A DNA stretch of 64,000 nucleotides from Paraphaeosphaeria minitans (Eukaryota; Ascomycota; Dothideomycetes; Pleosporales; Didymosphaeriaceae). Numbering within the stretch: the first letter of the stretch is position 1; each line of letters begins with the position of its first letter. This document shows, one piece after another, positions 1 to 64,000 of this stretch. Location: the NCBI GenBank assembly GCA_015832175.1, contig WJXW01000019.1:186001-250000 (forward strand). The letters are read 5' to 3'. The notes under the pieces are model-generated. The model worked only from the letters and a program-made list of their open reading frames with translations. It searched no databases and had not been told where the DNA came from. Made by a program: the position numbers and the translations under genes.

Positions 1-93
1 CCCAGCAACTGATCCGGCTCGCTGCGGCCACTCTGGGAGTACCTCTAGCATCCGCCTAGGTCCCCCGCGCGACGCGTAAGGGAGCTTAATAGG

Positions 94-1749
94 ATGGTAG
101 AGTCTCCCTCCTCCCACCACACGGGGTCCCCAGACCCCGAGTCCCCTCAGCAGCTCAATACCAGCGCCTCAAGACGGCTCCAGAAGGACGTGCACCACCC
201 GGCACCCCCGCTGAGCAGTCAGAACCCCGGTGGGGGCGCTCCCAAACCTCGAGTCTCTGACGCCGTCCAACGCCACATCACCGAGACCCAGCAGACCACC
301 CAGCTATGGAACACCATCACTGCCGCCTTCGCAGCAGCCGTAGATCAACACGCACAAGGCTACACTAATCCTCAAGAAGCCAATATCGCAGAGGAGCTGC
401 AGCAGAGAGTCATCCATGCCCTGACCTCCCTCTCCCCAAGCAACTCCCCTCCCAGCTCCCGCTGGAGCAGCGACGCCGGCTACAGCAACTCCAGGAGCCA
501 GGAATCAGGACGCCGCTCCTGGGCGGACGTAGCCAGAGACCCCCAAAACTCGAATAGGGGCATCAGTCGACCCCTGATCGCTGCTAGGACGCGGCCCGCC
601 CCGCTAGCTAAGCCAAAAGAAGACAATCGAATCTTTATAGCCATCTCTAACCCAGCAATGCGACTGCAACAACCATCACCATTTGCAGTAAGGCAGGCAA
701 TATGCAAGAGCATAGGAGGAATCACCCTCAAGGATATACCTACTGCATCACCTATCAATACAGGCTGGGCAATTACCCCAGCTAACCAGAATATCCGGGA
801 ACAACTCCTAACGCAAGAGAACCAGGTACTTATAGTACAAGCGCTAGACGGAGACGCGATCAGGATCCCAGAACGCTGGATCAACTACGCAGTGCAAGGA
901 GTACCCAGCTCTTTTCGGACCCTAGACGGCACAGAAATACCAACTACTACCCAGCTGGTCGCGGAAGAGGTATGCTCACAAACAGGCAAGCAGCCCGTCA
1001 GCTGCAGGACCTCACGGCACGGGGTGAACCAGAATGGCCTCACTACCTGGATTATCTCATACAAGCAGCCAGTCCGCTCATTCCAGCTTTTTGGCACGAG
1101 CCAATTCTCAAAGGAAATCCACAAACGTCCAACTATACAGCGACATGACCCAGGCTGCCAGGGATACTGCAACGCTGCACGCTGTACCCGAGTAGCCCGC
1201 TGTGCGCACTGCGGTGACCGTACGGACCGACACCAAGGACAGCACGGAGACAGTTGCCCCCACAAAGCTATGTGTGCCAACTGTCACGGCCCTCACCCAG
1301 CCAGCCACTCCAACTGCCCTGCAGCCCCTCGTCGGGTACACGGACACATAAGCAAGCCTACAAAGACTGAGCTAAAAGCCATCCGCCGCGCAGGCAGGAT
1401 AGCACACAAGCACCTCTACGGAACAGTCGAAGAGACCCTGAGACAGGCCACACTTCAGCCTGATTCCACTCCACCAGAGGCTCCTCAGGAGACAACGACA
1501 CCCCAACCTACTACTCAGGAGCAAGCAGCACAAGCTACACGTACCAGAACAATCAGTGCCTCCCACGTACCTTCATCCGCTACCAGCGGAGAAAAGAGAC
1601 CAAGGCGGGCAGCCACGGGCAATAGAAACCTCAACGTCCGGCAAATGTCTGCCAAAAGCTTGCAGCCACGACCCACTATCTACACTGACCCGTCTACCTC
1701 AGAGAGAGAAGACACCAGCATGAGCGATGACCCACCATCGACATGCTAG
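94..1749 (+). CDS. LINE ORF1, gag-like RNA-binding protein with zinc knuckles
   Basis: The 551-aa protein is the ORF1 (gag-like) product, which binds element RNA to make the retrotransposition particle. The N-terminal 170 residues are Ser/Pro/Gln-rich and look disordered. A Cys/His-rich block sits at residues 350-410: a first partial knuckle, a CAHCGD knuckle, and CANCHGPHPASHSNC, a clear CX2CX4HX4C type. The tail is basic and Pro/Thr-rich. The ATG at 94 is the first in frame. The stop overlaps the start of ORF2 in the string ATGCTAG, so ORF2 is probably translated by termination-reinitiation or leaky coupling (inference). No frameshift is visible. Confidence 0.85.
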   Translation: MVESPSSHHTGSPDPESPQQLNTSASRRLQKDVHHPAPPLSSQNPGGGAPKPRVSDAVQRHITETQQTTQLWNTITAAFAAAVDQHAQGYTNPQEANIAEELQQRVIHALTSLSPSNSPPSSRWSSDAGYSNSRSQESGRRSWADVARDPQNSNRGISRPLIAARTRPAPLAKPKEDNRIFIAISNPAMRLQQPSPFAVRQAICKSIGGITLKDIPTASPINTGWAITPANQNIREQLLTQENQVLIVQALDGDAIRIPERWINYAVQGVPSSFRTLDGTEIPTTTQLVAEEVCSQTGKQPVSCRTSRHGVNQNGLTTWIISYKQPVRSFQLFGTSQFSKEIHKRPTIQRHDPGCQGYCNAARCTRVARCAHCGDRTDRHQGQHGDSCPHKAMCANCHGPHPASHSNCPAAPRRVHGHISKPTKTELKAIRRAGRIAHKHLYGTVEETLRQATLQPDSTPPEAPQETTTPQPTTQEQAAQATRTRTISASHVPSSATSGEKRPRRAATGNRNLNVRQMSAKSLQPRPTIYTDPSTSEREDTSMSDDPPSTC

Positions 1750-4700
1750 AACACCCCAACAACACCCCAGCCTATAACGGGCAACAACAGCCCAGTCTAC
1801 CAAGCAAACAGCTACGAGTATGCTGGGCCAATGTCGGCAGGAGCTCTCCCTGCCATATCACCATACTAGAAGTGGCCTTTCAGAAGGGCCTGGATGTTGT
1901 GTGCGTGCAAGAGCCCTTCACATGTGCCAACTCAAGGACCTCTACCCACCCTGGCTTTCGGCACCTCGCACCGATCAGCACTTGGGACACTCCCACCGCA
2001 TCGGGCTCAGCGCGCCCTCGGGTGATGACGTATATCCGGAAAGGGTACCACCTAAGACTCCAGACTAGAGAAAGTCTCAACCATCCAGACCTGCTATGGG
2101 TTGTTGTGAACGGAGTAGCAATACTCAACTGCTATAGACAGCCACTTACCCCTGACGTACTTCAATACGTCACGCATCTCACGCCTCCCCAACACTGCCT
2201 TGTGGGAGGTGACTTCAATGTCCGACACGAATCCTTTGAACCGGCTGTCACCGCAGCCAACGGCGGCATAGAGCTTGCCAGGTGGGCGGCCGCCGCCTCC
2301 ATGGACTACATTGGCGTGCCAGGGCAGCCAACGCACTGCGCTGGTCATGTCCTTGATCTGACCTTCTCTAACATCCCATTCGCCCAGTCGGCTGTCGAGG
2401 CCAGCATGCACAGCGGATCAGACCACGAGACGATAGTGACCTCTATCCCCACTTCCGCACTAGGTACTCCGCACCTAGCTCAGTACCACTACAGAGTCCC
2501 AGAGGCAAGCCTACCAAAGTTTGCCGGTCTGATAGAGATAGGCGTTCAGGGTATCCCAGACCCGCTTGCGGCGCAAGATACAGCACAACTAGACAACTGT
2601 GTGTCGCTACTGACGGAGACAATACAACAGTCTGTACGAACAGCAGGCAGGCCTGATCGCAAGGAAGGACGCGCCGCACCATGGTGGACTGAAGAGTGCA
2701 AGACTGCTTACCAAGCCTACAAGCGCGCCAGACAGCTTTACCTAGGCAGCCCTCCATCAGAAGAAACACGAGCTTTCAAGACAATAGTTAGACAGGCTAA
2801 GAGACAATACTGGAGGCACGTTATTGACAACGCCAAGGACGATAAGGACCTGTTCAAGGTCATTGCCTGGCATAAGCTTACGCCGGAGAACCAGGAAACC
2901 CCCCTTATAGTCAACGATACGACTATCTATGACCCCCTGGAGAAGGCAGAGGCACTCAGAGAGGAAGTTCTCAACCGGTACACAGCAGAGGATGACCTCA
3001 GACAATGCCCAGACCAGGAGGCCGCAGCCACTCTCCCCTGGAGCACATATATCTCACTTGAGGAAGCAGAACGAAACACAATAGGGGTCTCTAGCACCTC
3101 ACCAGGTACTGACCGGTCCACTGTTCGGCTGCTCCGCGCCTGCTGGGCTCATGTTGGAGAGCTTATACGAAGGATCTTCCAGCAGTGCCTAGAACTCAAC
3201 CACTTCCCAGCATATTGGAAGCTCGCGGAGGTGGCAATGATACCCAAAGTAGGGAAGACAGACCGGAGGTCACCCCGATCCTGGAGACCAATAGCACTCC
3301 TATCCTGCATTGGGAAAGGCCTTGAACGAACAGTGGCCAGAAGAATTGCATGGACTGCTATGACGCACAAGATCCTTAGTCCCCAACATGGCGGCGCCCT
3401 CCCAAAACGCTCTGCAGCCGATCTGACCGCAGCGTTCACCCATGACACAGAAGCCGCGTGGGCACTGAATCAGCACGTTACAATGGTTACCCTAGATGTG
3501 CAGGGCGCCTTTGACGCTCTCCTGAAGAACCGTCTGCTGCACCGAATGGTTGAACAGGGATGGCCGCAAAGGACTATCCTCTTCATAGACTCCTTCCTTA
3601 CTGCTCGAAGGGTCCAAGTTCGCCTTGGCCAGGTCACCACCCCCAGCTACCCTGCCGCCTGCGGGACGCCCCAAGGGTCGCCTCTCTCCCCGGTCCTGTA
3701 CACGCTGTACCTGGCAGAGCTGCTATCCATGGACATAGAACGGAGATTTGGATACGCCGATGACATATGCCTATACCGGGCCTCGCACTCCCTAGATAAC
3801 AACGTTGAGCTCCTAGCAGCAGATCTAAGGCAGATCAGAACGTGGGGCGCAATCAACAAAGTCACCTTTGCCCCAGAAAAGCAGGAGATGATACACCTAA
3901 CGAGACAGCGAAGCAGCTATGCCCCACTCTGTGTCGTAGACGAGCACCTCACGATCCACCCAATCCTCCCAGGTGGAGAACACTGCCAGCCAGCCCTGCG
4001 GTGGCTAGGAATCTGGTTCGACCGCAGACTAACTTTCAGACGACACGTAGCTATGCGCGCCGCAAAAGCCGCCAAGGTAGCCCACCACATCCGAAGTCTA
4101 GCAAGGACCACTTGCGGACCACCAGCCAGCTCTCTCCGCAAGGCTACCATTGCCTGCGTATACCCGTCCCTTCTGCATGGGACAGAGTGCTGGTACAGGG
4201 GCCGCACCAAACCGCCGCGAACACTCAAGCCTGGCAGACCGCCAGAGGTGAGCGCTTATGTTGGCTGGCATATAGCCGCTATAGATAAGACAATCGCTAT
4301 AGCAGCAAGAGGTATCCTACCGGTGTGGAGGACGACCCCAACAGCCACACTATTTCGAGACGCTGGATTACCCTCCGCCGCAGTGGCGCTGGAGGAAGCC
4401 AAACTCAGATATGCAACCCATCTTCGTGCTATAGACTCAGATCACCTCCTTACCAACCGTGCGGTAGTCCCTATAGTAAATAGAGGCAAGGGAGCCGGAA
4501 AACCTCAGAGAATCCAGACAAAAGTCCAGCAGCTAGGGTCTCTTCTACCAGAGATTCCTAGGACTGAACTGATAGCCCCTCACTACTCGCCTGGATGCCG
4601 AACCGACCCAACACTCGGCATAGACAAGAAGACTGCAGCCAAGTCCTTCAAAGAATGGTGGGCTCAGCTCCCACCATTAGATGTCACTATCTTCTCAGAT

Positions 4701-5579
4701 GGCTCTGAACAGTACACAAAGGAAGGAGAAAAGCGGGTCACCTACGGCTACGCAGTGTATCAGAATGGAAGACAACTACAGAGCGGCCGCGGGTCACTAC
4801 ATCCTACCTCGCATGTGTTTGACGCGGAGGTAGTCGGAGCGTGGAGAGGCCTCCAGCACACGATAAGACAACCAGCGCTTAGTACCCGCCGAATCTGGAT
4901 GTGCGTAGACAGCACTTCAGTAATATGGGGCCTTAGAGGCGTCGCGCCTTCTACCTCTCAATGGGCCTTCCTAGCATGCCACGGCGCTATGGAGACACAC
5001 GACGTCTCTATCAAATGGGCCCCTGGACACCTGGGTATCGAGGGGAACGAGACGGCTGACAGACTAGCTAATCAGGAAGCCCAGCACCCATCGCCACCAA
5101 CCGGGAAAGCTGCTGTGCCCACACTCTCAGGCATCAAGTCAGTTGCTCGCAAAGTACTACGAAGCATACAACAGATTTGGTGGGCAGACAAGAAGACAAA
5201 ACTCTCTAGATGGTATAAAAGCTGGGAGCTGGACTACGCACCACGCCGTGGACCAGGAGAACTAGACCTACCCAGAGCTGTATTGGCTAGATTCCTATCT
5301 ATCCGCTCTATGCACGGAGACTTTGCCTGGTACCATCGGAAGTTCAATCACAACGACGCGAACCTCACCTGCTCATGCGGACGCGATAAGACGCCAGAGC
5401 ACCTTGCGCTCTGCCGCAAGACCCTAGGGGCCTTTGGCCGATGGCCGCTTCGACCACCCGCACTACCATCCAGCCGGGCTGACGGCCTGGCGTATACCGC
5501 GGCGCTGATAGGAGATCCAGAGGCCTTCGAAGCCTTTACCCAGCTCACACAGTACTATACTAAGGTTTGTCCTCGGTAG
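1743..5579 (+). CDS. LINE ORF2: APE endonuclease, reverse transcriptase, RNase H
   Basis: The 1278-aa polyprotein has the full Tad1-type domain order. Residues 25-235 are an AP-type endonuclease with a QEP glutamate, GDFN and SDHE catalytic motifs. Residues about 490-770 are the reverse transcriptase, with a LDVQGAFD block, GTPQGSPLSP, and FGYADD as the active-site box. Residues about 985-1120 are RNase H, starting at FSDGSEQ, with a later E, a DST block and a WAPGHLGIEGNETAD block carrying the last acidic residue. A C-terminal CSCG...H...C zinc-binding motif follows, as is usual in this clade. All catalytic boxes are present and the frame is open, so the copy is potentially competent. The start overlaps the ORF1 stop by 7 bases. 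Confidence 0.9.
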   Translation: MLEHPNNTPAYNGQQQPSLPSKQLRVCWANVGRSSPCHITILEVAFQKGLDVVCVQEPFTCANSRTSTHPGFRHLAPISTWDTPTASGSARPRVMTYIRKGYHLRLQTRESLNHPDLLWVVVNGVAILNCYRQPLTPDVLQYVTHLTPPQHCLVGGDFNVRHESFEPAVTAANGGIELARWAAAASMDYIGVPGQPTHCAGHVLDLTFSNIPFAQSAVEASMHSGSDHETIVTSIPTSALGTPHLAQYHYRVPEASLPKFAGLIEIGVQGIPDPLAAQDTAQLDNCVSLLTETIQQSVRTAGRPDRKEGRAAPWWTEECKTAYQAYKRARQLYLGSPPSEETRAFKTIVRQAKRQYWRHVIDNAKDDKDLFKVIAWHKLTPENQETPLIVNDTTIYDPLEKAEALREEVLNRYTAEDDLRQCPDQEAAATLPWSTYISLEEAERNTIGVSSTSPGTDRSTVRLLRACWAHVGELIRRIFQQCLELNHFPAYWKLAEVAMIPKVGKTDRRSPRSWRPIALLSCIGKGLERTVARRIAWTAMTHKILSPQHGGALPKRSAADLTAAFTHDTEAAWALNQHVTMVTLDVQGAFDALLKNRLLHRMVEQGWPQRTILFIDSFLTARRVQVRLGQVTTPSYPAACGTPQGSPLSPVLYTLYLAELLSMDIERRFGYADDICLYRASHSLDNNVELLAADLRQIRTWGAINKVTFAPEKQEMIHLTRQRSSYAPLCVVDEHLTIHPILPGGEHCQPALRWLGIWFDRRLTFRRHVAMRAAKAAKVAHHIRSLARTTCGPPASSLRKATIACVYPSLLHGTECWYRGRTKPPRTLKPGRPPEVSAYVGWHIAAIDKTIAIAARGILPVWRTTPTATLFRDAGLPSAAVALEEAKLRYATHLRAIDSDHLLTNRAVVPIVNRGKGAGKPQRIQTKVQQLGSLLPEIPRTELIAPHYSPGCRTDPTLGIDKKTAAKSFKEWWAQLPPLDVTIFSDGSEQYTKEGEKRVTYGYAVYQNGRQLQSGRGSLHPTSHVFDAEVVGAWRGLQHTIRQPALSTRRIWMCVDSTSVIWGLRGVAPSTSQWAFLACHGAMETHDVSIKWAPGHLGIEGNETADRLANQEAQHPSPPTGKAAVPTLSGIKSVARKVLRSIQQIWWADKKTKLSRWYKSWELDYAPRRGPGELDLPRAVLARFLSIRSMHGDFAWYHRKFNHNDANLTCSCGRDKTPEHLALCRKTLGAFGRWPLRPPALPSSRADGLAYTAALIGDPEAFEAFTQLTQYYTKVCPR

Positions 5580-5999
5580 TCCTGCCCTGCACTAGCAACA
5601 ACAACCCCACTGCACTTAGCCTAGCAGCATAATAGCTGCGACACTTCTTATCTTTCTACTTCTCTCTCCACCCTCTCCTTCTCACCCTCTTACTCTCTTC
5701 TCTACTGTAACGGCATAATAATGCCTTATAATATAAGGGACTCTCCCTGATGTACATACACGGCCTAGTCTCCCTAACTGGAAGGGGAGCTACAGCTTGA
5801 AATGGTAGCAATACCCGCATAGGCAAGAAATGCTTTCTAAGGTAGCGCGCTGGCACTGTAAATCCATAGCTTAGCACGTCTTATATGCCCCTCGGGAGGC
5901 GATATGGTGGACTTACTCCTCATCATACGGACGAAAAATGAATACCAACCAACCAACCAGCCACTTAATCCAGCGAGGATCCTTAATAGGTTTAATTAA

Positions 6000-6745
6000 T
6001 CAACACCATCTGATTAAGGAACACCTAATAGCTCAACGTCGGCCCTCAGCGCGTCAGATTGGCAGAAAATCAATCAACTCCTAAAGGCTGTTATTAACGT
6101 AGGAGGTGAGAATCGGGCCAAGAAGCTAAGCTAAACTGTACACTATATTACTATCCAAAAACAGCTCTTAGAGGAGGAGAACAAGCATCTACAAGAGGCC
6201 TTAGTAACTAAGAAACGCCGCTCAACGCGAGGTAGGCCTCTGCCCCTTAATTGGCGCGATAGCTATCATAGAGGAGCTGTTTTCTGGTCACCTCGCAGTG
6301 TACAGAGGGCCCGTGATCGTCAACACCAAGATGATCTGGATAAGGAGCGAAAACAGCGTGAAAAAGCTGATCAGATGGAGGCCCGTAGGGCCAGCCAACA
6401 GCTCAAGGCTAGATTACTCCATGAGAGGCGTGTTGCGCGATCAACTGCCAGGGCGCGCGCAAGGCAGAGGGCCGATGAGGCTATCCAGAAACGCCTTGAT
6501 TAACAGGCCCGTAGGGCCCGAAAACAACACCAACAATCAATCAAAATAGCTCGGTCAGCTCCTAAGAAGCCCTCAACACCTCGTAAACAGGTAATTAGGC
6601 CCACGCAGGCCCTTAGTGGAGCTGCGGATCTAGATAAGGTTGCATCGTCGGCATCAACTCCATCAACACGCCAGGGCCGCCTGGTCAAAACACCAAGTAG
6701 ATACAGATAATCTGATCAGATAGAGACTATCTACGTGCCCTACAG
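6000..6745 (+). pseudogene. Fot1/pogo-type transposase, 3' relic
   Basis: This is the C-terminal third of a fungal Tc1/mariner (pogo/Fot1) transposase gene without its DDE domain. A reading frame from about 6160 gives QLLEEENKHLQEAL, RGRPLPLNWRD, then RGAVFWSPRSVQRARDRQ and a long Arg/Gln-rich coil, typical of the tail of these transposases. An in-frame TAA at about 6500 interrupts it. The frame then continues to a final TAA near 6710 after KTPSRYR. The sequence just downstream (GAGACTATCTACG...CCCTACA) matches the edge of a second, inverted copy at 63105-63330. The 5' part is missing or too decayed to read, so this copy is dead. Confidence 0.7.
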
Positions 6746-6866
6746 GCCTCAACTCCAGATAATCCCGTGTTAATCGTATTTGTGGGCGTCTCTACAGCCT
6801 CATATTACTGGGGCCTGATTTTGGTGTTGCGCGTGCATTGACTGCCGGCGTGCACTGACTGCCAAG

Positions 6867-7065
6867 ATCTATTAGATGCATAATTCTGGGAAAGCTTGGC
6901 GCGCATCGTCGATTTTCCCCCCACCACACTAATTATATAGAGCGTCGAAATTGGTAGATGCCGCGCCCGCCGCCCCGCCCACGCGCCGTTTACGGGTCAG
7001 GTAAGTTGAGGTCGTAGATTCACGCGCATAGAGGCTATACTGACTTTCTTGGTGTTGCAGTTGTC
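6867..7065 (+). repeat. Left terminal inverted repeat with promoter and 5'-UTR intron
   Basis: The repeat starts ATCTATTAGATGCATAATTC and matches the reverse complement of 10346-10545 over almost its whole length, with a handful of substitutions and 1-3 base indels. It contains a TATA-like AATTATATAG at 6931, a C-rich leader and then an intron at 7001-7060: donor GTAAGT, branch-like CTGAC at 7040, acceptor TTGCAG. The transposase ATG at 7079 follows 18 bases after the acceptor. An upstream ATG at 6958 would be out of frame with the transposase after splicing, so the leader is read as non-coding. Confidence 0.85.
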
Positions 7066-7078
7066 ACCAACGCGCCAG

Positions 7079-8206
7079 ATGGCCGCCCATCGCGCCCACG
7101 GCGTTCGGACATCTCTATCAGCCCTTGAACCACCTCCTGCTGGGCCCTTCTACGCTGCCCATGGTCTGACAAACTTAAAGAGGCTAGAAATTAATCGGTA
7201 TCTCTGCCTAGGTTGGCATGAGCAGGAGATTGCAGACCAAGTTGGTTGTTCAAGACATGCTGTACGCAATGTCTATAATAACATCATAACTACTGGTTGT
7301 GTACGGAAGGCTCTTACTGGCAAGCTTGGGCGTCCTCCAAAACTAGCAAAGGAAGACTCACTTGCTCTCCGCGGTGAGCTACTACGACATGGCTGGATGT
7401 ATCAGGACGAGATGGTATGGTGGTTGAGCGTTGAGCGTGGCATCTTTATCACTCAGTCCACTATCAGTCGCCTGTTGAAGAGAGAGGGCTGGAGTCGTAA
7501 AACGCTGCGCCCATACGCCATTGACCGCAATGAGGAGCTCCGTGGTTACTACCGCGATTCTATGAGGCGGTATGCTGCAGAGGATGTTGTATTCCTTGAT
7601 GAATCTATCTTCAACGAGAAAACTGGATGGAGGCATCACGCCTACGCTCCTATCGGTGAAGAGATGCGCTATACGCAAGACATAAAGCGTGGTAAGACTT
7701 GGGCCATCTTGCCAGCGTATACTGTTGATGGGTATTTGCCGTGTACAGGCATCAAGGAGGGCTACTACAGCCGGGAGGAGTTTATTGAGTGGGTGGAACT
7801 GGAGCTTATACCTGCTCTACGAGTCAAATTTAGTGGACGCCCAGTTGTTATTGTACTTGACAATGTCTCTATCCACACGAACAACGACGTGCCACGTCTA
7901 CTCCGCGACGCTGGGTTTGTAGTACGATACCTGCCGCCGTACTCTCCTGACTACAATCCTATTGAGCTTACCTTTGCCGTCTTGAAGGCATGGATCCGGC
8001 GTAACTACTGCTATATACGGACACGTTTTCCAGGAGATAGTGGCTTTGGCGACTTCTTGCGGGCAGCAATTGCAGAAAGTGGCTGTGATAGATTTGCAAG
8101 AAAGCACTTTCAACACGCTGCTGGAGGTCTCTATATGGAGCAGACAGTGCTAGATGGTCTCCATGATCAGCTGAGGCTTGAGACAGACTTTGCCTTTGAG
8201 GAGTAG
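7079..8206 (+). CDS. IS630/Tc1-type DD34E transposase
   Basis: The 375-aa DDE transposase would cut and paste the surrounding element. The N-terminal third has helix-turn-helix folds (WHEQEIADQVGCSRHAVRN; then a GRPPKL linker and a second winged-helix region with TQSTISRLLKREGW). The catalytic core shows VVFLDES for the first Asp, VIVLDNVSIH for the second and PDYNPIE for the Glu, with 34 residues between the last two (DD34E). All three catalytic residues are present and there is no internal stop. The ATG at 7079 (GCCAGATGGCC) is preferred because the upstream in-frame stretch begins inside the TIR intron. The gene converges on the 652-aa gene, with 125 bases between their stops. Confidence 0.9.
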   Translation: MAAHRAHGVRTSLSALEPPPAGPFYAAHGLTNLKRLEINRYLCLGWHEQEIADQVGCSRHAVRNVYNNIITTGCVRKALTGKLGRPPKLAKEDSLALRGELLRHGWMYQDEMVWWLSVERGIFITQSTISRLLKREGWSRKTLRPYAIDRNEELRGYYRDSMRRYAAEDVVFLDESIFNEKTGWRHHAYAPIGEEMRYTQDIKRGKTWAILPAYTVDGYLPCTGIKEGYYSREEFIEWVELELIPALRVKFSGRPVVIVLDNVSIHTNNDVPRLLRDAGFVVRYLPPYSPDYNPIELTFAVLKAWIRRNYCYIRTRFPGDSGFGDFLRAAIAESGCDRFARKHFQHAAGGLYMEQTVLDGLHDQLRLETDFAFEE

Positions 8207-8331
8207 GATATCACGTTCTATACTAATTCATACTCTATATCATACAAACAGCTTGCTTTTAGGTATCATATACTATATATTGTTGCTGGGGTATCATGTT
8301 GAGGTAGAGATAAACAAAGAAACTTATAGGA

Positions 8332-10343
8332 CTACTCCGACCCGCCACGCGCGCGGTAAGCTGGCTTGAACAATCGCAGCTCCTCACGGAGGTGGCGGAT
8401 AACACCATCCTTTAGTCCAAAACCCATCGCGATTGTGTATAGATCGCCTTTTGGGTTGGACATTGCTCGGATATCCTCAACTGTCCACCTCTGATCTATC
8501 GCGACGCGCGCCGCCTCGCTGTAGTCCTCCTGGTCATCCTCTGGCTGCTGGGCAATTAGCCACTGAAAGAACTGCCTCACGACTGTCCTGTCGTCCGCGC
8601 AACCACGCCCAGATACAGGGCTTGATGACACTGGGGAGCGGCGAGATGCCGTATACCTGGCGTTTGTGGTATCGTTTGTTGCCGCGAGAGGCCAGATGCT
8701 CGGGGCTGGTGGAGGAGGAGCAGGAGCAGTAGAAGGTGGCCAGGTATAAGCATGAGCTGGCAGCTGGGGTGGCAGGAAGTATGACTGTTGCTGCTGTCGT
8801 CGCCGGGTTTCCTCTACGCGCCATGCTCTATCAAGTCTCTCAGCCTCCCTCCGCTCGTCTCTCTCTCTCTTTTCATCCTCCCTCCGCTCCCTATCAGCCT
8901 CTCTCCTTGCCTCTCTATCTTCACGCGCGTCCTCCATCTGTCGGGCGCGATCTTCTGCCCTAGCACGCTCTGCCTCTAGCTTTGCGCGCTCCAGGTCCCG
9001 ACGGTACTGTTGAATTGAGTCACCTGAGGAGTCGGACCCCTTATGTAGCTTCTTCCGATTATTTGGATTACGCTGGAGCTTATTACCAACCTCCCTCCAG
9101 TGCTGGAGTAGCTTAATAGGTGGACTTTCAACACTGACGTTAGTCGTACCAATAACTATCTCTTGAGCCCAAGCCTCCATATCAACAGCTTTAATTTGGT
9201 AGTGGGCCATCTGACCAAAAGGTACATAACAATAGCCACCTCTGTTGGTACAGACAGCCTCCTCTGTACAACGCCAGCGGTTATTAATTGCCCCTACGTG
9301 GTCATGCGCAGTCCGGATAGCCTCAACTTGGGCTGCACGACGCTCTGCCTTTTCCTCTGCCCTCTTTATCATGCGACCTTCAACTATCTGTTGCTTTGTT
9401 CGATTGCCAGCTGAGGACTCAAGCGCAGTCAAGATCTCTAGCTTGTCAGAGGATGGCTCGTTAGCGTACTGACTGCGCGAGAACGCCCTCCCAATTAAGT
9501 TGCACTCTAGCTTCTGTTCAAGCCTCATCTGCACAAGTTCAACTGGAGACCGCGCGGAGAGGCTGACGACATGCCTATCAACATTGTCCAAAAAGGATAT
9601 GCTAACGTCGTCACCAAAGTCTTCAATCGTCTCAGCTTTCCAGATAGCTCCTCGAGTTATCGCCCGATAGGATAGTGACGTGCAGCGTATTGTATAGTCT
9701 CTGCCTTCAATTCCAGAAGCCTTGCTGCTCCTCATCTCCTCCACTTTATCCTCAAACGCTGACAGCCATAGGTCCTCTCGACTGTAGGTTTTCTCGCTTC
9801 GGACAACAAATTTTGAGTTCACGCGAACAGTAAAGGAAACCTCAATTATGTACCTAAGTATAGGTAGTCCTGTAACAACTTGTGGCTTAGGAGCTATTTC
9901 AAGTTCAATAGGTGGTGGAGACGACTGGAGGCCTTGAACTAGCTGGATAGTTGGTGATGAGACTTGCAAGAGTTCTGCTATATTGGAGTAAGGCAAGCTC
10001 TGTGTTGGACGATAGGGCGGTGTCTCAGCCACTTCAATAATAACAGGAGGAGTAGCAGTAGTAGGAGCAGTTTCTACTAGTGCCGCCTGTGCCTTTGTCT
10101 TCGTGACACGCGTCTTTTTAACCGGCCTTGCTGGCGGCGATGGTGTTCTAGGTGCAGCTCCTACACTATGGAGTAAGTAGGTATCTAACTTATATGGCTT
10201 ATAACCATCTTACGCCGAGATCTTGTAGCTCTAGCAGCTTTAATAGCTCTAGACTTATGCGCCGTGTTGGCAAAGCGGTCTGCGTGCTCTTCTAGGTTCC
10301 GTAGCGTAATGGGCGGGAGCCGCTGGCGGCCTGGGGGACGCAT
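8332..10343 (-). CDS. Element-encoded 652-aa protein of unknown family
   Basis: I do not recognise this family. The gene has two coding exons, 10214-10343 (starts MRPPGRQRLPPITL) and 8332-10160. They are joined across a 53-bp intron at 10161-10213 (donor GTAAGA, acceptor TGTAG) whose phases match exactly. The protein has a basic N-terminus, a Pro/Thr-rich linker and a folded-looking region at about residues 110-400. That region contains a CTNRGGYCYV motif with Cys and aromatic residues. A very charged Glu/Arg coiled coil follows at about 430-515, then a Pro-rich stretch and a C-terminal helical domain. It shares the TIR promoter/leader design with the transposase and so is probably co-expressed. 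It may be a DNA-binding or accessory transposition protein, but that is a guess. Confidence 0.75.
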
Positions 10344-10345
10344 GT

Positions 10346-10545
10346 TTGATAGCTACAACACCAAGAAAAAGTCAGTATAGCCTTATACGCGTGAATCTAC
10401 GACCTCAAGCTTACCTGACCTGTAAATGGCGCATGGGCGGGGCGGGCGCGGCATCTACCAATTTCGACGCTCTATACAATTAGTGTGGTGGGGGGAAAAT
10501 CGACGGTGCGCGCCAAGCTTTCCCAGAATTATGCATCTAACAGAT
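10346..10545 (-). repeat. Right terminal inverted repeat with promoter and 5'-UTR intron
   Basis: This is the inverted partner of 6867-7065. Read on the minus strand it has the same order: TTAGATGCATAATTCTGGG end, a TATA-like AATTGTATAG, a C-rich leader, then an intron at 10353-10414 with donor GTAAGC, CTGAC branch and TTGTAG acceptor. The start codon of the 652-aa gene (10343) lies 10 bases after the acceptor. The conservation of both splice sites in the two repeats is direct evidence that they are used. Confidence 0.85.
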
Positions 10546-11324
10546 ACGGTACCTACTACCGTAAGTGCTGACAGAAAATCCGCGCGAAGTGGGGCGGGAC
10601 GGTATCTTGAGAACGACAATATACGCTTTAGACTGATTCCAAGTGCTTACCCCCTGCTTGTATCTGCCGGATGGTCATGTGAATTACTGTTATATGACAG
10701 TCCTCGAATGCCGGAAAGCTCACAAGATCTGTGCCTTTGCGGTGCGACTGCCACCCCTAATAGTGTTTGTGAGGTGTTTATATACATATCACGATGCATA
10801 TATTCACTCTCCACTCAATTCGTGCTTTACTGGCTAGATCGAATTGCTTCCACCGTAAAGAAAAGCCTCGTGTGATGGAATCTACCTATTTTATCGTCGC
10901 AATCGACGCACAATCCACACTCCTTGTTAGTTGATAGGTCGTTTCCGGCACGAAGGGTTTTCCGTCTCTGAGTGTATCGGCACAGGTTGAGCGACTAATC
11001 TGTATGGAGTCCGAGAACACTCAGAGGCATATGGGAGTGCGTGAGGGCTCAGATGGATCCCCAAATCGATTGCTACCTAACTTATAGGCCTCGCACGAAA
11101 GGATAAAAGAAAACTTACCAGCTATATAGAGTTAAGTCCAACCTTCATACCTGGCAGAAAGGAGATAGCCGAGGTAGAGCTTCGGTTAGAAGACCCTCCG
11201 TAACGTGTTCAACCTACAACGTGCTCTCCCACTCATCGCCTTCCATTCAGAGACCCTTTTGCATAACGACGAACTTGTGGAGGAAGCCTGATTCGGCCTA
11301 GCTCTCACGTGATAGCGCATAGCG
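10546..11324. other. Intergenic stretch, no supported gene
   Basis: Between the transposon and the RAD54 relic I see only short reading frames without recognisable motifs or plausible splice sites. Confidence 0.5.
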
Positions 11325-12680
11325 ATGCAAACAATCTCCGACGCGTCGGATGTCGACGCCACCTTCACTGTGCAACTTCACACTACCGTCGGCACAAATG
11401 TGAGCGCATATCATCACGAACCTGCGTGTAAAAGGCGGAAGGTCAGTTACGCGGGTGCCGACCGTAAAAATGAAGAAGGCGACAAACCATACTCGAACGA
11501 TGATCGGCTGGCTCTTGCCACCCTGCATGTTAAACAGGTTTCCGGTGTTCAAGCCAAAGGACACATACATTGCCTTTAAGACGAGATTCATCTTCCCACT
11601 AAATACCAAGGATATCGAAGGGTACAATTCGTTTCGTCCTGCGCCATTGTTGGGCATGCGGAAGGCTATAGTGTTTGTAGCGCGCCTGTCGAGAGCCCAA
11701 GTTCAGCCGGCAGGAAAAGAAGTCCATGGACGAACCTTTGGTGCACAAGAGTTTGGCAGAGATTCTGGGCTTTGAAGATGAAGATGGACGACGACAGGCT
11801 AAGAGTGCCTGTTGTCATAGACCCACGACTACTAGCGAAAGTCCTCTGACTGCATCAGGTCGAGGGAGTGAAGTTCTTGTACCGCGTTGTAACGGGAAGT
11901 GTCGACTCAACAGCCAACGGTTGCATCATGACGGACGAGATGGGTCTTGGAAATACGTTGCAATGCATCACACTCACGTGGACGCTTCTGAAACAATCAC
12001 CGGATACTTGATAATCCACGATCCAGAAGTGCGTCATAGCTTGCCCTTGCAGTCTGGTTCGAAATTGGGCAAATGAAGCTCGTTAATTGGCTGGGACTGG
12101 ATGCTATAACGCCCTTTGCCACCGACGGGAACCCATCGAAGGAAGAGCTGATCCAGCAGATCAAGCAGTGGAGCATCGCATCAAGTCGATCCGCTAAGCG
12201 ACCCGTTTGGTTCCTTACTGTGCGACGACGGCCATCAATTAAAGAACGACGAGAGCCAAATTTTCACAGCTTTAACTGGGCTCAACGTTCAGAAGCGAGT
12301 CATGGAACGCCGATCCAAAACGATATGTCGGAGTAACGTTACTTTGCTCTGCTCAACTTCGCGAACCCCAATTATCTCAACACCAGGAACAATTTCCGAA
12401 AGCAATCCAAAATCCCGATCTTGCATGGGCGTGGTGCTGATCTCACACATTTAGATCGCCAGAAGGGTTGACGAACGCCTCGCTAAGTTGCTTGACCTGG
12501 TCAACAAATTCATCATCCGACGAACCAACGACATTCTTTCGAAATATTTACTTGTTAACAATGAGCACGTCATCTTCTGCAACCTTGCGCCATTTTAGGA
12601 GGACCTGTACAACCATTTTGCATACATTAGTCAGATACCGTTCCAAAGAATGCATCTTGAGCTTGTATGATCCCTTGTAA
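11325..12680 (+). pseudogene. RAD54: RAD54-like SNF2 DNA translocase, decayed N-terminal half
   Basis: Pieces of a Rad54 homologue can be read in order across all three plus frames. They are KRRKVSYAG and DRLALATL near 11430-11520, FRPAPLLGMRKAIVF at 11630, EPLVHKSLAEILGF at 11730, then [11 protein letters not shown] and DEMGLG at about 11850-11960. NWLGLDAITPFATDG and QQIKQWSIAS follow at 12085-12180, then FTALTGLNVQKRV at 12260, and FIIRRTNDILSKYL at 12510. Rad54 remodels DNA during homologous recombination. At least four frame changes and several stops break the frame. The Walker A lysine is replaced (GLGNT instead of GLGKT). The C-terminal helicase lobe is absent. This is an old non-functional copy; the working gene should be elsewhere in the genome. 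Confidence 0.85.
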
Positions 12681-13079
12681 CTTTCGATCTCCCCATCTGC
12701 TATCGCTTTCGTTTCTTGAAGTCAGAGCGATCCCAATCTAGAATAACGTCCATCACTGTATGCCGAAAACCACGGTGTGGCGGAAACGACCAATCGGTCC
12801 GCGAGTATTGCTGACACTCCTTCGATTCAAGAGCACTGATTGGAGTTTCTCGGCCCACAGTGCTTTTCGCCTTACGGTGACGGACGTTACCTCGCCCATT
12901 TCAGGTATCGCATATATGCTATCTCACTTTGGAGGTAGACTTGGTTTTCAACCTGTGGTTCAATGTTGGTAAAGTAGACTAGAATTCTTGCTGATACTTC
13001 ATCGTGGAGGAAAAGTGGCGTATCGGCCGGCTCATACATCTCTTCCTCTTTAACAGGTTGAATCTCCTTGTTCCGGTTG

Positions 13080-13640
13080 AGGATATGAAGGGGTGAAGCT
13101 GCAATCACTACCGACTGTACAATAAGTAGCGAATGCAGCTTCACCCTTTCATGCACCAGGATGCTGTCAGCATCACTCAAAAATATCTCATTGGTCGGAA
13201 GGACTGATTCAGAGCAATCACAAGTGGCTGTACAGTTGTCAGCAATTGCGGATTCATTCTCCCAATCAGAGTTCTAGATACAGTCTCTGGCGATTGGAGC
13301 TTCACCCCTTCATGAACCGCTTTGCATGCACTGACGTACTGTCAGCATCACTCGACCATTTTCCATTGGTTTAAACGGCGGAATTAGGACATAAAGCTCT
13401 GCTGATTGGATGACAGTGACCGGTTCTCTGCCTGAAGGGGTGAAGGAACAATCGCTAGTAGCTGTAATACCATCAGCATATGCACCATTGCTAGGCGGTG
13501 CTTCAGCTATGTCCAAGGGTCAAGCTGCGTTCACAGCGACCAGGGTGTCATTTGGACCAGCGACAGTAACCGGAGCCAAACCTTCCAACGTCAGTCAGCG
13601 CGACATCGTAGAGATAAGTTGTACGTAGTTCTCGAATGCA
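13080..13640. repeat. Diverged inverted and direct repeats around a CTTCACCC motif
   Basis: ATGAAGGGGTGAAGCTG at 13089 and its near reverse complement CAGCTTCACCCTTTCAT at 13136 make a hairpin-like pair. The pattern recurs as GCTTCACCCCTTCATG at 13301 with CTGAAGGGGTGAAGG at 13431. After both right-facing copies the string CTGTCAGCATCACT follows (13166 and 13343). A third diverged copy of CTTCACCC...CTGTCAGCATCACT lies at 59143-59192. No gene is evident here, and the ORFs have no recognisable motifs. Confidence 0.45.
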
Positions 13641-13816
13641 GTACGATAACATTCGATCTCTACCCTTCATTCGATAGTGCACTTCTTCATCGTTTCGCGT
13701 CGTTCCGATGGCATACTTCATCGACGGCAAAGATTGTATGGTGAGCGACTGATCAGAATGCCATGCGAAACGCCGTTACTAATACTTAGAGACTGCCATA
13801 GATCTCGGAGTGGTTC

Positions 13817-14720
13817 ATGTTGACCTTAGCCACTCTCTGTGTCGCTGCGCATGCCTATACACAAATGTTTTGTGTTAGAAAAAAACTAGGGCTTTACGAG
13901 ATCTTATTGATTGCCTCTGCTCTCGACGGCTTTGGGTTAATCATTTGTGACACCCTCACATTCCAGATGGGCGTATTGGACCACTACGAAGCTTCTGAAA
14001 CTTTGTCCAAGGTGCGTGCTTCAAGATATATGTGGTCTCCCTACTCTAGATTTACTTATATTTGTCACTTGTAGATTTCGTTCGCCTCGAATTACTTTTA
14101 CGACTTCGGAATGGGCCTTCCTAAACTTAGCCTGCTAGTCTTCTACTGGACTTCTTTCGACTTCAAATGTCACCACAGAATCAGGAGGATGCTATGGATT
14201 ATAACCGCTTTCGTAATTGCTTGTTATCTCACAAGTCTTTTCGACGACACGTTCTTCTGTGGCCAAGATGTCTCCGTGCAGTGGTCTCAAGAAGAAGACG
14301 CGTGCTCGGTATTCTATGCCCAGGAGCCTTTCATCCTAAACTTCACGCTGGGTCTCACTTGCTATCTGGCCGTATACATGATCCCTGTGATACTACTATA
14401 CCATGGCATATTCCAGGCATCGACTGCAGTCCTTTTGACGTTTGCTGCGGGAGTCCTCCCTATCGCTTCAGGAATTGTTCGATTTATCTGTCTCAAGGTG
14501 GGAACTGGCCAAGAGAATCTTGTCTGTAAGTCTGACAAACCTAGCTGTAAAACCACCATTGCAGGGTGTACTAACTGGAGACTGTATAGATATCCTAAGC
14601 ATGGTCGAGTTGGCTCTCGCTATAATCGTTGCTTCCCTGCCTGGCTTGAAGCCATTACTGTATAAGTTATTGTACATTAATGGCATTGGCCATGTTGCTA
14701 AGGAAGGGTTTCAGGCTTGA
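13817..14720 (+). CDS. Fungal rhodopsin-domain 7TM integral membrane protein
   Basis: The three coding exons are 13817-14011, 14075-14497 and 14565-14720. They join in phase 0 across introns of 63 bp (GTGCGT...TTGTAG) and 67 bp (GTGGGA...TTGCAG) to give 257 aa. Seven hydrophobic segments can be counted, the last being LSMVELALAIIVASLPGLKP. The pattern ME/VE-LALAI...LP-LKPLL in TM7 is the hallmark of the fungal rhodopsin-like (Pth11-related) membrane proteins. Members are thought to act as receptors or sensors, but most have no known ligand. There is no CFEM domain and almost no C-terminal tail, so this is a short member. The donor of the second intron is suboptimal, which slightly lowers confidence in that junction. 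Confidence 0.7.
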
Positions 14721-15452
14721 TGCTGCAAGCTCCATCAGACTTTCTCTATCAGACATGAACAAGCTTCAAGACATCTCGCTGACTGATACCAAGTAGCGTA
14801 GCCTAAATGCAAGAACCTTCGCGTTTGAAGCTTAATTCTCAGCAAAGATGGGGCCGGGAATGATACCCTGACGTTTTGGTCGAAATAACAAGTTTGGATA
14901 AGAACTAAGCGTACGCGAAGGAGCGAGGTCATTGAAATTGCAACAGATTTTATGCATGCGAGTGTGGAGGAAAAGGAAAAAGAGACGTGAACATCAGGAA
15001 TTAAGCGCAGGCGACAGGATCTTGAACTCCCGTTTCTGATAACGTATGAATAGCTTATCCGTCGGACTATGATGGCAATGTCCCTGCTACGGTGAACTGC
15101 GTATCGTATGAAACGAAGCTTTCGTGAGGCATGGTATGCCATTGCATGGTTAATTGTGATGCCTGGCCGAGATGCGGACGGCGATCCCATTCGGGCTTAA
15201 CATCAATAGCCACTCAACCACTGCTGGCCAATATTTTTGGTCTAGGCAGGCACGAGTGTGGGGTTACCCGTCAGCCGCGTATAGGCCATGTGAAGCGTAT
15301 GTGTCAGCTATAGTACTCGACGTGGGACATAGCCGCTAGGACGAAGACTGTAATAATGGATGATTATTCGACGCCAGCTTTCTCTTTCTGCTTACAACTG
15401 CGCTCGGTATCAGGTAGGATTAAAATCGGCTTTCAGGCTTAAGGCTAGAACA
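14721..15452. other. Intergenic stretch with a possible tRNA-like (pol III) relic
   Basis: No protein gene is supported here. On the minus strand about 15005-15075 there is an A-box-like string (ATAGTCCGACGGATAAG) followed by a B-box-like GAGTTCAAGATCCTG, as in tRNA-derived SINEs. The stem-loops do not fold as a canonical tRNA, so this is weak. Confidence 0.25.
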
Positions 15453-15983
15453 TCAACGCCCCCCCGCCCCCCACCATACGTGATGGAAAACCCCCTGTGT
15501 AGACATCGAAAAATCACAAGAATATTTTATTCGTGATAAAATATCCGACGGTAAACTCATTCAATCTAGTCCTCTGCGTTTGCTCGAAACAATAGCACCA
15601 CTTGTCCCTGATTGCTTACGTGTCCACTCCTGGATCGTGCCTGTCCCTAGAGAAATCGTGCAGTACTTAGGCTTCATAGAGTGAGGTGATGATGTTCTTG
15701 AATGTAGATGTAGATAAGGGTGGTTGACTTATAAATTGGAATGTAAGCAGCGCGCTGTCATGCCTCACAAGATTCCGAGAGACATTCTGCGGAAGAACAC
15801 AGCCACGCGCACGTAATTTTCATATACGGGGTGCTTTTTTGAAGTTTAAGAGCTACAGTTCGCAACAAATCGTAGCGATGTGATTAGTATAATACCAGCA
15901 TTGAGCCGTGAACTCTTGAAGCTGGAATATCTCGCTTACTCTCCTACAAAAGGGGTTTTCCTAATCAATGGCCTAGACGTTAG
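15453..15983 (+). repeat. Diverged MITE-like element (copy 1)
   Basis: The left end (CACCATACGTGATGGAAAAC...GTAGACATCGAAAAATC) resembles the left end of the better copy at 28431-28908. The right end (GGGGTTTTCC...GACGTTAG) resembles its right end. No coding capacity is seen. The terminal bases have drifted, so the exact borders are approximate. Confidence 0.5.
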
Positions 15984-16533
15984 AGCTGGTTTGGTTTGGG
16001 GTTAGGCTGGGTCAGGATTAGTTCCGGGCTAGGGTTAAATGCTTCGATATCATCAGCTAGAACAGCTAGGAGAAGCAGTGCAGTCAGGTTGAGTATTCTG
16101 AGGAATGCTGCCCGTTCCCCCAATGGGTTCTTCGTAATGCCCCGATGAATTAACAGAGAAGTCATAACTCCGTACATAATAAAGGTGCACTCCGACGTTG
16201 GGACCATGTCAATAAGCATCCCGCCCCTAATCCGTGCCCTTGCGCCTCAGCTCCACCTGCATGACTGGAAATGATAGCGTTGACGCTGCTGATAACATCA
16301 TGATCATATGTCTCATTCGACGAGGCATCTACTCACGGCCCCAGTGTTCACAAGAAATGTCATTTCTCAACAAATTTGCGTTGATAAGAGAACGCCCACG
16401 CCGAGGTCACAACACGCCGGCTCACAAAGCTACACAGCATCTGAATCAACATCCCATGGAAGGTGCCCGTGTGCCAATTGGTGCGAAGAGCGCTCAGAGA
16501 GGAGAGTTCTTCGCTTCCAAAACGACTGTATCG

Positions 16534-17536
16534 TCAACCCGCTCAGAAGGCCTACGTCGCGTACGGGATGATATTCCGATAAAGCTATGGGCAGTCGCTT
16601 CAATAAGCTTCTGGGAAAAAGCAGCCTTCTGGGGCTTGTAAGTAAGCTACATTCGTATGTATACAATCTTATGTACGATAGGACGGCACCTTGGCAGAAT
16701 TACATGCAGCATCCCCCCGGATTGCTCGCGAACAAACACCTGGTGCACTTGGCTTGGGGCAGGTGAAAGCTACGCGTATCTACTGCGCCTTTTACATTGC
16801 CTACTATGTCTCTCCGATGCTTTTCGCTATCCTCTCCGACTCGTGCCGAGTCCTGCTCGCGTTCATCGTGTTCTACATCTGCTTCGATCAGATGCAGAAC
16901 AACCTAATCTCGCAATCCGCGCAGATGGAAACCAGCGGCACTCCGAACGACATGCTTTCGGCCATGAACCAAGTGGGTTGCATCCTCTTCACGCCCTTCA
17001 TACACCATGTCATCTATCCACTGCTTCACAAGCGTCATATATATCTCCAGCCGATCACGCGCATCACTATCGGGTTCGGGTTTGTAGCGTCTTCGATGGC
17101 ATACACTACAATCGTGCAGAACGTTATCTACTCTTCTGTTCCATGCTACAACCATCCACGAGCGTGCAGTTCGGTCGCAAACCGCGAGCCAAATCACGTC
17201 AATGTCTGGATCCAGGCACCAGTGTTCTTCCTCATTGCCATGGGCGAGGTATGGGCTTACGTCACGGCGCTTGAGATCGCTTACAGCCACGCTCCACAAA
17301 ACATGAAGGCCATGATCCAGGCCATCTTCCCACTCATGGCGGGGGTTGGATCAGCGGCCGCAATGGGCCTGACGACGTTGGCTCATGACCCAAATCTCGT
17401 GATCTTGTACGCTGCGTTAGCTGGTGGGATGGCAATCACTACGGTCGTCTTCTGGCTCTTATTCCACAAGCACAACAGTGACCACGCCGGGAACAAGAGC
17501 GATGTATCTGTGGGTTTCGCAGGCACTCCGTCCTAA
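16534..17536 (+). pseudogene. POT/PTR2-type peptide transporter, rearranged relic
   Basis: This is a proton-coupled oligopeptide transporter (POT/PTR) fragment. The N-terminal part is readable as EGLRRVRDDIPIKLWAVASI up to an intron at about 16639-16681. The next exon begins TAPWQNYMQHPP and then changes frame to give TPGALGLGQ near 16740. Soon after ILSDSCR (about 16845) the protein jumps straight to VLLAFIVFYICFDQMQNN, so a large middle portion, roughly 200 residues judged by family length, is missing. From there the C-terminal half is intact to 17536, with a long extracellular loop and the last helices, ending AGTPS. One frameshift plus the internal deletion should abolish transport. Confidence 0.75.
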
Positions 17537-18470
17537 CGCTGTCAGCGCAAAAGCATGGTTGCAGCTCTTATTCCGGAGCCAGTGCAACCTCACAAGCTCA
17601 ACTATTGTAAGTCAAGAAGATAGAATCACGGTTGAGGTCGACGGCAGCCGTGGTTTACTAAGTGACTCCATCCACAAGTCGGTCCTAGGTGGATACACAC
17701 CGCTCCGGTCTTAGAGGCGGGTCCTTCGGTGCGACAACCCCTTTTCTCGGTAGTCTTCTGGCGTGAAGAAATTTTCGCTTCCACACTCGTCCTATCCCGT
17801 CCCTCTCGATGATCGACTCAATATGTCAAGTATAGAAGCATTCACCCAACCCCTGGCAACGCCATCCCTCATAACTCGAACCACTGAATACCGGCAAGGT
17901 TCGGACCCAGTTTAGCCGAGTTGTTCCCTCTTGGGCTGGTCCGCTGTGTTGCCATCGCGCGCGGCGTCATCAAGATGTTCAACAGCAGGATTGCTACAGA
18001 GATGAGCGGAAGCGGAGCGGTCGTGTCCATCATTAGCGTTTTCTGCGGCCGCTGCAATTTGAGTGAGAACGCTTGAAGCTAGGGTGTAGTATATAAGTAT
18101 GAATGAGAGAGTCCCGTTTGTGTTGCATAATGCAGTAGCTTGCTAAGTTACCTTGAACAAGCTCACCAAGGTTGGGTCCATCGCGTTGCTCGGCATCCTG
18201 CCTGCGTGCTTGAAAGGACAAGGCAGGCAAGCTCTTGTTCAAGTCTGGTGAAGCTAAGTGCATACAGTTTCGTCCCGATCTTGCTCTTGCCTGCTTCTTC
18301 ATTCTGAGTGTACCTAGCGCACGAGTGATTTCTGCTCTCAGAACCAGCCGTAGAGTACGTTCGGAGTGTCTGCTGGGTACAGCATGAGTTAAAGTTTTAT
18401 TATCGGACGTTGACGGGTGGGCTCCTCCCTACATATTGATCTGAAATCATGGAATATCTTTCGATCGAGT
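17537..18470. other. Intergenic stretch, no supported gene
   Basis: Short ORFs occur on both strands but none shows recognisable motifs, splice structure or a signal peptide. Confidence 0.45.
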
Positions 18471-18479
18471 GAATGAGCA

Positions 18480-18645
18480 TTAGTAGAGCTATACGAGAGG
18501 ATCCGTATTGTCCCCGGACCGGAAGAGAACCGTTCAGCAGCCGGCAAAGAGAAGTTGGTATAGAAGTCGAGTCACCGAATCCTGTCACTACCTTCAGCTA
18601 TATATTATATACGTGAGGATCACCCATAAAATTCTCGATCGCCGT
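18480..18645 (+). pseudogene. Fragment of dynamin-like GTPase gene (repeat segment D, copy 1)
   Basis: GAGGATCCGTATTGTCC and following bases encode RIRIVPGPEENRSA and KEKL, the stretch that follows the G2 region in fungal dynamin/Mx-like GTPases. The complete gene at 51567 has RIRIVPGSEENR at the same place. The fragment aligns with 58430-58590 for about 150 bases, including non-coding sequence after the motif. It is a small dead scrap moved as part of a dispersed repeat. Confidence 0.6.
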
Positions 18646-18723
18646 AAACCTGGAGCTACTTAAAATTAATGGTTGTCATATCCATTCAAAGCTGAAACAT
18701 GGTGGACAGTTAGCACCGATACC

Positions 18724-19180
18724 CATGCTACTATGGCATAGTGCAGGAGGCTGCATCGGCATCGCGGCTATTAAAGTGGGTCAGGGCTATTGCCAGGCTC
18801 TCTGTGTCCACGAGGAATATCTTTGGATGATATAATTCGAATTTTCTCTTCTGGTGATACAAACAGATACGTAGATAATGCTGATGTCAGCGGTGGTTGC
18901 TCCGCTGCTACGCTGCCGTAAAGTAGCAAGTGGAGACCTCCGAATCCCGCGAAAGCTATGCGTTCTATGATGATTATGCTTAATGTATAGCACCTACGGA
19001 TGAGTTGGGGCAAGACTTGCTGGCTGCTAGAGCACGCCCTTGTTCAGCCTGCAGAGGGCCTCCCGTAGCAATACACTGTCTCTGCCTGTCCTAATCTGAT
19101 CTACAGTGATGGTTAGCTACCCGTATTATCTCATTCTCTTCTGCTAAGACTGTTGCTGAGTTCAAAACTGTGGTCATGAT
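18724..19180 (-). repeat. Dispersed repeat segment S, copy 1 (inverted)
   Basis: The reverse complement of this segment matches 57947-58395 at roughly 80 percent by eye. Shared blocks include GAGGGCCTCCCGTAGCAATA with its partner at 58045, and the stretch around TTTGTATCACTGGAGGATAA. Both copies contain the same short frame (GGLRLLL.GSVAA), but no known protein is recognised. It is unknown repeat DNA, probably derived from a mobile element. Confidence 0.6.
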
Positions 19181-19515
19181 AACAATTCGCCATAAGACAT
19201 GAATTAAACGGGATCTATAGCAGCATCAGCAGTAAGGATCAATGGAATGAGTATCGGGTTGACCCTGAGCAGTGAGCATAATATAACCAGTAACAGGGTC
19301 ACGTGACTGGATCTATGGCACAGACCTAATGGATGACCACTAGGTCATCCTCATCGATAATCCAAAATGTCACTGTATACAGCTTTCTCACAGAAGATAA
19401 ATCGTGACGTTTTGGCAATTGAGAGTCTCGTTATAAGAATGCTTACGTCGCCCAAGGTGCTGAACCTACTTTCTTTCATACAAGTAACTCATTAGATTCT
19501 TTCCAATTCCCCATT

Positions 19516-20367
19516 ATGCAAAAACTCGCAATAATGAGCAATGTCGTTTCGAGACCGCCCAAAGGTCAACAAAAGAATTCCAAGAACCTTGAGGAGACAC
19601 AGAAGAAGTTATCAGAGCACATCAAGGACTACAAGGAAAAAGAAATCTCCAACTTGCTGGAGAGCTTGTCAAAAGAGGCGAAAGAGCACCTTGTGAAACA
19701 AAGATATCTTCAAGAAGCAGCGCTCTCCGGAAGCTGGAGAACTATGGCTCTTCTTATAGAAAATGGATTCAGAAAATGGATTCCGAGCAAAGAGGGCAAT
19801 AAGATGTTTTCCAAGCTACTTTATGAATACAAGTGTCAAGCGGAAGATCCCAAAGGTAAGTTTTGGAAGATCATATTATGGTCAAGCTTACACCTATGCC
19901 TAGATGAAAACGCTCAAAGAATCTTAAATTTCTTAGAAACAAAGAGCGAAGAGATAGAAATGGGCGGAAAATCAGCAACAGAATCCATTCGTGCCATGCT
20001 ACAGCTGTGGCCAAAATGGCTTGTATACAGGCTTCGAGTGCCAGCTTTGGTAGATGTCGATGATGAGTGCGTTGGGTGGAACATATCCTGGTCTGTTCAC
20101 AGGAATGTCGATACAGCTGTGGAACATGGTACGTGGCGAACACTAAATATGGAGCAGCAGCTTTTTACAGAGCCTATCACGCTTATATTAGATTTCGAAG
20201 ATGGGGAGAGGGGTATCAAAATTAATGAACCTATGTCTGGAACAGTCGAAGAGGTTCTGCGATGGATATATAATGTGTACAAGTCTTACTCCAGGACAGT
20301 AAGGCCAGCAGACTTTAACGGTATATATCTTAGGGAAAATTATTACAGGGTAGATCTAGCGACTTAG
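19516..20367 (+). CDS. Orphan 283-aa protein, intact
   Basis: I do not recognise this protein. It is an uninterrupted single-exon frame with a clean ATG at 19516 in A-rich context. The N-terminal 70 residues are Lys/Glu-rich and probably coiled-coil or helical. Residues 70-160 are helical with Trp-rich motifs (ALSGSWRTMALLIENGF is faintly ankyrin-like). The C-terminal half looks alpha/beta, with VDVDDECVGWNISW and LILDFEDGERG. There is no signal peptide or membrane segment. Base composition is more AT-rich than the neighbouring transposon genes. It sits alone between repeats, with 300 bases of plain upstream sequence. It is most likely lineage-specific. Confidence 0.65.
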   Translation: MQKLAIMSNVVSRPPKGQQKNSKNLEETQKKLSEHIKDYKEKEISNLLESLSKEAKEHLVKQRYLQEAALSGSWRTMALLIENGFRKWIPSKEGNKMFSKLLYEYKCQAEDPKGKFWKIILWSSLHLCLDENAQRILNFLETKSEEIEMGGKSATESIRAMLQLWPKWLVYRLRVPALVDVDDECVGWNISWSVHRNVDTAVEHGTWRTLNMEQQLFTEPITLILDFEDGERGIKINEPMSGTVEEVLRWIYNVYKSYSRTVRPADFNGIYLRENYYRVDLAT

Positions 20368-21140
20368 GTAGTAATAATATTAGGCTGCCGCATATATTTA
20401 ATAGTACAAAAACGTACAGGTATTATGTCGGTAATTAGTCAAATAGACATGCTTGAAACCGATAATTCTAATATTGTGGTCTCTCCCTATCTCCCTGGAC
20501 TGCAATACACCTGACCTATCTCATTCAAGAATCGCGCAAATCTGCCTCTATCTGTTTCCCATTTTCGCATAAGCTTACGCTCTAGCTCACATCTACCTTA
20601 TTTGAGTAAAGTATCTATAGGTAAATGTACTAGCTATAGGAACTACTGTTGCTAAATACAATTCCTGTCAAGAGGCGTTTGCACTTTGAATAGGTTAGGC
20701 TAGAATGCCCCTGCATTGGCCAATCTACACAGGCGAGTCTTTCTGCGAGCCAGGAAACCCCAAAGTAATACTGCATCAGTTAGCTCCTACTTCCCCTCTA
20801 ATCACTTGCGACGTAGTTCCCGCGAGATGCGCATACTATTACAGCCTCAAGTACCGATCCAGAAATCCAGTACCTCGCTAGGTACGGTCACCTCTTTTGC
20901 GTCAAGAGACTCGCTTGGCTGTTATTGGAAAATGACTGCCTTTGTAACTAATATCAAATCTCGTTTCAGTCCAAAATTAGTAAGTTAACCTTGCATTCTC
21001 GGTGATGCTTATGCATAGCTTCGAAGGTCTCATCCCAACAGTCGATATCACACTGGCTATTGACTTTCAGAGAGCAACTTATGCTTGCGCTCACACCCCC
21101 TAATTCAATTGTCAATATATCAAGATTCGAACTCAAACGA
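20368..21140. other. Intergenic stretch, no supported gene
   Basis: A plus-strand stretch at about 20740-20880 can be read as FCEPGNPKVILHQLAP and DVVPARCAYYYSLKYR. This looks like eroded coding sequence, but I cannot assign a family and stops follow quickly. Nothing else is supported. Confidence 0.35.
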
Positions 21141-21913
21141 CTACTGAGGTAGGTGATACGCTTGACTCTGCGATCTCTGCCGCTTCCGCGTCGTGACGTT
21201 TTCATCACTCATTCGACATGCATGGCAGTCTGGCACAGGCTCCTTGCACGCTTTGCGTATCGGATTCCGCGTGTCCTGTGCAGCACCCATATTGCACGGT
21301 GGACCCTCACGAGCAGTACGTGCAGCCACAGTAACAGCCTTTCCCCGGCATTCAGATGCAAGACGATATTCGCCCTCAGCCCAAGAGTCTAGTACGTCTG
21401 GCGGCTCGTAAGGTTCTCCTTCTTCTCCAGACTCGCCGGCAGGAGACGTGTGAGCCTGTCTATCCGCAGATATCTCATCTTCTTCATTAGCGTCTTCCTC
21501 TTGGACCGAAGACAACACGCGTCTGTGAGTCTGAGACTCAGCTGCAATAACCAGTCTTGCCACACTGCGTGACTCTGACTGCGATGATGCGTTAGCATAG
21601 ACCCTTTATCGGTTCAGTCAACGACGTACCGGCTGACGTGGCTCATTTCCTGGCGCTTTTATATCTTCAGACGGCAAGTACATCTTCAAGAGCTCGAGAT
21701 TCTTCCTGGGAATTATCAATACGGATTTTTAAACGAGCAGTGACGTCCTAACCGTTGATACATTAGAATATCCTCCAGTGATCTTTCTATAGGTGACAGC
21801 TTGCTTTGCAGAGATGCGATGTCCTCCTGCATTTGCACCAGCGTCGGTTCATTTGTCTCTAGCTTGGGCTGGGTGGCCGTAGGGGGGTATGATGCATTGG
21901 AAGCGCCTGCCAT
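21141..21913 (-). CDS. Small three-exon hypothetical protein (224 aa)
   Basis: The family is not recognised, but the gene structure is convincing. Exons 21753-21913, 21630-21705 and 21141-21578 join in matching phases across introns of 47 bp (GTTAGG...CCCAG) and 51 bp (GTACGT, CTAACG branch, CAG). The N-terminus has a heptad-like coil (LVQMQEDIASLQSKLSPIER). The middle is acidic and disordered. The C-terminus holds several Cys (PPCNM, KACKEP, CHACRM) that might bind zinc, and ends with a basic TRKRQRSQSQ that could be a nuclear signal. A nuclear role is only a suggestion. Confidence 0.55.
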
Positions 21914-22592
21914 GTATTCGGAAGTTTCCGAATTTCCAAGCCTTGTAGATTATGTCTGGGCATTGGTGAGTACGTACTAAGGCTATTTAATAGCTCTACG
22001 TGTTCGTGCGTCATTAATGGTCAGGCCTGTGAAGTATTTACTGGTGAACTATATGATCTGTAGTCTGGAAAAATCATCAATGAGCAAGAGAATGGCGTTT
22101 CTAAACGGGATAGCGTCTCTGTCATCATAAGCTTGTCCCAATGGGTATGTTTGCATGACCTGGTATTGTGAGGGTAGGGACTTGCACACCGTGGCTCTTG
22201 CTTAGCTGCAACGGAACTTCGCCGCCGCTTTCGGGTCAGCAGATCAGACGGTGATGATCGTTACTAGATGTCGAGACCATAATACACCGTAACCATAGCT
22301 ACATATGTGTCCATGAATAGTATCAGCAATCCTGATGTTCATGCTTACACAGCGTGGGTCAGTGAAGGCTCCGAGCATGACATCCAGATGATCCTTATTG
22401 CACGTCATGGCGGATCAGTCCTCGTCTGTTAGATGATGAAGTGCCAACGCGCGCAAGTAAGAATCGCAATTGATATACGTATCCAGAGCTCCAACTTGTA
22501 CAAGTAAGCTTGCCGTTGGTCATATCCGCCCTATTACCTTCGAGTAGCTGGACTCTTGAGCCTTGTGAACGTATCCGGCATCTCTCGCGGTC
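21914..22592. other. Intergenic stretch, no supported gene
   Basis: This presumed promoter region between a minus-strand and a plus-strand gene shows no coding signal. Confidence 0.4.
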
Positions 22593-23027
22593 ATGTCTGT
22601 ACCATCGTCAGGAACTCAACCGAACAAAGGCACTCTATCTCGTCAGTGCAAGGTTACTGGTTATAAGCATTACTTCCGGGAGAGCTCGGATGTTACAGAC
22701 GACTCGTCGAGAGAGGACAGCAGCACTGATGACAGCAGCACCGAGGACAGCGATGACGACGAAATCGACCATTTCCTTGTTGCGAATGATATGACTGATT
22801 CGGAAGAAGAGTTTGTCCCGCACGAAACAAGCGATGATGATGGTTGGAGCAGCGGCTTCGACACCTGCGACGATTTCACCGAGGGCTCGGATCATGCGTT
22901 GGACCTACGCAATGTGTTGACCGTGCTTTGTGAAGGCAACGGCAATGCGCTATCCCCACGAAAGAATTCGGATGACGCGAAAGACGAAGAGGATGAGGAA
23001 GAGATTATCTCCCCTCTGACTATATGA
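22593..23027 (+). CDS. Acidic, disordered 144-aa hypothetical protein
   Basis: A single-exon frame starts at ATG 22593 (MSVPSSGTQPNKG). Residues 35-65 are a run of Ser/Asp/Thr repeats (DDSSREDSSTDDSSTEDS), followed by more Asp/Glu-rich sequence and a final KDEEDEEEIISP. The low-complexity acidic composition fits a disordered nuclear or chaperone-binding protein, but no domain is visible. A frame of low complexity can arise by chance, so confidence is moderate. Confidence 0.4.
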   Translation: MSVPSSGTQPNKGTLSRQCKVTGYKHYFRESSDVTDDSSREDSSTDDSSTEDSDDDEIDHFLVANDMTDSEEEFVPHETSDDDGWSSGFDTCDDFTEGSDHALDLRNVLTVLCEGNGNALSPRKNSDDAKDEEDEEEIISPLTI

Positions 23028-23602
23028 TGCACGTGGCAAGTGCATTTGCAAGCATGTACGATAGAACCATCTAACCGTGTCGCCGTAGAGGAGCAAGGCA
23101 GTCGTCTGCGAGGAGATATTAGAGGTGAACGGAATCAATGTAGATAAATGATTCGGCACACTGTACAAGCCCCGCCTTGTAACATAAAGACGCTCAGTCT
23201 ACCAGCAGTTACTAGCTTGACGTTGGAATAACCACGACAGGACGGCGAAGAGCGAAAGCTCCATTGAACGAGTCACAATGTCAATCCCGTATCTGTGGGA
23301 GTCTAATGCGTCCCCTTCAATTCGTGGCGCGGCACAGGTCCTATCTCGCCCGTGCAACTCAGAGCTTGGAGGACGTTCGGGGATTTGAGATATGCTATCG
23401 ATCTTTGTATGACATGCAAGTGCTCACTGCATCCCGTAACCACGCAGGAACCACACAGAGTTAACAAAGCATCAGTAAGGATGCAGTCACTATGGTCATG
23501 TAGCTTTTCTGATATAACATGTACTGTCATAGGGTGCGAATGTTTATGGCAAGAGCATGGGCGGGTCCATGCCACGACAAAGGTAATTTACCGAACAACC
23601 CT
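23028..23602. other. Intergenic stretch, no supported gene
   Basis: Only short overlapping ORFs without motifs are present here. Confidence 0.4.
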
Positions 23603-24409
23603 CTACAGGCCGTTCACGACCCATCCTTCAGCCAGCTCTTTTAACACCTCAATCACTGCCCTTGCCGATGGCGAGCTGAGCCAAGGATGTCTACGAGCAT
23701 TGCGCCCGAACAACGATAAATTGAATTCCTCCTCCTTGGGAGCCCAGCGGAGATTGGGCGGAACCTGCACATCCATCTTGATTTGTTTAGATTCGTCGTC
23801 CAAGAGGTAAGATATCGAGGTTTCTTGAGCAAGCCGTTTGATGAGTGTGGTTTCTTTCCGAAGCGCGGATAGGTAGGATAAACCACGGGGGACAAAATTC
23901 GGGTCAGCTTGGGACCAATAGGGTATGTGAACTCTCACACAAACGTCAACATTTTCCATGCAGTAGTTCAGTATTGCTATCAACATGGTCTTGCCACAGT
24001 CACTCTCGAAAGTCATTGAGAAGCACTTGATCGCCACATTGCGGAGCATGGACCAGCGGCGGAAGAGTGGGATACACTGCCCCATGGCATTCAGAGAGCG
24101 GCTGTCTTCGAGAATTATACGGTTCTGAGGGAGTGCTAGTCCTTTGGTCTCTTTGTAAAGCTGCTTGCAAACGTACTTGAGCTGGTTAGCTTCACTCCGA
24201 TGGGCCCGTGAACGTGGAAAGGCACGCCCGGGGAAAGCCCTGCGAAGCGAGGCGAGGATGCTTTTGCGAGACGACTGGTGCGCCGATCTTCTGCAAAGCC
24301 TGGCGATGCCATCCTTGTCTTTCTTGTAGAGAAGACCGTCCGCATCATAAAGTACAGCGAGATAAACCTCGTCACGGAGCTCCCGTGGAAGCCGGAATAG
24401 GGAGGACAT
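23603..24409 (-). CDS. F-box-like 2EXR-type protein
   Basis: The 268-aa protein opens with MSSLFRLPRELRDEVYLAVL, the LPxELRxxIY signature of the fungal 2EXR/F-box-like family. These are thought to be substrate-recognition or scaffolding proteins, mostly of unknown target. A conserved NQLKYVCKQLYKET follows near residue 80 and the rest is alpha/beta. The frame extends upstream to 24523, but the ATG at 24409 places the motif at the N-terminus as in relatives and is preferred. The frame is intact and ends at 23603. It lies tail-to-head with the lipase relic upstream on the same strand. Confidence 0.7.
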   Translation of the reverse strand: MSSLFRLPRELRDEVYLAVLYDADGLLYKKDKDGIARLCRRSAHQSSRKSILASLRRAFPGRAFPRSRAHRSEANQLKYVCKQLYKETKGLALPQNRIILEDSRSLNAMGQCIPLFRRWSMLRNVAIKCFSMTFESDCGKTMLIAILNYCMENVDVCVRVHIPYWSQADPNFVPRGLSYLSALRKETTLIKRLAQETSISYLLDDESKQIKMDVQVPPNLRWAPKEEEFNLSLFGRNARRHPWLSSPSARAVIEVLKELAEGWVVNGL

Positions 24410-24551
24410 GCTGGGTTCCACTAAGCTATTGCCTGCACTTATAAAACCTGCGGAGGTGCTGCTGACAGTGATCGAATAGCCGCGATTCAGACGGCTGACC
24501 CTTGCGCTAGTCCCGTCATGCAAGCTACTAACATTACCACGCCCCGCACGT

Positions 24552-25764
24552 CTACAATAATAATAAGCCGATCAACCCGTTCAGCATTATCTCTTCCCTA
24601 TGTATTTCGCCACGTGATGTCACGGTGTGACTGATGCGAGCTTGTCTGTCTTTGCGTCTATAGTCGATGGGCTCACCGGCCGCTAGCAGAGCAGCGATCC
24701 TTTTCCGGTAAATCTTAATTCCGTGCACTTTCCACGTCGTGACTCTTTCTTCGTCTAGTTCTTTGTTATCCACCACCCTGATGCTTATCTGTGATTTCCT
24801 GGCGGGCTCCACTCGCATCGAAAGAAGGGTGCCTGAGTTCGCAAACATCCTCCGACTTGGCGTAGCTGCGACGCCGGAGCCTGGATCCAGTGCATGGTTA
24901 TCCCACGAACGTCGAATGAGAGGTGAGTGATGTCGGAAATGTTTCAACCAACGGTTCGCTATATAGCCCATATCGGCTTTGGTGATTGGATCGCCGTCGT
25001 TGATCAGAGAGAGAAATAATGAGCTTCGGGAATCGGAGCGCTCATCAGCATGGACCGGAAGCGGAATGGTTGATATGGGTGGTGCCCCAAATATGATGCG
25101 GTGAATGGTGTCGAACCCCGCTGCGGTCTGCGCCAATGGGGAGTTTTTGGTCGATTTGAGATGCGAATACAACAGACTCGCAATGGCCGCTCCTGCCGAG
25201 TGTCCAGTGAACAATAGCGTCGATCCATCCTCGACAGCACTAAGGGAACGCGCTATGGGGCGAATTAGTATCCTGACGGCCTCCAAGAATCCAGCGTGAC
25301 ACATGGTCCGTTGTCCGCCCTCGACACTGTCAGAACCCAAGCAATACATCATCTGGTCATGCTACGAACCAAAATTCCATCTGGCTCGGATGCACTGTTT
25401 TTCAAGTTCACTACCCAGTCTTTGAGACCTCTTGTGCCGGCAACGGCGACAACAGTGACCCAAGTCTGCGAGATGGTACGGTGCTGGCTAATCTTGATTC
25501 TCTCCAGTGCAGCGGAGGGGGTCGTCAAAGAAACGGCAGCGACATTGTATGCTGTTTCCGAACAAGCAACTGCAAGGTGTATCAATGGCCAAGCGCTTGT
25601 TGGTCTAGTTCCTGAATTAGCTCAGCGCATCTGATACGGGAGGCTACAGAAATCTTGTTCTCCGTGTCGACGATATGCGGAGATCTCGCTTGAACGGAGC
25701 ACGCAGGCGGGTTGCTACCAATTTGAGTATGCGGAGTCTGCTGAGAGTTCTGCCTTCCGTTCAT
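24552..25764 (-). pseudogene. Class 3 lipase-like gene with one frameshift
   Basis: This is a fungal alpha/beta-hydrolase of the lipase class 3 type. Exon 1 ends ...VAVAGTRGLKDWVVNLKN...PDGIL. It joins exon 2 (24552-25319) across a 50-bp intron (25320-25369), giving CHAGFLEAVRI and then LLFTGHSAGAA, the GXSXG nucleophile elbow. A later FGAPP and LINDGDPITKAD supply the region of the catalytic Asp. The N-terminal part starts at ATG 25764 (MNGRQNSQQTP), but near 25595, after ELDQQALG, the frame must shift by one base to reach LIHLAVACSETAYN, with no intron there. Either the gene is dead or one base is missing from the assembly. Confidence 0.65.
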
Positions 25765-26314
25765 CCTGGTATGCTAGCTTTCGACTCGGCCATACATGCG
25801 GGCAAGATCATGAACATGGCATCGTCCGAGCTGAAAATTCGATTACGTTCAAGTGCAATTTTGAGAGACAATTATCCTGCGATTGCTTATTCAGATCAAC
25901 TATCCTTCACTAAGCAATCTCCTGGTTTTTCGACTTTCTACGGATCTGAAATGCTCGTGCGATCTCTCAAGCTATCGAGTGAGAGGGCGTGTACGGCTTA
26001 CAGGCTACTATGCAGCATGACCGTCCCAAGGTAATCGTGTCTCTTAAGTGCGGCCTATGCGATTGACACGTGACAGTTCGAGTTTCGATGGCAGTGGAGG
26101 ACAGTATGGACTATAAGATGTAGTAGTGCGAATTTTGATTGCATTGTACCTCAAGTGCCCACGTTCGCATGATCTCGTTAAGAAAACCGCTTTCATACAG
26201 GTTGGCTGCTTAGTAGGCCTTTGTAGAATAATGAGAACAATTATATATGTATAGTCGATCGAATCATAACTAGTATACGATTATGTTGCGCACACGCAGT
26301 GCTAGTATGTTCCA
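25765..26314. other. Intergenic stretch, no supported gene
   Basis: The plus-strand ORF at 25675-26034 is mostly antisense to the lipase 5' end and shows no motifs. Nothing else is seen. Confidence 0.4.
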
Positions 26315-26769
26315 TTATTTGAACTCTTCAAGTTGTTCTCTGATATTTTTGCAAATACCTTGGATACATTCGAACGCCGCGACAACGTCGTCGAAGCAGG
26401 GAACTCGCTCAGGCAGCACCCGCTTTTGGGCACTATTGTTCGAAGCTTTTGAAAGCACATCTTCGCTCCTCTCTGGCATGGAAGCTTCGCTTTGACCGGT
26501 TTCCCCACTTGTTTCATGAATTGGACTGCTTCGAGGAACAGTAACGATCCGCCCCGAAGATCCGCTGTCGCTCATGCGACGTCCATGTGGCACTTTGCCG
26601 GATTCTGTCACTTTTTCGGCTTTTGCCACTTTGTCGACTTTCGTCTTTTTGGCTTATGCTGCTGTTAGCTCAGTACGGAAGAAGCTGGCAGATACAGATT
26701 CCCGAGTGTACCATTTTTTCCTCCCGCGTTCCGGACTCGTTTTCGTCCTGCGGTGGCCGTTTGAGTCAT
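26315..26769 (-). CDS. Small two-exon basic hypothetical protein (131 aa)
   Basis: The family is not recognised. Exon 1 (26712-26769) encodes MTQTATAGRKRVRNAGGKN. Exon 2 (26315-26652) continues in phase after a 59-bp intron (GTACAC...CATAAG). The N-terminal half is Lys/Arg-rich (KKTKVDKVAKAEKV) and could be nuclear; the middle is Ser/Pro-rich. The C-terminal 30 residues form a clear amphipathic helix (DDVVAAFECIQGICKNIREQ). The donor is not ideal, but no other junction keeps the frame open. Confidence 0.45.
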
Positions 26770-27094
26770 GATTCCAGAATCTGCATGAAGAACTTGAGAT
26801 ATTCTGGTAGGCAGATCACAAGTATATCATTATTGTTGCTTGCAGGTCCCCCTACTTGCCACCTTTGCAACAGCGAGTGATGCCACGCATTTGCTGATAG
26901 TGCAAGCATACGAAGGATATGTCATAAGTCCCTCATTTATCTGCTTATGGCTTGTTAGCGTGATGCTGCGGCGCTCGCAACACGCCATCGTCATTTTATT
27001 GACTGCTTACACCGTCATGCACCGTAGCTCCGTCAGCTTGCTCGCGACACAAAACAAGTATATATAACAAGATCCTGGCTTGCAAATCTCGCTC

Positions 27095-28234
27095 ATGTGT
27101 AGCTTTCGTAAGATGTTAATCAGAGTTCCTTCGCTTGCGATCGTCTTGACGATACTGTTGAATTCTGCTGCGCATATGATCCTTGAGAATCCCGTTCCTT
27201 ATGGTCAATCTACCCTAAATAACTCCCCTTTAGATGACTCTGGCCTGGACTTCCCCTGCAAACTGCGAGCAGGCGTGTACGATGTGACCCGAATGAACTA
27301 CTGGACGGCTGGCGAAGTACAGACCGTTAGTTTCATAGGGTCTGCGGTCCATGGTGGAGGATACTGCCAATTTTCCGTGACAAACGATCCACAGCCCACA
27401 AAGGCTAGCCAGTGGAAGGTAGTACACACTGTCGTTGGTGGATGCCCAGCGAGCGCGGACGGTAACCTCACGGGAGGTTCGGTAGGCCATGGAGCGGCTA
27501 AATTTGATGTCATGCTTCCGAAGGAGCTACCAAATGGGAGATATACTTTTGCGTGGACCTGGTTCAATAGGGAAGGGAATCGTGAGATGTATATGAATTG
27601 TGCCCCTATCTCAGTCGGTGGCGGTGGAAACGACACCACATGCTTGGCGAAGCTGCCCGATATGTTCGTCGCCAATCTGCCGCGCGGAGCTTGCTCAACG
27701 GTGGAAGGTTTTGATTATGCATTCCCAGTCCCAGGAGACTCGGTAACGACCGGCATGCAGGCGAGGATCGCCACAACGCTTGACGGACCTGCGTGTGCTT
27801 CTGTAACCGCGCTGGGTGCTGGTGTTGGAACGTTGTGCCCTGCTGAGGGTACTTCACGCAGCCCGCAACACATAAGCGGCGAGGCAGCGACTTCGAACCA
27901 GAGGTCATCCGCTTCTACAGATCTCATGCTGTCTACATCCACGATAGATATCGTGCTGCTGAGAACGTCCACGGTTGAGCCTCAGGTCCATATCGCAGAG
28001 CACACAGCTACATCGGCATATAAGGCCGGGACGCCATCTTCGACTCCACGAGTAGCGTCGGTGGCGTTTTCTCCAGCTTGCGTACCGTGCGGTTCCGAAG
28101 ACGGTATTCTCTGCATGGATGAGCATCAATATGGCATTTGCAATCAAGGCTGCGCGCTCCCTCAGCCCTTGGCCACCGGAACCGTTTGCTTAGACGGGCG
28201 GATTCAGAGACGCTCTGGAGGACTTTCCCGATGA
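27095..28234 (+). CDS. AA11-type lytic polysaccharide monooxygenase (LPMO)
   Basis: This is a secreted copper enzyme of the AA11 LPMO family; characterised members oxidatively cleave chitin. An N-terminal signal peptide (hydrophobic SLAIVLTILLNSA) is cut before HMILENPVPYG, so the mature protein begins with the copper-binding histidine. The second histidine of the histidine brace is in GSAVHGGGYCQFSV. WTWFNREGNREMYMNCAPI is the conserved strand near the axial aromatic residue. After about residue 205 a Ser/Thr-rich linker leads to a Cys-rich C-terminal module (CVPCGSEDGILCM...YGICNQGC), as in many AA11 proteins. The frame is intact. A TATATATAA lies at 27058. Start codons at 27095 and 27113 are both possible. 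Confidence 0.88.
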   Translation: MCSFRKMLIRVPSLAIVLTILLNSAAHMILENPVPYGQSTLNNSPLDDSGLDFPCKLRAGVYDVTRMNYWTAGEVQTVSFIGSAVHGGGYCQFSVTNDPQPTKASQWKVVHTVVGGCPASADGNLTGGSVGHGAAKFDVMLPKELPNGRYTFAWTWFNREGNREMYMNCAPISVGGGGNDTTCLAKLPDMFVANLPRGACSTVEGFDYAFPVPGDSVTTGMQARIATTLDGPACASVTALGAGVGTLCPAEGTSRSPQHISGEAATSNQRSSASTDLMLSTSTIDIVLLRTSTVEPQVHIAEHTATSAYKAGTPSSTPRVASVAFSPACVPCGSEDGILCMDEHQYGICNQGCALPQPLATGTVCLDGRIQRRSGGLSR

Positions 28235-28430
28235 TAATACAAGATGGTCATTTACGTGCCTCACGATCTCTCGTCTGTTCTCAAAGCCTGGCACGTAGCA
28301 CATAATGAGACCTTGTACTGTCCACGTGTGGAAACCAAAAACCACAAGATAATCAGTGTAGGCGACTGCCTCGTTGGATTTGGTCACGCGCCGTACAATA
28401 TTCATGGATCTATACCTCAACGTTCTCTAC

Positions 28431-28908
28431 TAACGTCCTCCCCTACATGACGGAAACCCCCGGTGCAGACATTGAAAAATCACAACAACTTCCAAAACCA
28501 GGCTCGTGCATCGAGTCCAAATCGTACGTCAGTCCTAGATTGTCATTTTGCAGCCCTGATTTGCGACACCTCCATCATGCCGTCGATCATTACTTGTACC
28601 GGTCTGCAACATCGTTGTCTTCTCACCTCTGCTACACCACGATAGAGCATGTATTAGTTCTCCTCGGAGCACTTCGGCTGTACCAACGTCATTCAGGAGA
28701 CTTTCAAATATGTTTTGTGCTCTTGAGAAGGTTGTCATGTCCTTTCGTGAGGGGAAGCATGATAGCTTCTTAGCACAGGACATTTACAAAATTTAATTAC
28801 TCAGTAGTTCATTCTGCTTACATACCGCACGCTATGATCAATCAATCTAGTGCACTGCGCTGTGCATGGCTTTTAGCGTGGTTTTCCGTCACGTAGAGGG
28901 GGACGTTA
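28431..28908. mobile_element. MITE with about 28-bp TIRs and TA target duplication (copy 2)
   Basis: This is a non-autonomous element of about 480 bp. The left end reads TA-ACGTCCTCCCCTACATGA and the right end, in reverse complement, reads TA-ACGTCCCCCTCTACGTGA. The repeats match through GACGGAAAACC. The flanking TA on each side is the target duplication expected of Tc1/mariner-type elements. There is no coding potential. A more diverged relative is at 15453-15983. Confidence 0.75.
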
Positions 28909-29608
28909 GCCCGCAGAGACGTCGACGCTGCAGGCATCTCGTATATACTAACGTTAGTCAACATTTCACGAATCGGAATAAACATGGTGGAGCGTGACCA
29001 AGGCGTACTAGTGTCAATGGAACTGCGGCTTGTCGTGATTAGCCATCTCCCGAGTGTAGCTTGGATCTAGATTGTTGAGCCTTGATGCAACACAACGGGG
29101 TGAATACGAGGAGAGATGGTTCGGATTCCTCTGTTCAGCCGTCAGGTTCGGTCTACCGAGCATCGTTATAACAATTATGGCAGTTTCGAGCGATGAGGAG
29201 TCAGTAGTAGGAGATAATACTCAAGTACGTGTAATAAGATGCAGTGGTTGGGTGTAGCAGAACAGAAGCATAGTTTCTGGTTGAACCTAAAATGGGGCTG
29301 TACTTCCTAGGAATTCCTTTTAACCTCGTCTCGATTACATATAGTTGTAGCTACTTGAAGCTGAGGTACCCCGCTTGATTTCCCTAGGGTTTCTTTTGCC
29401 CAAACTATGCGATGGACGTTATGTAACGTTAGAGTATATCTCCTTTCAACCGTTTAGCACATCAGTGAAGCGAGATCGATTCTTCCTGGCACACACATCC
29501 AGAGCTATGGTTTCCATTCCAGCTCAACAGGACCGCGTACCGGGCCAAATCCTGCAGGGGTTCTAACTGCTATCAGCATGCGTTTCGTTTACGATGGCCG
29601 GGCACCAC
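28909..29608. other. Intergenic stretch, no supported gene
   Basis: No coding signal, RNA gene or repeat is recognised here. Confidence 0.4.
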
Positions 29609-30575
29609 TCACGATGAGCGATCTTCGTACACCGTCCATGTTTCGCTGAATGGAGAGAATGGCGGCGGAAGTTCCGGAACAGCGTGGCTGTCAGGGTCTA
29701 CAAAAGTTCGGTTTTCCGTCGAGGGGGCATCCCTGCCCCTGACCCGGGCCTTCCGCGCCAGATAAAAGAGAACTGCTGCACAAAAGGCAATGAAGGCGAT
29801 TCCACCAAAGACAATCCCAACGATAGCGGCAACAGGCATTTCGGCAGGTCTATGACTGGCCAATGGGGAAGCCTGCTGCGAGCTCGTCGACGATGGCGCC
29901 AAGGCGTCGAAGAAGCTTCTTTAGGGACTGCTTCGCCGGGCGCTACCTGGAAATCCGCCCTTTCCGCTGCACGGATTTGCGCATCGAGTGTTTGTGTGCT
30001 ATTTGGATTGATGCCGCCTACCATCAGTTTTCCTTTGCACGAGTTCGGGGCAGCACAGTAGTAGAAGATGGGCTCTGTGCTGTTGATGGTCAAGTTCCAG
30101 TGGGTGATCTACCACGGTTAGCGGGCTTGTTTCTCCGTGATCGATGATGGTGGTAAGTCACATCGCTTGGGGTTTCTACCCATTGCGTTTTCGACCAGAA
30201 TCCGGTTCTGTCTCCTCCAAAGTATTCATAGGGGACACATGCGCTTCCAAATTCAGCCCGGGCAACCGAGTGATCTGGAGGGTAAAACTCGTAGGTCACA
30301 ACGTCGCCAACAGCCACGTTGGTCAACTCAGCAGGCTCGAATTGGAAGCCACCCGCTCCCACTTTGACTAGGTAGATTCTCGGCTCGCTCGAGGTGATGT
30401 ATGTTGCTGTTACAGAAGGTCCTGTAGTTGCACTCTGAGAAATCTGAAAATCTGGCAAAGTCGACGACGTTATACTCGCTACTTCGGCGGCTTTTACAGT
30501 TGGAGACAGACTGAGTACAAAAAGGGTGTTTGCTGCAACGGCGAGCGTCGCGGCCAAAGCCTGACATTTGGTCAT
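29609..30575 (-). pseudogene. Membrane-anchored cupredoxin-like (serine-rich extracellular) gene, one frameshift
   Basis: Exon 1 (30180-30575) starts MTKCQALAATLAVAANTLFV, a signal peptide. It then enters a plastocyanin-like domain: KVGAGGFQFEPAELTNVAVG, then PPDHSVARAEF with the first copper-ligand-type His. A 71-bp intron (30109-30179) joins it in phase 0 to ITHWNLTINSTEPIFYYCAA, where the ligand-type Cys lies. The second His of a classical site is not evident, so copper binding is uncertain. Near 29905 the frame must change by one base to enter the Ser-rich linker and the transmembrane helix IVGIVFGGIAFIAFCAAVLF with a cytoplasmic tail to 29609. The frameshift is either real or an assembly error. 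Confidence 0.65.
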
Positions 30576-31194
30576 GGCGGCCCCTGTGAGGGAAGAAATA
30601 TATCTACTATTAGATGCCGGAAAGCAGAATGGTTGCCGACTTGATGGATGCGAGCGATAGCAAAGACGGCAGGGCTGAGAGGAGCAGCTATTCATACGCC
30701 ATATCCATCCGTAGAAACATAGCGCACTCAGCCTCTGCGTTTGTTGCAATCGCTACTTTTACGGTACACAGACGACCCGATCTTAGATCACCTAGCTCAG
30801 TAACCCTTATGCTGCTTACTTTTGACATGATCCTTCTTACGGCTAACCCTTCTGGCCCGCAAAACAAAGGAAAGATGCGCCACACGAGCCAGCTTACGCA
30901 GGTGCAATACTGGCTACATCCTACTAGACAACTGCTGGAAGCGAGCGTCTGGCTATGTCCATTTGAGCTGGCTGTACTATTTTCATCCGACGACCGCACT
31001 TAGGTGCAGTCATGCTTATCACCAAACAAAAAGTGCATTCGTCTCTGCGTGAACACCCATACCTTGCTCTGGTCCCACAGTTCCGCCAGAGTCTTCGGAA
31101 CGTACTTCATTACGCGTATGAACGCTACTTCTTTGGAACTCACACCAGATACTGACTACAAGTACTCTCATTCCCAGACTGTTTACCGCCAAAT
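30576..31194. other. Intergenic region between divergent cupredoxin and methyltransferase genes
   Basis: This is the divergent upstream region for both flanking genes. No RNA gene or conserved coding sequence is recognised. Confidence 0.4.
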
Positions 31195-32651
31195 ATGGAC
31201 TCATTCGATACGGATACAAAGACGTCTCCGGTCGTCATCGAAGATGAGACTGCGATGCGCGCGTGTGATCCCGACGCTGTCCCAGGGATACTGGATGGGA
31301 TGCTAGAGCACCGAGAACAGCCCCTTATTCAAGGAGAAGTGTTGCTTGCTAAAGCCAGGGAGCTTGTCAGAGCCCTCGAGTCCCCACGCGAGACAATGGC
31401 CAAACATCTCTGGGCCCAGGTGCGCCCAGAAAGCCCAATCGATCCATCAACTAACCCGTATCTATGGCATAAGCCTAGTTGCCTCGCCGCCATAACAGCG
31501 TGCCACGAGATAGGTGTATTCCAAGCGATGGCCAACGGAGGAGGCCAGCCGCTGAAGGTTACGGATATTGCATTCAGCGTAGGGACCAATGTCCACATGC
31601 TCGGTAGGCGTTTACAGAACGATACGTTTTTCGGAATTCTTAACAGGTGTAGGTCGCCTCTTGAAGCACATCGGGGCCATGGGCTACATCAAAGAGACAG
31701 ACGCTGACACGTACGCGCCGACCAACTTCTCCAACGCCTTGACCCTTCCTGTCATAGGCGATAGCTACCTCTGTTTGTACGTTTTGCCCTATCCGACGAA
31801 TGGTCACGAGTAACACGAAAGATAGTGTGAAGGGCCTTTTGCCCGCAAGTGTCCACTTTCCCGCGTACTTGACACAGACAAATTATGCGACCCCGACGGA
31901 CGCTCGGTCAGGCGCCTTCCAATCCGCGTTCAAGACGGAAAAGAACATGTTCGAATTTCTGAACGCGCACCCGCCTTTGAGCGAGCAGTTTCATAGCCAC
32001 ATGGGCGGTTACCGTCTTGGTCGGCCAAGTTGGATGGATCCTGGGTGTTATCCCGTCGAAGAGAGGCTACTAGAGGGTTTGACTGAGGTTGATGATATTC
32101 TCCTGGTCGATATTGGCGGATCCTTGGGTCATGATCTCCAGGAATTTGCGTACGTCAGCAGCTCGTCTTCCCATGCTCCTACTGACACGAGAGTTAGCAC
32201 GAAATATCCCGACGAGCCCGGCCGCCTGGTACTGCAGGACCTCCCAGTCGTTATTGACGCAATTGAGTCGCTTCATCCGAAGATTGAGCGCATGAAGTAC
32301 AATTTCTACACTGAACAGCCCGTGAAGGCTGCCCGCGCGTACTACTTGCACTCGATCCTGCACGACTGGCCAGATGAGGTATGTAAGACCATTCTAAAAC
32401 AGGTGGCAAGCGCCATGAAGCCAGGGTACAGCAAGCTGCTCATCCACGAGAACATCATTCCGAGCAAGGGTGCGGAGTGGGAGGCTACTGCGCTGGACAT
32501 CATGATGGCTGCTATGCTTTCGTCCAAGGAAAGGACTAAAGACGAGTGGTATGCATTGCTGGAGGCACCCGAGTTGCGGCTGAAGATATCGTATATCTGG
32601 GAAGTGAGTGGTGCAGAGAGCCTCATTAAATTGCACAAGACTCAGGGATGA
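31195..32651 (+). CDS. SAM-dependent O-methyltransferase, intact, four exons
   Basis: The exons are 31195-31603, 31647-31776, 31826-32149 and 32198-32651. The introns are 43, 49 and 48 bp and all phases match, giving 438 aa. The N-terminal helical part is the dimerisation domain. The SAM-binding motif I is LLVDIGGSLGHDL, and HSILHDWPDE carries the His that acts as general base in plant- and fungal-type O-methyltransferases. PGYSKLLIHENIIPS and DIMMAAMLSSKERT complete the fold. Enzymes of this type usually methylate phenolic hydroxyls of secondary metabolites. The gene converges on the P450 next to it, which supports a role in a biosynthetic cluster (inference). Confidence 0.85.
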
Positions 32652-32674
32652 CGTGATCTGATTGTTTCTTAGCC

Positions 32675-32869
32675 CTATGATCTAGGCATCAATGGAACGC
32701 TGTAAACCTTGGATGAGGTGCACCCAGCGTATTCTTGCAGCCGTTCCTGTGCTTGTTTGGTCTTCAAGTCATCCGGAAGCTCCCGGGCTAGGCCAACAAA
32801 CGTACACCAGCTAGTCCGGCGTTTGACCGAAGCGACGAAGGTAAGACGAACAAGAAGCACAATAAGCAT
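32675..32869 (-). CDS. Short hypothetical ORF (64 aa) between OMT and P450
   Basis: An ATG-initiated frame has a hydrophobic start (MLIVLLVRLTFVASV) and a charged tail. It lies in the convergent gap. It may be a relic, part of a 3' UTR, or chance. No family is recognised. Confidence 0.2.
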   Translation of the reverse strand: MLIVLLVRLTFVASVKRRTSWCTFVGLARELPDDLKTKQAQERLQEYAGCTSSKVYSVPLMPRS

Positions 32870-33071
32870 GTAAATACCCGCAAAATCATACTATTCCTGG
32901 TTGACGTATTTACATTTCCAGTTTACTGGGGTTGAGGGACAGAGTGAAGGAGGGTCTGTCCTGGACCAGCCATGATACTTCGGCGAGGCAAATGCGCAAG
33001 TGCCAGATGGTCTCGTCCAGACAGGCCATCCGACTCGGAACGATGTTCCCTTCGTCGGGATGCTTACCATT

Positions 33072-34836
33072 CTATGCGTTCCGCCTCTTAATGTCCTCGT
33101 CGACGATCTTCCGAGCGCCCTCAAACCTAGGTCGAATCCGGACTTCGAACGGCCTTGGTCTTCTCCCACTCAATCCCTCGTGTTCGTTGAGGTCGATTGG
33201 CTTGCCAGCAATCTGCTGCATGTCAAACGCCCATAGCATCTGCGAGACCGTGAGCCATATGACGCGCTCCGCAAGAAGCATTCCCGGGCATATGCGCCGC
33301 CCGGCACCGAATATCCAGTGATCCCGCTCGCTTAGGCTCGACAGCTTCGCGCTGGCAGAGGAGAGCAGCTGCTTGTCGATGTAGCGGTCGGGCTGTGAAT
33401 GGCCAGTGTAAGAACTGCGGACTCACAAGCAGCAAACAGCGGGTCGGACGAAGGCTTACGTCGAAATCCATCGGATTCTTCCACCTGTTGGGATTGTGGT
33501 GCATTGTCCACGTGTTCAATACGACGACCGTGCCCTTTGGGATAAGATGCTCGCCGTAAACAAAGTCTCGGCTCGCCATATGCGGCGTGCCAAGCCAGTG
33601 AGGGTTGTGGCAACGCTCGACTTCTTTAATGATTGCCCTACAGGAAGGCAAACTATCCACATCTTCAGCAGTCGGGAGGCAGTCGCGGCCTACGACGCGA
33701 TCGAGTTCTTCATGCGCACGCTTCTGAACATGCGGATGCGCAGGAATCAAGGCGGTGCACCATTGCATGATGGCAGCCGTCTGTCGGCGCGTGAGTATCG
33801 AGGTGCGCATCGTGGGGGCCCCTTACCGTCTCGGTCCCACCGATCATGAAGCTGCTTGCGAGCATCGCGATGTCGAGGTCATCCAAGTCTTCCTTCGTCT
33901 TTTTGAGCAGCATCGTCTTTACCAGACAATCCTGGACTTCGGCGCCAGCTTGCATGCTCTTTTCCATCTCCTCGATGAGGCCGCCATACAGTTCCAGCAG
34001 CTCGGAGTGAAGTTTGCGCGCTCTGCGCCGCGTGTCGGACGGCAGCCTCTGCAGTATGGGCACGAAGTCGACCAGGTTGGACACAGGGCGTGTGATGTTG
34101 GTAAACTTGCGCGACAGGCGGAGCACCCGGCCAAGCATGGGATGGTGGATGCTATCGGTTCGGAAGCCGAACGTGACGGCGAGCATGTTGTTCAGAGAAC
34201 ATCGATCCACGTAAGCCTGCGGGTCGATATCTGCAAGGCCGTCCGCACCGTCCGTGTACAGATCGGTGATCATGTCAGTAGCCTCGAATTGGAGGGCGTG
34301 CGTGTAGGACTCGACGGCCTTACGGTTCAACCACAGGCTGGCTATGCGGCGGTGTTTCCTCCTGCTCTAACGTCAGCCAGATGGTTTTGAATGAGAGTGC
34401 TATAAGGCTTCTCTACCATTGCCTGTTGTACGGTGACGCTATGACGCCTCGGCCACGCAATACAGTCTGGCTCTCAATGAACATCTCCTTCCTGTCCGAA
34501 AACACCGCGCCATGAGTGGCCATCAGGCCCTTGGCGATTCCTGGATCCGACACAACGACAACGAGTTGATTACCCAGCCACACGGATAGGAGTGGACCGT
34601 AGTGCTTTGCCCATCGGTCGAGGGTGCGCTCGGGATAGCTCCTCAGCGCTAGGATCGATCCTTTTGACGGATCAGCAGACGAACGCATTGGCGGGAAGGG
34701 CTTTGGTACCTAGGACGGGCAGGCCCGAGGGACCGTTCGGAATGCCCGCTGTCGCTCCCACGCGAAAGTTGAGCGGCAGGAGATGATTTAAGAGCCAAGA
34801 CGCTGCTGCCAACGCTAACGCAGAGGCAAACCACAT
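33072..34836 (-). CDS. Cytochrome P450 monooxygenase, intact, five exons
   Basis: The exons are 34710-34836, 34417-34660, 33827-34361, 33460-33780 and 33072-33392. The introns are 49, 55, 46 and 67 bp with fully consistent phases, giving 515 aa. An N-terminal anchor helix (MWFASALALAAASWLLNHLL) targets the ER. Next come the Pro-rich hinge GIPNGPSGLPVLG, the C-helix WRKHRR formed across a splice, and an I-helix ending SSFMIGGTET. The K-helix is KEVER (ExxR), and the haem loop FGAGRRICPG holds the thiolate Cys. All essential motifs are kept. The ATG at 34836 is preferred over 34950 because it begins directly at the anchor. It probably oxidises a secondary metabolite together with the neighbouring methyltransferase. 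Confidence 0.88.
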
Positions 34837-34950
34837 CTCGATGCGGGCATGTCCTGAGAGTGCTCCCAGGAAACAACGCAGGTTACCGTCTGGCAGAAGA
34901 GGCTGGGAACTACGGAGGTGGCCCGCAAGGACCAACGCGGGCTTATCCAT

Positions 34951-35602
34951 GTTTCAAGTTACCACGAGTTCGAGCTGCTTGATTTGTGGCCGAGCAAGCA
35001 TTACCCTGCTCCAAGACCGGGCTTCACGTCTTTATGTCCATCGATGGTGGTCGACGACCACTTGATCTCGACTCATGTGCTTCCCGCGAAGTCTGCAGTC
35101 CGTCGACGACTACATCACCACCACCCAATCGTAGGCTCGGCTACTGCATGTGCTGATCAAGAAGCAGATCGGAACTAGCCTTGCATTGGCGTCAGCGGGC
35201 CAGCTCTCGGAGAGTATAACTTTGCTCTCCATGATGCTTCGTTTTGGGATGTGCTGAGGGAAGGAAGGTTGTCAGCGGTGCTTCTTGGCGGCACTACGTC
35301 GTCGATCAGCCGCTGACGGATTCGCCATGCTTAGCGTAGCTTGTACTCGAACACTGTGGGAAGCCGTCTCATAAATTGTTCACGTCACGATGCAGAAAGG
35401 GGATCTCTGCCCGTCTCCGCCCAAATCTTCTTTACCTGGTCAAGTACACACCCTTTACCACTTCTGTCTTGGCACTCTGCGGTTGTGAGGACGATTGCTC
35501 CGCAGTACCGTGCGTGGATTAATTTCGCCTTGCTATAGATGTTTGCTTTCGCTCGCGACATCTCCAGCCACCGCTCTACAGATAGATACTGCTATCATCA
35601 AA
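34951..35602. other. Divergent intergenic region upstream of the P450
   Basis: No supported coding sequence. This is the likely promoter area for the P450 (minus) and the unknown gene at 35603 (plus). Confidence 0.4.
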
Positions 35603-36658
35603 ATGCCGAAAGTCGTACGCCGGCCACTCCGCCGACAGCCTGGGTGGCCTTCGCTCCCCCATAGAGGCCGATTCCGCCAGAGACAGACGGCATCGACGCT
35701 CAAACTTTCGCGTGCGACGGCGCAATCTGGGATCCGCTCGATGGACAACCAAGCTAATTTGCAAAAGAGCACTAATGGGCAATGCCTCTCGAAAGCCTGC
35801 GGAAACGAGACAGGTACTGAGCTACACACCGGATGTAAGACGTCACCACATGCTTCGAACAACCTCTTGGGAATAGCACACCATCCATCGTCCAATGGGG
35901 ACCCGATTCGACACTCCGATGAAAGCAGGGTACGCGAGTACTTAGATTTTCTTGGCGCCACATATCTGCTGGAGAACATACCTTCTCCTGAGCGAGTTTT
36001 CGATGATCAGGATACGATCGACCGTGTTGTGCCACGGAGGCTGCTCGTCGGACACCACGAAAAGATGGGCCGCGCGATCTATGCATACGTCCTGCAGTTC
36101 GGTGCCTCCCACATGCAGTTCGGTACCTCCCACAAAGTCAAGTTCTCAGTCGAAGCGACGCCAAGCCAGGCCAGCGTCGACATCAGCCACGAAGATTTTG
36201 CCAGACAGCACATTCTGTATCCATTCGACAAGACCCTTCCCCAAGGCGACCGGAGCATAGGCCAAGCGGACAGAACTCGACTTGCACTTTTGGTCAAGTG
36301 GTATTTCATCGCTGCTGGGTTCACAAGGGTGCGTTCCAAATCCCTGCTGACGTTCTGCAAGCAGTTCCACAACGCCCTTCGATACATCGAAAAGCATCCG
36401 ACCGACCGGTTGTCGCGAGATGGATTTGTGGGAGGCGGTGCCGACGGTACACAGCTCGATGAGAGCGACATACAGGCTGCCCTCCACGCAGCTACGGATC
36501 CATCCTCCCCATCGCTCACCACAAGCCCGGGTGATGCCAAGGACCAGATCAAGGACTGCTGCGGGCGAAACGTGGAAGTTGGAAATTTCACCATGGGGCG
36601 TAGGCGCTCTCAACCACATCAAATAAATACGTCATCAGCTTGCAGTGCAGATGGATGA
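35603..36658 (+). CDS. Hypothetical 351-aa protein with a short internal tandem duplication
   Basis: I do not recognise this protein. A single open frame runs from ATG 35603 (MPKVVRRPLRRQPGW) to 36658. The N-terminal 140 residues are basic and disordered. Residues 150-290 look folded, with YLDFLGATYLLENIPSPERV and LALLVKWYFIAAGFTRV helices, and the tail is again disordered. A seven-residue repeat, QFGASHM then QFGTSHK, near residue 170 comes from a local tandem duplication in the DNA (36099-36138). There is no signal peptide or membrane helix. The gene sits between the P450 and the reductase relic and could be a cluster protein, but there is no direct evidence. Confidence 0.5.
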   Translation: MPKVVRRPLRRQPGWPSLPHRGRFRQRQTASTLKLSRATAQSGIRSMDNQANLQKSTNGQCLSKACGNETGTELHTGCKTSPHASNNLLGIAHHPSSNGDPIRHSDESRVREYLDFLGATYLLENIPSPERVFDDQDTIDRVVPRRLLVGHHEKMGRAIYAYVLQFGASHMQFGTSHKVKFSVEATPSQASVDISHEDFARQHILYPFDKTLPQGDRSIGQADRTRLALLVKWYFIAAGFTRVRSKSLLTFCKQFHNALRYIEKHPTDRLSRDGFVGGGADGTQLDESDIQAALHAATDPSSPSLTTSPGDAKDQIKDCCGRNVEVGNFTMGRRRSQPHQINTSSACSADG

Positions 36659-37749
36659 CGAATGGAGCAGTCCCTCTTCGGATGGACCGCGTGCGTCGGA
36701 AGCGACATGGGAAGATTCGGAAGCACTGCACGGGATTGTGCCGAGAGAGTTTCGAACGCGCTGTTTAGCTTTCTCCAAAGACGTAGCTATCACGGGATAA
36801 CAAATTCCCATGATACCATTGCGACTTCTGTCCGCTCACCGTATGTGCGTCTTGTGAAGTTACCGCAGCCTATGACACGCGTAATCTAGACTCGGGCATG
36901 AACTGTAGACGCGCACATCGAGACACTATAATAGGGCGCATTTTGGAAGACGTCAATTGAGCTGTCGCAAGTGATGTTGGACCGATCAAGCAACACGCAC
37001 GAGCTCTTTGCATTCTTGGAACATCTCTAATCGGGAATGGCTCCGTTTCGATCACTTGGCATCCAACCTCTTCGCTTGCCTCTTTGCTACGGAAAGTTAG
37101 CGGTTTGGCAGACATAGGAACACGTAGTTGATTTAAGATGCTTACGACATGCGAAAATGCCCGAGGACAAAAGGAGGATACATCCGGGCTGGACCGGTCC
37201 AATGGATTGCTGCTGACCACTGCTGACGCCGAATCCTAGCCACGGGTGAGCTAACTGAGTGTGCTGCTTACGCTGCGGATGTGGAGCCGACAGATGCTAG
37301 GTCCAAACGGGAAAGACATGAGCTAAGGCCAGGCTTGGCACGCCGTAAACTCTTGGCATGGAGTGAGCTTGGAAGTACACGCGGGTTGGGTGAAGCTTCT
37401 GTTCATGAGTCAGGTGGAATGGTGGTTCTTAGATAGACATGCATGCCGTACAAACCGAGGAAAAGCACGCTGGCCTGGCATCGTGAAAAATCGTCCAAAC
37501 GTCTATTTTCGTTCCGGAAATACCGTCCCACCTCACTTTGCACTTTTTTGAGCAGTAGCCCTCCCAAGTTTCTTACACCTTTAAATTTCCTACACCTTTA
37601 TTTAGCCTCCATCCTACACTGCGTATAGATCTGTAAACTACTAGATGAATGCGTCTTTCCCTGAGAATTAGTATGGGAAAGGCAGACTCTACTGGTGATT
37701 TTAGAAGACTCAATTAGGAAATGAACGTGTGGATTTTCTCTACTTCCAT
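36659..37749. other. Intergenic stretch, no supported gene
   Basis: About 1.1 kb with only short scattered ORFs. Nothing recognisable. Confidence 0.45.
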
Positions 37750-38950
37750 CTATGGGCAAAGTAGAACTGGACGGTGACTTCGATGGATGTCCGAGCCTTT
37801 CCGGTAGAGCCGGGCGCGACAAACGTGGAGGCAACGGAGAAAGCTAAGTCCAAGCTCCCATCCTTTCAACCACTCCGCCAACAGATCCTCGCTCACCGGA
37901 ACCACCCCAGGCAGGACTTCTGTGGCCCTCTCGTTTCGGAAGGACATACTGTGCTCCCTTCCATTTCCCAAAGCCCTCAAAAAACTCAGCTTTCCACTAT
38001 CTAGCCTGTTCAGCCAATCTGAAAGACTAGTTGTCTTCAGCGAAAGCCCAAACCTATGCTGCATTATTTCGCATAGCGTGTTCCAAGGCACTGGCTCTGG
38101 ATGGACCATGTTAAATACCTCTACTATCTTACAACTAGGCGGCCGCTTTATGCTGTTAGCTATGCCCTCAGCGAGAGCGTCCACGGGAATCCAGTCCAGC
38201 GCCAGAACGTGCCTAGGGAAGTATCCGAGCTTCTTCGAGGCTTTGAGTATGGAGTAAACCCCGCCTTGCCGCGGTCACGTATCAATCACGGGCCTTGATG
38301 GTCCGCCGACCTGGCCCGCACGCGCAATAGTAACAGCCAGGCCCGACACCTCACGTGCCTTCGCGAGAAGCTGCTCGGCAACACATTTTGATTCGCCATA
38401 GCCATGCGGCATCGCGCTGCGGTTATCCCATGCAGCTTCCTCTAGTACACGTGATCGTGCGGGGTGTACGAGTGGCCAGTCTCCAACCGCACAGATGGAC
38501 GAGACGAAGGTTATGCGGAGACTGATCCGGCCATTTGCGGACATAGTATGCTTTTTTGCCACAGCAAACGATGATATGCCGCGAATCGCGGACAAGCTGG
38601 TGCCGTGGCCCGAACAAAGCAATTCACCGAAGTGTGGCCTCCTGTTTTGCCCGCGCTTGCTTGTTGTGTCAGCATCGAGCGAGAAGCGCACCCACATCGA
38701 GGTCAGGATGCAGTTGCTCCAGCTTCTCGAACAGCCATTGAAGCGTCGCAGAGTGGACCGCTTCTCGTGCATTTCGGTCTACGTGAAGCACGGCAGCATC
38801 CAAGCACTGAGAGATCGCATCAAAAGAGAGATCGATATCTCGAAAGCCTTCCGTGCTCGGCATCACATCTCTCTGAATGCTGTCCACTTTGACCGTCTGT
38901 TTCGCCATGCTTGTGACCACTTTGCCAGCACAGGCGAAGCACACTTTGAC
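37750..38950 (-). pseudogene. Thioester-reductase end of an NRPS/PKS-like gene, broken
   Basis: The minus strand reads TFVSSICAVGDW, GYGESKCVAEQLL and TIARAGQVGGPS. Then, in the same frame but after an in-frame TGA at about 38270, it reads PRQGG, YSILKASKKLGYFPRH and ALDWIPVDALAE. This order is typical of the NAD(P)-binding reductase (R) domain that releases products from NRPS-like and some PKS enzymes as aldehydes. The SxS and YxxxK catalytic residues are in the first part. The TGA stands where relatives usually have Trp (WPRQGW), and the second Trp is Gly. Upstream, 38500-38950 has fragments in mixed frames that I cannot align, so the NADP-binding front end is lost or scrambled. It is a non-functional remnant of a core synthase. 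Confidence 0.7.
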
Positions 38951-39043
38951 ATACTCGCCGCATCACGCCTGCACAGGCCTGTACCGCGAAGCTTGCCCAT
39001 ACATCTAGCTGACTTGCTGACGAACGTAGACACATAAGAAGAC

Positions 39044-41272
39044 ATGGCAGCATTCACAGCGCCGTTCATCGCGGGATGCCTCGCGTTGGACAACTACGCC
39101 TACGACGTGCACCGTCAGTGTTGCGTCTGCGATCAGTCTCCATCTGCTAATTTGCGTAAGATTTCGACCCCGAGGACGTGTTTGCAGCCCATCACAAAAG
39201 GATCTGTATAGCTGCAACAGAGAACAAGTCATTGGAATACCCTGGACAGGCGGATCGCTCGGTGCTGGTACTTCGAACTGGGGCTGTATCCCTTATTGAA
39301 CAACACTTCGTAGCGAAAAGCAGATACTTCAAGCTGGGCAGTGGAGGGCGCTCGGAGTTGCTGAGCCAGTGTCGCTCCTGGCTCTCTCGGCTCAAGACGT
39401 ATAAGTCGTGCCTCGCATGCCTCCAAAGGGCGCCGGAGCACAAATTCCCATGTGGCCATATGCTCTGCGAGGAGTGCTGCAAAGCGCTGGGGCGTCGTTT
39501 CGATACGGATCCTCATCTGTACGTATTTGACCACTGTCCGATCTGCGAACTGCCATGCAAGGTAGCTCTACGAGTTAAGCCGGTGACTGCAGGCTTTCGA
39601 GTCCTGTCCATTGACGGCGGCGGCATCCGTGCCGTAATCCCCATTCAGTTCCTTCGCGCGCTCGAGCAAGCCATCGGCCTCGACATGCCTGTCCAAGAGC
39701 ACTTTGACCTCAGTTACGGAACGAGTTCAGGTACGTACCCAGTCCCCACGAGCTTTTCTACCGCTGACTCACCGTTGCCAGGTTCCATGGTGAACTTGGC
39801 CCTCTACGGGCTTGGAATGAAGGTGAGCGAAGTCTCCGACTTGTTCAAGCACTTGTCCGCGCGCGTATTCCGCGGACGCAGCCGCATCGGCGTCGGCGTG
39901 GCCGTCTCGCTGCTGGCGCTCGTGGTCTCGTATCGAAACGGCAAATCTCCAGCTAGGACATACGGTACCTAGATGGCGCTCTTTCGGACCTGTTCGGAAA
40001 CGCTACCGTGCTTGATCATCCGTACATGACCTCGATCGGGGCGCGCACCGGCTTCCCTATCGTCGACGCCGACACTTCGGAAACTTGCCTTGTGACGAGC
40101 TATAACGGGGCCGCTCGAGGGCGAGACCCCAACGGCTGCGATGGGAGCACGACGTATAGGTTTCTTCATTCTGACACGGCTCTGGACCAGATCCAGACCA
40201 AGGATGCGTAAGTGACTACGTGACTTTCGAGAAGCAGCTGCTCACGCAATGGTGTAGTTTACGATGTGCATCGGCAGCTCCAATGTAAGTAGCCCAGATG
40301 CGTCGTTCACACCCTCCTCACAGACACAGGTTTTTTACTATGCACGGGATGCGCGGCCAGGGAACATTCTTCGATGGCGGCGTAAGCGATAATAATCCTT
40401 GCATGCTCGCAATGCAAGAGTTGCAGAGGATGGCGCCTGAGCAGCGGCGCCCCGACCAATTCGTCTCTGTTGGCACAGGGGTGAGCAGAGCAAGCCGGGC
40501 CACCGGCACCGCAGGCAAAGGCAGCTTCCTCTTTGGCAACAATTCTCTTCTGCAAACATTCAAGCACTACTGGAGCGAGAACTTCGATGGAGATAAGAAG
40601 TTCGCCAGCATGCGCCACATGATGGCTGCAACGGCACCGGATGGGACCGCCGATATGGATGGATGGCTCCGCCGGTTCAACCTCGCTTTGGAGGACGAGC
40701 TGCCTGATCTGGCGGATGTTGGAGCCATGGACGACTTCGCCAAGTCGGCCTGGGCACTCTTTGCATCCGACCCGGCTCTGCACGATCTGGTGCGGGCCAT
40801 TCTGGCCTCCAGCTTCTATTTTGAGCTACGGTGTATGCCTATATATGAGAACGGATACTATACTTGCTACGGCCGCATATTGTGCCGCATTCCCGTCACC
40901 AAGCCTGTGTTTCCGGAACTCATGCAGAAGCTTGACGCCATGGGTGCCCGCTTCCTGACCCAGAAGCGAACGACCCGGGAGATAAAGCCCACAGCAACCT
41001 CGTTTGATCACACAGGAAATTTTAACAAACCTGTCTCTTTCCGCGTTCGAGATCTCGAAGATCCACTAGACGTGCGCCTGAGGTTTTCGGGTACGCGCGA
41101 CTACCACATCAGCGCGTCTCCTGTATCAATCGAAACTCTGATAAAACAGCAGAATCTGGAATGGGCAAGCCTCAGCCATACTGGCTTGGGCTACAATCGC
41201 TCCACGAGTAAGAAACGACCTGCTGGCCCCTGTCATCGAGCGACCAAGCGACACTGCTCAAGCAAAGGATAG
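39044..41272 (+). CDS. RING-like/patatin phospholipase, one apparent frameshift
   Basis: The exons are 39044-39113, 39161-39730, 39782-40207, a 27-base micro-exon 40258-40284, and 40330-41272; introns are 45-51 bp. The N-terminal part carries a Cys/His cluster (CLACLQRAPEHKFPCGHMLC...CPIC) like a degenerate RING finger. The patatin domain follows: SIDGGGIRAVIP oxyanion loop, SYGTSSG with the nucleophile Ser (the GxSxG motif is split by an intron), and FFDGGVSDNNP with the catalytic Asp (DGG). Such proteins are lipid acyl hydrolases. Near 39955 (after NGKSPAR) the frame must shift by one base to reach YLDGALSDLFGNAT; a GGG-to-GG loss would explain it. It is either a pseudogene or an assembly error. 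It is divergent to the reductase relic. Confidence 0.7.
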
Positions 41273-42430
41273 GATGACCATCCACGATCGAAGCTTGTGC
41301 ATGCGCTATCATGATCAAGGATGCTTCGCAAGCTACCAATCTTAGTCGCTGGTACAGCGGGAGCGCTGATGCAATTAGGCTACCACTTGTAGGGCCGGTA
41401 AGCATAGCAAGATCGGCAGGGCATATTAAAACTCAATCATATACTGGCTCAACGATGCGTTTCGTTTCAAACTCATTGTGGGGACAGATGCGGGCGGGTC
41501 CGGCGATCGAGCCGGCGACTGTTCGATTGTTCAATCATCTACCAACCGTTAAGCATGGCGCGAACAGGTATGATGCTGGACAAGAGGACTGGGGATGACA
41601 GCAGCAGCGTGAGCAGCAGATGGCAGCCTCGAGCCTGTCTTCACTTGTCGCTTGTCGGCACTATAAGCCGTATGTAACATATAACTTTCGTGCGCTGTAT
41701 GCAGTGACAAACTAGTACGTGTCACCGGCATTTGGAAGGATGAAGACTTGCATGGATAGCGCCACGAGTGCGGCCAGCATCATCGGCAGCAATCGATGAC
41801 AGCAGCGTCAGCGGCGTGGAACACAAATTACTTATCCGGTGTGTGAGAGCAGCATAAGCAGTATAGAGCCAAATTCCTCACATCTGCACTTGGGGTACTG
41901 TAAGCGTAATCAGTTCGCCTCTGAGCAGCTTATGGACCTTCGGTCTTCAATTCGCGCGTGCCAGCAGCCGCATGAGCGTCGCTCCCTTGTGTCTTTGTCA
42001 ACACACACCTCAGCATTCTCGCTAATAAGCATATGTCATCCTCTGGGTTTCTGCTTTTTAAATTACACCCGTTGTGCATTTAGCAACATGCGACACATAG
42101 TGCCAGTGTAAGTCTGTGCTTCATCGCGCTCTCGCTAGACAATCGCTTATCGATGGACTTTATTGCACACGAAGACACGGCTTCCACCACTCAGTCATTT
42201 CCAGTGAGGCGTCGCTTCTACAACGTCATCGATGACGCTAACGCGTGATGGCCGACAGTGCTGCCGTTGTGAGCGTCCAGAGAGTCCGCTCACTCCGCTG
42301 AGCAAAAGGTCAGCACAAGACTGCCATTGCCTCTCTCGTATCTTCACTCCATAGATCTAGAAGCTTTGATGCTTTGACAACCGATGATTCGGAAGGGCAG
42401 TTCAGTACAATATCGGTACGAGGGCTATGA
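41273..42430. other. Intergenic stretch with a possible tRNA-derived relic
   Basis: No protein gene is supported. On the minus strand of 41495-41565 there is a D-arm/A-box-like ACGGTTGGTAGATGATTG, and 30 bases on a B-box-like CCGGCTCGATCGCCGG that can form a stem. The spacing suits a pol III promoter of a SINE or dead tRNA, but the anticodon loop is not canonical. Confidence 0.3.
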
Positions 42431-43906
42431 ATGGCTGGCGTAGGCCAAACCCCTTGTCGTTTGCAAGAACCGGCAGACTTAAAGTGCGTCCGAGAGGGCT
42501 GCGCACATGCGCCGACCCGTACATCGAGTCGCTCATATTTCGTCCGCGTCCACGAACCATCTGTGCTCGCTATCCCTATGAACTCCGCTTCCATTGAAGC
42601 AGCGTCCATCGAAGAATACAACGCTTCGATTCAAGATTCCGCGCTTCTTGTAAACGTTCATATCATACCGTCGGTGAACGCCAAAATGCCGTACTGCCGA
42701 TACCTGTCCCCACCACCGCCCTCTCTGGACGACCCCACTCCTTGGTCAATAGCCTCGATCGGACAGCTCGCAAGATCAGCTTGGCGCGCACTGGAAGCCA
42801 TGTGTCAAGGCATTTCCCCATTTCACCGCGTCCTCATCTCGCAGCTACTCATGGTCCTTGTCGTCGTCGAGCTGCTTAGATCGGGCCGCACCGATCCTTT
42901 TCTGTCTTTGGTGTTAGTCTTGATCAAGGTTGGACTCGTGGCGGACTGCATCTCAATCCTCACTCTTCGTATGAGACGACTCTCTGGATCAAGCAGACTT
43001 ATGGCTTTCTTGCTCCGGAACGTACCCCTTGTAACGGCGCCTTGCGCAGAGATGGCACTCACCGTTCGTGTCTTAAGAGAGAATAAGCCTTCGACCGCGA
43101 ACAAATTCCTAGTCGGAAGTGTGTACGCAAAGACATTGGCCATGGGAGCCTCGTGTCTCATCCTTCAGGGCCTGCATGCTCGGATGCCCGGTGTCGATAT
43201 GTGGGCCGAGTCGGCGATCTTTCCTCGGTTGTTGAGCGTTAGCGGAGTTCTGATTTTAGCATCAGCTCCGAACATCGACAGTAAGTATAGATTAGGATGT
43301 GGGCTGCTGTTGCTGACCAGGACCATAGGTGACAGCCAGTGGATTTCACAGGGTGTACCTCTGTTCCTTTGTTTACACGCCGGCTTCAGCTACTATTTTG
43401 AAACCTGGGGAGCTGCAAGACGCAGGCGTAGGGTGGAAGGTGACCGCGCCTCCACGCAGAAAACCAACAGCATCGCTGCAGCTCGAGAATGGGTGGCTCT
43501 GCTCATCTGTCTCAGTGCACTAAAGGCAGGCGCCGTTCATCTCGGAGGGGATCTGCCGGATCAGGCACTCGGCCTTCACTCGGGACCCAGCAACGTCCTC
43601 CTGGCGGATGGGGCCTTTGTCGGTTTCACGGTCCTCCCGCTCGCGACGGCTGCATTGGATCATCTAACGGACCTCAAGATTGCCCTCGAGGGGGACGACA
43701 TCTCGCCGTGGGCGAATCTAATCCAATCTACGTTGCAAACCTACTTTTTTGTACGGCCTCTGGCATCGCTGGCAGGCCATGCCATCGACCCACAAGACGG
43801 TCGAGTGGGCATCGGGTTCTGCTTTTTGGCAATCGCCTCTTGCATATCGTTGCCACTTGTTCCACGTAGGTTTCGACTAACGAAGCGTTCCAAGATATCC
43901 AGCTAA
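42431..43906 (+). CDS. Polytopic membrane protein of unknown family (491 aa)
   Basis: I do not recognise this family. The frame is intact. Roughly eight to ten hydrophobic helices occur between residues 135 and 480, for example VLISQLLMVLVVVELL, LSLVLVLIKVGLVADCISIL and LIFLSVSG-like stretches. Cytosolic charged loops include an Arg-rich AARRRRRVEGDR. The N-terminal 130 residues are soluble. An ATG at 42578 (MNSASIEAAS) or 42683 is also possible as start. It follows the patatin gene on the same strand and may belong to the metabolic neighbourhood as a membrane enzyme or transporter; this is inference only. Confidence 0.6.
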   Translation: MAGVGQTPCRLQEPADLKCVREGCAHAPTRTSSRSYFVRVHEPSVLAIPMNSASIEAASIEEYNASIQDSALLVNVHIIPSVNAKMPYCRYLSPPPPSLDDPTPWSIASIGQLARSAWRALEAMCQGISPFHRVLISQLLMVLVVVELLRSGRTDPFLSLVLVLIKVGLVADCISILTLRMRRLSGSSRLMAFLLRNVPLVTAPCAEMALTVRVLRENKPSTANKFLVGSVYAKTLAMGASCLILQGLHARMPGVDMWAESAIFPRLLSVSGVLILASAPNIDSKYRLGCGLLLLTRTIGDSQWISQGVPLFLCLHAGFSYYFETWGAARRRRRVEGDRASTQKTNSIAAAREWVALLICLSALKAGAVHLGGDLPDQALGLHSGPSNVLLADGAFVGFTVLPLATAALDHLTDLKIALEGDDISPWANLIQSTLQTYFFVRPLASLAGHAIDPQDGRVGIGFCFLAIASCISLPLVPRRFRLTKRSKISS

Positions 43907-44532
43907 TGCTAAGTCAAGGATCAACCCAGTTCCGTGCGGGGCTCTCCGCTAAGCTGTTGTGGGCGCGCCATAATAGATAACTGGATCGCTGCACTTAAGT
44001 GCGCCATCCGTTGAGGGTTCGAGATTAGTGAGTTGTATCCCGCATGAACTGGCTAGTTCAGGTCTGGCAGTGCGGAGGATCAGCTCACAAGATCTTGCTG
44101 TTCGTTTGGAGAAAAGCTGATTCCTATTTGGAGCCATAACTAACCACAGCCACCCGTGACTGTCTTGGTGGCTCTCTGACTTTATTATAATCACCTAGTC
44201 AATCCTGCTTGTGATTATAATATAACAGAAGCAGATATAAGTGTAGCGTCCAAACTTCTATGGCCTGTGTGGTAAGCGAATCTAGTACCAAGGAGAGATG
44301 GTTGTGGTTTGCATGCCAGTACCTCAAGGCACATTCCGATCAAGTTTTTGTAACGTCGCAGTCGTCGAAGAATGGCATGACGGGCACATGCCGCCGGTAT
44401 CAAAGTTACACCGCAGTGATGGCGGGTCACACGCCACCAAGAACAAACAACTTATCAAGCTCATTTCCAGCTTAAGCGGCACCCTATTGCTATATACTGC
44501 ACCTGTAGAACGCTTCAACAACACCATTCAGG
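43907..44532. other. Intergenic stretch, weak tRNA-like signal
   Basis: No gene is supported. A plus-strand string around 43965-44030 has A-box-like TAGATAACTGG and B-box-like GGGTTCGAGATTA, which might be another degenerate pol III unit. Confidence is low. Confidence 0.2.
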
Positions 44533-45292
44533 ATGCCCTACATTCGTAAAGCTATCTGCTATCAATTTCAAAGCTCAGGCTTTTGTTCGTACGGGACAAG
44601 CTGCAGATTTTTGCATGATGGGGACTTGAACAATCAGATTCACCACCGGTACGGCAGAAAAGTGAGTCTTTCAAGTGGCGCGAATCGTTCCATTTCTCGG
44701 CTTGTAGCTTACTCTATACTTGCCATTGTTGTAAAGGGCAACAAGAAGTCAGAGCCGTTCGGGAATAGACGAATCAGAACCCAACAGGATTTGGATGCAA
44801 TCGCCAAGTTCTTCTTGCGATACCCGAGTTTCGCGTACGATGAAAAACGAGGCGTGGCGGAAGAATTCTACCGCATGAGCGACTTCTTCGCTTGGGATCG
44901 AGACGATGAAGAACGCGAGGAAGCACGTCAAGCGTTCAAAGATGCCATGGTCATTCGATTCAACAGCCTCTATGGAACCGATGTGACTGATCTTGAGAAC
45001 TGGCATAAGCTCTGTATAGCCGTCTGCATCGAGCCCTTGCCTGCAACTATTTCAGAATCTAAGAGGTATGTACCCTTACACTGTGCGGCTCACCTTTTTC
45101 TCATGATGGTAGAAAATCAAAGATATTCATGTGAATCTTGTCGATCTGGTGGATACTTCAGGGCGAAACGTAGAATTGTTCACGTGCTTGGACGAACTGA
45201 GGGAATATACGATCAAGACAGGAAAATTCTTCCCTAAGGAATCTGCATATGCAGGCGGCATCTTGAAGTTCTTACTCCGCGAGATTTTATAG
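44533..45292 (+). CDS. CCCH zinc-finger protein
   Basis: It starts MPYIRKAICYQFQSSGF and has one CCCH finger within the first 30 residues (C-X8-C-X5-C-X3-H; CYQFQSSGFCSYGTSCRFLH), the type that binds single-stranded RNA. The first intron (44662-44736, 75 bp, GTGAGT...TAAAG) is phase 0. The second (45070-45112, or 45066-45112 with the better GTATGT donor) must be the former to keep frame into IHVNLVDLVDTSG and the C-terminus KFLLREIL at 45292. The body is mostly helical (AIAKFFLRYPSFAYDEKRG). The donor choice in the second intron leaves some doubt about the C-terminus. Confidence 0.6.
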
Positions 45293-47000
45293 GTCATGCC
45301 GGACTGTAGAGAATGCATTAGTGAGCACTGATTTCACCCGTCCAGCGATCGTATTCTAGTATATACCTGCCTCGACTGCGACGCATGCTGAAAGCTGAAA
45401 ATATTAAGCATTTTACAGATGCTTCTCGATTAGGCCTGACGTTGCCACGTTCGCTACGACAGCAGCCATCTCCCAATCTTTTACGATACCTGCGGTCGAT
45501 TTAGACCATCTTAAGGTTTGCTACCGCGTTCTAGGAAAATTTCAAGGAAGGAAAACAAAGATTTATCGAATTAAACAATAGCAGCGCGCAATTGCACAAT
45601 ATCGCGTGATCGAATCCGGTGATCACTCGGATGATGTGCAGGTAGAAGGACTAGAAGGGAAACATTGTTGCTGTCGCCTCGTACGCGAATTGGCTTACCA
45701 GATTCTAGATGATTCAGATCTACAGTCTTGCAATCAGCGAGCGGTTGCAGGAAGGTGTTGGAGAACTCGTTACTCTTGTTTTTTGTAGATCGCTTACCGG
45801 TATAAAGAGATCCACCCCGAAACTTTAGCACAGCGGGAAGGTGGTTGTGTGCTGTAACGGGGAGTATTGGAACGTGCATCTTGCATGTGAGAGGTATGGG
45901 ATTCCGCTTGTGGAGAGCTTTGCGGAGATGGTGCCGCTTGCTAGGGCGATGTTGAGGGTGAAGGGGTGCATAGTCGACAAGAGTGAGAAATGGACTGATG
46001 AGGAGGAGAGGGATGTGAAGCAGAGTATGGGGTTGGAGGAGGCGATGGCGTTGTTGGAGGGGAATTTGAGGAAGAAGAAAGGGGCTGTAATTGATCGGGA
46101 GAAGTTGGGGATTGCGAAGTGAGTGGTGACTTAGATTCCAGGTTAGGGTGTAGCCCAGATCATCGAAAAAAGTTTCGCACTTAGGATACCAATCGATAAA
46201 ACTGGCGGGTGCGATTCAGCTAGCTATCTGAGTCCTGGTCACGCGACGAAACTTTGTTGAGGAGACCCCCAGCTAGGCTTAGAGGAACACTACAAGCGTA
46301 AGCGTGAGCATGCGAAGTCAGACCAATGGAATTTCAACCCAGAGGATAATCTGTTAGCGCAGATCTGTAGTCGTGCTCCCGATCGTTACGCAGAGTAGGA
46401 TAGGTACAGTCCAGTGCGTGACATTTTGTTCCAGGTCTCAGTCGGGCTAGTGCGGGCAGCGCAAAGACATTCTACTCTCGTGCTGATTATGATGACGCAT
46501 AGTTAGCAGATTGATATCATTGACCGAAGGACCCATACATTTTTCATGTTCCTGACCCCGGTTGACCAAAACACTTACAGCGGCCCTTACTGATATAAGG
46601 AGCATCGATTGGATCCTAGTAGAGCACCCTTCGCGTCCTTTTACCACGGCGCCTATCCTCTGAGCGATTAAAAACCACCTACATGATATCGAGATTGGCA
46701 TCATGAGCCATCGGGAATATTGTGTTGTAGTTCTGGGGGTACGTATGTCTGGCTATTGAGTTTGAAGACGCTTACACGGTCAGCAGTCATCTGCTTACAG
46801 AAACTTGCTGTAAGCAGCTGATCGCTGATCCACATATAGACAGCTTCTCCGAAACTCTCACTCGCAAAGGGTTTTGTTAAGAGCCTTCTTCAATAATGTC
46901 TCCAACAATTCGTTTGCTGTCGAAGTAACACCTTGTACTTTTTGAACTCGGCCATACTCGAGAACCCTCATACTAGGACCTGCCAGAAGGCGATTATCGT
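45293..47000. other. Mostly gene-poor stretch with one possible C-terminal relic
   Basis: A purine-rich frame at 45841-46122 (YWNVHLACERYGIPLVES...EKLGIAK) looks coding in composition but lacks a convincing start and family. It may be the tail of a lost gene. The antisense frame at 45571-45879 is also open. Elsewhere, nothing recognisable. Confidence 0.35.
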
Positions 47001-47027
47001 CGGGGTAGACGCACAGTCAAAGCAAAG

Positions 47028-47609
47028 GTGGGTTGCAAAGCAATAAAGTCGGCGCTCGAGAAACAGACCGACATTCTTCTCTACGAGGCATGCGCTGAAG
47101 GCTCTCAAAGTACAATAAACAGTTTGCTCAGGAACGGGGCAGACGTCAATTTTGTAAACGAAAAAGGTCGCACCCCACTACACGCAGCATCTACTGAGGG
47201 CCACGAGCGCATCGTGAAGATGCTGGTTAAGGAAAATGCAGAGATCAATGCTAGAGACGATCAGGGTGACACCGCACTCAACGCAGCAACCGATCATAAC
47301 CACCCAGCTTTGGCAAGTTGGCTCTTAACAAAAGGGGTAGACTTCGATGTCAGAGGCGAAGACGATAGCAGGGCACTATTCAAAGCCATCCACAATGGTA
47401 GTGGACCTATGGTCAAATTACTGCTTGCGAAGGGGGCAGACATCAACAAGCCTAGAGACGATAATGGCTTCACGCTACTATCCGCAGCCATACACGAAGG
47501 CAGAACTGATATGGTGGAATAACTACTTAACAAAGGGGCAAATCCTAATGCTAGAAACAAAGACGGCTCTACAGCACTCCATGTAGTTTTCCTCCCTAAC
47601 CCAACTTAG
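47028..47609 (+). pseudogene. Ankyrin-repeat gene relic with internal stop
   Basis: At least five ankyrin repeats can be read: GRTPLHAASTEGHERIVKML, GDTALNAATDHNHPALASWL, DSRALFKAIHNGSGPMVKLL, GFTLLSAAIHEGRTDMVE, and after an in-frame TAA at 47520, LLNKGANPNARNKDGSTALH. The TAA stands where relatives usually have a codon such as CAA, so a C-to-T change is likely. No ATG precedes the first repeat in frame, and the C-terminus ends abruptly at 47609. It is probably the remains of a larger ankyrin or NLR-like protein. Confidence 0.7.
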
Positions 47610-48470
47610 TAAATGATGCTTTACGATTCTGCCCCTGAATCTTCCTAGAAAGGTGTGGCGCAAACCTGTCCCACGTATCTGCCCCAAACCTATCCCATTG
47701 AGGCACAGCGTGAATCCGCCCTATAGCATTCGATTCCAGTTCGGTAGGACACTATTACTACGAAGCCGGGTTTAAAGACACAGCCGCAGTACTGTAAGCA
47801 CATTACTTTTGAGCGGCTAAGCGGTATCATGATCTTGATGACAGCAGCGCTGAACAAGATCCCTGCAAAAATCTTACCGATATTGCTTATAACGATAACG
47901 CTTCCTATAACATGGAAACGTGATCACAGTGTAGGCTTAACGATCTGCAGCCTGAGTACTCGAAAGAGACAAAACACGCTAATATTTCGGTAGCAGTGTT
48001 GTTTTGTTAGGGATGATATATTCGCGCTAAGATATATGCTAGAAAAGACTCAGCCGCTTCATTACATGTTCCTTGTAGACTAGTGCTAGACTGACGCTGG
48101 ACGCGTTCACCGCGCGTTACGTCGCGTCAGACGCGTCCGGTGCGATGAGGTGAACAGGCTATCGTCCTTCAGCAGCTCTTAGACTTTGTGCGATGCCATG
48201 CAAAGGATTTCGCCAGCGCAACCATAAGTCACTATCTTCGTGAGTACCCAGATACGCACACCAAAAACGTACGCCGCGCGCTTCGAGCTTGCGACATGGC
48301 AAAGCTTGCTTTCACACGTCCGGGATTTTGTCAGGCCCAACCTGCAGCACCCTCGCATGACACGTTTCAACTCGGAAGGTCTGAGCAGAATCCCCTCTCA
48401 GCCCTTGTTGGCCGTAGCCCAGATCGCACGAGATTCGATCTGCCAGTCACCTCGAACTTAGGCAAAAAAC
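47610..48470. other. Intergenic stretch, no supported gene
   Basis: It contains several short self-similar strings (for example GCGTCCGG/GCGTCAGACGCG around 48100-48140), but no gene. Confidence 0.35.
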
Positions 48471-48635
48471 GGGAAACAGATAGCGGCAGATTTGCGCGCG
48501 ATTCCTAAACAAGACGCAGTAGGTCTGATGCGTAGCGGAGGGAGATAGGAAACAGATAGGGGCAGATTTGCACGCGATTCCTAAACGAGATATAGGAGGC
48601 CAGGTATGCTGCAGCCCCAGGGAGATAGGGATAGG
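48471..48635 (+). repeat. About 76-bp unit repeated twice in tandem
   Basis: GGAAACAGATAGCGGCAGAT and the following bases up to GGAGGGAGATAG recur immediately as GGAAACAGATAGGGGCAGAT and so on, a period of about 76 bases. A third, shortened copy lies at 59400-59470. The unit has no coding signal. It overlaps the region just beyond the 3' end of the Hsp70-like gene. Confidence 0.65.
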
Positions 48636-48682
48636 GAAAGCGAACCGATGCACTGAATTGTTCGTAGAACAATGTGAGATTG

Positions 48683-50550
48683 TTACGTGTAGCTCGCAGT
48701 GATGGATCCATACCGAGCCCCGTCAAAAGATACAGCGTACTCTAGGGCTGACGTTGCAGACACCTCAACCTGAAAATGGACGTCATAATATGTTTGATTT
48801 GCTCCGTTTCGAAGCGACAAGAACTTTTGTTTAGGTACCCCAGTCAGATCAACCGTAAGCTCGGCGACCTCGTAAACATCCTGTCTTTATCAGCAATGTG
48901 ACTCTAACAACAACGCAGTATGGCCTACACTATTCCGACGGGACGGAGGGTTGTCAGCATCAGTGGCGCAAAGCAATACTTCCACAAATTTCTTCTCACG
49001 GGGCCAGAAAGAGGCGTACATGGGTAAGCTTGCGTGAGGCAATGCAGATGTTGACAAGTCTTGACCTTTTTTCAAATGCCAGCCAATCTGGTTTCCGCCC
49101 CTCTTCAACCCACTGACTGAGCAGACAAACGAATCCGCCTCTCTGTTTATACCTTTGACGAATGGCTTATAGCAGGCCGTACCGTAATGTCTTCGACACT
49201 TCCGGTTGCGAATGGGCAGACAGCCGTCGCCTTCGAGACCCTTAGCAGCTGCGCCGCAAACAACTGCGGACCAAGCATACGCAGGCCGGAATGTTTTCAG
49301 ACCTTTCGTCTCAACATATTCTTTGATCTTGCTGTACACATATGGTGACTCGGGGAAGTAACCAACCATGAATAGATATTGGAGCTTGATTTTGCTAGTC
49401 TGCTGTGCCTGCTTTATCTGGCCATCAATAAGGTCGCATGTCTTTCTAATGGGCAGTTCGAACATGTCGACCATGTCTTCCGGTGTGATTACAATTTCTC
49501 CGTCAGAGATGCCTCGAGCTGTGTCCTCGTCCATAGCGTTAAGAGGAGATGGTAGTCTCAGGAAGTATGTCTCCTTGCCTGAGAATCCTGTTTTAGCCTC
49601 CAGGATGAAGTCTTCAACCATCCTACCCAACTTTGGCGTCAGTGAAGTGCGCGGTATGTCTTCACTGTGACATCCAGCAATCTTGAGAAAGTGAGTTGCA
49701 CCAAGTCAACGCTCTAACCACTGAATGAATGCTCGGTCGATGAAACTGCCGCCGCATTGATCACCAGCTCCTAAAGTTGCTTCTTCAACAACGGTCGGTT
49801 GAAGTTCGGCAACACGGAAGGAGATCAGGTCGACAGTGCCACCGCCCATGTCGCAGATGACAAAGCCATCACCAACGGCGAGTCGCTGACCTTGAGTAGT
49901 ACCACGAAGGGTTTTAATGGTGTATATCGCAGCGGCTTCGGGTTCTGTGGCTAAGAGACTTCTTTTTAGGGTTGGGAAGTACGTGTTGTTGAAGCCGGCC
50001 TGAAGCACTGCTTGCAATGTGCGATCCTTTGCGGCATCAGACCACATGGCTGGGACAGTTAACACTAGCGCGATAGGTAGGGTGGTCCATACCTCGCGTC
50101 CGTATTCCTCGTCAAGCGTTTTCAGAACATGGTCTTTCACGTGCTGCAAGAAGTCGGCAATTATGTCGATAGGCTGCTTGTTGAGTGATTGGGCGGCGAG
50201 CTGTTGTTCTTTGATGATTTCAGCCGCTTCACCAGTCTGCGGGCTATCAAGCTGGAGTTTTGTCCACATGTGCCTCGTTACATGTGGGGGTATGAGCGAT
50301 CCCCATTGCGCGCCGTCAGGCATGTAGGCAATCTCACTGGGGACCTTCTCCTTTGTACCAATCTTGGTATGGCGAGATGGCCAGTTGTTGATAACCTCGA
50401 TATGATTTTCATTTAGGCCTGTGTCGGATGTTTCCCAATAGGACACGCCTACATGGTCAGCCCGTCACTCTATAGACAACCAAAACTCTACTCACCTGTG
50501 TAAGTGGTGCCATAATCTAGACCCAGCACCAGACGATTCTCCTTCATCAT
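48683..50550 (-). pseudogene. Hsp70-12A-like protein with a single internal stop
   Basis: The exons are 50496-50550, 48929-50448 and 48683-48880. Introns of 47 and 48 bp have matching phases, giving 591 codons. Phosphate-1 motif LGLDYGTTYTG, phosphate-2 motif VICDMGGGTVDL and an adenosine-type motif LFMVGYFPESPY mark an actin-like ATPase of the Hsp70 superfamily. Fungal members are widespread but mostly uncharacterised. The frame is open except for one TGA at 49706-49708, between IQWLER and LGATHFLKIAG. Relatives have Arg here, so CGA-to-TGA is the simplest reading. The adenosine motif GY in place of GG is also unusual. The protein would be cut at about residue 265, leaving half the ATPase domain. 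Confidence 0.75.
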
Positions 50551-50572
50551 GAGTTTGTTAGCTGTTTCTAAC

Positions 50573-50612
50573 GATGGGCGGTTGTGCGGTTGTGCGGTTA
50601 TTCGGTTGTGTG
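50573..50612 (+). repeat. Short tandem repeat upstream of the Hsp70-like gene
   Basis: GGTTGTGCGGTTGTGCGGTT followed by ATTCGGTTGTGTGGT is an imperfect 8-base repeat 25 bases upstream of the start codon, in the likely 5' UTR or core promoter. Confidence 0.6.
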
Positions 50613-50921
50613 GTACTGAAAAGTGGACCTTGGCGAGAGAGGCTATTTGAGCAAGCGTCGAATGTGTGGTACATTTCTTCGCGCATCAACAAAACTTGGA
50701 ATGCGGATGCGACCGCTTTTCATGCAACAAACATAGTTATCTAAAACTCTCCACCCCTGGAAATTCATTCCCCCGAATGTCAATCACCAACGATCAGCAC
50801 GCACGGAGCCAGTGAGCATGATTACTCTGAAAAGATTGGTTGAAGTTCTGAAGAACACCGTAAGTTGAATGTTGATAACCAAAGAATATAGCTTATAAGG
50901 GCGTATTAGTTCGGCCTGACA

Positions 50922-51545
50922 ATGGGAGAGTCGAAGCAGCTAAGTAGTGCCACATTATCCTCTCCGGAAGGCGATAGCAGACCGAGCATGGATACTGGAG
51001 ACCACTCGCGAAATCATGCGGCCCATATGAGCACAGTGCAGCGGCCACTCAACAAAAACGAAGCAAAAGGCGACTGGCAGCAAGTTCAACGACGCTCGCG
51101 CAAGCCCAATCAGGGGGAGATACAGTGTAGAGTGAGAGAATTGGAGGACATCATCCGTGGCCTAGAATCCAAGCTCTTGCAGTGCTACCTTGAGTCACAA
51201 GCACAGGGCTGCCAATACAAAGAGCTAAAACAACACTTCGGCCGCATACAGAAAGAAAACGATGGACTAAAGAATGCACACGATGAGCTCGCAGAGTACA
51301 AAGTGTCTCAAAAGTTCTTCAGGGTCCGCTATGACTACACTGTCGAGCATTTATTTTTACCCTATGCACAAAATAGAAGTCTACAATTCGATGACCGTAC
51401 TAGCGAGGCACTTAACTTTGTTCTGAATCCCTTGCTTCGCGACGCTCAGGAGGCGGGAGCTTTGCGAGATCAGGTCCAGACATTGCGAAAGGAATGTCAT
51501 ATACCAAACTCAGCAACCCTTCAAGCAGAGTTTCTCTGGCGCTAA
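50922..51545 (+). CDS. Coiled-coil protein just upstream of the dynamin-like gene (207 aa)
   Basis: Family not recognised. The frame is intact from ATG 50922. After a Ser-rich N-terminus and a basic patch (RRSRKPNQGE), residues 70-130 form a strong coiled coil (RVRELEDIIRGLESKLLQCY). A helical domain with FRVRYDYTVEHLFLPYAQN follows. The C-terminus ends 21 bases before the ATG of the GTPase gene on the same strand, which is unusually close for a fungus. This suggests either a shared transcript or one gene wrongly split. A role as partner or regulator of the GTPase is inferred only from position. Confidence 0.6.
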   Translation: MGESKQLSSATLSSPEGDSRPSMDTGDHSRNHAAHMSTVQRPLNKNEAKGDWQQVQRRSRKPNQGEIQCRVRELEDIIRGLESKLLQCYLESQAQGCQYKELKQHFGRIQKENDGLKNAHDELAEYKVSQKFFRVRYDYTVEHLFLPYAQNRSLQFDDRTSEALNFVLNPLLRDAQEAGALRDQVQTLRKECHIPNSATLQAEFLWR

Positions 51546-51566
51546 CTTGGTCTCGGCTCTGTCATC

Positions 51567-53726
51567 ATGGCTAAGGGCAGTCCTAATGGTGGGGAGAGCG
51601 CTTCTCTCCAGTCTAACGACACACGAAGCCTTTTAGACGTTGTCGATAATCTCCGCTCACAAGGAATTAGTCGGTATGTCGATCTTCCAGAGATCGTAGT
51701 ATGCGGAGAACAATCCTCTGGCAAGAGCTCAGTCCTTGAAGCAATATCGGGGATGCTTTTTCCCAGCAAGGACAACCTCTGCACAAGATTCGCGACTGAA
51801 TTGATACTTCGCCGTGGCCCTGTCGCACCTATCAGGATACGCATTGTCCCTGGATCAGAGGAAAATCGGACAGACGCCGAAATAGCGAGGCTGCTAAACT
51901 TCAACGTCTCCGTTTCTGCGGAGGATCTTGACCTAGGAGATGTCATCGAGTCGGCGAAGAAGTGCATGGGGATCAATGATGACACGAAGGTTTTCAGCTC
52001 GGACATTCTTCGACTGGAACTCTCCGGCCCGGAACAACCACATTTGACCCTTGTCGATCTGCCTGGATTGTTCGAAGCAGGCAGCCGTTCGCAATCCGAC
52101 TCCGACAGCGACACAGTCAAATCCCTCGTTCTCCGATATATGAGAAGTCCGCGGACATCATACTCGCCGTGGTATCCGCCAAGAACGACTTCAACAATCA
52201 GTCGAGTACGAGATACTCCCGCCAGATTGATCCGAGAGGTGTACGTACCCTAGGCTTGATTACTAAGCCCGACACTTTGCACGAAGGCTGTGGCAGTGAG
52301 TCCTTCTACATTGAGCTTGCGCAGAACAAGGAAGTCAAATTCAAGCTTGGATGGCATGTCCTCCGCAACCGCGATTATACTACGAGGAACTCGTCTTTGC
52401 AGGAGCGGAACCGTACTGAAAAGCTGTTCTTCTCTTCTGGTGCCTGGGGATCCTTGAACTCCTCCCAAGTTGGACTGCACAGCTTGAAGTCTCGTCTCAG
52501 CAAGATTCTCAGAGACCAAATCCTAGTACAACTACCTGATGTTCTTTCTCAGATTCAGGGCGGGATCTGTGACTGTACGAGAAAGTTGGAAGCCTTAGGG
52601 ACACCTAGAGCTACTGTGCAAGAACAAAAACGCCATCTTCTCACAGTCAGCCAATCTTTCACCTACCTTATCATAGCCGCCGCTGACGGAGAATACTCTG
52701 ACTCGTTCTTTGGGGATGCTTCCACCCATGAGGGATATCAAAAACGTCTAAGAGCTAATCTGCGGAATGTTCTGACCAAGTTTGCGGATACGATGCGCGA
52801 GCAAGGTCATACGTATGACATCGTTGACCAAGTTTCTACACAGTACCCTCGTCAAATTTCCCGAGAAGACTATATCACAAAGTGAACACGCTTCTATCGC
52901 GGAGTAGGGGACGCGAACTACCAGGAACATTCGGACCGCTCATCATTGGACAACGTTTTCTCAAACAGCGTAAGCCCTGGACACGTTTGGTCAAGGAAAC
53001 AATGGAAGAGGTTGTGCATGCTGTCCGTCACGTGTTGTATGCGGCACTGTCACATGTATGCAATCCTTCTACGCGAGAAGCTATCTTGATGTGCATCATC
53101 TACCCCAAATTAGACCGTTTGGAGAAGGAATTACAAGAGAAGGTCATTGAGCTTCTTAAGCCCCATGATACTAGACACCTTATCACATACAATCACTATC
53201 TTACAGATAATGTCCAGAAAGCGCAAGCGGGACGTCGTATGCGCGAGATCAAGAAAACACTGGAACGATTTTTCGGTGACGATTATACGAACCTTGGGAC
53301 GGTTAAGCTCAGTGTGAACGTTGACAGCTCGACCAAGCTTCTCGTGACAAAGACTGAAGCAGACATGAACATCTATGCCAGTTCTACTGCTACAGACTTC
53401 ATGCAAGCCTATTACAAGGTAAGACAGACCATACTGTCCCACAAAGTACATTTTGCTCACACCAATAGGTGGCACTGAAGAAGTTCGTCGATGATTTCAG
53501 TGTCCTTGCCGTCAAAGCACGTATTTTTGAGCGCCTCCCAGCCCTATTCTGCCCCGAGAACGTACTGGACATCAAAGACGAGATGGTAGCCACACTAGCT
53601 GCTGAGGATGAAGAGTCGTCAGTAGAAAGAGAGCGCTGCTGTGAAAAGCTCAAGGTTCTCGAGAATGGGCTGAGGGAGTTGAAAAGCGTGCAGGAGCATC
53701 CGTCACTTCACTACAAAGGGAAGTAA
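51567..53726 (+). CDS. Dynamin/Mx-like large GTPase, two apparent frameshifts
   Basis: This is a fungal dynamin-superfamily GTPase, a membrane-remodelling or defence-type GTPase. The G1 P-loop is GEQSSGKSS, G3 is DLPGLFEAGS, and G4 is LITKPD. The middle/stalk region and a C-terminal GTPase effector domain (GED; LERERC-type helix near the end) follow. A phase-0 intron lies at 53419-53468. The frame breaks twice: near 52146, where SADIILAVVSAKND can be read only after a one-base shift, and near 52880, between DYITK and VNTLLSRSRG. Each is explained by one missing base in a short A or G run. The coding is otherwise well preserved over 700 residues, so assembly error is a real alternative to pseudogenisation. 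Confidence 0.75.
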
Positions 53727-53937
53727 AAAATTCAATCTACGGAAGATTTCCACATTAACATCAATCAGGAAGCGATATTTTCTCCACAGGTGCCGCAATC
53801 GAGGGCCACACTTCAGCTGAAGATCGAAAATTGAGTGGTGAGCATCATTGAAGCTATCTATTACCCTTCTATGTTGACTTCGATACAGGACAACTCGATT
53901 CTGAGAACATAATTTCGATGCGATCGTCGTAGATCCC

Positions 53938-54325
53938 ATGGAAACAGCAACTTCGGATGCTCATGTTGAAACTTTCGCCTCGTCCTTAGACATTCCTCTA
54001 TCGCAAGAAGTGTCTCCCCAGGAGGATGAGTGGGCCTTCTTATCTCAAACTACACCTAAGTGAGTTCGAGTCAGATGGGGTACATGCTCAACTCCAATTT
54101 GAGTGTTTGGTGTTGACATACGCGAGCCAAAGCTTCCAGCAGCAAATTCAAGCGACGAACGTGAGATCGAACGAACTTGATGTAAAGCTTTCTAAGGTAA
54201 TGCTGGACAGAGGAGCCAAGAAAGTTTCAAGGACGAAGAGAGTATCAAAGGCAAGAAAAGAGTTGGACGCAAGGAAAGCGCTCAAGGAAAAGCAAAAGCT
54301 CAAGAAAAAGAAAGCGGCGAAGTAG
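53938..54325 (+). CDS. Small lysine-rich two-exon protein (104 aa)
   Basis: Family not recognised. Exon 1 (53938-54059) gives an acidic N-terminus (METATSDAHVETFASS... EDEWAFLSQTTP). Exon 2 (54133-54325) follows in phase after a 73-bp intron (GTGAGT...CCAAAG). It gives a coil ending in a very basic tail (RKALKEKQKLKKKKAAK), like many nucleolar or ribosome-associated proteins. The strong donor and matching phase support a real gene. Confidence 0.5.
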
Positions 54326-55330
54326 AAGAAAAGACACAGTGTTTGAGACTCATCTTAACTTGAACAATTGAGGTGGATTTTTTGTAGTAGACTTTGTAAT
54401 GGCAGCGCTGGCCGCAATGTTTTCGGCGTGCTTCCATATAAACGCACTAATTATCCCTCCCTCGATTGTTCTAACCATGGTCTGCTTCTATAAGAATTAT
54501 GTCTCTACTGAACTCTTTCACAACTTTCTAGTTCAGATTCTCCAGTAAACGATTTTGAAATTCATGGTCAACAGTAAATATTGTCAGATCACAGTCATAC
54601 TATGAAACCCGCCTTCACACGGATTTTCACGCCTAGGGCCCTACCTACATGGCAGCGAACTGAAAGGTTGAGCACATGGGACCAACGGGAGCACGACAAC
54701 AACGACAGCATTCTGACGGTCAACGAAAGCGTCAGAGGGTCGTCACAGCTTATCATCGAGAAAGCGCTGACCGTCAGCACCAGTGTCAGCACCGCAAAAG
54801 CGTCAGAAGCTTGGCTTATCTTGTCATCGAGATAAAACATTTGAAATTCAGGCGGGGCAAAGGTACGATTTCGAACATTATCGCAGAGTAAGAGCAATCT
54901 CCCAGAGAAACTACACTCTCTTCACCTATATGCGTGGTTGGCAAGCCTCGAAAGGCCAAACGTCCACTATCAAGCCTGTTCTCAGCGGCTACGCTTGCAG
55001 CGCAGCTACGATACCCAAAGATCTCATGTAATCACCTGAGTAAGCAACAGCCGGAAGAAGGAGGCGTTTTGCCTTTTAGAGGCTGCGAGGCCTGGTGTAG
55101 GGAATTTTACTGGCGTAAATACTGTCGGCATTGACGATGCCGAACGTCAATCGGCATCAGTATATTCTGCGTGGGATGGCTGCATGGAGACATCAACAGC
55201 TCTGCCATTGACAGCCGTCGGCGTCGGCGTCAGCGTTGACGACTGCGATGACGGTGCTGCTGGTCGCTAGCGTCGGAATTGGTTGTAGCGAGCGATGACA
55301 CTTTTGGCCGTCAGAGCGCCGGTAGCGGCA
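54326..55330. other. Intergenic stretch with GTC/GAC-rich short repeats
   Basis: No gene is supported. It contains GATGCCG-AACGTCAAT-CGGCATC, a perfect 7-bp hairpin at 55135-55160, and runs such as GTCGGCGTCGGCGTCAGCGT near 55220. Confidence 0.4.
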
Positions 55331-56807
55331 GTGTCAGAACATGTAGGGAGACAATGCTGCAACCACGTCAAGCATGCTAAGGGATGACGCTGTGAGCTGT
55401 TCCACACTAAGCCCAGAATAGCCAAGCGGCATTCCAATTTCCATCGTTTGTGTACGATCTGGTCGTTCGGAACGCTGTTTCCACATCTGCCTCTCAAGGG
55501 GAATGCAAACGTCGACTACTTGCTGAAGATCAGCTACAACACGGGCTTCCTCCTTGTCCACCCAGCACAGCTCCCACAGCATCTGATCAATTTGAGCGAG
55601 CAAGTCCTGCGCCATCTTGCGGAAGCGGCTAATAGCAATCAGTCGGCCGTCTAGATAAAATGCCATTCTATCGGAGATAAGTGTGCGTTGCCTGAGTTAC
55701 CAGCGTTTAATCCAACATGCTCGTCGTACGCAAGCATGCTAATCATCTCGCTCATCTGGCTGAATGAGCCGTCCTCCAGATACTTGTGCCGGATCTCTAG
55801 AAAACAATCACGGTCCTGCTCTGTCTGTGTGCTGCGCTGTGAGCCTGGGAGCAGCTTCTCAACTGCAACCACCTGTACGCGGACACCATCCCCGCCAGCG
55901 TGTACGAGTAGTTCGTCGCGGCCTGCAAGCGGTCTGTGTCTGTATCGTACCCAAGCACCACCAGAAACTGAATCAGACCAGTAGACAGCGCTACGGGGTG
56001 ATATGTTATGAAGACAAATGAGCTAATCGACGCAAGGAGCGCCTCTGTCTGAGCTGCTCTATCATCGCCATCCAGTGCGTCCCACAGCTGGATCCCGCAC
56101 GATTTCTACTTGTCTGTCCATGTAAAGAGCTCGCGTTCGGCCTTTAGCATGTCTTCTTGCGTCTGACTGCGTGCCATACGACTGAGCCGCGGGCCGTCGC
56201 TATCGGCGTCACTGCCCAACTCGTCGTCTTCGCTGTCCTCCTCGCTGCCGGACGCCGCGCTGCTTCCCGCTCGACAACTGTGCACCGCTGCTCCTTGTTG
56301 CCTAGAACTAATAAATAGAAGTAAATAACCCTTATTATGTACCTTGCGTACACGGCCTGACTTTCCAGGTTCTGCAGTCGCCCCAACAGCCGCACGTCGA
56401 CCTCGCTCTACTTTACGCTCCGCAGCCACCGCCTTGTCTCTTGTGGAAGCGTAGAAACTTCTCTTAACCAGTCCCTCCACTAGCTAAGCAGCTAGCTTGA
56501 TCTTGAGTTTGTTGTGATCGGGCGCCCGGGCTTGTTGTACCAGATAAACGAGATTCCGGTCCTCGAAGAACTCTGGCTAGCCTGTGCGCTTGAACCATCC
56601 CGTCTTGTCGGTTTTTGTAGTCCCTTTTAGCGTTTCTAGCTCTTGCTTGACTTCTTGTTGTGTCAGATTGTACCCAGCAAGCTGCTTCTGAAGAGAAAAT
56701 TTAAAGTTGACATATTTATTGTTCTTCGCCTTGGCTGTTTTAACAATGAAGTATTTATGTAAACCCCCTATGCAGAAGAAGGTCTGCACTTTTACAGTCT
56801 CGTACAA
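55331..56807 (-). pseudogene. Decayed copy of a large repetitive fungal gene of unknown function
   Basis: One degenerate reading runs in order on the minus strand. LETLKGTTKTDKTGWFKRTG (stop), a frame to GLVKRSFYAS and an acidic GSEEDSEDDELGSD come first. After a further TAG come IQLWDALDGDD, SSFVFITYHPVALS, LGYDTDTDRLQAATNYSYTL and AVEKLLPGSQRS. The last part is MISMLAYDEHVGLN and FYLDGRLIAISRFRKMAQ. At least three in-frame stops and two or three one-base shifts are seen. From memory these blocks resemble long, multi-copy proteins common in ascomycete genomes and annotated as hypothetical. I cannot name the family, and a mobile or subtelomeric origin is only inferred. Confidence 0.6.
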
Positions 56808-57221
56808 TAAGCTCTTGTAGCATTGGGCAAGATCAACTAATGGATTAGATCAAGGATTTCTGCTACCAATTCAACAAATGGATGCACCTGAGCTCCTTTG
56901 TAGTTGATAAAAGGTCACATAATTAATGGCTCTTTTGAGCAACTTTGTTGCCAGGGTGTCGAATTCACGTCCGTGCACCACTAACGTTACCACGGACCTC
57001 AATGTCGGTGAATTCCTTCTCTCATCCCTCTCTATCCCGCCGATTCCTTCGCTACCTGCAAAACTCCGCTACTAAATAATGCAGCGACTCGATTACATTG
57101 GACCTCTCACCATCACCTGCGTGACCTCTGTGACCCGCCTGAGCCCGTGCACTCTCAAACACCCTCGCATAGATACCAGGCACCAGAGGGAGGGGGAGGA
57201 GATGAGGGTTCTTGTGATAAC
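56808..57221. other. Intergenic stretch, no supported gene
   Basis: Overlapping short ORFs only, without motifs. Confidence 0.35.
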
Positions 57222-57551
57222 TCACGGTTTGCCCCATTTAATGTTTCTTTTAGTCACCCTAAGGTGCTTTGTCTGATGATTACCCTGTGGCGGTTTCTGC
57301 TGCACCGGATCGTACCGAACACTACCCCAAGGGTTCATGCCCATTTTCCATCCATATGCAGTCAGAACCTCGTAGACACGCGACTTATCTGCGCATTCCA
57401 ACCGTCCCCAGCCAGATTTTTCTTGCGACCAATTCACGCTCTCGAACCTGGGTAGAATGCTGTCCTTGAAATATTGCTCCCACTCGTTGGTACGTTCTTG
57501 AGAGTGTTCAGGGGGGCCAAACGCGATCATAAATCTCTTCGAGTCTGACAT
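57222..57551 (-). CDS. Hypothetical 109-aa protein
   Basis: An intact single-exon frame starts at ATG 57551: MSDSKRFMIAFGPPEHSQER. It has a mixed alpha/beta pattern with several Trp (NEWEQYF, VNWSQEKSGWGRLE, AYGWKMGMNPWGSV) and a basic tail. There is no signal peptide or membrane helix. It is rich enough in aromatic and Gly residues to look like a folded small domain, but no family is recognised. Confidence 0.45.
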   Translation of the reverse strand: MSDSKRFMIAFGPPEHSQERTNEWEQYFKDSILPRFESVNWSQEKSGWGRLECADKSRVYEVLTAYGWKMGMNPWGSVRYDPVQQKPPQGNHQTKHLRVTKRNIKWGKP

Positions 57552-57946
57552 GGTTATGTGGAGTTGAACTGCGACGTAGTATACCGACCACAAAGATTTT
57601 TGAGTGTAGAGAACTGAAAGCGTTTCGTCTGTATTGCAGCTTCTTTGTACCAGTCATTCGGATACAAATGCTAACAACTGAACCGTAAGCAACAAGCCCA
57701 AGGGCGTTATAGACCATGATTCTCTTCCAAAAAAGTTAGAATGCATGAAACCTCATCATGATGTCCTTGCTTGGATCAATACATTGCACTGACGTTTGTA
57801 CCTCAGCCAACCTGTAATCATCTATCACTTTCCCTGTTCTGACCAACATTCTAATCATTGACAAGAAGAGTTAATGTAAACCTAAGCTGCTATAGATCTC
57901 TTTCAATTCATATCTCGTGCCGTGAGCATGCCGAATTATCATTATA

Positions 57947-58395
57947 ATCACAGTTTTGTACTCAGCGACAGTCTTAGCAGAAGAAAATCGGAAGGTACGG
58001 GTAGCTAACCATCTCTATAGATAAGAGCAGGACAGGCGGAGACAGTGTATTGCTACAGGAGGCCCTCTGCAGGCCGGACAAGGGCGTGCTCTAGCTGCCA
58101 CCAAGTCTTGCCCTAACTCGTCCGTAGTCGCTATACAGTAAGCGTAAGCATCTTAGAACGCATGGCTTCCGCGGAATTCGGGGGTCTCCGCTTGCTGCTT
58201 CACGGCAGCGTAGCAGCAGATGAACCACCGCTGGGATCAGAATTACCTATGTATCTGTTTGTATCACTGGAGGATAAAATGCGAATCATATCATCAACAG
58301 ATATTCTCCGTGGACACAGAGAGCCTGGCGACAGCCCTGGCCCACTTCAACAAGCACGAGGTCGATCCAGCCTCCTGCACTAGGCCATAGTACTA
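57947..58395 (+). repeat. Dispersed repeat segment S, copy 2
   Basis: It matches the reverse complement of 18724-19180. In this copy segment S runs directly into the dynamin-derived segment D (58400-58590) on the same strand. In copy 1 the order and orientation of S relative to D differ. Confidence 0.6.
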
Positions 58396-58399
58396 TAGG

Positions 58400-58590
58400 A
58401 GTTTTATATGCAATTGGCCGTGAGCCTGTTGCGTCTATGAGGATCCGCATTGTCCCTGGACCGGAAGAGAACCGTTCAGCGGCCGGCAAAGAGAAGTTGC
58501 TAAAGACGTCGAGTCCCTGGATTGTGCCACGACCTTAAGCTATAGATTTATACGTAGGGATCACCCACACAATTCTCAATCTGCTATCCC
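58400..58590 (+). pseudogene. Fragment of dynamin-like GTPase gene (repeat segment D, copy 2)
   Basis: It reads LYAIGREPVASMRIRIVPGP then ENRSAAGKEKLL, the stretch after the G2 region of dynamin-like GTPases. It carries a few more residues of the upstream side than copy 1. Stops follow quickly. It matches 18497-18640 closely, including non-coding bases after the motif. Confidence 0.6.
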
Positions 58591-59399
58591 ATGCGCTTTC
58601 GCGGGCTCGCTCAGGATCTTGAGTAACGCCACTATTTCGTATGATTTTGCTTTCCCCATGACATGGAGAACTTCTAGCACCCTACTTCTTGCAATTACTG
58701 TATGTCGTAACTAAATTTGACAAGGTGCTTCAAAATGTTCATTTCGCAACAGATTTCGATGCGCGCTCCCGGGAGGGCGGGGTTAAGCCAATACTCGGAG
58801 TTAGCCGCATGCGCTGACGTACACCTGCTTGAGCGGATTTTCCAAAACCGTACTGCGATTCGGTCCACCAGCGCGCTGCATTGATTCATAACCTCCATCT
58901 TAGCTGCCATTTCTATTGTGCCGTTGCTGTCTTTCTGCGTTTATTGTTGCTGACCGCAACGTTAGTATCAGTCTCGATTCATCGCAACTCGCCCATGCTG
59001 TTTCGCCTGGCTCGTCCTATTGCTGACGTGCTTATGTGCGGCGGCTTACCACTTGTGTTTTGCTCTCGATGTTCCCTCATTTGTGGTAAAGGTTCGATTA
59101 GATGTGTCCAAGCCGTTGCCCTCTCTTGTAGCAAATGCGGTTTCACCCCTCAGAAAGCTTTTTACACGAATTACCCTGCTGTCAGCATCACTTGAGCGTT
59201 CATCTTTGGTCCGGAGCACAGATGTGCATTAGCCGGCCTCTTAACAAAAGCGTACTATCTAACTATAGCGATAGTAATCCTTTAATTTAGTAGAATTAAA
59301 TATAGCTCCTTCAAGTCAGGAGATAGAAACTGGTGGAAGGCGTCAACACCATACACAAACGAGGTAGATGCGAGCTGGTTCGCGATCTCAGGCGAAATC
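58591..59399. other. Intergenic stretch with one CTTCACCC-type repeat copy
   Basis: At 59143-59192 there is a diverged copy of the motif seen at 13137 and 13301 (TTTCACCCC...CTGTCAGCATCACT). No gene is supported. Confidence 0.35.
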
Positions 59400-59470
59400 G
59401 GGAAACAGGTAGCGCGATTGCTAAACGAGACGCGTCAGGCCCGGAACGTAGCGGCCCCAGGGAGGAGTTC
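59400..59470 (+). repeat. Third copy of the 76-bp repeat
   Basis: GGAAACAGGTAG...CGCGATTGCTAAACGAGACG...GTAGCGGCCCCAGGGAG parallels the tandem units at 48471-48635, with a short internal deletion. Confidence 0.5.
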
Positions 59471-60094
59471 GTGCGCGCAGGAGGGGCACTGGGAAGGCCG
59501 CTTGCAGAATTTACAGGCGGCGGGGATTAATCGTGGCAGGAACATGTATTCTATTCATGTTCACCGAAGGCGAATTGATCCATAATCTTGTCCTACTCCG
59601 AGTCAGGTAATTTTGACAGTAGTAGAAACTGCACTGTTGCTGCAAAGTTTATCGACGGTACTATGGTTGGAATAGCTCATCACGGAGAATAGAGAACCTC
59701 CGAGCCTTCCGAAGATGCGGGGGTCTTATCGCATGTCAGATATTAGTGACGGAACAAAGCCCTTGCGCATATCAGCGAATTTTTTGAGGACATGGAAATC
59801 ACGCCATAGATGGCTGTATGCATCATAAGGAGACTTAAAGTGAGTCGTTGTGATCAGCTCACCTTGTACCGCAAACCCACCTATCACAACCAAGGATGAC
59901 CGAATAGCATCAAAATGGTCTATTTTAGGATGATATGAATCAATCAGACATCTGCTGAATACACTCTTCAGCGATCGGTATTTGTGGGAACGGTAGGAAC
60001 TCACGCAACATCACACCTTTCTCTGAGTTCGGCCCGTTAATGGGTACGTCCAAGGCTCGACACGGACCATCATACATCTGACCGGAGGGATTGA
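59471..60094. other. Intergenic stretch, no firmly supported gene
   Basis: A minus-strand frame at 59726-60004 (IDSYHPKIDHFDAIRSSLVV...HLWRDFHVLKKFADMRKGF) has coding-like composition. It lacks a convincing start or family and may be a relic. Confidence 0.3.
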
Positions 60095-61225
60095 ATGGAT
60101 TTCGACCTCCTCACACTTTCCCCGCGAATCCACCAGGATCGACACGTCCACAATATGGATTTCAAGACTGCAGATCTTGAAAGATATATCGCAAGCTGCC
60201 ATTCAACCCAATACCAGCGATTCGGCATTACCGATCGGGTTTTCGACCAAGGCATGACCCATGTGAGGCCCAGACTTAACAGTGACCGAACGAACCGAAC
60301 CATCCTATTCCCTGGAAGTTTTAATCCTCCCCATTGTGGACATGAAACCCTTCTGCGCCGAGCGTTCGAGAATAGTCAAGATATAGATGTCATTGCTGCC
60401 ATTGTTCTTCTGTTGGATGACGATGACGTGGAAGCAAAGTGCCGTCACTTAGGACAGAGATTCACTTTGGCGAAGGAAGACCGGGTTCGACTGTGGCGAG
60501 GTTATGGACCTCATGATTGGCGTTGGGTTCATGATAGTAGCGAAAGAGATTTCCGTCGTCGTCTTACGGATGTCATCACTGGAGACGGATTCGATCCGAA
60601 GTTTGTGGTATTAGCAGGACCAGATTACATCAAGCGAGACTCAAGACCTCCTTGCAATTCCTGGGGCTGTGAAGAGACCATGGTTAGTGACGCTAGCAGA
60701 CCTGCGGACTTTACCACCCGACGACATGCTCTAGAACAGCTTACGGACTGTGAGCCTTGGGAATCCGTCACTTGTGATAAAGGGGTAGTGATACAACATG
60801 CGAAGAGACTAGTCGCTTCTCTAAGCGGCGGGATATGTTTACTCGCACATGAGATACTAGACAGGAGTCAGTGGACCTAAACATAATCTGGGCCGAGCCG
60901 AGTTAACTCAGGCTCTAGATCCCAACTATTTCGAGGATCTCATTGCCTTTGTCCGCTCTGAGAACGAAAAGGAAGTTAAAGCAGTTAGGGTGTGTTTACG
61001 AAGAGGCTCCACTAAGGGGACAATCCGTTTCATCCCATCAAAGGACCAAGCAGACGCTGTCAGCTCCAACCGTGTTCGGCAGATCATAGAAAGTGGTATG
61101 CGTGAGACGCTTCGAGAGAATCTCGAACCTTTTGCCCTCAATCCAGATATTTTGATAGACATTATTCACACCCGTGAACGAAATGCGCTATCCGATCCCC
61201 ATGGGCGGTTCGACACTGGATCTTG
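60095..61225 (+). pseudogene. Cytidylyltransferase/NMNAT-like nucleotidyltransferase, one frameshift
   Basis: The protein starts MDFDLLTLSPRIHQD. At residues 68-90 it has ILFPGSFNPPHCGHETLL, the HxGH nucleotide-binding signature of the nucleotidyltransferase superfamily (NMN adenylyltransferase, cytidylyltransferases). Further on come DPKFVVLAGPDYIKRD and, near the end, VSSNRVRQII, equivalent to the conserved SSTxIR motif that contacts the phosphates. The frame ends at 60880 (SQWT), but the rest (NLGRAELTQALDPNYFED onward) is open in another frame, with no intron signals between. A one- or two-base indel near 60875 is therefore likely. The substrate cannot be told from the sequence. Confidence 0.65.
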
Positions 61226-61645
61226 AGCTACCGGTAATTCGTGTCGAGGTTATGAGCTTCTGAGTGAGTTCTGTAAATTTATGATAGATCTCGCGTAGTT
61301 GCTAACGCATTCGCACCTGTAGTATTCCTTGTCACATTTCTTGTGACAAGACTGAAGTGCTCCTGTGTACAGTGCCGGATCTTAAGTCGTTAGATGAGTC
61401 GTCATAATGTTACATTGGATAATTGCATCTGGAATCACGCGACTAATAATGATTTCGCATCTTTTACTGTATTGAGTATCAGACTCCAGTTCTCCGACTT
61501 TCGTATGTTAAGCCCTTAACGGAGCAACCAAGCCTATCGACACGTCCAGCCGCGGCGACTTGGTCAGTCAGTCAGCCAGAACGCGGCTTGGCACCCTACG
61601 CATGATCAAGCACTCGCTGGAAAAGTGGGAATTATACTTGGCCTT
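61226..61645. other. Intergenic stretch, no supported gene
   Basis: A short palindrome-like CACATTTCTTGTGACAAG at 61332 is the only structure noticed. Confidence 0.3.
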
Positions 61646-62148
61646 TCAGGTTCGAGCAACAGTGTCTAACGGACACTGAAACTGTTCGCTCATCGACCTA
61701 TGGAGACCAGCCTGTCCTGAAAGATGTCCTGGCTGAATTCCAGATGCCTGCGAGCTGTCAAAGGGAGCTGGCCCCCGAAGAGCTGTTTTGAACTCTTCCG
61801 CTGAGTACTTGGCGAAGCCATTCTTTTCCAGCTCGCTCGCCCATAGCGCAGCAGAATTACGATCTGCCCACGCCATGAGACGCAAGATCGATCTCAGATC
61901 ATGGTTCTATTTCTCCAACCGCGTGACATGAGCCCGCAGCTGTGTAGTCGTTTTCGCATCCTCAGCAACACTGTACACACAATGGAGACTCTTGATCTGG
62001 CAAGTGTTGCATTCTGGGCGTACTCCATCACACTTGGAGCGATTAACCGATGTTCGGCCACGATTTGTATCCTACGATGTACCTTCGACTTACGCTGCCT
62101 GCAGCCCTCGCAGGCTACAGAGGTGATTTTCCCACGAGGAGTGCGCAA
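61646..62148 (-). pseudogene. Zn2Cys6 transcription factor with internal stop
   Basis: The DNA-binding domain reads ACEGCRQRKSK, then across a 50-bp intron (62033-62082) CDGVRPECNTCQIKSLHC. This gives the six Cys of a fungal Gal4-type binuclear cluster, with the intron at the position often seen in this family. A short coiled-coil linker (TTQLRAHVTRLEK) is followed by an in-frame TAG at 61907-61909. The same frame then continues NHDLRSILRLMAWADRNS to 61646. Replacement of CAG by TAG would explain the stop. No ATG is found directly upstream in frame, and the large regulatory domain is absent. It is a broken, truncated regulator. Confidence 0.75.
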
Positions 62149-62590
62149 GGCGTAGTTTCCCGAGATAGGGCCTGGTTCTGATGCATCGTGCGTTCACATG
62201 ATCCACCGAAACCCGTATCTGGCGCGATGGAGGCTTTCATGGTGACAACGGGTGCGAGGTGCTGAATGTGGAGTTGGCGATTTGTCGTGGCTATAGGGCT
62301 ATAAGCCCTGTGACTTATCCGCGCAGCGCATGCAAGGGTCACAAGTTCATGTCGCACGGGACCACGCGCAGAGCCACTAAAGCGCACTGCAACTCGTCCT
62401 TCACAAGCAGCTTGCTGTTACAGACAACAAAAATCTCTTCGGAATGCTCGCAGAGCGCCCTTTCCGTTAATTTGGTCACACATTCTGGATCACCGTGTTT
62501 CACTCTTGCGTTCCACTGCGCCAAAGCGAAGTCGCACTGCTGAGGAGACTCACCCCCAGCATATAGGGTGGAAGCCGTCGCAGTGAAACA
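62149..62590. other. Intergenic stretch, no supported gene
   Basis: A minus-strand frame at 62339-62524 (WNARVKHGDPECVTKLTERA) has coding-like composition but no recognised family. Confidence 0.3.
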
Positions 62591-62594
62591 CAGC

Positions 62595-62700
62595 GTAGGC
62601 TATGTCTGGGCGGGTCCCCAGCATAAGATTCACAAGGGACTCAATGGCCTTTTGGTACCATTGAGTGCGGTCAGGCGACGCCTAATGTGTGGGAGGCGCT
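62595..62700 (-). pseudogene. Ty1/copia retrotransposon scrap
   Basis: The minus strand reads WYQKAIESLVNLMLGTRPDI followed by AYAV. This is the conserved YQxxIGSLMYLxxxTRPDIAYAV stretch after the reverse transcriptase of copia elements. Only about 100 bases are recognisable; the rest is lost. Confidence 0.6.
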
Positions 62701-63104
62701 GGCTCAGGGTGTACAGTGGTCATTAGGGTGTCGACTTTGTCATTGCAGCTATCCATGCCGACTTCATGCAGGACCTTCTGCACATAGCCTCTCGCGCCAA
62801 GTTTGATAGTGTGATGTGCGATTACGCCGATTGCGGCGTATTTCCATGCCCTCGTGCGGATGACGTCGATAATACTCAGCGAAGTCCTCTTGACACCCCG
62901 CTACAGTACCAGGTTTGGAAAGGGCGGCGGGTTTTCACACCAAAACTTGGAAATTTCAATTTCTTTTGTGAAGAACTTCGCATTCAAACGTTCTCTACTT
63001 CTCCTCTCCTAGAAGACCTTACATACTCTCAACGCGTTCGATCAGCCAAGAACATGAGGCTGTAGAGACGCATACGAATACGATTATCACGAAATTTCTG
63101 GTGT
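62701..63104. other. Stretch without a supported gene
   Basis: The plus-strand ORF at 62766-63065 shows no motif, and no repeat is recognised. Confidence 0.3.
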
Positions 63105-63330
63105 TGCGGCTTGTAGGGCCCATAGATAGTCTCTATCGGATCAGATTATCTATTTCAATATGGTGTAATGATCAGGCGGCTCCTGCCCGTCAATGGTGTT
63201 AATGCCGACGATGCCACCTCACCTGGATCCACACCCCCAGTGAGGGCAGGCAACGGCCTGACTACTTGTTTACGAGAGTCGGGTGCACCTTGGATGAATA
63301 CTCTCCCTCCATCCATGAACCACCTTATTC
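63105..63330 (-). pseudogene. Fot1/pogo transposase 3' scrap (inverted relative to copy at 6000)
   Basis: The minus strand reads RKQVVRPLPALTGGVDPGEV then ASSALTPL, parallel to RKQVIRPTQALSGAADLDKV then ASSASTPS in the copy near 6620-6690. The sequence beyond the stop (GATAGAGACTATCTATGGGC) also matches its counterpart. About 220 bases survive. Confidence 0.65.
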
Positions 63331-63822
63331 GATGCACAGATTCATCAGGGCAAGAGAAAGCATCGATATTGTAAACTTTGCATGTTTTGCGTTCCGCTGG
63401 CGATCAAAGCAATGAAAGCAAAAATTTGCCGAACTCAGCGCCAGTCTCAGGAAAGTCGACGATCTGACCTATGAAATCTCGAAAAAGCAGGATATTAGTA
63501 CAGGACTATAATATCACGAAGCACGGCGCAAGGATAATCGAACCCGGCCACATAAACTTGCAAATACACCATTGACTCTCCCATCCCGGGATAACAGCAA
63601 GCCTAACAATTCATGGATATCTCGATACTAAGGGGATGACACCGCTATAGGAAAACAGAAAAACGCCCTAGAAACTAGAACCGAAGGTTGCAATACAAAT
63701 CCGATCGAATAGTTGCAGTAATCGCGCGTGTCACTACACGGCTCGCAAAAATGCCAATGCGTGCATCAACCTGAAGTCGGAACACCCCCAAGTTTCTCTC
63801 GCATGCAATAGCGAATGTGATC

Positions 63823-64000
63823 TCAACCCCTGTTTTTAGGCCCATATCTAATCAAGAGTGCAGCCACTTCCAGCAGTTCTTCTACAGCTTTTTGCTCTGC
63901 AGTTAGTGTTTCTTTGATCTTGGTGAGGCGTGACAAGCTTGCGCTAATGAAACTCGCGCGAAGATCCTCCATTTGGACTTCGAGCGGGGACTGCACATCC
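63823..64000 (-). CDS. C-terminal end of a gene running off the window
   Basis: An open frame enters from the right edge and ends at TGA 63823-63825. The visible 58 residues are helical (MEDLRASFISASLSRL, TLTAEQKAVEELLEVAALLI, end YGPKNRG). The codons are plausible and there is no stop, but too little is visible to assign a family, and an intron or chance frame cannot be excluded. Confidence 0.4.
   Translation of the reverse strand, partial: DVQSPLEVQMEDLRASFISASLSRLTKIKETLTAEQKAVEELLEVAALLIRYGPKNRG

Follow-up and report, generated by a model that had tools for sequence, protein, structure and literature searches.

A two-gene, IS630-related transposon of Paraphaeosphaeria minitans with intron-like stretches in both terminal inverted repeats

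The stretch of DNA analysed here (64,000 nucleotides, hereafter the window), from Paraphaeosphaeria minitans of the Pleosporales (Ascomycota), carries at positions 6867..10545 a transposon of 3679 bp, a length that includes the target-duplication AT at each end (6867-6868 and 10544-10545). These bounds are based on the copies of the element present in the genome, on flanks that differ between copies and on the empty sites found for three of the five insertion sites. The element is bordered by terminal inverted repeats of about 200 bp each, one on the side of the transposase gene (6867..7066, + strand) and one on the side of a second gene, ORF2 (10347..10545, - strand), both delimited by comparing the arms with each other and with the genome copies. 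Arm to arm the repeats are 92% identical and both occur in all six copies (12 arms of 12), which confirms the near-identical repeats of about 200 bp announced by the original prediction. The identity is unevenly distributed: 63/65 in the outer tip (6867..6931, + strand; mirror 10481-10545), 62/69 where the putative promoter and the leader lie, 57/63 in the putative intron and 7/18 between acceptor and ATG. From this fall in identity, the repeat stops at the splice acceptor. The tip is also the part best conserved in relatives, and it is probably there that the transposase recognises the element. The transposase ATG (7079) lies 18 nt and the ORF2 ATG (10343) 9 nt past the acceptors, and since coding starts at so short a distance inside, any promoter borne by the element must sit in the repeats. 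The two genes converge, with 125 bp between their stop codons (8207..8331); this convergence and the symmetrical layout from each end to the start codon, both predicted, are found in the anatomy of the element and in the six two-gene copies.

The transposase gene (7079..8206, + strand) encodes 375 aa of the IS630 type, with a DD34E triad (D174, D261, E296) assigned by Pfam, NCBIfam and alignment. The Pfam match is DDE_3 (3e-33), with no other DDE domain and no Mutator family, and the NCBIfam IS630 model gives 143.5 bits for a curated cut-off of 100. The three residues are invariant in 16/16 aligned rows, the second and the third of them separated by 34 others, so that the DD34E transposase of the original prediction is well founded. 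Sleeping Beauty is its only PDB match. Homologues number 656 at E<=1e-5 and, among the matches listed (120 of 656), those named by organism come from fungi: Paraphaeosphaeria, with P. sporulosa among its matches, Lipomyces, Lindgomyces, Rasamsonia and Talaromyces. The protein matches NCBI protein PMIN01_12093, whose 264-aa model begins inside the gene and thus lends no support to a leader. With the IS630-Tc1-mariner group the element shares a DD34E-type DDE_3/IS630 transposase and terminal inverted repeats. The usual target duplication of that group is TA; here AT is found at both ends of the copies and in 3/3 empty sites read. Because of this AT, we call the element IS630-related by its transposase and not a standard Tc1/mariner element.

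Searching the genome revealed six copies, four on contig C15 and two on C19, all with both genes and both arms. Four are full length; the two others (L037 and L038) lack window positions 8877..9089, a segment of ORF2 (- strand) of 213 bp, i.e. 71 codons in frame, with the 9-bp CCTCCCTCC at both edges. The six copies differ at 27 substitution sites, and stop codons are found in the transposase of L039 and in ORF2 of L038. Substitutions are 7 nonsynonymous and 2 synonymous in the transposase, 11 and 2 in ORF2, so purifying selection is not evident; this is expected of young copies and gives no support for function. As L039 and L041 share their flanks, the insertion sites are five. With joined flanks as query, unoccupied paralogues were recovered for three copies, exact ones for L037 and for L038 and two of 98% identity for the window copy; read base by base, AT is present once in these empty sites and at both ends in the filled ones (3/3 read). 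For the fourth insertion site a match of 87% spans the junction, and the fifth gave no unoccupied match by the joined-flank search. L037 and L038 sit at different sites, which indicates that the deleted form itself moved; the missing 71 aa of ORF2 are therefore not needed, at least in trans. No solo repeat or miniature copy was found in the genome beyond L035, a diverged relative, and L036, a remnant. The element is thus a young, recently mobile DNA transposon of P. minitans. Two of the checks proposed at the outset gave an answer: further copies with both ORFs and both repeats exist, and so do empty sites, the duplication being AT and not TA.

The second gene was predicted as convergent and of no known kind; it is present in this orientation, but it needs a further intron to give a protein of 652 aa. 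Its coding exon 1 (10214..10343, - strand) is followed by an intron of 53 nt (10161..10213, GTAAGA...TAG) and by coding exon 2 (8332..10160), which completes the protein. The intron was placed by gene reconstruction, and the same joint appears in NCBI models (P0121 and P0122; PMIN03_012863, of 652 aa, and PMIN01_12092, of 581 aa, for the deleted form). The N-terminal part of the protein is basic; further features are a Cys/His motif, a stretch rich in charged residues and a C-terminal part that is also conserved in L035. No family could be assigned to it from Pfam, NCBIfam, PHROGs or PDB, where the matches were weak and due to chance. Two protein searches, with 7995 and 196 candidates scored, returned only P. 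minitans proteins; both rest on shared 5-residue words, the first with candidates picked among charged low-complexity words and the second on residues 310-430, so that distant relatives may be missed. In the genome ORF2 has nine matches, eight in the six copies and one in L035, and none outside the elements.

Relatives of the element extend this picture. L035 (C19:526500-531800) has a transposase 54% identical to that of the window, an ORF2 34% identical in its C-terminal part, and convergent genes; its left end is rearranged, with an ORF2-side repeat and ORF2 exon 1 followed by the transposase leader. A second family occupies eight places on C15, C19 and C20, six copies of which were fetched (L042-L047). 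Its transposase is 35% identical (aa) to that of the window, and its ends carry a perfect repeat of 29 bp, beyond which, towards the interior, the similarity is weaker; in one copy, L044, the distance from tip to start codon is 143 bp for one gene and 144 bp for the other. A convergent ORF2 reads over more than 500 aa from an ATG in two of the six fetched copies, and each end shows TA in the three of them that have two ends. The ORF2 proteins of the two families are similar around the Cys/His motif, W-R-C...C...H-Y...W-A (BLASTP 6e-5; Smith-Waterman 70, where the best of 2000 shuffles scored 61); their C-terminal parts are not significantly similar (331/2000 shuffles as high), the core and tail stretches of these shuffle tests being of our own choice. 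Comparison by hhalign gave a probability of 2.7%, from thin alignments whose first row, P0121, has an Arg at the window's first Cys. The original prediction would have been refuted by a second ORF inserted by accident; this is not the case, ORF2 being found in 6/6 copies and in L035, and in similar form in family 2. Judging from these sequences, ORF2 is part of the element and not a chance passenger.

Searched with the window transposase and with the family 2 ORF2, viral contigs yielded no relative. A search with the transposase alignment retrieved 18 loci in viral contigs, to which were added the best 80 of 491 relatives in the genome collection; of these 98 loci the one with the best E-value, L079, was read as an element. 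Its 3021 bp are bordered by 48-bp repeats that agree at 96%, and its two genes converge as in the window element. It is probably eukaryotic DNA, despite its Bacteroidetes-bin label, since its genes are apparently split by introns. The similarity of its ORF2 to those of families 1 and 2 is not significant, its score being reached by 267 and 193 of 2000 shuffles in the core and by 460 and 962 of 2000 in the tail, so that L079 counts for the layout only; searched with both ORF2 proteins, the 98 loci gave a best E of 1.7. In a transposase tree of 45 rows, which includes 20 of the other 97 loci, the clade of the window element is separated from bacterial IS630 by the branches of L079 and of family 2 (fork supports 99/96, 81/76 and 94/99). 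The two-gene convergent layout, as read at these loci, occurs in distant parts of the transposase tree.

Inside the tips, each arm of the window element presents a putative promoter, a leader and an intron-like stretch. Of the TATA-like box claimed for both arms, one arm has TATATAG (6934..6940, + strand), recognised by arm comparison and possibly a promoter, but the mirror position reads TGTATAG (10472..10478, - strand), and the box is absent from the diverged L035 arm. The leader is C-rich, as predicted (40-47% C over the last 45 nt before the donor). The candidate leader intron is of 60 nt on the transposase side (7001..7060, + strand; CTGAC at 7040-7044, acceptor GTTGCAG) and of 62 nt on the ORF2 side (10353..10414, - strand; CTGAC at 10371-10375, acceptor GTTGTAG). 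A GT-AG stretch with a branch site is thus found in both arms, at 18 and 9 nt from the ATG, for 10-18 bases first given. The pattern GTAAG-N33-50-CTGAC-N10-22-YAG has exactly two matches in the window, one per arm (7001-7060 + and 10414-10353 -), for 0.76 expected per window by chance; at least two matches anywhere were obtained in 17/100 shuffles. Neither stretch contains an ATG and both start codons are downstream, so that splicing would leave the protein unchanged and affect its mRNA leader. The possibility that the leader exon is coding was rejected, since splicing would put none of the upstream ATGs in frame with either gene.

Comparison of L035 with the window element shows, for the ORF2-side arm, 60/65 identical positions in the tip, 47/70 where promoter and leader would lie and 53/64 in the intron (p=0.0003 for tip versus middle, p=0.047 for intron versus middle). 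On the transposase side, the L035 intron matches at 48/65 positions and its flanks at 8/20 and 10/25 (p=0.0007). These p-values treat sites as independent and rest on our own alignments. Both L035 arms keep the donor, the branch site and the acceptor. In the remnant L036 the acceptor block is clearly kept and no clear donor is seen; in family 2 no comparable intron exists in both arms, which suggests that the leader introns are peculiar to the branch of the window element.

We propose, and consider rather probable, that the element is an autonomous transposon with a lineage-old accessory protein, in which the tips serve the transposase and the inner repeats act as matched expression cassettes. 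It would be a probably autonomous cut-and-paste transposon, recently mobile, that pairs an IS630-type DD34E transposase with an oppositely read accessory protein of old standing in the lineage. The outer ~65 bp of each repeat would serve for recognition by the transposase, and the inner ~135 bp would form a portable cassette (promoter, C-rich leader, short leader intron) feeding the adjoining gene. As the repeats are inverted copies, both mRNAs would share leader and control, and the transposase and the accessory protein would consequently be made together wherever the element lands. The ORF2 protein, by its basic N-terminal part and its Cys/His motif, most likely binds the element ends or the transposase and would so aid transposition. 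This mechanism appears supported by the presence of both genes and both arms in all six copies, by the empty sites, by coding starts only 9 and 18 nt inside, by family 2 start codons likewise at matched distances (143-144 bp) from the tips, by the intron pattern limited to the two arms in 64 kb, by the fall of arm identity at the acceptor, by L035 introns better kept than the promoter/leader part or the flanks, by ORF2 in L035 and, in similar form, in family 2, by the layout of L079 and by the NCBI splice models of ORF2. Against it would count the loss of the TATA-like box in L035, L036 without a clear donor, family 2 without comparable introns, the NCBI transposase model, the lack of purifying selection, the movement of the copies deprived of 71 aa, the hhalign probability, and the C-terminal parts of ORF2 not significantly similar between the two families.

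The movement of the copies with a shortened ORF2 would also suit another role of this protein, that of a regulator or repressor by which transposition limits itself, and the second protein of MuDR is described as of unknown function (PMC3276141). Recurrence together with deeply split transposases is rather what is expected of a needed part, though a regulator could persist too; we regard repression as unlikely, yet worth keeping in mind. Slightly less credible in our view, the conserved blocks of the repeats would be internal sites to which the transposase or ORF2 binds; their resemblance to splice signals would be incidental and the leaders would stay unspliced. Other elements, too, have internal sites in long repeats, the 3' block TGGTGTTG[CT]AG is kept even in L036, whose donor is lost, and either protein could be made without splicing, the introns having no ATG and the starts lying downstream; however, donor, branch site and acceptor are kept at intron spacing in both arms of the window element and of L035, and the repeat stops at the acceptor. 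Finally, the capture of an unrelated host gene by a one-gene IS630 element, which could be imagined since the fungal Tc1/mariner elements in the reports consulted are mostly single-ORF (PMC4112212, PMC2836289), is very improbable and already largely refuted by the 9/9 ORF2 genome matches lying in copies or L035, by the same position and orientation of ORF2 in L035 and family 2, and by the similarity between families 1 and 2.

Under the cassette mechanism, a repeat with two roles raises the question of how it serves both cutting and expression. IS630/Tc1 elements are textbook transposons that need one protein and short repeats. In a recently active fungal lineage with a conserved second protein, an AT target and long repeats that may also be cassettes, one would want to learn what this protein contributes. 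With candidate introns in its repeats, the element lends itself to an unambiguous test at the RNA level in P. minitans, a fungus that can be cultured and serves in biological control.

Several known systems resemble the element in part. PIF/Harbinger and ISL2EU are two-gene elements with a DDE domain of their own, which the window element does not have (DDE_3 only among DDE domains by Pfam). The window transposase exceeds the curated cut-off of bacterial IS630, but the bacterial rows form their own branch in the 45-row tree (99/96), and the window element has eukaryotic introns and a second gene. Fungal Tc1/mariner elements such as Trem of Paracoccidioides (PMC2836289) and those of Cochliobolus (PMC4112212) likewise have a DDE transposase between terminal inverted repeats, of 27-70 bp and with a TA duplication. 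The potentially active Cochliobolus copies have a single ORF (PMC4112212), and two ORFs are reported for TremE and TremF, a hypothetical protein of 217 aa being given for TremE (PMC2836289); these second ORFs and ORF2 are set side by side by description only. The ciliate elements Tec and TBE (PMC7325037) and Sardine, Thon and Anchois (PMC3464196; see also PMC3408717) are IS630/Tc1 elements in which additional ORFs accompany the DDE transposase, with long repeats in Tec, Sardine and Thon and a zinc-finger ORF in TBE, beside which ORF2 is placed by description only. They differ by three or four genes instead of two. The window element is further set apart by the lack of any tyrosine recombinase seen, by repeat introns adjoining both start codons and by the AT duplication. 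The terminal repeats of maize MuDR are of similar length to those of the window element, with a 9-bp duplication; its transposase is unrelated, the window element having DDE_3/IS630 only and no Mutator (MURA) domain by Pfam, a 2-bp duplication and leader introns in its repeats. The likeness is in the organisation: MuDR is presented with a transposase gene and a second gene, terminal-repeat promoters and convergent transcription (PMC3276141), and the convergent layout is found here too, with promoters that are putative. The novelty first claimed for the architecture was therefore overstated, ciliate multi-ORF elements and MuDR being known; for fungi it stands in so far as the literature searches brought up no IS630-type two-gene element with introns inside its repeats. 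It is conceivable, and we advance it tentatively, as an idea somewhat short of probable, that two-gene convergent IS630-type elements of eukaryotes form an old and widespread lineage in which the transposase has a Cys/His accessory protein as its constant partner, and one fungal branch of which evolved matched promoter-leader-intron cassettes by which the two are expressed together. If so, the fungal cassette repeats would be an independent counterpart of those of MuDR, built on a different transposase.

All the copies that we found of the window element's own family, family 1, sit on two P. minitans contigs, C15 and C19, the latter being the window's own contig; the genome search placed the second two-gene family, family 2, whose transposase is 35% identical in amino acids, exclusively on C15, C19 and C20. 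Together these three contigs make up about 5% of the 47.45 Mb genome and may represent accessory chromosomes rich in repeats.

Next to two of the insertion sites, those of the family 1 copies L039 and L040, lies a repeat roughly 110 bases long, and the genome search returned almost identical occurrences of it on C8, C9, C15 and C20 (for example at C15:1011143-1011253, C8:995180-995293 and C9:1930786-1930896, with further ones besides). In the right flank of the window element, a family 2 element is represented by its final 68 bases (10554-10621), so that the window element lies only a few bases from a fragment of its distant cousin. A short way upstream is a non-LTR retrotransposon with two ORFs (49-5579), the second of which carries the endonuclease, the reverse transcriptase and the RNase H. 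Elsewhere in the window, open frames match a POT-family transporter (16682-17533), an O-methyltransferase (31758-32648) and a dynamin-like protein (51983-52882).

The diverged relative L035 (C19:526500-531800) is chimeric: an ORF2-side end and ORF2 exon 1 lie immediately upstream of the transposase leader intron. Its transposase clusters with one of Paraphaeosphaeria sporulosa in the tree of 45 rows.

L079 (VBAU01000402.1), a third and deeply branching element with the convergent layout, is a contig assigned to a Bacteroidetes metagenome bin. It is apparently a eukaryotic transposon, complete with two genes that introns interrupt, and the bacterial assignment is likely a binning error.

As to the target, the IS630-type window element duplicated AT (6867-6868 and 10544-10545), whereas family 2, in the same genome, shows TA.
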